Part shown: piece by piece, positions 1-41,388 of the stretch
Layout: each line of letters starts with the position of its first letter
Position numbering within the stretch: the first letter of the stretch is position 1
From: Alistipes sp.
GTDB lineage: Bacteria > Bacteroidota > Bacteroidia > Bacteroidales > Rikenellaceae
DNA length: 41,388 bases
NCBI GenBank assembly: GCA_017630455.1
Contig: JAGBVG010000026.1
Span: forward strand, 1 to 41,388
Direction: 5' to 3'
Translations under genes and position numbers: made by a program
Notes under the pieces: model-generated
Told to the model about the DNA's origin: nothing
The model's database searches: none
The model's input: only the letters and a program-made list of their open reading frames with translations

Positions 1-1
1 G

Positions 2-694
2 ATTGCTCAGGGTGAAGACATTTGGTACGTAACAGGCCTCGGCGAGACTCAGCGTATGCGCAAGTCGGGCATCTTCCAGTCTATCACAAGTGTTGAGCTC
101 GACGAGGATGGCTTCAAACTCTACCATAGCCTTAACAACCTCACTTATGGTGCAGCAGAGGACTCAACAGCAGAGATTGGCGAGGAGATTGCCGTATCGT
201 CAGATGCGGAGGCAAGCATCAAGGTAGAGGCAGAGAGCAACAAGCTTTACGACATCTACTTCAGTGTTGAGATGAGCAAGCTATGGGTTATGCCACGTGG
301 TAGCAAGCCCGATGTATTGCACACATGCAACTATGCTGAGGGCGTATGGTTCACAACCAAGAACTTCATGATTAGTCTTAAGGCTGATGGTATGCGCATA
401 ACCCTCGACTGCGATAGCGCAGTAAGCCATGAAAATGCTATCATCCCAGAGGCTACCTACTCTGTTGGTGGCGAGAATGGCTATGTAATCAACGTGGAGG
501 GTTGCGAGATTGCTAATGAGGATGGTAAAAACCAAATCTACAGCGGCTCTGTAACCATTACCCACCTCGAGGGGGGCTACGACATCTATGTAGATGTTGT
601 CACCATCAAGCAACACCGCATTCGCGCTCAATACACAGGTAAGGTATCATCTAACCAGTTCATGGGTGGTCCTGTTACTAACCCTGAAAAGTAA
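2..694 (+). CDS. Surface protein of unknown function (5' end outside window)
   Basis: The frame is open from base 2 and the in-frame ATG at 56 is internal, so I read this as the C-terminal ~230 residues of a longer protein. I do not recognise a named family. It is beta-rich and acidic. Its last ~70 residues (pattern of a sentence-like G-S-V-T-I...G-G-Y-D-I-Y-V-D-V, then Q-Y-T-G-K-V) resemble the C-terminal end of the lipoprotein at 2388-3704, suggesting the same architecture. The stop lies 8 nt before the next start, so it is probably the first visible gene of a three-gene surface lipoprotein operon. A lipoprotein signal upstream is expected by analogy with its neighbours but cannot be seen. 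Confidence 0.7.
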   Translation: MAQGEDIWYVTGLGETQRMRKSGIFQSITSVELDEDGFKLYHSLNNLTYGAAEDSTAEIGEEIAVSSDAEASIKVEAESNKLYDIYFSVEMSKLWVMPRGSKPDVLHTCNYAEGVWFTTKNFMISLKADGMRITLDCDSAVSHENAIIPEATYSVGGENGYVINVEGCEIANEDGKNQIYSGSVTITHLEGGYDIYVDVVTIKQHRIRAQYTGKVSSNQFMGGPVTNPEK

Positions 695-702
695 ACCACG
701 CT

Positions 703-2355
703 ATGAAGCGACTTTTTGCAATACTCTCTCTTGTAGGCTTACTCGCTATGGCGTGTGAGCCTATGACGGAGACTCCAGTGGGTGGCGACGAGGATAACCT
801 CGTTGTCCTAACCTCTGTTATCAATATCGATGCTGAGGGTGGCGAGGTGGAGATTCCATACGAGATAAGCCAGCCCGTGGAGGGTGTGAAGCTCAAGGCG
901 ATAACAACGGCAGAGTGGATTAGCAATATCGCCATTGCTGAGAGCATAAAACTTACTATTGAGCCAAATAGTGCGGCGGCGCAGCGTGTGGCGTTTATAA
1001 AAATTACGTATGGCGCTGAGGAGTGTGGCGTTGCTGTGCAGCAGGCGGGTGCTAGCGGTAGCAGTGACGGCGGCATAAAAATCATCGTGCGCCCACGTAC
1101 TATAAAGGTGTCGGCGGCAGGTGGTCAGAATAGTGTGGAGTATCAGCTCTTGGGTGCTGAGGATGGCGCTGTGGTTGACGCTACAGCAGATGCTGAGTGG
1201 ATCTCGGATATAGCTGTAGATGGCAACGAGGTAACCTTTGCGGTGGCAAAGAACCTCTCTACGGAGCAGCGTGAGGCTACCCTCACACTCAGTTGCGACA
1301 CTGCAACGGCAGCTGTTGCCATCACACAGGATGGCACTGTGGAGGAGGTTGTGCTTACGGCATCGAGTACCACGCCGCGCGTTGGCGAGAACATCACCTT
1401 CAGTGTGGTGTATGGTAGCGAGGATGTCACTGCGGAGGCTACGATTTGCGACTACTACACTGGCGAGGAGATTACCAACCCAGCTACGTTTAACGAGGTT
1501 GGCGAGCGTGCCTTTGTCGCGAAGTATAATGGTATGAAGTCTAAACTTCTCTCGGTGATTGTAAACCCTGCCAATGCTCCCGATTTCCCAGTGGATACGG
1601 ATGCCGATAACTACAACTTCAAGTACCGTATGCTGCTTATCGACCACACAGGTACTGATTGCGGTTATTGCCCATATATGATGGAGTCGCTAAAGACTAT
1701 TGAGGAGGATCCTGCCTATAACGACTACTTCAACGTCGCTATGGCGCACTCATATAACACGAGCGACCCCGCATACTCAAATACCGCACTCACAATGCGC
1801 TACTACTACCAGAAGACGCTAAAGGTGCTCACAGGCTTCCCAACCCTCACATACAACTATCAGTATGGTGACTCGGCGGGTAGCAACATATCCTATGTTA
1901 AGAATCACTTCGGTAAACTCAAGAAGGAGAGCACCGATGCGGCGGTGGCAGTAGCAGCAACGCTCGATGGCGATAAGGTTGTTGTCAGTGCATCGCTCAA
2001 GTCTAAGGAGGCACGTAGTTACAAGTTCAACATCCTGCTTCTCGAGGATGATATCTACGGTAAGCAGTATGGAGCGTGGGAGAGTTGGATGAGCACCCAC
2101 AATAACGCTATCCGCGCAAGTTATGCCGCTGTGAGCCAGACGGATATCTCGGGCGAGGATTGGGGTTATGTGGCTGCTGAGACCACATCAAGGAGGGTCT
2201 TTGAGATGAAGATTGAGGATAACCGTGTGGTGAAGGCAAACTGCAAGGTGTTGGTTATCATCGCCGCGAAGGATGCCAACTACAACGATAAATATGAGGT
2301 TGTGAACACCACGATGTGCTACCTCGGCGAGAGCAAACCGTTTGAGTACAGATAA
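703..2355 (+). CDS. BACON-domain lipoprotein with Omp28/thioredoxin-like C-terminus
   Basis: 550 residues. The N-terminus is a type II signal with lipobox ending at Cys18 (L-L-A-M-A-C). Two BACON-type beta domains follow at about residues 40-112 and 124-208; both carry the A-E-W-I-S core and end in a Q-x-G turn. A third Ig-like strand region covers about 215-290. The rest (about 300-550) resembles the Omp28-related family and has a thioredoxin-like C-G-Y-C motif at Cys320-Cys323 after a hydrophobic strand. BACON domains are usually carbohydrate or mucin binding modules of Bacteroidetes surface proteins. A role in surface redox chemistry or glycan binding is inference. It is tightly linked to both neighbours in one operon. 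Confidence 0.8.
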   Translation: MKRLFAILSLVGLLAMACEPMTETPVGGDEDNLVVLTSVINIDAEGGEVEIPYEISQPVEGVKLKAITTAEWISNIAIAESIKLTIEPNSAAAQRVAFIKITYGAEECGVAVQQAGASGSSDGGIKIIVRPRTIKVSAAGGQNSVEYQLLGAEDGAVVDATADAEWISDIAVDGNEVTFAVAKNLSTEQREATLTLSCDTATAAVAITQDGTVEEVVLTASSTTPRVGENITFSVVYGSEDVTAEATICDYYTGEEITNPATFNEVGERAFVAKYNGMKSKLLSVIVNPANAPDFPVDTDADNYNFKYRMLLIDHTGTDCGYCPYMMESLKTIEEDPAYNDYFNVAMAHSYNTSDPAYSNTALTMRYYYQKTLKVLTGFPTLTYNYQYGDSAGSNISYVKNHFGKLKKESTDAAVAVAATLDGDKVVVSASLKSKEARSYKFNILLLEDDIYGKQYGAWESWMSTHNNAIRASYAAVSQTDISGEDWGYVAAETTSRRVFEMKIEDNRVVKANCKVLVIIAAKDANYNDKYEVVNTTMCYLGESKPFEYR

Positions 2356-2387
2356 ACAAACTAAAACCTAAAACAATAACCTTTAAA

Positions 2388-3704
2388 ATGAAAAAATTAT
2401 TTTTGCTTTTTGCACTTTGTGCATTTACTCTTGCAGCGTGCGAGACAGCTACCACTCCTGAGGAGGCTCCAAAGGGGAAACTCACGCTAACCTCTAAGTC
2501 GGTTATGAACTTCGAGGCTGCGGGTGGTGCAGGTGAGATTACCTATGCTTTTGTCAAGGAGGAGACACGTGCTAATCAGGTTACTGCAATAGCGGTTGTT
2601 AACTGGATTACAGACGTTACAGTGGGTGATAACAAGGTGACCTTCAATGTTGCTGCTAACAATGGCGATGAGCGTAGCGCTACTATCAAGGTTGAGTATG
2701 GCTCAGACAGTTTCCAGGTTATGATTAGCCAGGCAGGTGGTGCAGTATCTGCAAATGTAAACTTCACCGCTTCATATATGGGTGGTACATTCTATGGTAA
2801 GTTCATTGTGGATGGCGGTCAGACCGAGGGCTTTAACTACCACGTTATTATGTCGGATATGCAGCCTGTGAACTATAATGTTGCTACTGGCTCTACCGAG
2901 TATCGTTTCGATATCTACGCTGGCGAGACATCAGAGTTCAACCGCGAGGTGCGTATCCCTGTAGGTACATATACTCTCGACCACCAGCGCACTAACCGTG
3001 TGGGTACTATCGACGCAGATAAGAATTGCTCATACCACGTTAGCGCTAACAAGGTAGTTTCTAACTATAAGACTTGTACATTGGTGGTATCAGAGAATAG
3101 CATCGTTGCGGACATCACATTCTTCAGCGGCGAGAGCCACCACGTAGAGTATCACGGCAAGCCTGTTATGTGTGACTACAGCGAGACAACTTATGCTGAT
3201 GTATATCCTGTTAGCCCATTCACCAGTGACCATACATTCGATGTTAATGGTGGTTATATGTATGCTTACTATCGTGGTGACTGGTTTGGCACTGGCGACG
3301 ATGTATGGTTTATGCATATGATTGAGGATAAGACAAGTTTCTCAGGTGTATACCTCATCTTTAACTTCATCGTTCCTAAGTCATTGGGCGGCTTCAGCAA
3401 CACTGAGGGTTTCCTCGGCGAGTACACACTCACTGACCCAACTAAGGAGATGGAGTGGACATTCCCTGCAGGTCGCTTGCGTGACGATAGCCAGATGCTC
3501 AACGCCTTCTATATGGAGTGCGTAAGTGGTCAGATTGATTGGGAACATACCGCTCCTATCGTAGATGGTACTATTAAGGTTGAGAAGGTTGACGGCCAGA
3601 TCGTTATCACTGTTGATGGTAAGGACGACGCTAACAACGCTATCAAAGGTACTTTCCGCGGCTATGTTCGCGAGTTGGAGAACCAGGGTACTGTTGTTAA
3701 GTAG
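2388..3704 (+). CDS. BACON-domain surface lipoprotein
   Basis: 438 residues with a lipoprotein signal (lipobox L-A-A-C, Cys18). One BACON-type domain is visible at about residues 32-117, with V-N-W-I-T core and closing S-Q-A-G-G. The remaining ~320 residues are beta-rich with many aromatic residues and no family I recognise; the last part resembles the C-terminus of the partial gene at 2-694. It lies 32 nt after the Omp28-like gene and is followed by a strong terminator, so it is the last gene of the operon. Outer-membrane surface exposure and glycan binding are family-based inferences. Confidence 0.75.
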   Translation: MKKLFLLFALCAFTLAACETATTPEEAPKGKLTLTSKSVMNFEAAGGAGEITYAFVKEETRANQVTAIAVVNWITDVTVGDNKVTFNVAANNGDERSATIKVEYGSDSFQVMISQAGGAVSANVNFTASYMGGTFYGKFIVDGGQTEGFNYHVIMSDMQPVNYNVATGSTEYRFDIYAGETSEFNREVRIPVGTYTLDHQRTNRVGTIDADKNCSYHVSANKVVSNYKTCTLVVSENSIVADITFFSGESHHVEYHGKPVMCDYSETTYADVYPVSPFTSDHTFDVNGGYMYAYYRGDWFGTGDDVWFMHMIEDKTSFSGVYLIFNFIVPKSLGGFSNTEGFLGEYTLTDPTKEMEWTFPAGRLRDDSQMLNAFYMECVSGQIDWEHTAPIVDGTIKVEKVDGQIVITVDGKDDANNAIKGTFRGYVRELENQGTVVK

Positions 3705-3720
3705 TCAATTGTTATACGAC

Positions 3721-3761
3721 AAAGAGATAGGGTCTATCCATTGGGTAGACCCTATCTCTTT
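3721..3761. terminator. Strong bidirectional terminator
   Basis: A perfect 16-bp stem (3721-3736 with 3746-3761) with A-run on the left and T-run on the right, so it works on both strands. It separates the lipoprotein operon from the convergent efflux operon. Confidence 0.9.
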
Positions 3762-3814
3762 TGGGTAATGATATAAAAAGCGGCGCTTTTCACATCATTA
3801 CCGCGATTGTTTAG

Positions 3815-5182
3815 CTACTCTGTGGCGCGACCACCGCCGAGGGCTGAGTAGAGAGTTATGCAGCCCGTAATCTCCTCGTAGCGGTCGTTGATCTGCGCTA
3901 TCTGTCCTGCCAGCAGATTCTGCTGCGCCGTGAGAACCTCGAGGTAGGTGGTAGAGCCATATTGCATCATAAGTGCTGTGCTCTCTGCCGCACTCTCGAG
4001 AGCTGCGATCTGCATCGTGCGTAGTGACCTCTTGCCGCGTGCAGTCTCGATTGCCGTAAGCGCGCTGTTAACCTCGCCACCGGCATTGAGGATGCTCTGC
4101 TGGAACGCAAGGCGTGTCTCCTCCTGCTGTGCCTTAGCCACCTTTAGCTGTGCACGAAGCTTGCCGCCGTTGAATATAGGTGCTGTGAGCGATGCTGCTG
4201 CCGAGAGGATCAAACCTCCAGGGTTTGTGATTATCGCGCCAGCGTTATTTGTCCAACCCGCCAAGCCGCTTAGGGTGATGGTAGGGTATAGTGCCGAGCG
4301 TGCCGCAGCAGTGGCATAGTGTGCCTGCATAAGGCGGAACTCTGCTATACGCACATCGGGACGGTTTGCCAAAAGGCGTAGCGGCACTCCTGTTGTTATC
4401 TCCTCGGGAAACTCCTGACTCTGCAACGTGCCTCGCTCTATGGCGTGTGGTGTGTCGCCAAGGAGTGTCGAGAGCGAGGTCTCTATATCGCTTATCTGCT
4501 TGTCGATATCCATCAGCGATGTCAGGGCATCATATGCCGCGGCCTCCATCTGCGACACTGCAGCGCGGTTGCTCATACCAGCATCCATCATCGAGCGCAT
4601 CGTCGTAGCACTCTGGTTCAGCGACTCGGCCGTAAGACGTGTTACCTCGCGCTGGCTGTCGAGCATAAGCAGCGTGTAGTAGTAGTTGGCAATTGCCGAT
4701 ATTAGCTGTGTGCGAACCGCTTGGCTATACTCCTGTGACTCAGCATACACAGCCTTGGCCTTACGCTTGGCATTGGTGATGCCACCGAAGATATCCAACT
4801 GCCACGACGCAGATATAGGTGCGCTGTATGTCCAGCTTCCTGCCGAGGATTTAAAGCTCGAGACGCCGCCGTTGGGCGTAAGGTTAAACGATGGCAGATA
4901 TGCTAAGCGTGCCGCCTTAAGCGTAGCCTCCGCAGCCTCGATGCGCAGCTGTGCCGCCTGCATATCGGTGTTGCTCTCGAGACCTTGTGTTATGAGCTTC
5001 TGGAGGTGGGGATCTCTGAAAAACTCATCCCAGCGCAGGTCGGCAATAGATGTGGTGTCCGTGGTCTCATACCTCGCGCCATAGAGACCCGCGGTATTTA
5101 TCTCCTGGCGAGAGTAGGGTTTGTATACTCCGCAGCTCGCCACAATCGCAGCCATAACAATAAGTAAAATGTATCTCTTCAT
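3815..5182 (-). CDS. Outer-membrane efflux channel, TolC/OprM (NodT) family lipoprotein
   Basis: 455 residues, the usual length for OprM-like outer membrane factors. It starts with a lipoprotein signal (V-A-S-C, Cys17) followed by the family-typical Y-K-P-Y segment. Two long alpha-helical repeats with Ala/Gln/Leu heptads surround beta segments, as expected of the trimeric alpha-beta barrel; motifs such as R-P-D-V-R-I-A-E and N-G-G-K-L-R-A-Q are characteristic of the family. It is the last gene of the efflux operon, 5 nt downstream of the pump gene, and forms the exit duct of the tripartite pump. Confidence 0.93.
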   Translation of the reverse strand: MKRYILLIVMAAIVASCGVYKPYSRQEINTAGLYGARYETTDTTSIADLRWDEFFRDPHLQKLITQGLESNTDMQAAQLRIEAAEATLKAARLAYLPSFNLTPNGGVSSFKSSAGSWTYSAPISASWQLDIFGGITNAKRKAKAVYAESQEYSQAVRTQLISAIANYYYTLLMLDSQREVTRLTAESLNQSATTMRSMMDAGMSNRAAVSQMEAAAYDALTSLMDIDKQISDIETSLSTLLGDTPHAIERGTLQSQEFPEEITTGVPLRLLANRPDVRIAEFRLMQAHYATAAARSALYPTITLSGLAGWTNNAGAIITNPGGLILSAAASLTAPIFNGGKLRAQLKVAKAQQEETRLAFQQSILNAGGEVNSALTAIETARGKRSLRTMQIAALESAAESTALMMQYGSTTYLEVLTAQQNLLAGQIAQINDRYEEITGCITLYSALGGGRATE

Positions 5183-5187
5183 AGCTG

Positions 5188-8100
5188 TTATCTCTTTGTT
5201 TCGTTGATAATTGCATCTACCTCCTCCATCTCACGAGCAATCGCAGGCTCTATCTCCGCCACTGGCTCTATGGGTCGCATCTTCTCCTGCAACCACTGGA
5301 ACGCGATAAAGAGCGATGGGACGAGGAACAGCAGGGCTATAGTACCGATGAGCATACCTCCCACAACGCCCGAACCGAGAGATGAGTTACCATTAGCACC
5401 CACGCCCGATGAGAACATCAGAGGAAGCATACCGAAGATCATCATAAGCACGGTCATAAGGATAGGACGCAGACGTGCGCGTGCCGCCGAGAGTGCCGCC
5501 TGCTTGAGACTCATACCTGCTGCGCGACGCTCCGAGGCGTACTCCGTGAGGAGAATGGCGGTCTTTGATAGGAGTCCGATAATCATAATCATACCAGTCT
5601 GGAGGTAGATGTTATTCTCGAGGCCCATCACACGTGCAAAGAGCAGACAACCGAAGAGTCCCGCAGGAACCGACAACAGCACGGCAAAAGGTATCAGATA
5701 GCTCTCGTAGAGTGCTGCAAGAAGCAGGTAGATGAGCAGGAAGCAGATGCCATATACGGCCACGGCATTGCTCGACGTGCTCTCCTCCTCGCGCGTAAGG
5801 TCGCTGAACTCGTAGGCGTAGCCGCGCGGAAGAACCTCGGCCGCAGTCTCCTTTATCGCGCGAATGGCATCGCCCGAGGAGTAACCCTCTGCAGCCTCGC
5901 CGTTTACGGCTATCGAGGTGTGCATATTGAAGCGGTTGAGGGTCTCGGGGCCGTATATCTTCGTAAGGGTTACGAATTGGCTTACAGGAGCCATCTCATT
6001 TCCTACGCGAACGTAGATGTTGTCCATCGACTCCACATCCTGACGATCCTTGGCATCTGCCTGAATCATAACGCGATATACCTTCGAGAATCGGTTTACG
6101 TTCGAGACATACTGACCTCCGTAGTAGCCTCCCACGGTTGCCAAAACCTCGGCTGGAGATATGCCCGCACGCTTGCACTTTGCAGCATCGACATCCACCA
6201 TATATTGTGGATAGTTGACGTTATAGGTGGTATATGCAAGACCAATTTCGGGACGCTGGTTGAGGGCTGCAAGGAACGATGTGGTAACCTTGTAGAACTC
6301 TGTGATATCGCTGCCGTTGAGGTCCTGGAGGTGCATCGAGAAGCCGCTGGCAGTACCATATCCCGAGATCATAGGTGGCACGATGGCGATAACCTGCGCA
6401 TCCTTAATGTCGCTGCACATCGCCATAACCTGCTGGCTCAGATAGAGAACGTTGTCGCTATCTTCGGGACGCTCCTCCCAATCCTTCATACGCAGAATCA
6501 TAGTTCCGTAAGATGAACCCTGGCCCGAGATGATACCATAGCCCGAAATCTTACAGTAGGTGTTGATCTGTGGCAGGGTGCTGATACGGTCGCTGACAAG
6601 CTCCATAACCTTATTCGTCTGCTCGAGTGTTGAGCCAGGTGCGGTGGTTACGTTCACCATAATAGTTCCCTGGTCCTCCGAAGGCACGAGGCCTGTCTTG
6701 GTGGTGGAGAAGAGCACTACCATAGCTGCAACCGAGAGTGCCAATACGCCCCACATAGCCACTGGACGCTTAATGAAGAAGTATGCGCCACGCTGATACT
6801 TTGTAAGTATGGCGTCGAACGTGGTGTCGAAGGCCTTTTTGAATCGCTCGCCAAAGCCCCTCTTCTCCTTATGCTCGTCGTGAGGCTTCAGCATCAGCGC
6901 ACACAACGCTGGCGACAGGGTGAGGGCGTTGATACCCGAGATACCTACGGCAATGGCCATAGTGATACCGAACTGGGTATAGAAGATTCCCGATGTGCCG
7001 CCCATCATCGCAACGGGGAGGAACACCGCCATAAATACAAGTGTCGAGGTTACGATAGCCGAGGAGATGCCCTGCATAGCATCCACCGAGGCTTGATATG
7101 CAGAGCGGTAGCCCGCTTCGAACTTCGCCTGCACTGCCTCCACGACAATCACAGCATCGTCAACCACAGTACCAATGGCAAGTACCAACGCAAAGAGCGT
7201 CAGCATATTAATCGAGAAGCCAAATATCGCAAGTACGGCAAACGTACCCACGAGTGACACGATAATCGAGATAAGCGGAATGATAGACGAGCGCACGCTC
7301 TGTAGGAAGATGAAGACCACCAAAATTACGAGGATGATAGCCTCGATAAGGGTCTTGATAACCTCGTGGATAGATGCGAAGAGGAACTCGTTGCTATCCA
7401 TAATCGTAAGGAACTCCACGTCGCGCGGAGCCATAGCCTGCTCCTCGGCAATCATCTTGTCTATCTCCTTGATGATCTCCGTGGCGTTGGAACCAGCGGT
7501 TTGGTATATCATCGCCACGACACCCGCAAGGCCATTCACCTCGCTGGTATAAGCGTAGGTCTCGTTGCCAAACTCCACAGTCGCAACATCCTTGAGTCGC
7601 AAAACCTCTCCCGTAGGTAGCGATTTGATCACTATCTGGTCGAACTCCTCAGGTGTAACCTTGCGGCCGCGGTAGCGCATCGTGTATTGGAACGTACCTC
7701 CAGAGTTCTCACCGAGATTACCCGTTGAGGACTCGATGTTCTGCTCGGCAAGGATAGTGGTGATGTCGGCGGGGATAAGCGAGTGCTGCGCCATAGCCGC
7801 GGGGTTGAGCCAGATGCGCATCGAGTACTTAGAGCCGAGTGTCATACACTCTCCTACGCCGCTGATACGCAGGAGTTTAGGCTGAATGTTATTTACGAAG
7901 TAGTTGGCAAGGAATGCCTCGTCGTATGTGCCGTTTGGTGATGAGATACCGAGAGCCTTGATAATCGAAGTCTGCTTCTTTGCGGTCTGCACACCCACCT
8001 TCGAGACCTCGGCAGGAAGTACGGCTGTGGCACGTGTAACGCGGTTCTGCACATTTACCGCCGCCATATCTGGGTCGGTACCCTGCTTGAAGAATACAGA

Positions 8101-8373
8101 GATGGTGACATTACCGGTGTTGGATGCTGTGGAGGTCATATAGGTCATATCCTCCACACCGTTAATCTGCTCCTCGAGAGGCGCAATAACCGACTTCTGG
8201 ATGGTCTCGGCCGAGGCGCCAGGATAGGATGTCGTAACGTTGATGGTCGGCGGTGCGATGGTCGGGAACTGCTCAATCGGCAGGGATAGAAGACCGATGA
8301 TGCCGGCAAACATAATCGCCAGCGAGATCACGGTCGAGAGTACAGGACGGTCTATAAATCGTTTTAAATTCAT
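5188..8373 (-). CDS. RND multidrug efflux pump, AcrB/HAE1 family permease
   Basis: 1061 residues, normal for HAE1-type RND pumps. The N-terminus has the typical F-I-x-R-P-V-x-S membrane entry and L-P-I-E-Q-F-P segment. The proton-relay aspartates are the pair Asp405-Asp406 in V-D-D-A-V-I-V-V-E, and the conserved lysine is Lys937 in G-L-L-S-K-T-A-I-L. Two large periplasmic loops and 12 membrane helices are consistent with the family. It sits one base after the adaptor gene and 5 nt before the channel gene. It should export hydrophobic compounds (bile acids, drugs or detergents are usual substrates) using the proton gradient; the actual substrate cannot be read from sequence. Confidence 0.96.
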   Translation of the reverse strand: MNLKRFIDRPVLSTVISLAIMFAGIIGLLSLPIEQFPTIAPPTINVTTSYPGASAETIQKSVIAPLEEQINGVEDMTYMTSTASNTGNVTISVFFKQGTDPDMAAVNVQNRVTRATAVLPAEVSKVGVQTAKKQTSIIKALGISSPNGTYDEAFLANYFVNNIQPKLLRISGVGECMTLGSKYSMRIWLNPAAMAQHSLIPADITTILAEQNIESSTGNLGENSGGTFQYTMRYRGRKVTPEEFDQIVIKSLPTGEVLRLKDVATVEFGNETYAYTSEVNGLAGVVAMIYQTAGSNATEIIKEIDKMIAEEQAMAPRDVEFLTIMDSNEFLFASIHEVIKTLIEAIILVILVVFIFLQSVRSSIIPLISIIVSLVGTFAVLAIFGFSINMLTLFALVLAIGTVVDDAVIVVEAVQAKFEAGYRSAYQASVDAMQGISSAIVTSTLVFMAVFLPVAMMGGTSGIFYTQFGITMAIAVGISGINALTLSPALCALMLKPHDEHKEKRGFGERFKKAFDTTFDAILTKYQRGAYFFIKRPVAMWGVLALSVAAMVVLFSTTKTGLVPSEDQGTIMVNVTTAPGSTLEQTNKVMELVSDRISTLPQINTYCKISGYGIISGQGSSYGTMILRMKDWEERPEDSDNVLYLSQQVMAMCSDIKDAQVIAIVPPMISGYGTASGFSMHLQDLNGSDITEFYKVTTSFLAALNQRPEIGLAYTTYNVNYPQYMVDVDAAKCKRAGISPAEVLATVGGYYGGQYVSNVNRFSKVYRVMIQADAKDRQDVESMDNIYVRVGNEMAPVSQFVTLTKIYGPETLNRFNMHTSIAVNGEAAEGYSSGDAIRAIKETAAEVLPRGYAYEFSDLTREEESTSSNAVAVYGICFLLIYLLLAALYESYLIPFAVLLSVPAGLFGCLLFARVMGLENNIYLQTGMIMIIGLLSKTAILLTEYASERRAAGMSLKQAALSAARARLRPILMTVLMMIFGMLPLMFSSGVGANGNSSLGSGVVGGMLIGTIALLFLVPSLFIAFQWLQEKMRPIEPVAEIEPAIAREMEEVDAIINETKR

Positions 8374-8374
8374 A

Positions 8375-9508
8375 CTACTGCTGCTCGGTTACGGTTGTTA
8401 TCTGCTCATTATCTGCGCCTTTAAGTTGCACTGGAGTGCCCTCGCGGAGCATTGCCACACCCTCGGTGATGATGATGTCGCCAGCCTCGAGACCCTCGCG
8501 GACGATGTAGTTTGTGCCATCGTATTTGCTCACCTTGATAATCTTCGATGTAGCTTTGCCATCCTCGCTCTGGTACACGTATGTCTTATCCTGCACCTCG
8601 TATGTCGCGATGCAAGGTATCACGATACAATCCTTCTCGATGTAGCGCAAGACAATCTCTCCCGAGCTGCCGCTATGGAGTAGACGGCCTGGATTAGGGA
8701 ACACGGCGCGTAGTGATATAGAGCCTGTCTGCTGGTCGATCACGCCACTTACCGACTCGATAACACCCTGATGCTCATACATCGAACCATCGCTGAGACT
8801 TAGCTCTGGGTGAGGCATAGCCTTTATCGCAGCATCCATAGATCCGTGCTGGCGGGTGAGCTTCAAGAGCTGGCTCTCGTTCATTGCGAAGTAGACGTAC
8901 ATCTCCGAGTTGTCAGACACGGTGGTCAGTGGCTGTGGAATGGTAGGACCTACAAGTGCACCTACGCGGTAGGGGATAGTGCCCACAACGCCACTTGACG
9001 GAGCTTTGACAACGGTGTAGCCAAGGCTGTTCTTCGCGTTTGTATGTTGTGCTATAGCCTGAGCAAGTGTAGCCTCGGCAGAGAGAAGCTGGTTCTCGGC
9101 GAGGTGCAACTCATACTCCGAGATTACGTTACGCGCGTAGAGCTCGCGTTTGCTCTCGAGGGTCAATGTTGCTATCGACACCCCAGCTTTTGCTGCCTTA
9201 ACATTCGCCTCGGCAGTCTCGAGAGCCGCCTGATATGGCACCTGGTCTATGATGAAGAGCGTTGCACCCTTCTTGACACTCTGGCCCTCGGTGACACAAA
9301 CCTTCGATATTGTACCGCTTACCTGTGGCATAATGTTTATATCCTGACGGCCACGAATCGACGCCGAGAAGCGGCTCTCCACCTCGGTGTCGGCGGTAGT
9401 CACCTCCATAAAGTCGTATGACGCAACAGGTTGAACTTTTGGGGCCTCGTTGCACGATGAGGCGAGAAGAAGCGATAGGGTAGCACTGTAGATGATTGCT
9501 CTCTTCAT
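8375..9508 (-). CDS. RND efflux periplasmic adaptor (AcrA/MFP family) lipoprotein
   Basis: 377 residues. A lipoprotein signal ends at Cys19 (A-S-S-C). The typical order follows: beta-barrel start, biotinyl-lipoyl half (G-T-I-S-K-V-x-V-x-E-G-Q-x-V-K-K-G), alpha-helical hairpin at about 90-150, second lipoyl half (V-V-K-A-P-x-S-G-V-V-G) and C-terminal membrane-proximal barrel. It is the first gene of the efflux operon. It links the inner-membrane pump to the outer-membrane channel. A consensus promoter lies upstream with a leader of roughly 160-170 nt; no regulator gene is adjacent. Confidence 0.95.
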   Translation of the reverse strand: MKRAIIYSATLSLLLASSCNEAPKVQPVASYDFMEVTTADTEVESRFSASIRGRQDINIMPQVSGTISKVCVTEGQSVKKGATLFIIDQVPYQAALETAEANVKAAKAGVSIATLTLESKRELYARNVISEYELHLAENQLLSAEATLAQAIAQHTNAKNSLGYTVVKAPSSGVVGTIPYRVGALVGPTIPQPLTTVSDNSEMYVYFAMNESQLLKLTRQHGSMDAAIKAMPHPELSLSDGSMYEHQGVIESVSGVIDQQTGSISLRAVFPNPGRLLHSGSSGEIVLRYIEKDCIVIPCIATYEVQDKTYVYQSEDGKATSKIIKVSKYDGTNYIVREGLEAGDIIITEGVAMLREGTPVQLKGADNEQITTVTEQQ

Positions 9509-9683
9509 ATCTTATGTTGGTTTCTAAAGAATTATTAAATGCCTTTTCATCTTCGGGCAGGATTTTAATCTGTAGCAGATTGGGTTATTTCTGGCTCGTG
9601 GTGAGCCCTAACAACCTTTGCGACACATATTTGTACACCTCCCCTTTGTTGATAAATGGATAATTATATATTATTATTGGCTA

Positions 9684-9713
9684 CAAAGTTATAATTTTTT
9701 TGCAAAAAATCAA
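9684..9713 (-). promoter_or_regulatory. Promoter of efflux operon
   Basis: On the minus strand TTG (9711-9713), 19 nt, then TAACTTTG (9684-9691), matching the Bacteroidetes sigma-ABfr consensus. It lies about 175 nt upstream of the adaptor ATG. Confidence 0.6.
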
Positions 9714-9774
9714 TAATGCTTATAAATTAATGTGGCGCGTGGGATGAGATTTCTCCGTTTTTATGATTGTTAAG

Positions 9775-9805
9775 TTTGATTTTTAGGAAAAAAGCACTAT
9801 ATTTG
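9775..9805 (+). promoter_or_regulatory. Promoter of 9860 lipoprotein operon
   Basis: TTTG (9775-9778), 19 nt, then TATATTTG (9798-9805), a full match to the Bacteroidetes housekeeping promoter, 54 nt before the start codon. Confidence 0.75.
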
Positions 9806-9859
9806 TGTTACTATTAAGGCGTTACCAGCTTTGAGAAAATAATTCAAAATTTTACATAT

Positions 9860-12259
9860 ATGAAATGGTATGGTTATGCGTTCCGCTGCATCGTAGTGGT
9901 GTGCGCAGTTGTAAGCGTAGCTTGTGTCGACAAGAGCTATGACCTAAAGGATGTCTCTACTGAGGTGACACTCGGACAGGGAAAGACAGTTGTGAAGATC
10001 GGCGAGTTGAAACCTAAGAGAGTTGCCGACATTTTGGGCGATCAGAAGATCGACGGACTTACGATGAATGAGGACGGCACGTTTACGTTGAGCCTCTCGG
10101 GCGAGGGTGATCCTATCGAGGTGGAGAATATCCAAAACAGATTCACCGTCCCTGGAACTACCAATACGTTCCAGGTGGAGTATCCGTCGTTTGACTTCGA
10201 TATGAAGGGTATTGTCATTGAGGAAAAGCAGGATATTGTTGTAAATACTGAGGAGTTGGAGCAGTTAGGGGAGTTGTTAGGCGGCCAGTTCGAACTTCCA
10301 GAGTCGGCAGTGGAAAAGGTGTCAAATAATCTCAAGGGAAGCTTCTCAAAGAGCTTCAATGGTGATGATATGCACCTGCTTCTGGATCTTCCTGAGCAGG
10401 TGGATAACATCCGTCGCATCTCGTTCAAGGATATAGAGGATGGTCATTACGGCGCGCCGTTGCACCTTACGCTCGACCTCAATGGCTTGGCGGGTATCAA
10501 TGGTGGCGGAGTGATAAACTTTAACCTCTCGCTCAGTGGCGGTACATTCCGAATCCTCGATGCTAAGAATAATCTTCTTTGCGAGGGAAATGAGTATTCG
10601 AAAGAATATAATGTGGATCCGGGTGTCAAGACCATCGACTTCGTGATCTATGTCGAGAGCCTCGAGAACACCGCGGCGTTGAACGACGAGCATCAGCTTG
10701 ATATTCCTCTTGAGCTCAGCTGCGATATGAGTTTCGATATTAAGCCTAAGGGTGGTAAGTTCAACCTCGAGGAGAAGCCTCATTTCGCACTGTCTGCAGA
10801 TTTTGAGTATGGTGATGCAGAGATAGTTATGAACAACAACGCATCGTTGGTGGAGTATCATCCTACTGAGCCTCAGAAGATTAAGATTCAGAATCTTCCA
10901 AAGGAGTTGAAGAGCGTCAGCTGCATCGACCTCGTGGAGGGTACTGCTATTAACTTCTACGCCAATGGTCTCGAGTGGTTGGGCGAAAATGCCGATAAGG
11001 TGGCTGTAGAGGTGGATTTGCCAGAGTATCTTATGCTTCACGCAATCAGCGGCGAGGGATATGTTTACGATGAGGAGACACATAAACTCTCAACAACAAT
11101 TGCAGATATCAACGACGGCGTGGTGCTGAATGTTGAGTGTATCGACTTCGGCGCTGAGGGTATCTCTCCGGACGAGAATGGCGAGATTGTCCTCGACCTT
11201 GCATTCGATATGAGTGCTCACTTTGTTGGTGATGACAGTATTACGGTGTCGTCACTCGAGCACGATGAGGACCTTGAGATCACAACAGGTGTGTTGGATA
11301 TGGAGCTTACGGTGAAGGCATTGACAGGATGTGTCGACTATCAGTATACTCTCGAGAAGGAGTTAGCTGTAAATGGTGGTGAGGAGCTTGAGGCTGTTGA
11401 GATTAATGGCGTGGGACTCTCGCCAGTTATAACTCTCAATCTCGAGAACCCTCTTACCCTGCCGCTTATGGCTAAGGGTGCGCTTACGGATGATACTGGT
11501 CGAGAGATAGAGCTTAACGACATTGTTATCAATGCTGCGACATACGCCGATGGTGATATTATCGCGGCCCAGAATAAGATTGTTATCGCAGCGGAGAAGC
11601 CTGAGTATGAGTGTACATTTGTTAAGGTAGATTTCGATGAGCTGCTCAAGGGTAAGATTCCATCTATGATGAAGGTGAACCTCACCATTTCGGTGGACTC
11701 TACCGAGGAGCACACGCTCTATATCGATGATCAGATCGGTATCTCTTATGACTATAGTGTGGAGCTTCCTGTGGCGTTTACCGATAAGCTCGATATCCGT
11801 TCTAAGTATAGCTTTGATGATCTCGGAAAGGTTTTCGGCGGCTTTGGTGATATCGATATCAAGGTGGGTGACATTAAGCTTATCGCCGAGGTGGAGAATA
11901 CCCTCCCTCTTGGCTTTATGACCAAGATTGTGCTTCGCAACGCGGATGGTGAGCCTACAAGTGTTCAGCTTGTGGCTGGCCAGAGCGAGGATGGCTGGTT
12001 TACAATCAAAGGCTCGGAGGATGGTAAGACCCCTGCGAAGGATAATGTCGCAGTGTTCGATGTGCAGTTTGACGAGCATAACCTCTCGGAGATTACCGAG
12101 GTTGAGAGCCTCGATATAGAGTTGAGAGCTGTCAGCTCTTCGGCCGAGGGTGAGAGTGTTAGCATCAACGCTAATCAGTATGTAGCTGTAGTCTTTAAGT
12201 TCCAGCTCGAGAATGGTATTAGCCTCGATATCAAGGATTTTATGGCGGATGTAAAATAA
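9860..12259 (+). CDS. Large beta-rich exported protein, probable lipoprotein, unknown function
   Basis: 799 residues; I do not recognise a named domain. The N-terminus has a hydrophobic segment ending at Cys22 (V-S-V-A-C), a slightly atypical lipobox, followed by Asp-rich sequence. The rest is acidic, beta-strand rich and very poor in cysteine, with several segments that look like repeated Ig-like or jelly-roll modules (repeated patterns of L-S-G-G-x-F, S-C-D-M-S-F-D-I and D-L-A-F-D-M-S). A promoter lies directly upstream and a barrel-protein gene starts 20 nt downstream, so the two are probably co-transcribed and may form a surface complex; this pairing is inference. Confidence 0.7.
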   Translation: MKWYGYAFRCIVVVCAVVSVACVDKSYDLKDVSTEVTLGQGKTVVKIGELKPKRVADILGDQKIDGLTMNEDGTFTLSLSGEGDPIEVENIQNRFTVPGTTNTFQVEYPSFDFDMKGIVIEEKQDIVVNTEELEQLGELLGGQFELPESAVEKVSNNLKGSFSKSFNGDDMHLLLDLPEQVDNIRRISFKDIEDGHYGAPLHLTLDLNGLAGINGGGVINFNLSLSGGTFRILDAKNNLLCEGNEYSKEYNVDPGVKTIDFVIYVESLENTAALNDEHQLDIPLELSCDMSFDIKPKGGKFNLEEKPHFALSADFEYGDAEIVMNNNASLVEYHPTEPQKIKIQNLPKELKSVSCIDLVEGTAINFYANGLEWLGENADKVAVEVDLPEYLMLHAISGEGYVYDEETHKLSTTIADINDGVVLNVECIDFGAEGISPDENGEIVLDLAFDMSAHFVGDDSITVSSLEHDEDLEITTGVLDMELTVKALTGCVDYQYTLEKELAVNGGEELEAVEINGVGLSPVITLNLENPLTLPLMAKGALTDDTGREIELNDIVINAATYADGDIIAAQNKIVIAAEKPEYECTFVKVDFDELLKGKIPSMMKVNLTISVDSTEEHTLYIDDQIGISYDYSVELPVAFTDKLDIRSKYSFDDLGKVFGGFGDIDIKVGDIKLIAEVENTLPLGFMTKIVLRNADGEPTSVQLVAGQSEDGWFTIKGSEDGKTPAKDNVAVFDVQFDEHNLSEITEVESLDIELRAVSSSAEGESVSINANQYVAVVFKFQLENGISLDIKDFMADVK

Positions 12260-12279
12260 TCGAGTAAATGTTGTCAATT

Positions 12280-13719
12280 ATGAAAAAGATACTTTATAGC
12301 GTTTTGGCTGTTGTGGCACTTCTTGTTGCAGATATAGCTTCGGCGCAGTCGCGAACATCATATTTTATGGAGGGCTCCTATTTCCGTACCGAGCTTAACC
12401 CTGCCCTTACGCCTACACGCGGATACTTGGCATTGCCGTTTATTGGTGGCTTGGGAGTAAATTGGAACTCAAATTACCTCTCTGTTGATAATTTTATCTA
12501 TAGGAAGAATAATCAGCTTGTTACGGCTCTCAACGGCGCAGTGTCGCCATCGGAGTTCCTGAATCGTCTGCCAAATACGGGTATCATACACACCAAGGAG
12601 GATATAAACCTCTTGAGCTTCGGTTTTTACACCCAGTGTGGTAAGAAGAGTGTCTACTGGACATTTGGTCTCGGCCTTCATTTAAATGCCGTGAATACGA
12701 TGTCTAAGGATATCTTCACGGTTCTCAAGACCCTCGGAAATGGTGAGTACGACCTCGGTGATACCTATGCCGAGGCTACGGTTCACTCGGATGTATATTT
12801 GGGTGCTGCATTCCCTATAACCGACTGGTTGACAATGGGTACACGAGCGAAGTTTATATTGGGTATGTTCAACGCTGGAGCCGATTTCAATCACCTTGCA
12901 GCAAATGTCGGAACAGATGGTATTGATGGTAAGTTGCACGGCGATTGGCGTGCAAATGGTGTGCTCTTTAGAAACGAGTATATCCAGGATGGTAAGTATA
13001 CAGGTCCTATGGATGTCACTCCTGATACTATTAACTTCTTCTTGGATAATGTCAAGAGCTATGGCTTTGCCGTGGATCTCGGTCTCGAAGCGCGCCTCTT
13101 TGATGATACCCTTAAGCTATCGGCTGGTGTCGTAGATCTTGGCTTTATCCGTTGGGCAAATGTGACTCACATAGGTGGTCAGGTAGATGGTTACTTTACG
13201 TTCAAGGGTGTAGATGTCGAGACTTCGGAGCCTATGGAGCCTGTCGGAGGCATAGATACTGATAATATATTTGGTCTCGAGAAGTATAATGGCTACACTA
13301 CCTTGCTCGCTTGTTCTTTGAATGTAGGTGCGGAGTATAACATCCTTAATAACCATATCGCCTTCGGTCTGTTGTCGCATACACAGTTCCTTTCCAAGGC
13401 TGCATATAGCGACCTCACCGTATCGGCAAACTTCAGACCTATGAACTGGTTAACCTTGACGTTGAGCCACACGTTCCTCAACCATAACAGACCAGGAGTA
13501 TTCGGTGCGGCGATCAACTTCCACCCTGCGGGTTTGAACCTCTACATTGGTTTGGATTACATCGACACAAACTTGGTAACCTATACCAACGAGGCTTTTG
13601 CTGAGGGAGCTTTAGGACGCACGCTCTACATCCCACGTTATGCTAAGTCTCTTAACTTGAACTTTGGTTTGGGCTTCAACTTCGGTCGTCCAAAGCATCT
13701 CAAGGAGGCAGAGAATTAA
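12280..13719 (+). CDS. DUF5723-like outer-membrane beta-barrel protein
   Basis: I chose the ATG at 12280 rather than 12268 because it gives a clean signal peptide (M-K-K-I-L-Y-S... ending A-S-A-Q), leaving 479 residues. The mature protein begins with the E-G-S-Y-F-R-T-E-L-N-P-A-L-T-P motif and continues with alternating strands and glycine-rich turns, typical of the DUF5723/PorV-like transmembrane barrels of Bacteroidetes. The C-terminus ends in a strand (L-N-F-G-L-G-F-N-F) before a short charged tail. It is the second gene of the operon begun at 9860. A transport or assembly role is unknown. Confidence 0.75.
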   Translation: MKKILYSVLAVVALLVADIASAQSRTSYFMEGSYFRTELNPALTPTRGYLALPFIGGLGVNWNSNYLSVDNFIYRKNNQLVTALNGAVSPSEFLNRLPNTGIIHTKEDINLLSFGFYTQCGKKSVYWTFGLGLHLNAVNTMSKDIFTVLKTLGNGEYDLGDTYAEATVHSDVYLGAAFPITDWLTMGTRAKFILGMFNAGADFNHLAANVGTDGIDGKLHGDWRANGVLFRNEYIQDGKYTGPMDVTPDTINFFLDNVKSYGFAVDLGLEARLFDDTLKLSAGVVDLGFIRWANVTHIGGQVDGYFTFKGVDVETSEPMEPVGGIDTDNIFGLEKYNGYTTLLACSLNVGAEYNILNNHIAFGLLSHTQFLSKAAYSDLTVSANFRPMNWLTLTLSHTFLNHNRPGVFGAAINFHPAGLNLYIGLDYIDTNLVTYTNEAFAEGALGRTLYIPRYAKSLNLNFGLGFNFGRPKHLKEAEN

Positions 13720-13735
13720 CGTAGGTTAGGTGTAA

Positions 13736-13773
13736 ATATGGGCTGTCTGACAGATTTGTCGGACAGCCCATAT
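13736..13773 (+). terminator. Terminator after DUF5723 gene
   Basis: A 12-bp perfect outer stem (13736-13747 with 13762-13773) extended by seven more pairs with one G-T, around a 4-nt loop. It closes the 9860-13719 operon and faces the convergent lipoprotein gene. Confidence 0.85.
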
Positions 13774-13878
13774 TCATTATATATATAATATATGTAACCC
13801 TATCTTTCGCTCGGTTATCGCGGAGGGTTGTTCAATGCTGCTTACAAATCTACCCCTCCCCGTCTTGCTACCGAAAGG

Positions 13879-14613
13879 TTACTCCCAGAGGAGCGGTGCG
13901 CCAGCAGCACTAATCTCAGCGTCGGAGATCTCTACAGCTATGATGCCTTCGTCAAACGATGCTACCTCGTATGGCTGGTAGACGATGACAACGCCCTGCT
14001 CCGAGAGTGTCGCAGTGCTGAATGGTGGCAGATGCTCTGCCGACTCTACAATGATATTATTCTCTGAAGTCAGCTTGGCGTAGATAAGCTCCTTGATCGC
14101 CGCTTCCCACTCACCGTCGAGCAGGTAGCCGAAGTCGTAGAGGCCTCCTGTTGCAAGGTCGAAGCACTCGTACCATAGTGCTGAGCCGCCGTGTACACCT
14201 CCGGTGTATGACTCAAGAAGTGTCTCATAGCAGAGCACCGTGTTGTCGCGCACAAAGAACGAGGTTTGGTCCATAGAGTACCAACACATAGGCCCACCCT
14301 CAAATGCGTAGCCAGCGTACTCCTCCACGAGGAGCTTTGCCGAGGCCTCCAGGTCTACCTCTGGAGTACTGTCGGTCATAGCCTCGTGACCCTCGAAGCT
14401 GTTGAGGTAGTTCTGCATCTCAATCTTTGCGAAGATGTCGCTATCCTCGATGTTCTTAATGCGCTGATAGGCTATCTTCACGGTGTAGGATTCGTCATCC
14501 GACACCTCGTATGTAAATGTTTCGAACTCTGGCAACGTGGGCTTAGCGATGTTGTTGCAGCCGATGAGTGATAGTGTTGCCCATATAAAAGCTAAAAATC
14601 TATAATTTTTCAT
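13879..14613 (-). CDS. DUF3298/RsiV-like domain lipoprotein
   Basis: 244 residues with a lipoprotein signal (S-L-I-G-C, Cys19). The centre carries Y-T-G-G-V-H-G-G, the signature of the DUF4163/DUF3298 module found in RsiV anti-sigma factors and PdaC-type envelope proteins. The C-terminal part shows the DUF3298 end pattern (V-I-V-Y-Q-P-Y-E-V-A-S-F-D-E-G). RsiV binds lysozyme, but many Bacteroidetes relatives are stand-alone lipoproteins of unknown ligand. There is no sigma-factor gene alongside, so a signalling role is not supported here. It is monocistronic with its own promoter. Confidence 0.8.
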   Translation of the reverse strand: MKNYRFLAFIWATLSLIGCNNIAKPTLPEFETFTYEVSDDESYTVKIAYQRIKNIEDSDIFAKIEMQNYLNSFEGHEAMTDSTPEVDLEASAKLLVEEYAGYAFEGGPMCWYSMDQTSFFVRDNTVLCYETLLESYTGGVHGGSALWYECFDLATGGLYDFGYLLDGEWEAAIKELIYAKLTSENNIIVESAEHLPPFSTATLSEQGVVIVYQPYEVASFDEGIIAVEISDAEISAAGAPLLWE

Positions 14614-14635
14614 ACCTTCTTATATTAAATTTGTG

Positions 14636-14666
14636 TAAAGTTACGAAAATTTATGTTACATCCAAA
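14636..14666 (-). promoter_or_regulatory. Promoter of DUF3298 lipoprotein
   Basis: Minus strand TTTG (14663-14666), 19 nt, then TAACTTTA (14636-14643); one mismatch to TAnnTTTG. It lies about 22 nt before the ATG. Confidence 0.5.
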
Positions 14667-14803
14667 TAATTTTTGCGATATGTTTTTGGGGCGTCTTAGC
14701 GGTCAAAGAGGATAGAAATACAATATTAATATATAGAAAGAGTTGTAAAAATGATGAAAAAGTAGGAAAAATGCAGATTTTTCGAAAAAAAAGTGTAAAA
14801 AGT

Positions 14804-14834
14804 TTTGGAGAATAAAATTTTTGCCGTATATTTG
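14804..14834 (+). promoter_or_regulatory. Promoter of tRNA-Glu
   Basis: TTTG (14804-14807), 19 nt, then TATATTTG (14827-14834), a full consensus match 38 nt before the tRNA. Confidence 0.75.
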
Positions 14835-14872
14835 CAGTGTCAAAAGGAAACAACCTAATGACAGCTCAAAAT

Positions 14873-14944
14873 GGTGGATTCATCTAAGGGCTAGGATACG
14901 TGCCTCTCACGCACGACATAGGGGTTCGAATCCCCTATCCACTA
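14873..14944 (+). tRNA. trnE: tRNA-Glu (anticodon CUC)
   Basis: 72 nt cloverleaf. The acceptor stem 14873-14879 pairs with 14937-14943 and opens with a G-U pair, and the discriminator A is 14944. The anticodon stem CGTGC/GCACG encloses the loop CTCTCAC, giving CUC. The T arm is AGGGG/CCCCT around TTCGAAT. CCA is not encoded. It has its own promoter and terminator, so it is a single-gene unit. Confidence 0.95.
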
Positions 14945-14946
14945 CT

Positions 14947-14973
14947 AAAAACCGTTGATTTTCAACGGTTTTT
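14947..14973 (+). terminator. tRNA-Glu terminator
   Basis: A perfect 12-bp stem (14947-14958 with 14962-14973) with a TTT loop, followed by a T-rich run. Confidence 0.9.
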
Positions 14974-15120
14974 CTTTTTATATCCCTATGTCAATATCCC
15001 TCTGCAGTGCGGTGCTGTGGTGTGATAGTGTAGGTGGTGAGCGTGGTTTCTGTCTTGGGGAGTATATGTTACTATGATTGGCAGTCTATGGGTATGAATA
15101 GGTGATATATGGGTTTGATT

Positions 15121-15156
15121 ATAAATAAAGCTCCGAGTGATTTCCACCTAGAGCTT
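15121..15156 (-). terminator. Terminator of polysaccharide operon remnant
   Basis: On the minus strand a 6-bp stem (15151-15156 with 15128-15133) extends inward by several more pairs with one mismatch, followed by TTTATTTAT. It lies just after the stop codon of the remnant at 15180 and is the likely end of the polysaccharide transcript. Confidence 0.6.
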
Positions 15157-15179
15157 CTCTATTTACGTTTTATGCAGTG

Positions 15180-15334
15180 CTACTCGGCGTTATCCCACCA
15201 TTCGTCGAACCACTCCACATCTGTGCGGCAGCCCTCGAGAGAAGTATGCCACTTGAGTTTTGCAACGTCGCTACGCTGACCCAAGGGGTCAATTACCATA
15301 GCTGCGGTAGTAATATCGCTATTAATATTAGTTA
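15180..15334 (-). pseudogene. Remnant resembling C-terminus of a nucleotide-sugar epimerase/dehydratase
   Basis: The minus frame is open for about 50 codons before TAG at 15180-15182. The translation contains I-D-P-L-G-Q-R-S-D-V, then L-K-W-H-T-S-L-E-G and V-E-W-F-D-E-W-W. This looks like the end of an extended short-chain dehydrogenase of the sugar-epimerase type, where a G-W-x-P-x-x-S-L-E-E-G-L...W-x segment is usual. The upstream part of such a gene is absent, and a stop interrupts the frame just before it. An ATG exists at 15299 but a 39-residue functional protein is unlikely. It sits at the 3' end of the polysaccharide operon. Family assignment is tentative. Confidence 0.5.
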
Positions 15335-15391
15335 ATTATATGTGTTGTCATAAAATAGTGGAGTAAAGCATCGTATCTTTGTGGCCGCGGT

Positions 15392-16495
15392 CTAATGTCG
15401 TAGGGTTTTGGGCTTGAGGAGGTGGCTGTGCACCTGAACAAGGAATGTGGAGATCAGGCCGTCGCGGTAGACGAGGCGGTGCTTCCAGCGGTTGGCCCAC
15501 CAGCGGCGACATTTGAACCATACAACGCGCAGTAGACCGCCGTCGGGTTGCTGTTCGGAGAACTCCGGTTGGAGAATATCGTCCAAGATGCGAGCCTCGA
15601 TATCCGTGCGGCGCGTGACAGACGGAATATGCTCTGCGTCGATGTCGAAAAAGTCTATGGCATAGGCATTTAGAGCATCGAGAAACCTATCCATCTTATG
15701 CTCGCGACAGACCTCATACAACCACTTCCAATCAATCGTGCTGTGGTGCGCCTTGATAAACATTGCCCAGTCGACAACGTGGCGCAGGACAATCTCGACG
15801 GCTGCGAAGTGCGCCGCGGCGTGACGCACTAAAAAGAGTGCGTGCATATTCACCGGCGGCAGATAGACTCGCTCTCCCTCGACATCCGTGGCAAGGCTCT
15901 CCTCCATAGTTCGCCTGAGCAGCTCCCGCTCCAGCTCGCGGTTGGAGAGGTGGGAGTGGATGTTGAGAAAATCGAAGTGGTTTTCGACCATAACGCCGTC
16001 GATATGGAAGACCGTGTGGTGGTGCTTATCGGCATCAATCTTCAGGCCAAGTGTCTCACGCAGAGCCTCATCGCCACGCTGCTGATCGCCATAGAGCCAG
16101 ATGTCTACATCGCAGCAGGGGCGATACTCTGGCGTGGGGTAGCAGAGGCTGAGGCCGTAGCCCTTGAGTATCATCATACGTATCTCCCTCTCGGCGTATA
16201 TCTCGGCAAGATGTTTTATGGCGCGTTTCTGCTTGTTGTAACGTTTCACACATCGCTCCACAGCGTATGCCCACTGCAGCTTCGTTCCCTTGTCGAGCGG
16301 ATGAAGCTCGTCGATGAGGTTGTTTGCGGCAAGAGTCTCCAGACCCTGCCACGCCACGGCAGCAACATCCTGCTGCATAGCAAGCCTGAGTACCTCATTC
16401 CAATCCTTGCAACGCATTGGTTCGCGGGGGAGTATGTCGGTGAGGGCTGTGCGCAGTAGGGTTAGTAGTATCTCTTTTGCATCTCGGTTCTTCAT
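15392..16495 (-). CDS. Nucleotidyltransferase family protein (NTP_transf_5-like)
   Basis: I start it at 16495 (M-K-N-R-D-A-K-E), which leaves 10 nt after the glycosyltransferase stop; an ATG at 16564 would overlap that gene. The 367-residue protein has the I-L-K-G-Y-G-L-S-x-x-Y-P segment followed by R-P-C-C-D-V-D-I-W-L, matching the uncharacterised nucleotidyltransferase family PF14907 where the D-x-D is the presumed metal site. A later H-A-A-A-H-F segment is also family-typical. Members are frequent in polysaccharide loci of Bacteroidetes, but the substrate is unknown. It is the last intact gene of the operon. Confidence 0.8.
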   Translation of the reverse strand: MKNRDAKEILLTLLRTALTDILPREPMRCKDWNEVLRLAMQQDVAAVAWQGLETLAANNLIDELHPLDKGTKLQWAYAVERCVKRYNKQKRAIKHLAEIYAEREIRMMILKGYGLSLCYPTPEYRPCCDVDIWLYGDQQRGDEALRETLGLKIDADKHHHTVFHIDGVMVENHFDFLNIHSHLSNRELERELLRRTMEESLATDVEGERVYLPPVNMHALFLVRHAAAHFAAVEIVLRHVVDWAMFIKAHHSTIDWKWLYEVCREHKMDRFLDALNAYAIDFFDIDAEHIPSVTRRTDIEARILDDILQPEFSEQQPDGGLLRVVWFKCRRWWANRWKHRLVYRDGLISTFLVQVHSHLLKPKTLRH

Positions 16496-16505
16496 ATTCG
16501 TTATC

Positions 16506-17561
16506 CTAATTCTGAGAAATAATGCGGTTGTATACTGACATATAGCCATCCACCATCCTATCAACCGTCAGCTCCTTTTCGAATATCTCTAATGAGCTGT
16601 GGCTTAGGTGTTTATATATCTCGCTATCCTCGAGTATCTCCTCTATCTTCGTTGCGAAGAGGTCGGCATCGTTTGGAAGCACATAGCCGTTAACGCCGTC
16701 GCGCACTATCTCGCTCACACCACCCACATTCGAGGCCACCACAGGCTTGCCGAAGCTCATAGCCTCGAGGATCACCATCGGCAGACCCTCGTAGTTGGAG
16801 GCAAGCATAAACAAATCGGCCTGGGAGCAGTATGCCCCGGCATTGGGGATGTTACCCACAAAGTGGCAGTTCTCGGGCAGAGGACCATACTCCGTGACCT
16901 CCTCGAGGTTGCCTATCCACACAAAGCCATACTGCGGCAGGCGGCGGGCAACGTCAATGAATAAGTCGGGGCGTTTCGGGTCGCTGACGCGGGCTATCGA
17001 CAGTACCACCTTATCGTAGCGACTAAGCTCGGCGATATCCTGTAGGTTTGCCGTTTCGGGACGCGATATGCCGTTGTATGCCGTTGATACGTTGTGTTTT
17101 ATGCCCTCCGCTATGAGGTTCTCTTTGTCGTAGTTGCTCACCGCAACAATAGCGCTGCAGAGGTGCTGCAACGCTCTCTCCACGGGCAGGAACTTGCGAA
17201 ATGCCACGCGCACAGAGTCGAAGCCGTGTACCGTATATACCGTCCTCTTACGTGGGAAACCCAGTCGACCCAATGTTCCAGCCTTAGAGGAGTGGAGGTG
17301 CACAACGTCGGGCTTGTGGCGTTTGTATATCTTGTGCAACTCCCTAATTGCCAAGATATCGCTCTTTAGAGATATGCTTCGCTGAAGGTGTGGGCAATGC
17401 TCTCTTGTCACCCTCTCCGACACCATATCCCACATCTTTCCATCGCCCTCGCCAGCCACGAGTACCACATCGTGACACGCGCTGAGGTAGTTAGCCAACT
17501 GCACCACCACACTCTGCGCACCGCCCAACTCCGAGCGTGTTATTACGAGCATTATCTTCAT
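16506..17561 (-). CDS. Glycosyltransferase family 4
   Basis: 351 residues with two Rossmann-like halves. The N-terminus M-K-I-M-L-V-I-T-R-S-E-L-G-G-A-Q is the GT4 acceptor-side glycine loop. The C-terminal half has V-L-S-I-A-R-V-S-D-P-K-R-P and the retaining E-x7-E motif in Y-E-G-L-P-M-V-I-L-E-A-M, followed by G-K-P-V-V-A-S-N-V-G-G. It should add one sugar from a nucleotide donor to the repeat unit at the cytoplasmic membrane face. It lies 16 nt after the polymerase gene in the polysaccharide operon. Confidence 0.93.
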   Translation of the reverse strand: MKIMLVITRSELGGAQSVVVQLANYLSACHDVVLVAGEGDGKMWDMVSERVTREHCPHLQRSISLKSDILAIRELHKIYKRHKPDVVHLHSSKAGTLGRLGFPRKRTVYTVHGFDSVRVAFRKFLPVERALQHLCSAIVAVSNYDKENLIAEGIKHNVSTAYNGISRPETANLQDIAELSRYDKVVLSIARVSDPKRPDLFIDVARRLPQYGFVWIGNLEEVTEYGPLPENCHFVGNIPNAGAYCSQADLFMLASNYEGLPMVILEAMSFGKPVVASNVGGVSEIVRDGVNGYVLPNDADLFATKIEEILEDSEIYKHLSHSSLEIFEKELTVDRMVDGYMSVYNRIISQN

Positions 17562-17577
17562 AGTGAACTCTTTAGCA

Positions 17578-18750
17578 TTACAACAATAGGAATGGTATAG
17601 GCTGATAGAGTATATCGGTGCCTACATTACAATAGCAATTGTATATAAACCACGTTATATGCAAAATGTATACAAAAGGCATTATGCAGATGAAGCTCTT
17701 TATCGCCGAGTCTCTATTTAGCTGATAGATGTTAAGCATATAGAGGTAAAGCAGCACCATCGCTACATATACAAGTCGCTGACCAACAACCGAGAAGGAG
17801 ATAAACAAGAAGCTGCACGTAACGAAGAAGAGCATCAGTTTGTATATCCTCAATTCGTATTCGGTTTGATTGAGTGTGTGTCGATTGCGACGTATATATA
17901 TGAGGAATAAGGCGATAAAAATCGCACTTATCTGATTGTTTAATCGTGTGAGCTGCGTGGTCAGCGATTTGTTGAACTCAATATCGGTATCCTCGTCTCC
18001 GTAGTTGCCTATTCGGTCGGCAATAGCCTCATTTTCAACCGTTCCCATAACTATATCCACAGCACCAAGGTAGGATGATGTGTCTAGAAATATCGACACC
18101 ACGCACACCGCAACTGCCAAATAATGAAGCAGTGCGTTAGGAATCCTTATAAGCCATATCACCAGTGCCATTGCCACGGCAAATATATATCCGAAGTGAA
18201 TAAGCGGCGTCAGCAACAGTCCTACAATCCACCACTTGCGATTGTCGATAACCAATCTTATCAGCGAGTAGACAAACAGCGGAAATGCCGAGAAGTTGCG
18301 GATGCCACCCATAAGCGGGATATTCGACTCCATAATCATAAACAGAAGAAGTATGACTATGGGCAGTGTGTAGCGCATACGCCTGTCGCGCAGAAAGCGT
18401 TTCATAACAAGCATATAGAAGAATCCGCCAAATAATCCTACGGCCAGCATCATTATATGTGGGTCGTCCGAGACTCTTCGTGCCACCGTAAAGAGCAGAT
18501 TCTCATAGATATCCTTTATCTCTCCAGCCTTAAAATCCTCGATAATCTCACCCACGCCCTTATTAGCGTCGTACTGCGTGAAGGACCAATATTTTCGATA
18601 ACTATCCGCGCGTGTATCCTCAAACGTATGGCAATAGCCAAAGAGCGCGAAGAAGAGTACAAAGACGATCTGACTGCTTCGTTTTTGCAGGTCGAAGCAG
18701 GAGTATAGAAACGTCAAAAGTGGTGATAATATAAAAAATACTAAGCGCAT
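17578..18750 (-). CDS. EpsG/Wzy-type polysaccharide polymerase
   Basis: 390 residues with about ten hydrophobic helices and a large loop at about 215-260. The N-terminal D-T-R-A-D-S-Y-R-K-Y-W and the following N-L-L-F-T-V segment are characteristic of EpsG-family membrane proteins, which polymerise repeat units at the outer face of the inner membrane. The base composition is AT-richer than its neighbours, common for polymerase genes in such loci. It is in the middle of the polysaccharide operon with 16-31 nt gaps. Confidence 0.82.
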   Translation of the reverse strand: MRLVFFILSPLLTFLYSCFDLQKRSSQIVFVLFFALFGYCHTFEDTRADSYRKYWSFTQYDANKGVGEIIEDFKAGEIKDIYENLLFTVARRVSDDPHIMMLAVGLFGGFFYMLVMKRFLRDRRMRYTLPIVILLLFMIMESNIPLMGGIRNFSAFPLFVYSLIRLVIDNRKWWIVGLLLTPLIHFGYIFAVAMALVIWLIRIPNALLHYLAVAVCVVSIFLDTSSYLGAVDIVMGTVENEAIADRIGNYGDEDTDIEFNKSLTTQLTRLNNQISAIFIALFLIYIRRNRHTLNQTEYELRIYKLMLFFVTCSFLFISFSVVGQRLVYVAMVLLYLYMLNIYQLNRDSAIKSFICIMPFVYILHITWFIYNCYCNVGTDILYQPIPFLLL

Positions 18751-18781
18751 TTATTCTTGGGATAGTTTTAAAATATGAACC

Positions 18782-19990
18782 TTATATTCTGCGTGACAGG
18801 CGTCGCAGCGCTATTATAACCCCTATTGGCATCAATGCCGCGCACCTTTTTGCCAACGAGCGAAGACGTGTCTTAAGAGGTAATTGCCTGAAGTACCAAC
18901 GCTGGGACTCTTTTATGTTGCCCGCTTTGAGATGGGTTAGGACCCCGTCACGAAGCGATCTTCGGCCATAATCCTCAGTGCTTTGCGCACATAGTGCCGC
19001 CGAGGCATCATAGTTGCCACATATCGTAACCACACCTCTTTTAGCTAGCTCCGCCATAATATCTGCCCCTCGTTGCGACGCAACAAGCACGGCAGAAATT
19101 CCATCTTCGCGATGTTCAAATTGCGGACCGAGGAAGTCACCCAAACGCAAATCGGCAGCAGTGTGCTGCTTGCGGAGGCTGCACGTAAAGCACGAGGCGT
19201 TCAGCGCGACATTATCGAAGAAGTATCTATAAAAGGTATCCTTGTAAGCCATACCCGTGTACTCACCTCGCTCTCCTACGACTTTTATGGAGTATTGGTG
19301 CCAGCCGTTGCCCTTATATCTGAAGTTAAGATTGGAGATCTTGCCGAGTCTATCTCGATGCTCTTTCACGTAGGGATTCCACACAAGATAGGATGGCACT
19401 CCGTGGCAGAACAGATCAACAAAAATAATGTCATTTGCAAAGCGTTTCACCCTCACCAACTCTCTTGCGCCGAAGATCTGGCACGGCGTGCCGAAGAAGA
19501 TAAACCCCTGCTTAGGGTCGCTCGATGCTATATCTACAAATTTGCGTAGTGCCGCCGAGGTGTCGCCCTGGATATACTTCGAGCCCTTGATACTCTCCAA
19601 CTCCAATACGGATGATACGATCACGCTCTCAGCCTCGTCACGCTCATAGTTGTATATTGTGCCGAAGACCTTGTATCCATTCTCGATGCCCCACTTCGCA
19701 ATCTCATATCCAATGCCTCCCGATGTTGTGGTTTTGTGTGTGTCGGGATTGGAGCTGTGGCAGCCAATAACCCTCTGCTCAGATATTGTCGCGTAGCTCG
19801 CCGTGGACTGAAATCTGTAGCATACACCCTTGCACGCTCCGCAGTCGACGCAGCGCGACATATCGACGGATGGTGCAAAGAACCCTTCATCGTTGAGCCT
19901 TATGGATATAGCGGCCTTGTGGCATACCGCGCTGCAAGCTCCGCAGCCGGTGCACTCTAACGTGCTGTGTGATAAGATGCTATTTTGCAT
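18782..19990 (-). CDS. FrhB-like Fe-S protein (coenzyme F420 hydrogenase beta-subunit family)
   Basis: 402 residues. Two ferredoxin-type [4Fe-4S] motifs open the protein: Cys13, 16, 19, 23 and Cys47, 50, 53, 57. The FrhB/FdhB N-domain follows (S-N-P-D-T-H-K-T-T-T-S-G-G-I-G), then the C-domain with F-F-G-T-P-C-Q-I and D-L-F-C-H-G-V-P-S. In polysaccharide loci this family accompanies pyruvyl transferases and is presumed to reduce or modify sugars or their pyruvyl groups; no reaction is settled. Its start overlaps the end of the pyruvyl transferase gene by 11 nt, implying translational coupling. Confidence 0.88.
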   Translation of the reverse strand: MQNSILSHSTLECTGCGACSAVCHKAAISIRLNDEGFFAPSVDMSRCVDCGACKGVCYRFQSTASYATISEQRVIGCHSSNPDTHKTTTSGGIGYEIAKWGIENGYKVFGTIYNYERDEAESVIVSSVLELESIKGSKYIQGDTSAALRKFVDIASSDPKQGFIFFGTPCQIFGARELVRVKRFANDIIFVDLFCHGVPSYLVWNPYVKEHRDRLGKISNLNFRYKGNGWHQYSIKVVGERGEYTGMAYKDTFYRYFFDNVALNASCFTCSLRKQHTAADLRLGDFLGPQFEHREDGISAVLVASQRGADIMAELAKRGVVTICGNYDASAALCAQSTEDYGRRSLRDGVLTHLKAGNIKESQRWYFRQLPLKTRLRSLAKRCAALMPIGVIIALRRLSRRI

Positions 19991-21086
19991 ATACTCCCTC
20001 TATTGCATTTCTTAAGTAGTTCTCCGACTCCTCGCGCATAGCCGTTATGCGGCTGCTCAGAGCCTCGCTATCCATCTCTGTTCCCAGAACTCGCTCTATC
20101 TCGTCATAGCTGATTCTCTGGAGCATCCTCGATTCCAATCCGAGCTTCGAAACCAAGTCGTGCATCTTCGAGGAGTTGACCTCCTTGCTGTAGTAGATGG
20201 CCATAGGGCGGTTGGTGATTGCTGCGGCGATGGTGCCGTGGAACGTATCTGTTATGACATACTTGGCCAAGGAGATACACTTCAGCCACTCCAGAGCGTT
20301 GCAGGCAATATTCACGTCGCACCACTTATGATATGTTCCTGGCGAAATAGTTATGAGGTTGTGCTGGCGCGCAAATCGCTTTATCGCCTCCACCTCTTCT
20401 CCATCCACGAAGCGCGCATCATAGGAGTAGACCACCAAAAAGTCGCGTTTCGGACACTTAGATGGCGCGATGTAATCCTCGATGGGGAACTGGTAGAGTA
20501 GTGCCGGATCGCACACCTCACATACCTCCCTGCCAGTGAGCTCCTCCACGATATTTCGTGTCGACTTGTCGCGTGCCGATAGATATTTAAAGGCTTTTAG
20601 TCCGCTGCTCATAAGATTGCGGCAGTGATAGTGGTCTATGCGCTTCATATCCGTTTGTCCGCACGACGGTGCGTAGGCTATCATATTGTCGCAATTCACC
20701 GCGTGGCCGAACATCATAGTATTGACGCCTAACTCAAGACTAAATACCTCATCTGCGCCCACCACCGCAGCATCAATATCGGCCAATGAGTAAGAGGCGT
20801 GGTGCATAGTTGAGGTACGGAACTTTTTGTTAATGAGGTATTTCCTTACATTGTGCCACGTCAGACGTAGCCCCTTGGCTATCACGAAGTTTTTGATGAT
20901 GTATGGCACGGACGACAATCCAATCTGGTTGCGCTTCTCGAGCTCGGGAACAAAGTCGTAATTCTTCTTATAGGTGAGTACCACAGGCTTATGTCCCCAC
21001 GACTCGAGTAGGTGGTACATAGCATAGAGCTGCAGTTGCGCGCCTTGATTGTTAACATCATAATGTGTCAGAATACCGATCTTCAT
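19980..21086 (-). CDS. Polysaccharide pyruvyl transferase family protein
   Basis: 368 residues. The N-terminus (M-K-I-G-I-L-T-H-Y-D-V-N-N-Q-G-A-Q-L) and the C-terminal Y-V-I-T-D-T-F-H-G-T-I-A-A segment with the conserved H-G are the hallmarks of the PS_pyruv_trans (CsaB/WcaK) family, GT-B-like enzymes that add ketal pyruvate from phosphoenolpyruvate to sugar residues. It is directly followed, with overlap, by the FrhB-like gene, a pairing often seen in capsule and exopolysaccharide loci. Confidence 0.9.
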   Translation of the reverse strand: MKIGILTHYDVNNQGAQLQLYAMYHLLESWGHKPVVLTYKKNYDFVPELEKRNQIGLSSVPYIIKNFVIAKGLRLTWHNVRKYLINKKFRTSTMHHASYSLADIDAAVVGADEVFSLELGVNTMMFGHAVNCDNMIAYAPSCGQTDMKRIDHYHCRNLMSSGLKAFKYLSARDKSTRNIVEELTGREVCEVCDPALLYQFPIEDYIAPSKCPKRDFLVVYSYDARFVDGEEVEAIKRFARQHNLITISPGTYHKWCDVNIACNALEWLKCISLAKYVITDTFHGTIAAAITNRPMAIYYSKEVNSSKMHDLVSKLGLESRMLQRISYDEIERVLGTEMDSEALSSRITAMREESENYLRNAIEGVYAK

Positions 21087-21101
21087 AAGAAAACAGCAAT
21101 G

Positions 21102-22544
21102 TTATTTATTACCCAAATTACGACCTCCTCGTAGCTTAGCCATTAGCATAGTGGCAATCTCATCGCGTGTGGCTACGTTTATGAGCAAGTATAAAAATCC
21201 ATATATAATCGCAACTATGAGCCAATTGATATGGCATAACTGCATAGTGGATACAACAATGAGGCCAACGATAAGCGATTTTATCAGTATGCCAAGCACA
21301 TCGCCGATCTGTCGCGAAAGTTTGTAGCCGAGGTAATGCGCGGCAAGCGCTGCATTTGTGAGGTAGTTTACGATGTTGCTAAGGACCATTGCCGCCAGCA
21401 CGGCCCCCATACTGATATGTACGGCAAGAAGCACCGAGATGATCAGAAACAGACTCTTAAATACGCCAGCATAGAAGAGCACCTTGCTGCGTCCTGTTGC
21501 GGCTATGGCATAGTAGTTAAGGTATTGCAAAGCGCAGAAGTAGCCGCCTATGCACAGCACCTGAAAGTAGGGTACTGCATCGAGCCACTTCTCTCCGAAG
21601 AGGAAGTTTATGAGCGGCTCGGCAATGATCATAAGCAGTGTGAGGAGTGGGAAGATGATAAATGCGATGGTCTTGGTGTTTATTCGCAACTTCTCACGGA
21701 GGCTCTCCATATCATTCTGTAACTTCGAATAGAGTGGAAATAGCACCTGATTCATAGCACTCGGCAGTGTTATGCAGGCCACCTCCTCCATCTTTTTGGC
21801 CTGGGAGTATTGTCCGGCTATGGATGGAGCAAAATATTTTCCTACAAGCGTACTCTGAATATGGAAGCAGAGGTTACTCAGGATATCCGATATGAGGATG
21901 TATTGGCCATAGCCAAATAGGCGTTTGAGTGACCTCATAGAGAATGTCAACGAGGGTCTCCACTTTGCAAATACCGATAACAGCAGGTTGGAAAGCAGAC
22001 TGTTGACGATATGTATGGCTATGAGGCCCCAGAGACCATATCCCGCAGCAGCCATAGCGATAGCCACCGCGGCAGCTATGACGTAGGCGATGATATTGGC
22101 AATGGCAATATGCTTAAATGCCATATCTCTTCGTAGCTTCGCCTTTGGAGTCACACCCAAGGAGTTGATAACAATAACAACGGACAACACGCGAAGCAAT
22201 TGCTCGAATATTGGGTTGCCCAAGAAAATGGCAATATATGGTGATGATAGGTATATTAAGCCATAGAGTAGGGTGGCAACCACTATATTTATATAGAATG
22301 TTGTCGAGAAATCCTCCTCATCGGCATCGCTCTTTTGGATTAGTGCCGCGCCGAAGCCTCCGTCAGCCAATATGCTCGATACCGCCACAACGACCATTAT
22401 CATTCCCACAAGTCCAAAGTCATCTGGTGTCAGCATCCTGGCCAACACTAAGTTGATGACAAATTGCAGAATGACTATTCCGAACTTATCCACGGCACTC
22501 CACAGGGTGCTGCGTGCTATGTTGTAACTCGTTGGGGAACTCAT
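21102..22544 (-). CDS. Lipopolysaccharide/exopolysaccharide flippase, Wzx-type (MOP superfamily)
   Basis: 480 residues with about 12-14 membrane helices. The start (A-R-S-T-L-W-S-A-V-D-K-F-G, then L-A-R-M-L-T-P-D-D-F-G-L-V-G-M-I) is typical of WzxC-like polysaccharide exporters of the MATE/MOP type. It should flip the lipid-linked repeat unit across the inner membrane. It is the second gene of the operon, 25 nt after ugd. Confidence 0.92.
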   Translation of the reverse strand: MSSPTSYNIARSTLWSAVDKFGIVILQFVINLVLARMLTPDDFGLVGMIMVVVAVSSILADGGFGAALIQKSDADEEDFSTTFYINIVVATLLYGLIYLSSPYIAIFLGNPIFEQLLRVLSVVIVINSLGVTPKAKLRRDMAFKHIAIANIIAYVIAAAVAIAMAAAGYGLWGLIAIHIVNSLLSNLLLSVFAKWRPSLTFSMRSLKRLFGYGQYILISDILSNLCFHIQSTLVGKYFAPSIAGQYSQAKKMEEVACITLPSAMNQVLFPLYSKLQNDMESLREKLRINTKTIAFIIFPLLTLLMIIAEPLINFLFGEKWLDAVPYFQVLCIGGYFCALQYLNYYAIAATGRSKVLFYAGVFKSLFLIISVLLAVHISMGAVLAAMVLSNIVNYLTNAALAAHYLGYKLSRQIGDVLGILIKSLIVGLIVVSTMQLCHINWLIVAIIYGFLYLLINVATRDEIATMLMAKLRGGRNLGNK

Positions 22545-22569
22545 CTCACATAGATCATAAATCGTGTCA

Positions 22570-23871
22570 CTAATCCCTCATAAAGAGGTCGCGGGTGTAG
22601 ACCTTGTCACTAACATCATCTAAGTCGCTATGGTAGCGGTTGGTGATGATGACGTTGCTCTCGTGCTTGAAACGCTCAAGGTCGCCAACAACTTCCGAGC
22701 CAAAGAACATCGCGCCATCCTCCAGCGTAGGTTCATAGATGATGATCTTTGCACCTTTGGCCTTTATGCGCTTCATAACTCCCTGAATCGACGAGTGGCG
22801 GAAGTTATCCGAATTGCTCTTCATCGTCAGGCGGTAGACTCCCACCGTCACTTCGCGCTCCTTCGCGGCATCCCAGATGCTCGAACCTACGTAGTATCCC
22901 GCCTTGCGAAGCACCTGATCTGCAATATAATCCTTGCGTGTGCGGTTGCTCTCCACAATCGCGGTCATCATATTCTGTGGTACATCGGCATAGTTGGCAA
23001 GCAGCTGCTTGGTATCTTTAGGCAGGCAGTAGCCTCCGTAGCCAAACGACGGATTGTTGTAGTGTGTGCCGATGCGGGGGTCGAGGCCCACACCCTCGAT
23101 GATAGCCTTCGAATCGAGGCCCTTCATCTCGGCGTAGGTGTCCAACTCGTTGAAATAGCTCACGCGTAGCGCAAGGTAGGTATTGGCAAAGAGCTTCACA
23201 GCCTCTGCCTCCTTGGTACCCATATAAAGCACCGGGATGCTCTTCGTTGTGGCACCCTCCTGCAGAAGCTCGGCAAAACGGCGCGCCGACGACTCTAATT
23301 GCTCGATATCGGCAAGTGCTGCAATGGCGCTATTCTCCTCGTTATACTCCTCGCCATCAATCTGCTTGGGAGAGCCGATGATGATGCGCGAGGGGTTGAG
23401 GTTGTCGTATAGTGCCATCGACTCGCGCAGAAACTCCGGGGCAAAGAGTAGGTTGAGACGCTTTATGCCTCGTGCCGCATAGCGGACGTAGAGGCTGCGG
23501 CAATATCCCACAGGTACGGTACTCTTGATGATTATCGTAGCCTCGGGGTTGACATCCAGCACCATATCCACCACATCCTCTATGTGGTGTGTGTCGAAGA
23601 AGTTGCGCTGAGGGTCGTAGTTTGTGGGCGTTGCGATAACCACGAAATCTGCATCGCCATAGGCCTTGCGACCATCGAGCGTAGCACGCAGATTCAGCTC
23701 CTTATTTGCAAAGAAGCTCTCGATATACTCATCCTGAATGGGAGCGATGCGTCGGTTTATGGCATCGACCTTTTCGGTCACTACATCCACTGCCACAACT
23801 TCGTTGTGTTGTGCCAGCAGCGTAGCCACCGATAGTCCCACGTATCCTGTTCCTGCAACTGCAATCTTCAT
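22570..23871 (-). CDS. ugd: UDP-glucose 6-dehydrogenase family
   Basis: 433 residues. The N-terminal Rossmann motif is G-T-G-Y-V-G-L-S, with I-K-S-T-V-P-V-G-Y in the middle. The catalytic cysteine is Cys282 in [12 protein letters not shown]. The enzyme oxidises a UDP-sugar (normally UDP-glucose to UDP-glucuronate) with NAD, supplying an acidic donor for the polysaccharide. UDP-hexosamine dehydrogenases share these motifs, but overall length and the short spacing favour Ugd. It is the first gene of the operon and has its own promoter. Confidence 0.92.
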
Positions 23872-23910
23872 ATTTGCCCCTTTTTGCGTAAACGTATAAT
23901 TACAATCTCA

Positions 23911-23940
23911 CAAATATACGAAATAGATTTGAGATATCAA
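23911..23940 (-). promoter_or_regulatory. Promoter of polysaccharide operon
   Basis: Minus strand TTG (23938-23940), 19 nt, then TATATTTG (23911-23918). It lies about 40 nt before the ugd ATG, giving a short leader. No invertible repeats flank it, so it does not look like a phase-variable capsule promoter. Confidence 0.7.
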
Positions 23941-24005
23941 CACTTATGGGGCTTGATTTTGGTCGGTGGGTCCTAATATGATATATCTTGGTGAAATAAT
24001 CCTAT

Positions 24006-24031
24006 AAAAAAGCGGCAGCCGAAGCCGCCGC
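24006..24031 (-). terminator. hpf terminator
   Basis: On the minus strand a perfect 8-bp GC-rich stem (one G-U) closed by a UUCG tetraloop, followed by six T. It ends the transcript of the hpf gene. Confidence 0.92.
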
Positions 24032-24060
24032 CACTTGTTTGGTTATCTGTGATGTATGCT

Positions 24061-24360
24061 CTATTTCTCGAACTTTGCCTTAATCTTCTCAAGCTGACGT
24101 TTGATAATATCCATCGAATTGTCTATCGCCTCCTCAAAGGTAAATGCTCGCTCCTCAACGCGGATGTCGCCACCCGGAACGTGAAGCGATATTACTACTA
24201 CTTTGTTGCCCTTTTCTGAGTCCGGTTCGAGGCGCAAGACCACCTCAACGTCCCCGGCTCTGTCATCGACAAAGCGATCCAATCTATCCATCTTCTTCTG
24301 AATGAAATCAAGCAACTGCTTACTTGCATCGAATTTTAATGACTGAATCTGTACGTTCAT
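24061..24360 (-). CDS. hpf: Ribosome hibernation promoting factor (short form)
   Basis: 99 residues, matching the short HPF/RaiA family without the C-terminal dimerisation domain. The start (M-N-V-Q-I-Q-S-L-K-F-D-A) and the basic end (I-I-K-R-Q-L-E-K-I-K-A-K) are typical, as is the E-E-A-I-D segment. It binds the 30S subunit in stationary phase and silences ribosomes. It lies downstream of xerC, an order also known in Bacteroides. Confidence 0.92.
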   Translation of the reverse strand: MNVQIQSLKFDASKQLLDFIQKKMDRLDRFVDDRAGDVEVVLRLEPDSEKGNKVVVISLHVPGGDIRVEERAFTFEEAIDNSMDIIKRQLEKIKAKFEK

Positions 24361-24432
24361 AGGTCATAAAGTATTAAGTTTATAATTATGTCCAATGCTC
24401 GCGCGGCATCGGGCTGTCCACTTTTTTTCTGC

Positions 24433-24466
24433 AAAAAACCGTGTGGCTATAACTTTGCCACGGTGG
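24433..24466 (-). terminator. Possible xerC terminator
   Basis: Minus-strand hairpin GTGGC/GCCAC (24457-24461 with 24443-24447) with three further pairs beyond a 2-nt bulge, then a run of six T. It would separate xerC from hpf, but the stem is imperfect. Confidence 0.45.
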
Positions 24467-24539
24467 TTTTGCTGAGATAAAATTACTCCTTTTTTTTGAC
24501 CTATGCAAATATTTTGCGAAAATTTTTGACAAAATAATT

Positions 24540-25445
24540 TTATTCGTTATCCCCCGAACGTGGATGTGCCGTGCGATAGATATCCTTAAGTTTCTCAATA
24601 TCTGTGTGGGTATAAACCTGTGTGGCGCGTAGCGACTCGTGCCCCAGCAACTCCTGAATCTCGCGAAGATCGGCACCCTGATTCAGTAGATGTGTGGCAA
24701 AGGTGTGGCGTAGGACGTGTGGCGAGGTTCTGCCGACGACACCCGCATCCTTGAGGATCTTATCAATCACGCGCTCTATGGTGCGGTGGCTGAGACGCTC
24801 GCCACGCTCCGATACGAAGAGCGGATGTGTGTCATAATTCGAGGTGGGTATGAGGCGCAGATATCTCTCGATGATGGGCTTGAGACCCTTGATAAGCGGC
24901 TGGATGCGTATCTTGTTTCCCTTGCCTCGGATGCGTATTGCGCTGAAATCTGCAGCTATGTCATCGACATTTGCCCCCGCAACCTCCGAGAGGCGCAACC
25001 CCGAGGTGTAGATGAGCAGCACGATGACGGCATTGCGCATTGGCAGAAACTCTTCCGAATCGATAGCCTCCTTCATATCGCTCAGGATCTCGTCTATGCG
25101 CGTATCTGGGACAAAGGTGGGCAGGCGTTTGGGTGACTTGAATTGCGATATCTTCTTCAGTTCGTTGCTCTTGGCATATCCACTCTGCACCATCCACCGC
25201 GCCAGTGAGCGCAGCGACGATACACTACGGTTTACGCTCAGGGCCTTGAGGTTACGCTCCTCGAAGAGGTGTAGCGTCCAATCCCTCACCGCATCACTTG
25301 TCAGATCCTCGGCACTGAACTCCTCGGCGCTTATCTCGCGCCACGCCAGGAAATCCTCTATGTCGCGTCTATAGTTACGGACGGTCAGAGGCGAGTAGCG
25401 ACGCTCCCCCTCAAGCCACGCGATAAAGTCGTCAACAAGAGTCAT
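24540..25445 (-). CDS. xerC: Tyrosine recombinase XerC/XerD
   Basis: 301 residues, the normal Xer length. The SAM-like core-binding domain covers about 1-90 and the catalytic domain about 105-295. The catalytic set is complete: Arg151 (S-G-L-R-L-S-E), Lys175, His243 and Arg246 (H-V-L-R-H), His269 (L-L-G-H-E) and Tyr278 (Q-V-Y-T-H). It resolves chromosome dimers at dif. The housekeeping context (lspA upstream, hpf downstream) argues against a mobile-element integrase. It starts 20 nt after lspA, so they are probably one transcript. Confidence 0.93.
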   Translation of the reverse strand: MTLVDDFIAWLEGERRYSPLTVRNYRRDIEDFLAWREISAEEFSAEDLTSDAVRDWTLHLFEERNLKALSVNRSVSSLRSLARWMVQSGYAKSNELKKISQFKSPKRLPTFVPDTRIDEILSDMKEAIDSEEFLPMRNAVIVLLIYTSGLRLSEVAGANVDDIAADFSAIRIRGKGNKIRIQPLIKGLKPIIERYLRLIPTSNYDTHPLFVSERGERLSHRTIERVIDKILKDAGVVGRTSPHVLRHTFATHLLNQGADLREIQELLGHESLRATQVYTHTDIEKLKDIYRTAHPRSGDNE

Positions 25446-25465
25446 CAGCCTCCGAGGTATGGCTT

Positions 25466-26074
25466 TTACTTGAAAAATTTATACTGGAAAATAAGAAGAT
25501 AGACCACAGCAACGGAGATGTAGGCATCTGCAACATTGAATATTGCGCCGAAGAAGTAGCCGTCGCCACCAACTAAAAACTCTAAGAACGAAGGGCAGTT
25601 CTCCCACTTGAACAGCGGCAAGTGGATCATATCCACAACCTTGCCCATCAAGAATCCAGCATCCTGAGTCTCAAGGAGCATACCGTAGAACATCGAGTCG
25701 ATCATATTGCCGATGGCACCCGCAAGGATAAGTACTGCACCAGCAATAACACCCTTTGGCGTGGTGGCTGGACGCTTCAACAGGTAGCCGATGCCATATA
25801 TCAGTGCGCCAATCATCACGATGCGGAATAGGCTTAGCGTGAGTTTTCCCCAATCTATACCGCCATCCGCAGAGCCGAGCTGCATACCGAAGGCAAAGCC
25901 GTTGTTCTCGACATAAAAGAGGTTGAACCACGAGAATACCTCGATCTTCTCGCCCACCTCCATATTGCAGTGAACCAGCATCTTAACCAACTGATCGAGT
26001 GCCACAAGTAGCACAACCCAGAACGCAACTTTATAGCCTGTAGGAATACTCTTCAAACCCATAATCTTCATCAT
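25466..26074 (-). CDS. lspA: Lipoprotein signal peptidase (signal peptidase II)
   Basis: I place the start at 26074, because the longer frame (ATG at 26140) would overlap the promoter -7 box at 26138-26145; the upstream GGGGATTTTA is also A/G-rich. The 202-residue protein has four membrane helices. The catalytic aspartates are in G-N-M-I-D and F-N-V-A-D-A-Y-I-S (about Asp126 and Asp183). An insert between them is longer than in Enterobacteria, as is usual in Bacteroidetes. It cleaves prolipoproteins after lipidation, fitting the many lipoproteins in this window. Confidence 0.93.
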   Translation of the reverse strand: MMKIMGLKSIPTGYKVAFWVVLLVALDQLVKMLVHCNMEVGEKIEVFSWFNLFYVENNGFAFGMQLGSADGGIDWGKLTLSLFRIVMIGALIYGIGYLLKRPATTPKGVIAGAVLILAGAIGNMIDSMFYGMLLETQDAGFLMGKVVDMIHLPLFKWENCPSFLEFLVGGDGYFFGAIFNVADAYISVAVVYLLIFQYKFFK

Positions 26075-26137
26075 TAAAATCCCCGCGACAAGCTCTTTGG
26101 CCAGCCTTTGGAGAGTGAAACATAAATAAATTTTGCG

Positions 26138-26174
26138 CAAATATACGAATTTTAAAAAAAATATACTATTTTTG
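26138..26174. promoter_or_regulatory. Divergent promoter boxes for lspA and tRNA-Leu
   Basis: TATATTTG on the minus strand at 26138-26145 serves lspA, and TATTTTTG on the plus strand at 26167-26174 serves tRNA-Leu, 15 nt before it. Neither has a convincing upstream TTTG box at 19-20 nt. The two lie back to back with about 20 nt between them. Confidence 0.45.
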
Positions 26175-26188
26175 TCGACCGAAACGAT

Positions 26189-26269
26189 GCCCAGATGGCG
26201 AAATGGTAGACGCGCTCGTTTCAGGTGCGAGTGCCGCGAGGCATGTAGGTTCGAGTCCTATTCTGGGCA
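26189..26269 (+). tRNA. trnL: tRNA-Leu (anticodon CAG)
   Basis: 81 nt class II cloverleaf. The acceptor stem GCCCAGA (26189-26195) pairs with TCTGGGC (26262-26268); discriminator A is 26269. The anticodon loop is TTCAGGT, giving CAG. A long variable arm (TGCC-GCGA-GGCA) is present. The T arm ends in TTCGAGTCC. CCA is not encoded. Confidence 0.95.
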
Positions 26270-26270
26270 C

Positions 26271-26300
26271 AAGAGCAGTTCGAGGACTGCTCTTTTTTTT
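26271..26300 (+). terminator. tRNA-Leu terminator
   Basis: A 9-bp stem (26271-26279 with 26286-26294) with a 6-nt loop, followed by eight T. It begins two bases after the tRNA. Confidence 0.92.
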
Positions 26301-26320
26301 GTACCCAGAATAGGACTCGG
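26301..26320 (-). repeat. Inverted copy of the tRNA-Leu 3' end
   Basis: The sequence is the reverse complement of the tRNA T-arm and acceptor 3' strand (about 26251-26270), differing at one base. The two copies flank the terminator in inverted orientation and could pair into a long hairpin. Confidence 0.8.
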
Positions 26321-26363
26321 CAAGTCGAGCCTTGCGAGTCTTATATTTACATTCCACCCCAAA

Positions 26364-26387
26364 CCCCTGCCTTTGACAAAGGAGGGG
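26364..26387. repeat. Palindrome with C-run/G-run arms
   Basis: CCCCT-CCTTTG pairs with CAAAGG-AGGGG around one A, with a bulged G: 11 bp. This resembles dispersed intergenic palindromes seen in Bacteroidetes genomes. Copies elsewhere in the genome cannot be checked here. Confidence 0.5.
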
Positions 26388-26520
26388 CTAGTGGCAAACC
26401 ATAGGCTTGCTCACCTGCGGTGATATCTGTAGGTAGATAATCGGTTACTATGAGGTATGAAAAAAGGAGGAATTGCTGGTGGGTTGCCCCTCTTTATTAT
26501 GTCGTGAGGATTACCAAAAT

Positions 26521-26551
26521 TTTGTCTTTTAACTTTTAATTCGTAACTTTG
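26521..26551 (+). promoter_or_regulatory. obg promoter
   Basis: TTTG (26521-26524), 19 nt, then TAACTTTG (26544-26551), 28 nt before the start codon. Confidence 0.75.
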
Positions 26552-26579
26552 GCGCGGAATTTATAGATATAGTGCATTT

Positions 26580-27596
26580 ATGGCAGGTTCGAATTTTGTT
26601 GATTATGTAAAGATATTTGCTCGCTCAGGTCACGGTGGTGCTGGCTCGTGCCACTTCCGTCGCGAGAAGTTCGTAGCTTTCGGAGGTCCCGATGGCGGTG
26701 ACGGTGGTAAGGGCGGTAGTATCATCCTTCAGGGTGACAGCCAGTATTGGACTCTTATTCACCTTAAATATAAGCGCCACCAGTTTGCTGAGGATGGCGA
26801 GAATGGCCACGGCGCGCGCTCTACGGGTGCTGATGCCAAGGATATCATCATCCCTGTGCCTCTGGGTACTGTAGCCAAGCAGGTCTTCACCGACGAGGAG
26901 ACAGGTGAGACATATACCGAGGTTGTCGGAGAGGTTACGGAGCACGGCGAGCAGTTGGTGCTCTTGAAGGGTGGCCGCGGCGGCTTGGGTAACTGGCACT
27001 TCCGCACCGCAACAAACCAGACTCCACGCTATGCACAGCCAGGTGAGGAGGGAGTCGAGGGTGCTTTCATCCTCGAGTTGAAGGTATTGGCAGATGTAGG
27101 TCTTGTAGGATTCCCTAATGCTGGTAAGTCTACATTGTTGTCGGTGGTGTCTGCGGCGAAGCCTAAGATCGCAAACTACGCCTTCACAACTCTCGAGCCT
27201 AACTTGGGTATCGTATCTGTGCGTGACGACCACTCTTTCGTTATGGCCGACATCCCTGGTATCATCGAGGGTGCGCACGAGGGTCGTGGTCTCGGAACAC
27301 GCTTCCTTCGCCATATCGAGCGTAACTCAGTGTTGTTGTTTATGATTCCTGCTGATAGCGACGACATTGCCGCAGACTATGAGATTCTGCTTGGCGAGCT
27401 TACGCAGTACAACCCTGAGTTGTTGGATAAGGAGCGTCTGCTGGCTATCACCAAGTGCGATATGCTCGACGACGAACTTATCGAGCAGATGAAGGCGCAT
27501 CTCCCAGAGGGTATCGAGACTATCTTCATATCGTCGGTTGCCAATATGAATATTACGCAACTCAAGGATATGCTTTGGAAAGCACTTACTAAATAA
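26580..27596 (+). CDS. obg: GTPase Obg (ObgE/CgtA)
   Basis: 338 residues. The glycine-rich Obg fold occupies about 1-158 with the characteristic G-G-x-G-G-x-G-G turns. The G domain follows: G1 G-F-P-N-A-G-K-S-T (177-185), G3 D-I-P-G (224-227) and G4 T-K-C-D. The C-terminal OCT domain of some species is absent, as usual in Bacteroidetes. It acts in 50S ribosome assembly and stress control. It is monocistronic with its own promoter and terminator. Confidence 0.96.
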
Positions 27597-27603
27597 ATTA
27601 CAC

Positions 27604-27638
27604 AAAGAGAGCCCTATCGCTACGATAAGGCTCTCTTT
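27604..27638. terminator. Bidirectional terminator between obg and gph
   Basis: A 10-bp outer stem (27604-27613 with 27629-27638) and 5-bp inner stem, with A-run and T-run flanks, closing two convergent transcripts. Confidence 0.9.
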
Positions 27639-27643
27639 CTTTT

Positions 27644-28300
27644 TTATAATATTAACTGTCGTAACTCCTCGGCGGTTGTCACCACATCCGTTGCTCCGGC
27701 GTCGTACAGCTCCTCGGCGAAGCGGAACCCCCACGCCACACCCACAGAGGCTATGCCCGCTGCTTGGGCAGTGCGGATGTCGATGCCCGAGTCACCAATC
27801 ATCACAGCACGCGACGCATCGACACCTGCTTTTGTGAGGATGTTGTGGATAATCTGTGGGTCGGGCTTTAGGGGTGCGCCCTCGCGATTACCCTCCACAG
27901 CCACAAAGTCTATATCACCAAAAAACTTCGATACCAAGCGGTCTGTGCCGTGCTGGAATTTATTGGATGCCACAGCCACCTGCACGCCGCGGCGGCGTAG
28001 GTCACGCAGCAACTCCGCCATACCTTCATACGGCACTGTGTGGCGGTCGATATTCTCAACATAGTATCTTCGGAACTGCGTCACACAATCCTCCACGTAC
28101 GCCTCATCCTTTGCCAATTCTGGGGGCAACGCGCGCTCCACAAGGCGCTTGATGCCGCCGCCCACCATCTGTCGATACTCTGCATCGCTATGCTCGGGGA
28201 GGTTGCGGCTGCGCATAACATAATCCACCGAGGCTGCGAGGTCACCGATGGTGTTGAGCAGTGTGCCGTCTAAGTCGAATATCACAAGTTCGTATTTCAT
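27644..28300 (-). CDS. gph: HAD-family phosphatase, phosphoglycolate phosphatase-like
   Basis: 218 residues. HAD motif I is F-D-L-D-G-T-L-L-N-T (Asp9 nucleophile, Asp11), motif II is A-S-N-K, and motifs III and IV fall around L-K-P-D-P and M-I-G-D-S-G-I-D-I. The cap domain is of type C1. It most resembles Gph, which removes 2-phosphoglycolate, but HAD substrates are poorly predicted by sequence. It follows the PEGA-barrel gene with 6 nt between, so it is co-transcribed although its role with that protein is unclear. Confidence 0.85.
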   Translation of the reverse strand: MKYELVIFDLDGTLLNTIGDLAASVDYVMRSRNLPEHSDAEYRQMVGGGIKRLVERALPPELAKDEAYVEDCVTQFRRYYVENIDRHTVPYEGMAELLRDLRRRGVQVAVASNKFQHGTDRLVSKFFGDIDFVAVEGNREGAPLKPDPQIIHNILTKAGVDASRAVMIGDSGIDIRTAQAAGIASVGVAWGFRFAEELYDAGATDVVTTAEELRQLIL

Positions 28301-28306
28301 ACCTCT

Positions 28307-30574
28307 TTAGAAGAAATAGGTGTATCGCATTCCGCAGAATAACAAATCGCTATTTATATTTACATTAAGATAGATGTTGAGGTCGTTATGTCGGTCGCCG
28401 AAGCCAAAGAGGTTGAGAGCCACCGAGTAGTCCCACAAACTGCCGACACCGTTCCATTCATTGCTCTCGCTATACTTTACAAAGCAAGGCTCGATACCCG
28501 CACCAAAGTAGATGGAGAAGTCTTCCGTGAAGAGTCGTCCCCAGTTGATATTCAGCGTTAGGGGGAATCCTACGAAATGGGTGTTGCCAGAGAAGTATTT
28601 ATATCGCGCACCGATAAATGGGATGATGATGCTATTATAGCGCCACAATCGCCAGTTGAAGCCGAGACCGAAACCAAAGACGGAGCTTGCAGTGTCGGAG
28701 TAGTCATAGCTATAGGAGCTGCCGTAACTCTCTCCAGCATAGGAGAAATCGGCAAAGAAACCTACGTTGAAGCCACGGTCGTAGCTGCGGTAGCTCGATC
28801 TCTGCGAGTTGTATGACGATGAGTTGTATGATGACTTCGAGGCTGACGATCCCGACGCAGATGAGTATTGCGTTGACTTGAGCGATACTGTGACATACTC
28901 CGTATTGTTGCGTGTGATTACGACGTTGCGTGTGACGCTATTATATCCGCTTCTTTTCACCTCTACGCTGTGGCTGCCCGATGGGAGTTGTTGCTTCAGC
29001 GGTGTTACGCCTGCATACCTGCCGTCAACATATACCATTGCACCTGTGGGCGATGATGTTACGCTCAGCGTGCCATTGCCCTCCGAGAGTGTGACATCAA
29101 GGGTTGTTGTGGCTGCCTCGTTGATCGTCACGCTGCGATTCTCGCTCGTGTAGCCATCCTTAGATATAGTCACATTATGCGAGCCTATGAGAAGCTCTAC
29201 CTCGATAGGTGTCGTACCCACCTCTTTGCCATCCACCTTCACGGTGGCGATGTTCGGAGTGCTCCTTACATCCAGAAATCCGAGTATTGGCTCTGGTGAT
29301 GGTAGTGTAAATGTCTTCTGCTCCTTGGGGTTAGCAGATATAGTTACGTCGATGCTCTTGGATCTGTGACCCTCCTTGCGTGCCTCGAGGCTGTAGATTC
29401 CCGAGCCGAGTCTTCCGCTCCAGGGCGACTTGCCCTTATACTGCTCATTAACATAAATATTGCTACCCGCATCGGAGCTAATCACAACATTCGCAAAGTC
29501 GGCCTTCAGAGCTTTGGTATATTGCAGCTCCTGGCCATCCGAGATGGTTATAGTGCCCTCGAAAGTCTCATAGAGAGGCTTCACAATGCGTAGCGTGTGG
29601 TTACCGCTCGGGAGTATGTCGCTCGTAACGGGAACGGTGCCGATATAGGCATTGTCGACATAGACCTTGGCATCTCGAAGCTCCTCGGTGGCAGGGATGT
29701 GGAGTCTTCCGTGCGCTGGGAGAAGCTCTACTTTAATATCCCTCTTCTTGCCCTCGACCGTAAACTGCTCTTTGGTAGGGTGGTAGTGCAAGGCCGAAAT
29801 CTCGTAGCTGTGTGTGCCATTGTGCAGACGCAGGGTGAGGTAGCCATCCGCATCTGCCGAGTATGCTTTGCCATCCACGGTTATGTTGGCGGTCTTGGGA
29901 GAGACGTTGAAGACCACATACTGCGCGCGGGCCTGTGCGCTGTCGACCTCCACACGGAAGTGTATAGATGTCGTTGTAACCTCAATCTCCTCCTCTATTT
30001 TTGCCGAGCCGTGCTGCACAAGCAGCGTGTGATCGCCGAGTGTTACACCCTCGATGGTAAGCTCCGATATGGAGTTTGTTATGCCGCGATACTCGCCATC
30101 GAGATATACATCTGCTCCTGCAACGCCAGCATTAATGACGATTGATTGCTGCAGACGTAGCTCCGCATCGAGGTAATACTCCTTGTCGCCCTCGAGGTCG
30201 AGGTTAACAACATTGGAGTCGCCATACTTGTCGTGGTGGAGGTAGAAGCGCGTCTCGGGCTTTGCCGTAAGCTCGATGATAAGTCCGTTACCCTCTATAG
30301 CCACTATCTTCTTGGTAAGCTCCACAATGCCACCTACAACCTGCACCGAGAGCTGTGCTATATCGTCGCGTGTCATACGATTTATGCGTATCTTTATTCG
30401 GGCGCAGGGACGCTTAGAGTGGTCTTGCTGAATCTTGTCGATGGCCACACCCTCGATGTCACTAACTTGCACGGGACGGAAGCTCGAGGCGTCAATCTCG
30501 AGGCTTCGCTCCTGCTGCGCCACGGCCATAAGAGGCGCGATGATACATAATAAGAGTAAGTATATCTGTTTCAT
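28307..30574 (-). CDS. PEGA-repeat protein with C-terminal outer-membrane barrel
   Basis: I use the ATG at 30574, not the upstream GTG. The 755-residue protein has a signal peptide (cleavage near A-V-A-Q). Five to six PEGA-type beta modules follow, with recurring patterns such as Y-V-D-G-R-Y-A-G-V-T-P and P-S-G-S-H-S-V-E-V-K-R-x-G-Y at about residues 150-570. A Ser/Tyr-rich linker (about 575-610) leads to a beta-barrel of ~150 residues ending in the aromatic F typical of outer-membrane proteins. PEGA modules are thought to bind surface or peptidoglycan structures; an envelope anchoring role is inference. It sits in the envelope operon. Confidence 0.82.
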   Translation of the reverse strand: MKQIYLLLLCIIAPLMAVAQQERSLEIDASSFRPVQVSDIEGVAIDKIQQDHSKRPCARIKIRINRMTRDDIAQLSVQVVGGIVELTKKIVAIEGNGLIIELTAKPETRFYLHHDKYGDSNVVNLDLEGDKEYYLDAELRLQQSIVINAGVAGADVYLDGEYRGITNSISELTIEGVTLGDHTLLVQHGSAKIEEEIEVTTTSIHFRVEVDSAQARAQYVVFNVSPKTANITVDGKAYSADADGYLTLRLHNGTHSYEISALHYHPTKEQFTVEGKKRDIKVELLPAHGRLHIPATEELRDAKVYVDNAYIGTVPVTSDILPSGNHTLRIVKPLYETFEGTITISDGQELQYTKALKADFANVVISSDAGSNIYVNEQYKGKSPWSGRLGSGIYSLEARKEGHRSKSIDVTISANPKEQKTFTLPSPEPILGFLDVRSTPNIATVKVDGKEVGTTPIEVELLIGSHNVTISKDGYTSENRSVTINEAATTTLDVTLSEGNGTLSVTSSPTGAMVYVDGRYAGVTPLKQQLPSGSHSVEVKRSGYNSVTRNVVITRNNTEYVTVSLKSTQYSSASGSSASKSSYNSSSYNSQRSSYRSYDRGFNVGFFADFSYAGESYGSSYSYDYSDTASSVFGFGLGFNWRLWRYNSIIIPFIGARYKYFSGNTHFVGFPLTLNINWGRLFTEDFSIYFGAGIEPCFVKYSESNEWNGVGSLWDYSVALNLFGFGDRHNDLNIYLNVNINSDLLFCGMRYTYFF

Positions 30575-30584
30575 AATCACTGTT

Positions 30585-32429
30585 TTATTCTACACTACCT
30601 TCAACCGATACAGTTTTGTCGATCATATCCTCTGCTGTATAGTTTACGTCGCGTTCCTCGTGCCATACTCGCACACGCACCAAAGGGTTGATGTCGTTGC
30701 GCATATCAATGGCAAGAGTCAGTATGCCATCGTCGGCATAGTTGTTGGAGTAGTATAACTGGCGCACCTGAACGGCATAGATACCCTCCTTGGCAGCATA
30801 ACCCTTGGCTACCTTGCACTCCTCAAAGCGGATATTCACAAACTCCTTGCTGCTGAAGCAGGTGCGGAGGTTGCTGATATACTCCTGCTTGCTCTTGCGC
30901 ACATACTCCGTCTTTGGCGTGATGTCGGCGTGGTAGGGAGTATCGGCGAACCTCTTGCCACTGGGCTTGAGGACGCGGCCTACGATGATATATGCGTCAT
31001 CCGAGAAGACCTTTTTGATATAGTCGATGTCCATCAGGCAGTATGCCGTGCGGTAATCCTCCAAAAAAGAGATGAGGGTCAGACGCGCGCTGTCATCCCA
31101 TTTCATAGCCATAATCTGGCTCTCGGTGCTCTTGCTGAGCTTGTAGGCTACCGACTCAATCTTTTTGGTGTGGTTGTTGACGCGGAAAACGACATCCTCG
31201 ACAAATGATCGCTTTGAAAACTCGAGCTTCAGCGGCAACGCCTCGCATATCGTGATGGTGTCGTGCTTGGTGAACTTATACTCCGGGGTGCGTGCCACCT
31301 TTGGTTTGCCGTTGGCCACAATCTTCTGATAGTGGTCCCACGCGACATCGGTGAAGTGATCTCTTATATCCGCCGTTGTCACGCCCTGGATAGCTCCTAC
31401 AACATCCATCATAATCTGCTCGAAAGGCTTGGTGTTGTCGACCTTGGCCTCGATGCTCTCGTATGTCTGTTCTATAGCCCTAATCTGGTTGTTCACCTGC
31501 GAGTCGATCTTTGCGGAGTTGGTGTCTACGCTCTTCTGCGTCTTAACGCCCACAGCAACGCTCCTCTTAGCCTCGGCAAACGATGGCTTGGTGGTCTCGC
31601 TTTCCAGCAGCATAAACACCGAAGGCTCGAGTTGGCGTGCAAGCTCCTTGTGCAGGCAGTCGATGATGATGGTTATCTCATCGGGTTTTTGCCTCATACC
31701 GAGGATGCCGCGGCCATCCTTTATGCCGTCGCTGATATATCCCGAGCCATCCCAATATTGGAACTCGAGGTAGCTAACAGGCATATCGTCATAGCTGAAA
31801 TCGACGTAAACCTTGTAGGGATAGTTTCTATTCTCCTTGTCGTGCTCGACGCTGATGACTCTTATGTCTATGTCGTTGAGGCACTGTCGTATAGCCTCGT
31901 GGATGTATGCCTGGGCAGGCTTCTCATCCACGGTAATGGGATCCTCGTTGTTGTGATAGGTGTGCATAAGGACGTATGCCCACGAGTAGTAGCGCATCTT
32001 GGCATCGACAAACGAGGCGTAGTCGCCCGCGGTTATGTAATCCTCAATTTTGCCCTTGAGGAGGTTGTCGCGCTTATCCCAATCCTCGCGCGGCATATAT
32101 CGGAGAACTCTCTTCATACCATCCTTGTCGGGCAGATTCTCGCGAAAGAGATTCTCCATATAGATGTTTGATATGGCCTGAGACCTCTGGCGGAAACTCT
32201 CATTGCTATCGGTTACCTCGCCGTCGGAACTGAGAATCACGCTCTGAGCGGTACTCACAAGGGTGTTGATGGCATCCTTGTCAGCCTCCTCAAGAGTATA
32301 GCCATATCCGATTGCCCAGACAAACTCCTTACGCTGGTTATCGGCCAAAACGCGCGCCACGGAGGCTGTCTGTGCCGAAAGCCTACACGCACAAAAGAGA
32401 CAGAAAAGCAGAAACAGAACTCTCTTCAT
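30585..32429 (-). CDS. Secreted LPP20-like protein of unknown function
   Basis: I start it at 32429 (M-K-R-V-L-F-L-L), giving 614 residues with a clear signal peptide ending near L-S-A-Q. The N-terminal part (W-A-I-G-Y-G-Y-T-L-E-E-A-D-K-D-A) resembles the LPP20/penicillin-binding activator type of periplasmic domain. The centre has a long charged helical stretch. A region around 455-510 (F-L-E-D-Y-R-T-A-Y...D-D-A-Y-I-I-V-G-R) looks like an NTF2-type domain. The function is unknown. It is followed by the PEGA-barrel gene with a 10-nt gap. Confidence 0.65.
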   Translation of the reverse strand: MKRVLFLLFCLFCACRLSAQTASVARVLADNQRKEFVWAIGYGYTLEEADKDAINTLVSTAQSVILSSDGEVTDSNESFRQRSQAISNIYMENLFRENLPDKDGMKRVLRYMPREDWDKRDNLLKGKIEDYITAGDYASFVDAKMRYYSWAYVLMHTYHNNEDPITVDEKPAQAYIHEAIRQCLNDIDIRVISVEHDKENRNYPYKVYVDFSYDDMPVSYLEFQYWDGSGYISDGIKDGRGILGMRQKPDEITIIIDCLHKELARQLEPSVFMLLESETTKPSFAEAKRSVAVGVKTQKSVDTNSAKIDSQVNNQIRAIEQTYESIEAKVDNTKPFEQIMMDVVGAIQGVTTADIRDHFTDVAWDHYQKIVANGKPKVARTPEYKFTKHDTITICEALPLKLEFSKRSFVEDVVFRVNNHTKKIESVAYKLSKSTESQIMAMKWDDSARLTLISFLEDYRTAYCLMDIDYIKKVFSDDAYIIVGRVLKPSGKRFADTPYHADITPKTEYVRKSKQEYISNLRTCFSSKEFVNIRFEECKVAKGYAAKEGIYAVQVRQLYYSNNYADDGILTLAIDMRNDINPLVRVRVWHEERDVNYTAEDMIDKTVSVEGSVE

Positions 32430-32443
32430 ATAAGCGACATACA

Positions 32444-32484
32444 TCAAAAAAAATAGGCAGCAGTGATAACGCTACTGCCTATTT
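32444..32484 (-). terminator. Terminator between the two LPP20-like genes
   Basis: Minus strand 10-bp stem (32475-32484 with 32451-32460) with inner pairs and an ATAA loop, followed by a T-run. It ends or attenuates transcription from the 33129 promoter just before the 614-residue gene starts. Confidence 0.8.
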
Positions 32485-32499
32485 GTAATACAACATCGG

Positions 32500-33129
32500 T
32501 TACTGACCTACGATTACCTTTGAAAGACCCTCGTCGATCCAATTAGAGACTGCCGAACCATACTTCTGTGCAAGCTCCTGCTCCGCTGCTGCGCGTTTGA
32601 GGGCGTTGATGTGTGCCTGATGTGCCGCCTCGAGGTCGATGTAGCATACGAGCTTCACGTCGTAGGTGTTTGCTTTCTTGTTGTGGCGAACAAGGGTGTA
32701 TGACACCTTAACCTCGCCATTCAACTCTGCAAATACCAAACGCTCGTATGAGGACATAAAGTTCTCGGCCTGCTCGCCGTTGATGTCGTGCAGATCTGAT
32801 ACAACACGGCCCTTGACAACCGACTTGGCATACTCTGCGTGCTCGTTGAGAACGTTGTTGCGCGCTATGGTCTTAGCCATATTTATACTCTTCTTGCCCT
32901 CTGCGGTATTTACAATCTCGAATACATCGCCGGTGCGTACCTTGGCAATATGTGTGGCAACCTTAGTCTCCATATCGCCCACCTCGAGCATCTTGTATCC
33001 CTCCTTCTCGGCAGCCTTGACAGCAGCCTTTGCCTCCTTGCGTGCCTTCTTAATCTCCTTTTCGGTCTGTGCATAGAGTGGTGAGATTACCATAAGCACC
33101 GCACCCAACAAAAGTAATAGCTTCTTCAT
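32500..33129 (-). CDS. Small secreted LPP20-like protein
   Basis: 209 residues. The signal peptide ends near L-Y-A-Q. A Lys/Glu-rich helix (about 22-45) is followed by an LPP20-like fold: A-K-T-I-A-R-N-N-V-L near 87 and A-E-L-N-G-E-V-K-V-S-Y-T-L-V near 133. It shares this general pattern with the N-terminal part of the next gene, suggesting both derive from one module type. The function is unknown. Its promoter lies upstream and a terminator directly follows. Confidence 0.7.
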   Translation of the reverse strand: MKKLLLLLGAVLMVISPLYAQTEKEIKKARKEAKAAVKAAEKEGYKMLEVGDMETKVATHIAKVRTGDVFEIVNTAEGKKSINMAKTIARNNVLNEHAEYAKSVVKGRVVSDLHDINGEQAENFMSSYERLVFAELNGEVKVSYTLVRHNKKANTYDVKLVCYIDLEAAHQAHINALKRAAAEQELAQKYGSAVSNWIDEGLSKVIVGQ

Positions 33130-33311
33130 AATTTGTGGTAGTGTAATTATCTTTCCGCATCAGCCCCGCTGCGGTATGTCGTTATAAGTGATGGTGTGGA
33201 ACTGTCCGTGTGTCGCAATAGTATGTCGACACTCGAAACACCTTCAACAAAATTTAATATTATAGCTTTGTTATATCTGCTTGGCCGAGATGCCAAGTAC
33301 TATATATAGTG

Positions 33312-33343
33312 CAAATTTAAAAAATATTTTACTCATTTGCAAA
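33312..33343 (-). promoter_or_regulatory. Promoter of LPP20-like gene
   Basis: Minus strand TTTG (33340-33343), 20 nt, then TAAATTTG (33312-33319). Confidence 0.6.
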
Positions 33344-33446
33344 ATATTGTGCCGTATATTATCCCCTAATGTGTTATATTGTCAGGCGATATCGTTCACG
33401 ATGGATGAGAATATTGCAATTATTAAAAAAAATTATGAACTCAAAA

Positions 33447-33477
33447 TTGTTTAATCCGTTAAGTTTTTGTACCTTTG
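33447..33477 (+). promoter_or_regulatory. Promoter of NifU-like/GGGtGRT operon
   Basis: TTG (33447-33449), 20 nt, then TACCTTTG (33470-33477), about 110 nt before the start codon. Confidence 0.6.
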
Positions 33478-33585
33478 TCACGATTTGTGCAAGAGAAAAA
33501 TTCGCCGAAATCATTTATTACAATAAGGCGAACAAAATATCGAAAACAAAGTATTGATATACAATAAATTAAAACTATTAAGACT

Positions 33586-34278
33586 ATGATTTACTCACAC
33601 GAAGTTCAGCAGATGTGCTGCGTGAAGAAGGGTGCTAACCACGAGTCGGCACCTATCCCAGAGGAGGGAAAATGGGTACGCGCAAAGGAGATTAAGGATA
33701 TCTCTGGTCTTACCCACGGTATTGGCTGGTGCGCACCACAGCAGGGCGCTTGTAAGCTTACACTCAACGTTAAGGACGGTATCATCGAGGAGGCACTCGT
33801 AGAGACAATCGGTTGCTCTGGTATGACTCACTCTGCAGCGATGGCTTCGGAGATTCTCCCAGGCAAGACTATCCTCGAGGCTTTGAACACCGACCTCGTA
33901 TGTGACGCTATCAACACCGCTATGCGCGAGTTGTTCAAGCAGATTGTTTACGGTCGTACACAGTCAGCATTCTCTGAGGGTGGCCTCGTAATCGGCGCAT
34001 CTTTGGAGGATCTTGGTAAGGGTCTCCGCTCACAGGTAGGTACTATGTTCGGTACTAACGCTAAGGGTACTCGCTACCTCGAGATGGCTGAGGGTTACTG
34101 CACACGTATGGCTCTCGACGCTAACGATGAGGTTATCGGCTACGAGTTCGTACACCTTGGCAAGATGATGGACTTCATCAAGAAGGGCATCGAGCCAGCA
34201 GAGGCATTGGAGAAGGCAAAGGGCTCATACGGTCGCTTCAACGATGCTGTTAAGTATATCGATCCTCGTCACGAGTAA
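33586..34278 (+). CDS. NifU-like iron-sulfur cluster scaffold protein
   Basis: 230 residues. The C-x6-C segment at Cys49/Cys56 followed by L-T-L-N-V-K-D-G-I-I-E-E-A, then G-C-S-G-M at Cys77 and L-P-G-K-T-I-L-E-A-L, matches the IscU/NifU N-terminal scaffold fold. The third ligand cysteine of IscU is not at its usual place, and extra cysteines (Cys11, Cys12, Cys106) are present. The C-terminal ~100 residues are not part of the standard scaffold. It precedes the GGGtGRT gene by 34 nt, and this gene pair is known from many anaerobes. Codons are strongly biased, suggesting high expression. Confidence 0.85.
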   Translation: MIYSHEVQQMCCVKKGANHESAPIPEEGKWVRAKEIKDISGLTHGIGWCAPQQGACKLTLNVKDGIIEEALVETIGCSGMTHSAAMASEILPGKTILEALNTDLVCDAINTAMRELFKQIVYGRTQSAFSEGGLVIGASLEDLGKGLRSQVGTMFGTNAKGTRYLEMAEGYCTRMALDANDEVIGYEFVHLGKMMDFIKKGIEPAEALEKAKGSYGRFNDAVKYIDPRHE

Positions 34279-34312
34279 TCGGAGTTATTAACCATTAAAT
34301 TTCTTAAGAATT

Positions 34313-35311
34313 ATGGCATTATTTGAGAGCTACGAGCGCAGAATCGAGAAGATCAACGCTGTGCTTGCACAATATGGTATTCAGTCAATTGAGGAGGCTA
34401 AGGCTATCTGCGACCAGAAGGGTATCGATCCATACAAGATGTGTGAGGAGACTCAGCCTATCTGCTTCGAGAACGCTAAGTGGGCTTACGTTGTAGGTGC
34501 TGCTATCGCTATCAAGAAGGGCTGCACAAACGCTGCTGACGCTGCCGAGGCTATCGGTGAGGGTCTTCAGGCATTCTGTATCAATGGTTCTGTAGCTGAG
34601 GACCGTAAGGTAGGTATCGGCCACGGTAACCTCGCAGCACGTCTTCTCCGCGAGGAGACACAGTGCTTCGCATTCCTCGCAGGTCACGAGTCTTTCGCTG
34701 CTGCTGAGGGCGCTATCAAGATCGCAGAGATGGCTAACCGCGTACGTAAGAACCCATTGCGCGTTATCCTTAACGGTCTCGGTAAGGACGCTGCAAAGAT
34801 TATCTCACGTATCAACGGCTTTACATACGTTCGTACAGAGTTCGACTACTACACAGGTGAGGTACACGAGGTAGAGACTATCTCTTACTCTGAGGGTCTT
34901 CGCTCAAAGGTACGTTGCTACGGTGTAGACGATGTTCGCGAGGGTGTAGCAGTAATGTGGAAGGAGGACGTAGACGTATCTATCACTGGTAACTCTACAA
35001 ACCCTACCCGTTTCCAGCACCCTGTAGCAGGTACATACAAGAAGGAGCGTACCCTCGCTGGTAAGAAGTACTTCTCAGTAGCATCAGGTGGTGGTACTGG
35101 CCGTACTCTTCACCCAGATAATATGGGTGCAGGTCCTGCATCATACGGTATGACCGACACAATGGGTCGTATGCACTCTGACGCACAGTTTGCAGGTTCT
35201 TCATCAGTTCCAGCACACGTTGAGATGATGGGTTTCTTGGGTATGGGTAACAACCCAATGGTAGGTGCAACTGTAGCTATTGCAGTAGCTATCCAGCAGG
35301 CAATGAACTAA
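34313..35311 (+). CDS. GGGtGRT family protein
   Basis: 332 residues. The family signature G-G-G-T-G-R-T is at 259-265, followed by L-H-P-D-N-M-G-A-G-P. Cysteines at 33, 44, 51, 71, 89, 118 and 202 could hold a metal or cluster. The family is conserved in anaerobes but has no assigned reaction; the linkage to a NifU-like scaffold suggests that it receives or handles Fe-S clusters, which is inference. Lysine codons are essentially all AAG and glycine is mostly GGT, indicating high expression. The 3' end and terminator are duplicated at about 40004-40106. Confidence 0.93.
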   Translation: MALFESYERRIEKINAVLAQYGIQSIEEAKAICDQKGIDPYKMCEETQPICFENAKWAYVVGAAIAIKKGCTNAADAAEAIGEGLQAFCINGSVAEDRKVGIGHGNLAARLLREETQCFAFLAGHESFAAAEGAIKIAEMANRVRKNPLRVILNGLGKDAAKIISRINGFTYVRTEFDYYTGEVHEVETISYSEGLRSKVRCYGVDDVREGVAVMWKEDVDVSITGNSTNPTRFQHPVAGTYKKERTLAGKKYFSVASGGGTGRTLHPDNMGAGPASYGMTDTMGRMHSDAQFAGSSSVPAHVEMMGFLGMGNNPMVGATVAIAVAIQQAMN

Positions 35312-35345
35312 TCAACTGATTGGTTTATAATACATTGAAAGGAGC
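35276..35345 (+). repeat. Left copy of 70-bp direct repeat (GGGtGRT 3' end)
   Basis: These 70 bases, covering the last 11 codons, the stop and 34 nt after it, are identical to 40013-40082. Similarity extends through the terminator hairpin on the right and for about 10 bp on the left. Confidence 0.95.
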
Positions 35346-35369
35346 TGACCTTCGGGTTTGCTCCTTTTT
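35338..35369 (+). terminator. GGGtGRT terminator
   Basis: An 8-bp stem AAAGGAGC/GCTCCTTT (35338-35345 with 35360-35367) with an inner ACC-TTCG-GGT part, followed by T. Confidence 0.88.
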
Positions 35370-35539
35370 GTATGTTGATATGTGAAGGCTGTTTGGAGGT
35401 TATGTTTGGACTATATTTAGGAACTATTAGGGGCGATATAATGTTGAGATAGCAGTTTGTGCACAGAATGAGTTAAGATGTGATATTGAGCTTCTAAATG
35501 GCCTTTATTTGGGCATTGACGCACTCGTTATGCACCCGA

Positions 35540-35559
35540 AAGTAACTGTAACATTACTT
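35540..35559. promoter_or_regulatory. Possible operator upstream of BspA-like promoter
   Basis: AAGTAA and TTACTT form a perfect 6-bp inverted repeat with an 8-nt spacer, and GTAAC is also directly repeated inside. It ends 20 nt before the -33 box. No regulator is assigned. Confidence 0.3.
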
Positions 35560-35579
35560 CTGTTTTAGTGTGAACTAAA

Positions 35580-35611
35580 TTTGTGTGAAGAGAAAAATAT
35601 TACTATCTTTG
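35580..35611 (+). promoter_or_regulatory. Promoter of BspA-like gene
   Basis: TTTG (35580-35583), 20 nt, then TATCTTTG (35604-35611), leaving a leader of about 105 nt. Confidence 0.7.
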
Positions 35612-35722
35612 CATTAAGATAATAACTTGCTGAAAGTGCTTGTTTATTCTCAAATAAGTTTTTAGCTATCAAGGTGCTGGATAATAAAATTACGACGCAA
35701 ACAAATAATTTAAATATACACT

Positions 35723-38700
35723 ATGAAAAAACTATTTTCAATTTTAGTGTTGATGAGCCTCTTTTTCGCATCGTGCGATACAGAGGGTGTTAATGAGCCT
35801 TCTAATGACGTCCAAAATGGTGATGGCGAGAAGATTGCTACTATCGAGGAGCAGATGTCTGCTATTGAGAACTCAATCCCGGAGTTAAGGGATGTTGTTG
35901 ATAAGGCAAATGACCTTGTCGATGATATGGAGTCGACCACTCGTAGCGATGATAACGGCAATAATGGCGTAAAGACACTGATTGCCGAACTCGAGGAGCG
36001 TATTGCCGCACTTGAGGAGTATATCAATGGTGGAGGCTCGGGCGAGTGGACAGATACCACCTACGCCACAATGGAGATGTACGAGGAAACCGTTGCCGTT
36101 CTCGCATCATTGCAGGCTGAGATTGAGGTTCTTAAAGAGCAGTATAATGCTCTCTGTGGTGCGGTTTCAGATGCTATCGACGAGAGTGTAGACTCAATGA
36201 AATCGTGGGTTAACGAACTTCTTTCGGGTTACTACGACATCGCCACTATTGATGCTATGTTTGCCTCGATATTGGGGGACCTTACATCCGCAGATGCTGA
36301 GATTATTGCCGAGATAGAGTCACTTCGCAACAAACTTGACGAAGAACTTGCATCTATGCACAAGGCGTATAATGATGCTATTAAGAGCGCTATCGAGGAG
36401 AATAACGGAGTATTAAACGAGAAGCTTACAAGTGAGATAAAGAAGGTTAATGACCGCATAGACGAGGAGATAGTAACTCTTAATCAGCGTTTGGATGATA
36501 TCGAGGATCGTCTAACAGAGTTGGAAGGCTCTGTGAGTGACTTGCTAAAGCGTATACAGTCTGTTGCTTATCTGCCTATCTATGAGGATGGCAAGGCTCG
36601 TGTTACCTTCCCTAATGACGATACATCGGGTGCAACATTGCAACTCGACTTTATGATATCACCTAAGGATGCTGCGGTGGATCTCGCTAATGTTTACCAG
36701 GAGGCTGTTAGTGTGCAGGTGCTTTATACCGGCTCACCTCTTATGACGGCTATGCCTATAATATCGTGTGAGGCTGTAGCTACACAGGGTTTGTTCTCGG
36801 TGATATGTGCTTGTGATGATATAAGTATGGAGTTCTACAATGGTGATATCACTGCCCGTGCTATTATGTATATCTCGGATGGCAATAACGACCTTACATC
36901 GGAGTATATAACCATCGTCCCCAACCGCACACAGATTCAAAACAACCAAATATGGTATAACGTAAGCAATAAACTACCTGTTGAGATAAATCAGGGTAGT
37001 GGTCCACGTATTGTATCTAACGAATACGATTCGGTGGCAGGACACTACGTTGTAACTTTCGAGTCAGATATCTACGCTATCCCTGCATCCTATTTCGGTG
37101 GTTGTAGCGAACTTACAAGTGTAGTGCTACCTAATTGCGTAATGACTATTGAGGCAGAGGCCTTTGCTAATTGTTATAGCCTTAGATCTATTACGCTATC
37201 TAACTCACTCTCTTATATCGACTCGTGCGCCTTCGCCGGTGCTTTCCTAATTTCATTGACTCTCCCATCTTCGCTATCGGGTGTTGCCCCAGATGCCTTC
37301 CTATACTCTAACATCTCGCGTCTTGAGGGTGATTGTGTTGCTGATGATGGCATAAGTTTGATATTCGACAATACTCTTGTTGCTATTGCCCATGCTAGAC
37401 TTGATAGTGAGTATGTTGTTCCTGCTAAAGCCACTGCTATTGGCGACGCTGTATTTAATAAGTGCTACGACCTTTCACATATCGATATTCACGATAATGT
37501 GACATCTATTGGCAATGAGGCATTTAGCAATTGTGCAAGCCTTAGCAATATTTCCATCCCTGATGGTGTTAAGAGTATTGGTAGCGAGGCGTTTAGCGGT
37601 TGTAGTAATCTCTCAACTATTACTATTGGTGCAGGCGTTACCTCTATTGCCGATGGTCTATTTAGCAATCTCGGCAAACTAACCGACATTACAATCGGTA
37701 GTGGCGTAACAACAATCGGCTCTCGTGCATTTAGCAATTGTACAAGCCTTAGCAATATTTCCATCCCTGATGGTGTTAAGAGTATTGGTAGCGAGGCGTT
37801 TAGCGGTTGTAGTAACCTTTCAACTATTGCTATAGGTGCAGGTCTTACCACTATTACCGATGGTCTATTTAGCAATCTTGGCAAACTAACCGACATAACA
37901 ATCGGTAGTGGTGTAACAACTATCGGCTCTCGTGCATTTAGCAATTGTACAAGCCTTAGCAATATCACCATCCCTGATGGTGTTGAGAGCCTTGGTAACG
38001 AGGTGTTTAGCGGTTGTAGTAATCTCTCAACTATTACTATTGGTGCAGGCGTTACCTCTATTGCCGATGATCTATTTAGCAATCTCGGCAAACTAACCGA
38101 CATTACAATCGGTAGTGGTGTAACAACTATCGGCTCTCGTGCATTTAAGAATTGTACAAGCCTTAGCAATATTTCCATCCCTGATGGTGTTGAGAGTCTT
38201 GGTAACGAGGTGTTTAGCGGTTGTAGTGCGTTACAGAGCATCAAGATAGGTGCAAATGTAGAGAGCATCAATCGCGGTATGTTTAGTGGTTGTGATAGTA
38301 TTAAGGAGTTTAGTGGTAAGTTTGCATCGGAGGATGGATATGCCCTTATCCATAATAGCAATCTTATGGTATTTGCCAAGGCTTGTGGTATTGAGGAGTA
38401 CACTATACCAGAGTATGTTACAAATATTGTGATGCGTGTATTTGAAAATTGCTCTGATATCTCACTCTTTACATTTAAGTCAACTACGCCTCCAACACTT
38501 GGCGCACATGTATTTAGGGGTATAGATAATCTTCAAATCAGTGTTCCTATTGAGTCCGTTGAAGCATACCTTACTTGCAATTGGCCAAACGAATATCGCC
38601 GTGCTATTATCGAACTTGCTGATATCAACAATATCCCCGATAGTTGCCGATTGAATTATACCACTTATGATAACCAAAAACTCGATGTATATCCCGAGGA

Positions 38701-39808
38701 CGGTTATAATGTTTTGTCGCACACCTATGCTGATGGCCATGGTGTGGTAGTATTTTTAGAACCCCTAACTACAATTGGAGAGGGGGCATTCTATGGCTGC
38801 GATAGCCTAACAAGTGTAACTATCCCCGATAGTGTAACAACGATTGGAAATTATGCATTCTATGGTTGCAGTAGCCTAACAAGTGTAACTATCCCCGATA
38901 GTGTAACTTCAATTGGAGATTGTGCATTCTTGGAGTGTCATAGCCTAACAAGTGTCAATATTCCAGATAGTGTAACTTCAATTGGAGAGAGGGCGTTCTC
39001 TTGTTGCAGTAGACTAACAAGTGTCACTATCCCTGATGGCGTAACTACGATTGGAGATTCTGCATTCGAATATTGCTCTAGCCTCACAAGTGTAACTATT
39101 GGAGATAGTGTAACTTCAATTGCAGATTATGCATTCTGGGAGTGTCATAGCCTAACAAGTGTAACTATCCCCGATAGTGTAACTTCAATTGGAGATTGTG
39201 CATTCCATAGTTGCAGGAGTCTAACAAGTGTCACTATCCCCAATAGTGTAACTATAATTGGAGAGTATGCATTCTATGGTTGCAAAAGCCTAACAAGTAT
39301 AACTATTTCAGATAGTGTAACTACAATTGGAGAGTATGCATTCTATATGTGCAAAAGCCTAACAAGTATAACCATTCCCGATAGTGTAACATCGATTGGA
39401 AATCACGCATTCTATGGTTGCGAAAGCCTAACAAGTATAACTATTCCAGATAGCGTAACTACAATTGGAGATTCTGCATTCGAGTATTGCCCTAGCCTCA
39501 CAAGTGTAACTATCCCCGATAGTGTAACAACAATTGGAGAGTATGCATTCGCTTTTTGCTCAAGCCTAACAAGTGTAACTATCCCCGATAGTGTAACATC
39601 GATTGGATATGCTGCATTCTATTATTGCGGAAGCCTCACAAGTATATATTGTGAGGCTATAGTACCTCCAGCATTGGTCGGAACCTTTGTTTTTGACGAT
39701 AACGGCAGTGGTCGCAAGATTTATGTACCTACTGAGTCCGTTGATGCATATAAGAGTGCAGTACATTGGAGTGAGTACGCTTCAGATATTGTTGGCTACG
39801 ATTTTTAG
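35723..39808 (+). CDS. BspA-like leucine-rich-repeat (LRR_5) surface lipoprotein
   Basis: 1361 residues. A lipoprotein signal ends at Cys18 (F-F-A-S-C). Residues about 30-285 are coiled coil with a short Gly/Ser break near 110. A beta region ([16 protein letters not shown]) follows. Two LRR_5 modules come next: module 1 at about 460-962 and module 2 at about 966-1361. Both start with a similar strand pattern and end in a cap of the form P-P-x-L...V-P-x-E-S-V-x-A-Y...W-x-x-Y. LRR units are 23 residues. BspA proteins of Bacteroidetes bind fibronectin or other host or bacterial surfaces; this role is inferred. It is a single-gene unit with promoter and terminator. Confidence 0.93.
37523..38281 (+). 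repeat. 207-bp higher-order LRR repeat
   Basis: Three complete 207-bp units (37523-37729, 37730-37936, 37937-38143) and a partial fourth. Each encodes three distinct 23-residue LRRs in a fixed order (types starting F-S-N-C, F-S-G-C and F-S-N-L). Units are nearly identical in DNA. Confidence 0.92.
38789..39616 (+). repeat. Twelve 69-bp LRR repeats without indels
   Basis: Twelve consecutive 23-codon units in perfect phase, from the Phe codon at 38789 to the next at 39617. Most share C-T-A-A-C-A-A-G-T and G-A-T-A-G-T-G-T-A-A-C blocks, while the residues between vary. Confidence 0.93.
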
Positions 39809-39833
39809 TCTTTAACAACTTTTGATTTTCGAT

Positions 39834-39869
39834 ATCTGCCGAGCGGCAACCCACTCGGCAGATGTTTTT
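39834..39869 (+). terminator. Terminator of BspA-like gene
   Basis: A perfect 10-bp stem (39834-39843 with 39854-39863) with a 10-nt loop, followed by G and T5. Confidence 0.92.
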
Positions 39870-40003
39870 ATATACGGATGTAAGACGCCGCAAAACCTCC
39901 AATACACTTCTGCCCACAAACATCTTTATCCTTTAGAGAAAGGATCGAAATATAACATACAATCACAGCTTTATTGAGTATCTCTCATAATTATTTTGAA
40001 ACA

Positions 40004-40048
40004 GCTATTGTTGCTATTGCAGTAGCTATCCAGCAGGCAATGAACTAA
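40004..40048 (+). pseudogene. Truncated copy of the GGGtGRT gene 3' end
   Basis: In frame the sequence reads T-A-I-V-A-I-A-V-A-I-Q-Q-A-M-N-stop, the last residues of the GGGtGRT protein with one or two changes at the left edge. Upstream of about 40004 the similarity ends, so this is a fragment and not a gene. Confidence 0.85.
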
Positions 40049-40082
40049 TCAACTGATTGGTTTATAATACATTGAAAGGAGC
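40013..40082 (+). repeat. Right copy of 70-bp direct repeat
   Basis: Identical to 35276-35345; the start-to-start distance is 4737 bp. The pair flanks the whole BspA-like gene. Confidence 0.95.
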
Positions 40083-40106
40083 AGACCTTGCGGGCTTGCT
40101 CCTTTT
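40075..40106 (+). terminator. Duplicate of the GGGtGRT terminator
   Basis: Stem AAAGGAGC/GCTCCTTT (40075-40082 with 40098-40105). The loop differs from the left copy by a few bases, and T-runs follow. Confidence 0.75.
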
Positions 40107-40142
40107 GTTTTGTGGTGTTACACTGTGTGTAAATCTAACATA

Positions 40143-40658
40143 TCAGCTCTCCAAGATATCAATCATCAATCGACGCTCTATCTCCTTCTGAGAAGGGACA
40201 ATCTGATATACAAACGCTTCGGGACATCCCATCTCCAAGAATTTATCGATTATGTAGGAGCGAATAACTATCGCACGGATCTTCGACTCGTGTGCCCTGA
40301 AGGACTCGGGAACACAACATATAAGATCCTTAAAGTTTAGAGTCATCGACACAACCTCCTCCTCTGAGTAACCATACCTGCGACACTCTGATTCGATAGA
40401 TTCCAAAAGTAGTCCCAACATAACCTCAATGGATAGTTCGAAATCCTCCTCATCCCTACTGTGCCAAACCTTCTTAGTGAATAACATTCTGACATCTGTC
40501 GTCAGCTCATTAGATAGATGATACTCGCTTTGCACCTCATTTTCAAGGTAGTCCGAGAGTGCGATAAGCTTCTGCAGCGTAGCCTCAGATAACAATGTGG
40601 TGTCACTTAAGGTAAGTCTGTTCCACAAATCTCTGTTCAAGGTAAATAGATCTTTCAT
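40143..40658 (-). CDS. Unknown 171-residue protein next to sigma-54 activator
   Basis: 171 residues, acidic, mostly helical, no signal peptide or membrane segment, so probably cytoplasmic. I recognise no family. Leu-rich helices (L-S-E-A-T-L-Q-K-L-I-A-L-S-D-Y-L and S-I-E-V-M-L-G-L-L-L-E-S-I-E) suggest protein-protein contacts. It starts 52 nt after the stop of the sigma-54 activator gene on the same strand, so co-transcription is likely. No consensus promoter is apparent in the gap. Confidence 0.7.
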   Translation of the reverse strand: MKDLFTLNRDLWNRLTLSDTTLLSEATLQKLIALSDYLENEVQSEYHLSNELTTDVRMLFTKKVWHSRDEEDFELSIEVMLGLLLESIESECRRYGYSEEEVVSMTLNFKDLICCVPESFRAHESKIRAIVIRSYIIDKFLEMGCPEAFVYQIVPSQKEIERRLMIDILES

Positions 40659-40710
40659 ATACTATTAATTTTGAGGTTAATTACTTTATATATATAAGTA
40701 GCTGAGAACG

Positions 40711-41388
40711 TTAAGCATTGTAGTAGCATTGCACTGCGTCAGCAGTGATGCGATCATCACTTAAGATTATCAGTCGTTCGACGACATTGTGCAATTCTCG
40801 AATATTACCAGTCCAAGCACAATGCGAAAGAAGTTCGAGAGCCTCTGTATCGATATTCTTGATGCTTATCTTATGGCGGGCACATATCTCCGATATGAAG
40901 TGCTCTACCAGCAACTGAATATCGCCACAACGCTCACGCAATGGCGGAACATTGATCTCGATCACACTTAGGCGATGGTATAGATCTTCACGAAAATTAC
41001 CAAGACGAATCTCCTTGCGTAAATCCTTATTTGTTGCGGCAACAACACGCACATTCACGGGAATATCCCTATCACCACCAATGCGCATAATCTTATTCTC
41101 CTGCAACGCACGAAGCACCTTAGCTTGTGCCGACAGCGACATATCTCCTACCTCGTCGAGAAAGAGAGTACCTCCATCTGCAAGCTCGAATTTTCCTTTG
41201 CGCTGCTTTACGGCAGACGTAAACGATCCCTTCTCGTGTCCAAAAAGCTCACTCTCAATTAGCTCCGAGGGAATTGCAGCGCAGTTTACCTCGACAAATG
41301 GACCATTAGCACGATTGCTCTTTAGGTGTAACCATTGAGCGACAAGCTCCTTGCCCGTACCATTCTCGCCAAGGATTAGCACTCGAGC
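40711..41388 (-). CDS. Sigma-54 interacting AAA+ activator lacking C-terminal HTH (5' end outside window)
   Basis: 226 residues are visible and the frame runs off the window. It is the sigma-54 activator AAA+ domain: Walker A G-E-N-G-T-G-K-E, the sigma-54 loop as G-S-F-T-S-A (canonical G-A-F-T-G-A), Walker B G-G-T-L-F-L-D-E and the arginine-finger region F-R-E-D-L-Y-H-R-L. The sensor II segment G-N-I-R-E-L is present. The protein ends about 20 residues after the AAA+ lid, so the Fis-type helix-turn-helix usual at the C-terminus is missing. The N-terminal receiver or sensor domain, if any, is outside the window. Confidence 0.9.

Follow-up and report, generated by a model that had tools for sequence, protein, structure and literature searches.

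In staphylococci, the SCC elements, which employ serine recombinases, form arrays at the 3' end of one protein gene (orfX/rlmH) and include cargo-only units. As described for Dehalococcoides, genomic islands lie in tandem at the 3' end of the ssrA gene, with a direct repeat of this end bounding every island; an integration module is present in 16 of them and absent from 15, the latter being termed possible cis-mobilizable elements (PMC3146451). A CIME is described as an element whose integration and transfer genes have been lost and that has kept attL and attR, with tandem accretion occurring at the end of the target gene (PMC5704250). The IntCTnDOT subgroup, in the accounts drawn on here, comprises Bacteroidetes tyrosine integrases with an arm-binding domain, and NBU1 and NBU2 use tRNA 3' ends (PMC8138268, PMC5704250).

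The DNA analysed here, an Alistipes sp. contig of 41,388 nt (hereafter, the window), contains the 3' end of a GGGtGRT gene twice (Table 1). The two copies form an exact 70-bp direct repeat, with a spacing of 4737 bp, that consists of 33 coding nt, the TAA stop and 34 nt of the terminator region. The exact match does not extend beyond 70 bp on either side; when mismatches are tolerated, the similarity takes in the terminator hairpin as well and spans 98 bp at 96% or, ungapped, 105 nt at 88%. The 70-bp sequence occurs twice on the forward strand of the window, a search of the same genome with positions 35200-35420 matches these two places only, and a scan of the whole window for repeats of at least 40 nt yields, besides this pair, only repeats internal to the BspA gene. 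A repeat of this length is far beyond chance expectation. Thus, the observation of the initial annotation that 70 identical bp and a similar terminator hairpin surround a complete BspA-like gene is borne out by repeat search and alignment. Its description of the left copy as the true 3' end and of the right one as a truncated remnant calls for a small correction: the right copy appears to be the original 3' end in a displaced position, since a relative (G131, locus L185) has the same 3' end contiguous with the right flank. In that genome, the right flank of the window directly follows a longer 3' end (97.8% identity over 729 nt), an arrangement that, judging from the alignment, is the pre-insertion junction.

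Table 1. Features of the window around the GGGtGRT 3' end.
Feature	Position	Strand	Evidence and remarks
NifU_N-like gene	33586..34278	+	Upstream, same orientation as GGGtGRT; Pfam PF01592, barely above cut-off
GGGtGRT gene, 332 aa	34313..35311	+	Pfam PF14057, E=8e-192; 3' end is the putative integration target
Left repeat copy	35276..35345	+	33 coding nt, stop and 34 nt; sequence comparison
Block of ~225 nt after GGGtGRT stop	35312..35538	+	Resembles DNA behind GGGtGRT 3' ends elsewhere with other cargo
Terminator-like hairpin after GGGtGRT gene	35339..35371	+	GGAGC..GCTCC, then T run; by eye
Two arm-like direct repeats	35521..35537	+	GCACTC / GCACCC, 11-bp period, same period as upstream of integrases; by eye
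Possible promoter of BspA gene	35580..35613	+	TTTG .. TATCTTTG; candidate, presumably Bacteroidota-type
BspA-type leucine-rich-repeat gene, 1361 aa	35723..39808	+	Cargo; lipoprotein-like start; Pfam LRR_5, E=1e-232; LRR arrays D1, D2
Terminator-like hairpin of BspA gene	39835..39870	+	By eye
Right repeat copy	40013..40082	+	Apparent displaced original 3' end; contiguous with right flank in G131 (L185)
Second terminator-like hairpin	40076..40108	+	Diverged from the left one; sequence
171-aa ORF of right flank	40143..40658	-	No Pfam or NCBIfam family; relatives in G131, G138, G017, G091
Sigma-54 activator gene	40711..41388	-	Cut by window end; Pfam PF00158

The BspA gene is the sole complete and the sole long forward ORF between the repeats, and its product carries the LRR_5 repeats of a BspA-type protein (Pfam). 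The absence of an integrase between the repeats, already reported in the initial annotation, holds in a tblastn search with 80 integrase sequences (best match E=0.017 over 30 aa), and no recognisable integrase fragment or other mobility gene was found in the unit at 35312-40012. The same genome has eight integrase-like matches, at most 43% identical to the integrases compared.

The GGGtGRT C-terminus is matched in 88 of the 180 genomes of the genus. Among the 67 genomes whose loci were examined, 22 contain truncated 3'-end remnants with other DNA on the left, 30 in total when more than 40 nt of other DNA is required, and the cargo varies, which bears out the earlier proposal of an integration hotspot. 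The content between two 3'-end copies includes two lipoprotein-like ORFs, judged by sequence only (G096), an ECF sigma factor with a 197-aa ORF (G089), two genes of unknown kind (G123), an LRR_5 protein (G051), an nSTAND and TIR/SIR2 pair (G132), and an integrase element of ~10 kb (G057). A near-empty site was also found, as the empty-site comparison had anticipated: in G138 (L186), ~200 bp of MITE-like DNA separate the intact gene from the right flank of the window with the 171-aa and sigma-54 genes, and there is no BspA gene. Because the relatives differ in content and this almost empty site exists, vertical tandem duplication of the 3' end is rejected; a single arrangement common to all relatives, with no empty site, is not what these genomes contain. 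The notion that every differing post-stop sequence is an element end proved wrong, as MITE-like DNA inserted at the stop codon accounts for many of them.

The ~225-nt block that follows the stop in the window is present also in G017, G025, G089, G096, G123 and G132, with different cargo where readable, and may be read as the left end of an element. In the window, this end combines the gene 3' end, the terminator and direct repeats with an 11-bp period, one of them mismatched (by eye); by eye, the block shows no inverted arm repeat of the sort observed next to other integrases. The 11-bp-period repeats were noticed, likewise by eye, in the block and in 10 of the 11 regions between a 3' end and an integrase of the clade described next.

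Going beyond the earlier hotspot idea, the GGGtGRT 3' end is linked, as far as sequence comparison can tell, to one clade of tyrosine integrases of the Arm-DNA-bind_5 type. In two integrase searches (60 loci), all seven loci with integrases at 49.7% identity or more have a 3'-end copy no further than 1.5 kb away, compared with none of the 53 loci at 35.6-41.5%; the clade integrases adjoining a 3'-end copy are those of G057, G082, G058, G055, G035, G106 and G438. Of 11 loci from the viral_contigs search, four have the 3' end upstream, four begin at the integrase, which leaves no upstream DNA to read, and three are distant. In the integrase tree, these proteins form one clade with support of 0.992 and no control inside. 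The tree includes fragments from G091 and G132, both of which group with the clade, and omits the G119 fragment on account of its short length. All three fragments lie downstream of the ~225-nt block; those of G091 and G132 are truncated, and the one in G119 is interrupted by the end of the contig. Complete elements span 10.2 kb in G057 and 12.6 kb in the closed genome G438; the DUF3871 gene of the G438 element shares 75% identity, and its second-recombinase gene 82%, with genes of the G057 element. Among 10 records with the 3' end in the plasmid collection, the one examined, Phocaeicola massiliensis OY725990.1, contains the gene, a clade-like integrase fragment (67%) and a remnant from aa 277. 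In the phage collection, 81 records match an integrase, none of them reaching 60% identity. Unlike the integrase-bearing GGGtGRT islands, the window unit has no clade integrase beside a 3'-end copy.

The right edge of the window unit also differs: its remnant starts 37 nt before the stop, compared with 153-170 nt in G057, G055, G106, G035, P. massiliensis and viral loci L263, L264, L268 and L269, 184-198 nt in G438, L267 and L265, and 87-89 nt in G058 and L274, all of which are linked to integrases. Only three edges fall at 30-37 nt, too few to mean much. The 30 remnants have 26 distinct left flanks; five contig-edge rows, minus-strand matches, pieces short of the stop and copies of 250 nt or more had been removed before counting. 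The 227-nt G014 remnant, which is among those counted, is close to the start of its contig and could be a broken gene. Their clustering is modest and weaker than at first sight: eight of the 26 edges fall in one 22-nt window, as reached in 2073 of 20000 simulations (p ~0.10), and five in one 4-nt window, as reached in 273 of 20000 (p ~0.014). Including the outer pieces of split copies, a post hoc choice, changes the figures to 6, 40 and 709 of 20000 for 18-nt, 22-nt and 8-nt windows, respectively.

Along 51 GGGtGRT genes, the 3'-most windows show no phylogenetic shuffling (rank correlation of 0.77 versus 0.59-0.71 upstream), and wide swapping of 3' ends between species was not seen in this distance correlation; element-borne 3' ends, if any, would thus circulate mostly among close relatives. 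The result for the remnants is mixed: most are not nearest to the gene of their own genome (ranks 35, 5, 2, 17, 6, 1, 3, 14, 9 and 2 of 51; the two rows of G051 and G126, whose distance of 0.48 is due to an inserted piece, are left out).

The best explanation, with a probability of about 0.7, is that the GGGtGRT 3' end is the attachment site of a Bacteroidales tyrosine-integrase clade and that the window unit is an integrase-less, CIME-like BspA island. An incoming circular element would carry its own copy of the gene 3' end followed by the terminator and arm-type repeats. Crossover within the 3' end would rebuild the gene on the left and leave the original 3' end as the right remnant; the structure is seen in the sequences, and the catalytic step is inferred. 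Repeated insertions would produce arrays. The window unit (35312-40012) would then be the left end of such an element and a right remnant, with the BspA-type surface-protein gene as the sole cargo. As the left end and the remnant are kept while the integrase and mobility genes are gone, it is most likely an integrase-less derivative, which presumably could be excised only via an integrase acting in trans or via RecA acting on the 70-bp repeats. Against this explanation stand the lack of any integrase trace in the unit, the low identity (43% or less) of the integrase-like matches in the genome, the differing remnant edge and the modest clustering of edges, the unshuffled 3' end and the inverted arm repeat unseen in the block.

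A narrower form, in which the element decayed and is frozen in place, the integrase having been deleted after entry and the BspA gene added later at the same spot so that nothing is mobile today, falls a little short of even odds. The truncated integrases behind the same block in G091 and G132 and the one interrupted by the contig end in G119 are in line with it, as are the LRR_5 genes that G132 and G051 carry in this position; it is hard to tell from the broader explanation, and the repeats are still identical over 70 bp. Entry by RecA-dependent homologous single crossover, in which a circle with BspA and the GGGtGRT 3' end of a relative met the resident 3' end and array position follows homology, is unlikely. 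It accommodates the varying remnant edges, the unshuffled 3' end, the lack of an integrase in the unit and the 70-bp identity, which includes 34 non-coding nt and also fits this process; however, 70 bp is a short substrate for RecA, and neither the integrase clade tied to the site nor the common 225-nt left end with arm-like repeats before differing cargo is explained. Similarly improbable is an open cassette platform, where small cargo-only units (adhesins, sigma factors, defence genes) with the gene 3' end, terminator and arm sites would be inserted and swapped in trans by any passing clade integrase, giving integron-like arrays on the tail of a protein gene. Still more doubtful is the possibility that the BspA gene itself is the mobile unit, settling downstream of gene 3' ends in general. 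Within the genus, the nearest relatives of this gene (62-72% over the N-terminal 426 aa) do lie at three other loci (G131, G011 and G025), and the G011 one comes right after tRNA-Met, between 91-bp direct repeats (94.5%) that begin at the last 4 nt of the tRNA; but this is the one clear second case, the G131 contig ends inside BspA and the G025 contig 145 nt after it, with no repeat found there, and the relatives are too diverged for recent copies. An assembly artefact that fused two strains at the repeat, the genome being metagenome-assembled with 93 contigs and 7% estimated contamination, is very improbable: contigs of several relatives do break inside the GGGtGRT 3' end, but each half is found again in other genomes, and the closed genome G438 has a layout of this kind.

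A conserved gene would thus be an integration site served by a dedicated integrase clade across several groups of Bacteroidales, with cases in this genus, in P. massiliensis, in a Dysgonamonadaceae MAG and in the closed genome G438. Islands of gut bacteria that carry adhesin, sulfatase or defence-like genes could be searched for at this site, which may also be why assemblies break at the GGGtGRT gene. In the iron-dependent stimulon table of B. thetaiotaomicron, the pair formed by this gene and NifU (BT0173-74) appears with values of -11 to -12.8 (PMC10434189). By title or abstract opening, none of the literature found on GGGtGRT concerns integration, and searches on related themes name no such site in the mostly open-access literature covered.

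The BspA island and the integrases together are a further case of a known kind, islands at gene 3' ends with and without an integrase. As in CIMEs, integration and transfer genes are lost, and the position is the 3' end used by related integrase-bearing elements. The 70-bp and arm-like repeats may correspond to attL and attR, but the right edge is short and differs from most integrase-linked remnants; the likeness to CIMEs, ICE and IME is one of layout. The likeness to the IntCTnDOT subgroup rests on Pfam domains, and the clade described here is linked to the GGGtGRT gene, unlike the NBU1 and NBU2 integrases. As regards an integron cassette array, which would have attC sites and an IntI integrase, the repeat here consists of a gene 3' end and terminator, with BspA the sole long forward ORF between the copies. 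The SCC elements resemble the GGGtGRT islands in forming arrays with cargo-only units at the 3' end of a protein gene, and differ in their serine recombinases and staphylococcal hosts. In the Dehalococcoides islands, the target is the tmRNA gene and the recombinase a serine recombinase of the CcrB family, whereas here a protein-coding gene is associated with tyrosine integrases (PMC3146451).

The 3' end of the GGGtGRT gene is a recurrent site of insertion in the genus, as the initial annotation had suspected. The last 59 residues of the protein are matched in 88 of the 180 genus genomes (the gene is patchy, the C-terminal match being absent from 92 of the 180 and from 34 of the 70 best-quality genomes). 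In the 67 matching genomes from which 3' flanks were taken, including all those with a partial match to the 59 residues, nucleotide comparison detects 30 truncated 3' ends ('remnants') with over 40 nt of other DNA to the left, spread over 22 genomes; this count omits 5 more at contig ends, and very short, window-like remnants in the other 21 matching genomes would escape it. In what follows, G-numbers denote the genomes compared and L-numbers single loci from genomes or viral contigs. A family F3 gene, HAD-hydrolase-like as judged by the sequence start alone, lies 0.18 kb (G044) and 0.45 kb (G041) behind GGGtGRT, and a gene resembling it sits past two remnants in G131. At the GGGtGRT stop codon of seven loci (L186, L041, L201, L048, L206, L207, L208), there are MITE-like pieces of ~130-190 bp (by eye) with terminal inverted repeats; one type swaps the last residues AMN for SFAK and provides the stop.

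The site is associated with a distinct group of tyrosine integrases. The G057 integrase (domains Arm-DNA-bind_5, SAM_5 and Phage_integrase) was searched in the 180 genus and 393 order genomes, and 60 loci, 30 per search from longer lists, were compared as DNA. Among these 60, a GGGtGRT 3'-end copy lies within 1.5 kb in all 7 loci with at least 49.7% identity to the query and in 0 of the 53 with 35.6-41.5% identity, some of whose flanks are shortened by contig ends. Among 11 loci found with this query in viral contigs, the 3' end is upstream in 4, another 4 begin exactly at the integrase, with the upstream DNA unreadable, and 3 are distant (29-37%). In a midpoint-rooted tree of 80 integrases, those linked to the 3' end form one clade (support 0.992) that otherwise contains only the four unreadable viral loci and zero controls. 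Since the clade's 25 tips include 3 duplicates of a single locus, and GGGtGRT itself was the route to several members, the linkage figures free of such selection are 7/7 and 4/4. In G055, the integrase and the remnant are on opposite strands, which is not so at the other loci.

Complete elements reach beyond the genus. In G057, the gene is followed by the integrase, cargo and a remnant 10.2 kb on; in G438, a closed 3.44-Mb chromosome from another family of the order, the integrase begins 345 nt past the stop and is followed by a DGQHR/DndB-like protein (weak matches under the cut-off), DUF3871, a second, 195-aa tyrosine recombinase, others and a remnant 12.6 kb on. The DUF3871 proteins and second recombinases of the two elements are 75% and 82% identical, respectively. 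In Phocaeicola massiliensis TSDC17.2-1.1, the gene is accompanied by an integrase fragment (67% identical to the G057 integrase), and a remnant from aa 277 lies 2.1 kb on. A Pfam scan of 9 of the 13 G438 ORFs found no conjugation families, so that neither the G438- nor the G057-type elements are called ICEs or IMEs here.

The integrase-linked remnants mostly start 153-170 nt upstream of the stop: 161 in G057, 158 in G055, 153 in G106, 164 in G035 (on a separate contig), 161-164 in viral loci L263, L264, L268 and L269, and 170 in P. massiliensis; by blastn edge, the values are 184 in G438, 188 in L267 and 198 in L265, and short ones are 87 (G058) and 89 (L274). The right remnant in the window is 37 nt long and those of G017 and G096 are 30 nt; these three cases prove little. 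In L038, L188, L203 and L185, a 60-67-bp insert splits the remnant ~100-114 nt before the stop, the flanking pieces overlapping briefly. Just left of remnants with 158-160-nt edges, three genomes carry serine-resolvase-type genes (called by Pfam on the L182 gene alone), which add another type of recombinase, at the right end.

The window comes from a 2.0-Mb assembly of 93 contigs, whose close relatives are labelled Alistipes sp. and originate from herbivore guts. Its gene order is a NifU_N-like gene, the GGGtGRT gene, a BspA-type gene and, on the opposite strand, a 171-aa ORF and a sigma-54 activator gene. The identical 70-bp repeats around the complete BspA-type gene were confirmed, as was the absence of an integrase between them; past the 70 bp, both copies continue into a diverged terminator hairpin (98 bp, 96% identity).

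Coordinates and contents of features at the GGGtGRT 3' end and related loci
Feature	Genome or locus	Position	Content
70-bp exact direct repeat, left	window	35276-35345	33 coding nt, stop, 34 nt
70-bp exact direct repeat, right	window	40013-40082	33 coding nt, stop, 34 nt
BspA-type gene, complete	window	35723-39808	Pfam LRR_5, E=1e-232
GCACCC-type repeats	window	35521-35537	mismatch in one repeat
ORF	window	24540-25445, minus strand	partial 20-40% tblastn matches to integrases; likely XerC/D-like recombinase
BspA homolog	G011, L251 (G011:C17, reversed)	6807-11392	after tRNA-Met(CAT)
Cargo behind GGGtGRT	G132, L178	2367-7350	nSTAND1 and TIR/SIR2-domain proteins, defence-like pair
Cargo	G119, L196	1676-3732	AAA (AbiLi/AriA-like) and RloB/AbiLii-like genes
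Cargo between two remnants	G055, L034 (reversed)	6605-11018	sulfatase, radical-SAM/SPASM protein, third gene sulfatase-like by appearance
Serine-resolvase-type gene	L182	2054-2701 (oriented)	
Serine-resolvase-type gene	L034	11844-12623 (oriented)	
Serine-resolvase-type gene	L178	8232-8555 (oriented)	
Downstream of left-end block	window		BspA-type gene
Downstream of left-end block	G017		WG-repeat protein, 107-aa ORF
Downstream of left-end block	G025		two ORFs, first without Pfam family
Downstream of left-end block	G089		ECF sigma factor, 197-aa ORF
Downstream of left-end block	G132		402-aa LRR_5 gene, then truncated integrase
Downstream of left-end block	G096, G123		contig end soon after
Downstream of left-end block	G091		truncated integrase immediately
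Downstream of left-end block	G119 (76% over 150 nt)		AbiL-like AAA and RloB genes, other ORFs, then integrase cut at contig end

The 225 nt past the window's stop recur at GGGtGRT 3' ends in G017, G025, G089, G096, G123 and G132 (79-84% identity over 216-230 nt). Including partial matches, this left-end block is found in 17 of the 180 genomes, own genome counted, and in 15 of the 17 it is found at, or a short way past, a remnant or 3' end of GGGtGRT, with MITE-like DNA intervening in some; the other two, G033 and G092, are weak matches. The contents downstream vary between genomes (Table). The block terminates in repeats with an 11-bp period. The same period, in a different sequence and with an inverted copy, is seen by eye in 10 of the 11 regions between the 3' end and a clade integrase (direct repeats GCGAC(C), GCTAC(C), GCAGCCC and GTGTGCA; none seen in G106), and the G438 counterpart is GCAGCCG; we read these repeats as putative arm-type sites.

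That the BspA-type gene is a cassette had been proposed with the expectation that some relatives would lack it and others would carry other cargo, and both kinds were found. In G138, ~200 bp separate the gene from the window's right flank and the 171-aa, sigma-54 and HTH-like genes, with one more remnant after these; in G131, a 3' end of 108-114 nt directly joins this flank, with 97.8% identity over 729 nt to the predicted BspA-free junction. Other cargo occupies the 3' end in, e.g. G017, G089 and G132, and in G017 and G091 it lies ahead of relatives of the 171-aa and sigma-54 genes. From these junctions and arrangements, the right repeat copy probably represents the older of the window's two 3' ends, the left 3' end and terminator having probably arrived with the insertion or been rebuilt by it.

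Both the window and G051 (558 aa) encode an LRR_5 protein just past the gene, and G132 encodes one (402 aa) past a remnant; G126 shows the same remnant spacing as G051, with a GGGtGRT gene identical over the compared parts. The nearest relatives of the window BspA N-terminus, in G131, G011 and G025, are all at other loci. The G011 homolog lies between 91-bp direct repeats (94.5% identity) that begin in the last 4 nt of the tRNA, which makes it a second case of the window's layout, at another site. This locus has more partial repeats, which hint at two nested units.

The window unit shows a duplicated gene 3' end and the left-end block but no integrase, and relatives show its pre-insertion junction; we infer that it entered via a crossover in the 3' end. 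Entry may have been site-specific, in trans, or by homologous recombination over the 70 bp. The own genome has 8 integrase-like matches, which reach no more than 43% identity to the compared integrases, and none has a 3'-end copy beside it. Our literature searches on GGGtGRT as an integration site, or on an integrase clade devoted to it, found neither. The tandem layout itself is known: the best-known case is Dehalococcoides ssrA, where tandem islands, with and without integrases, share one gene's 3' end (PMC3146451), and the accretion of cis-mobilizable elements (CIMEs) is a described form of such islands (PMC5704250).
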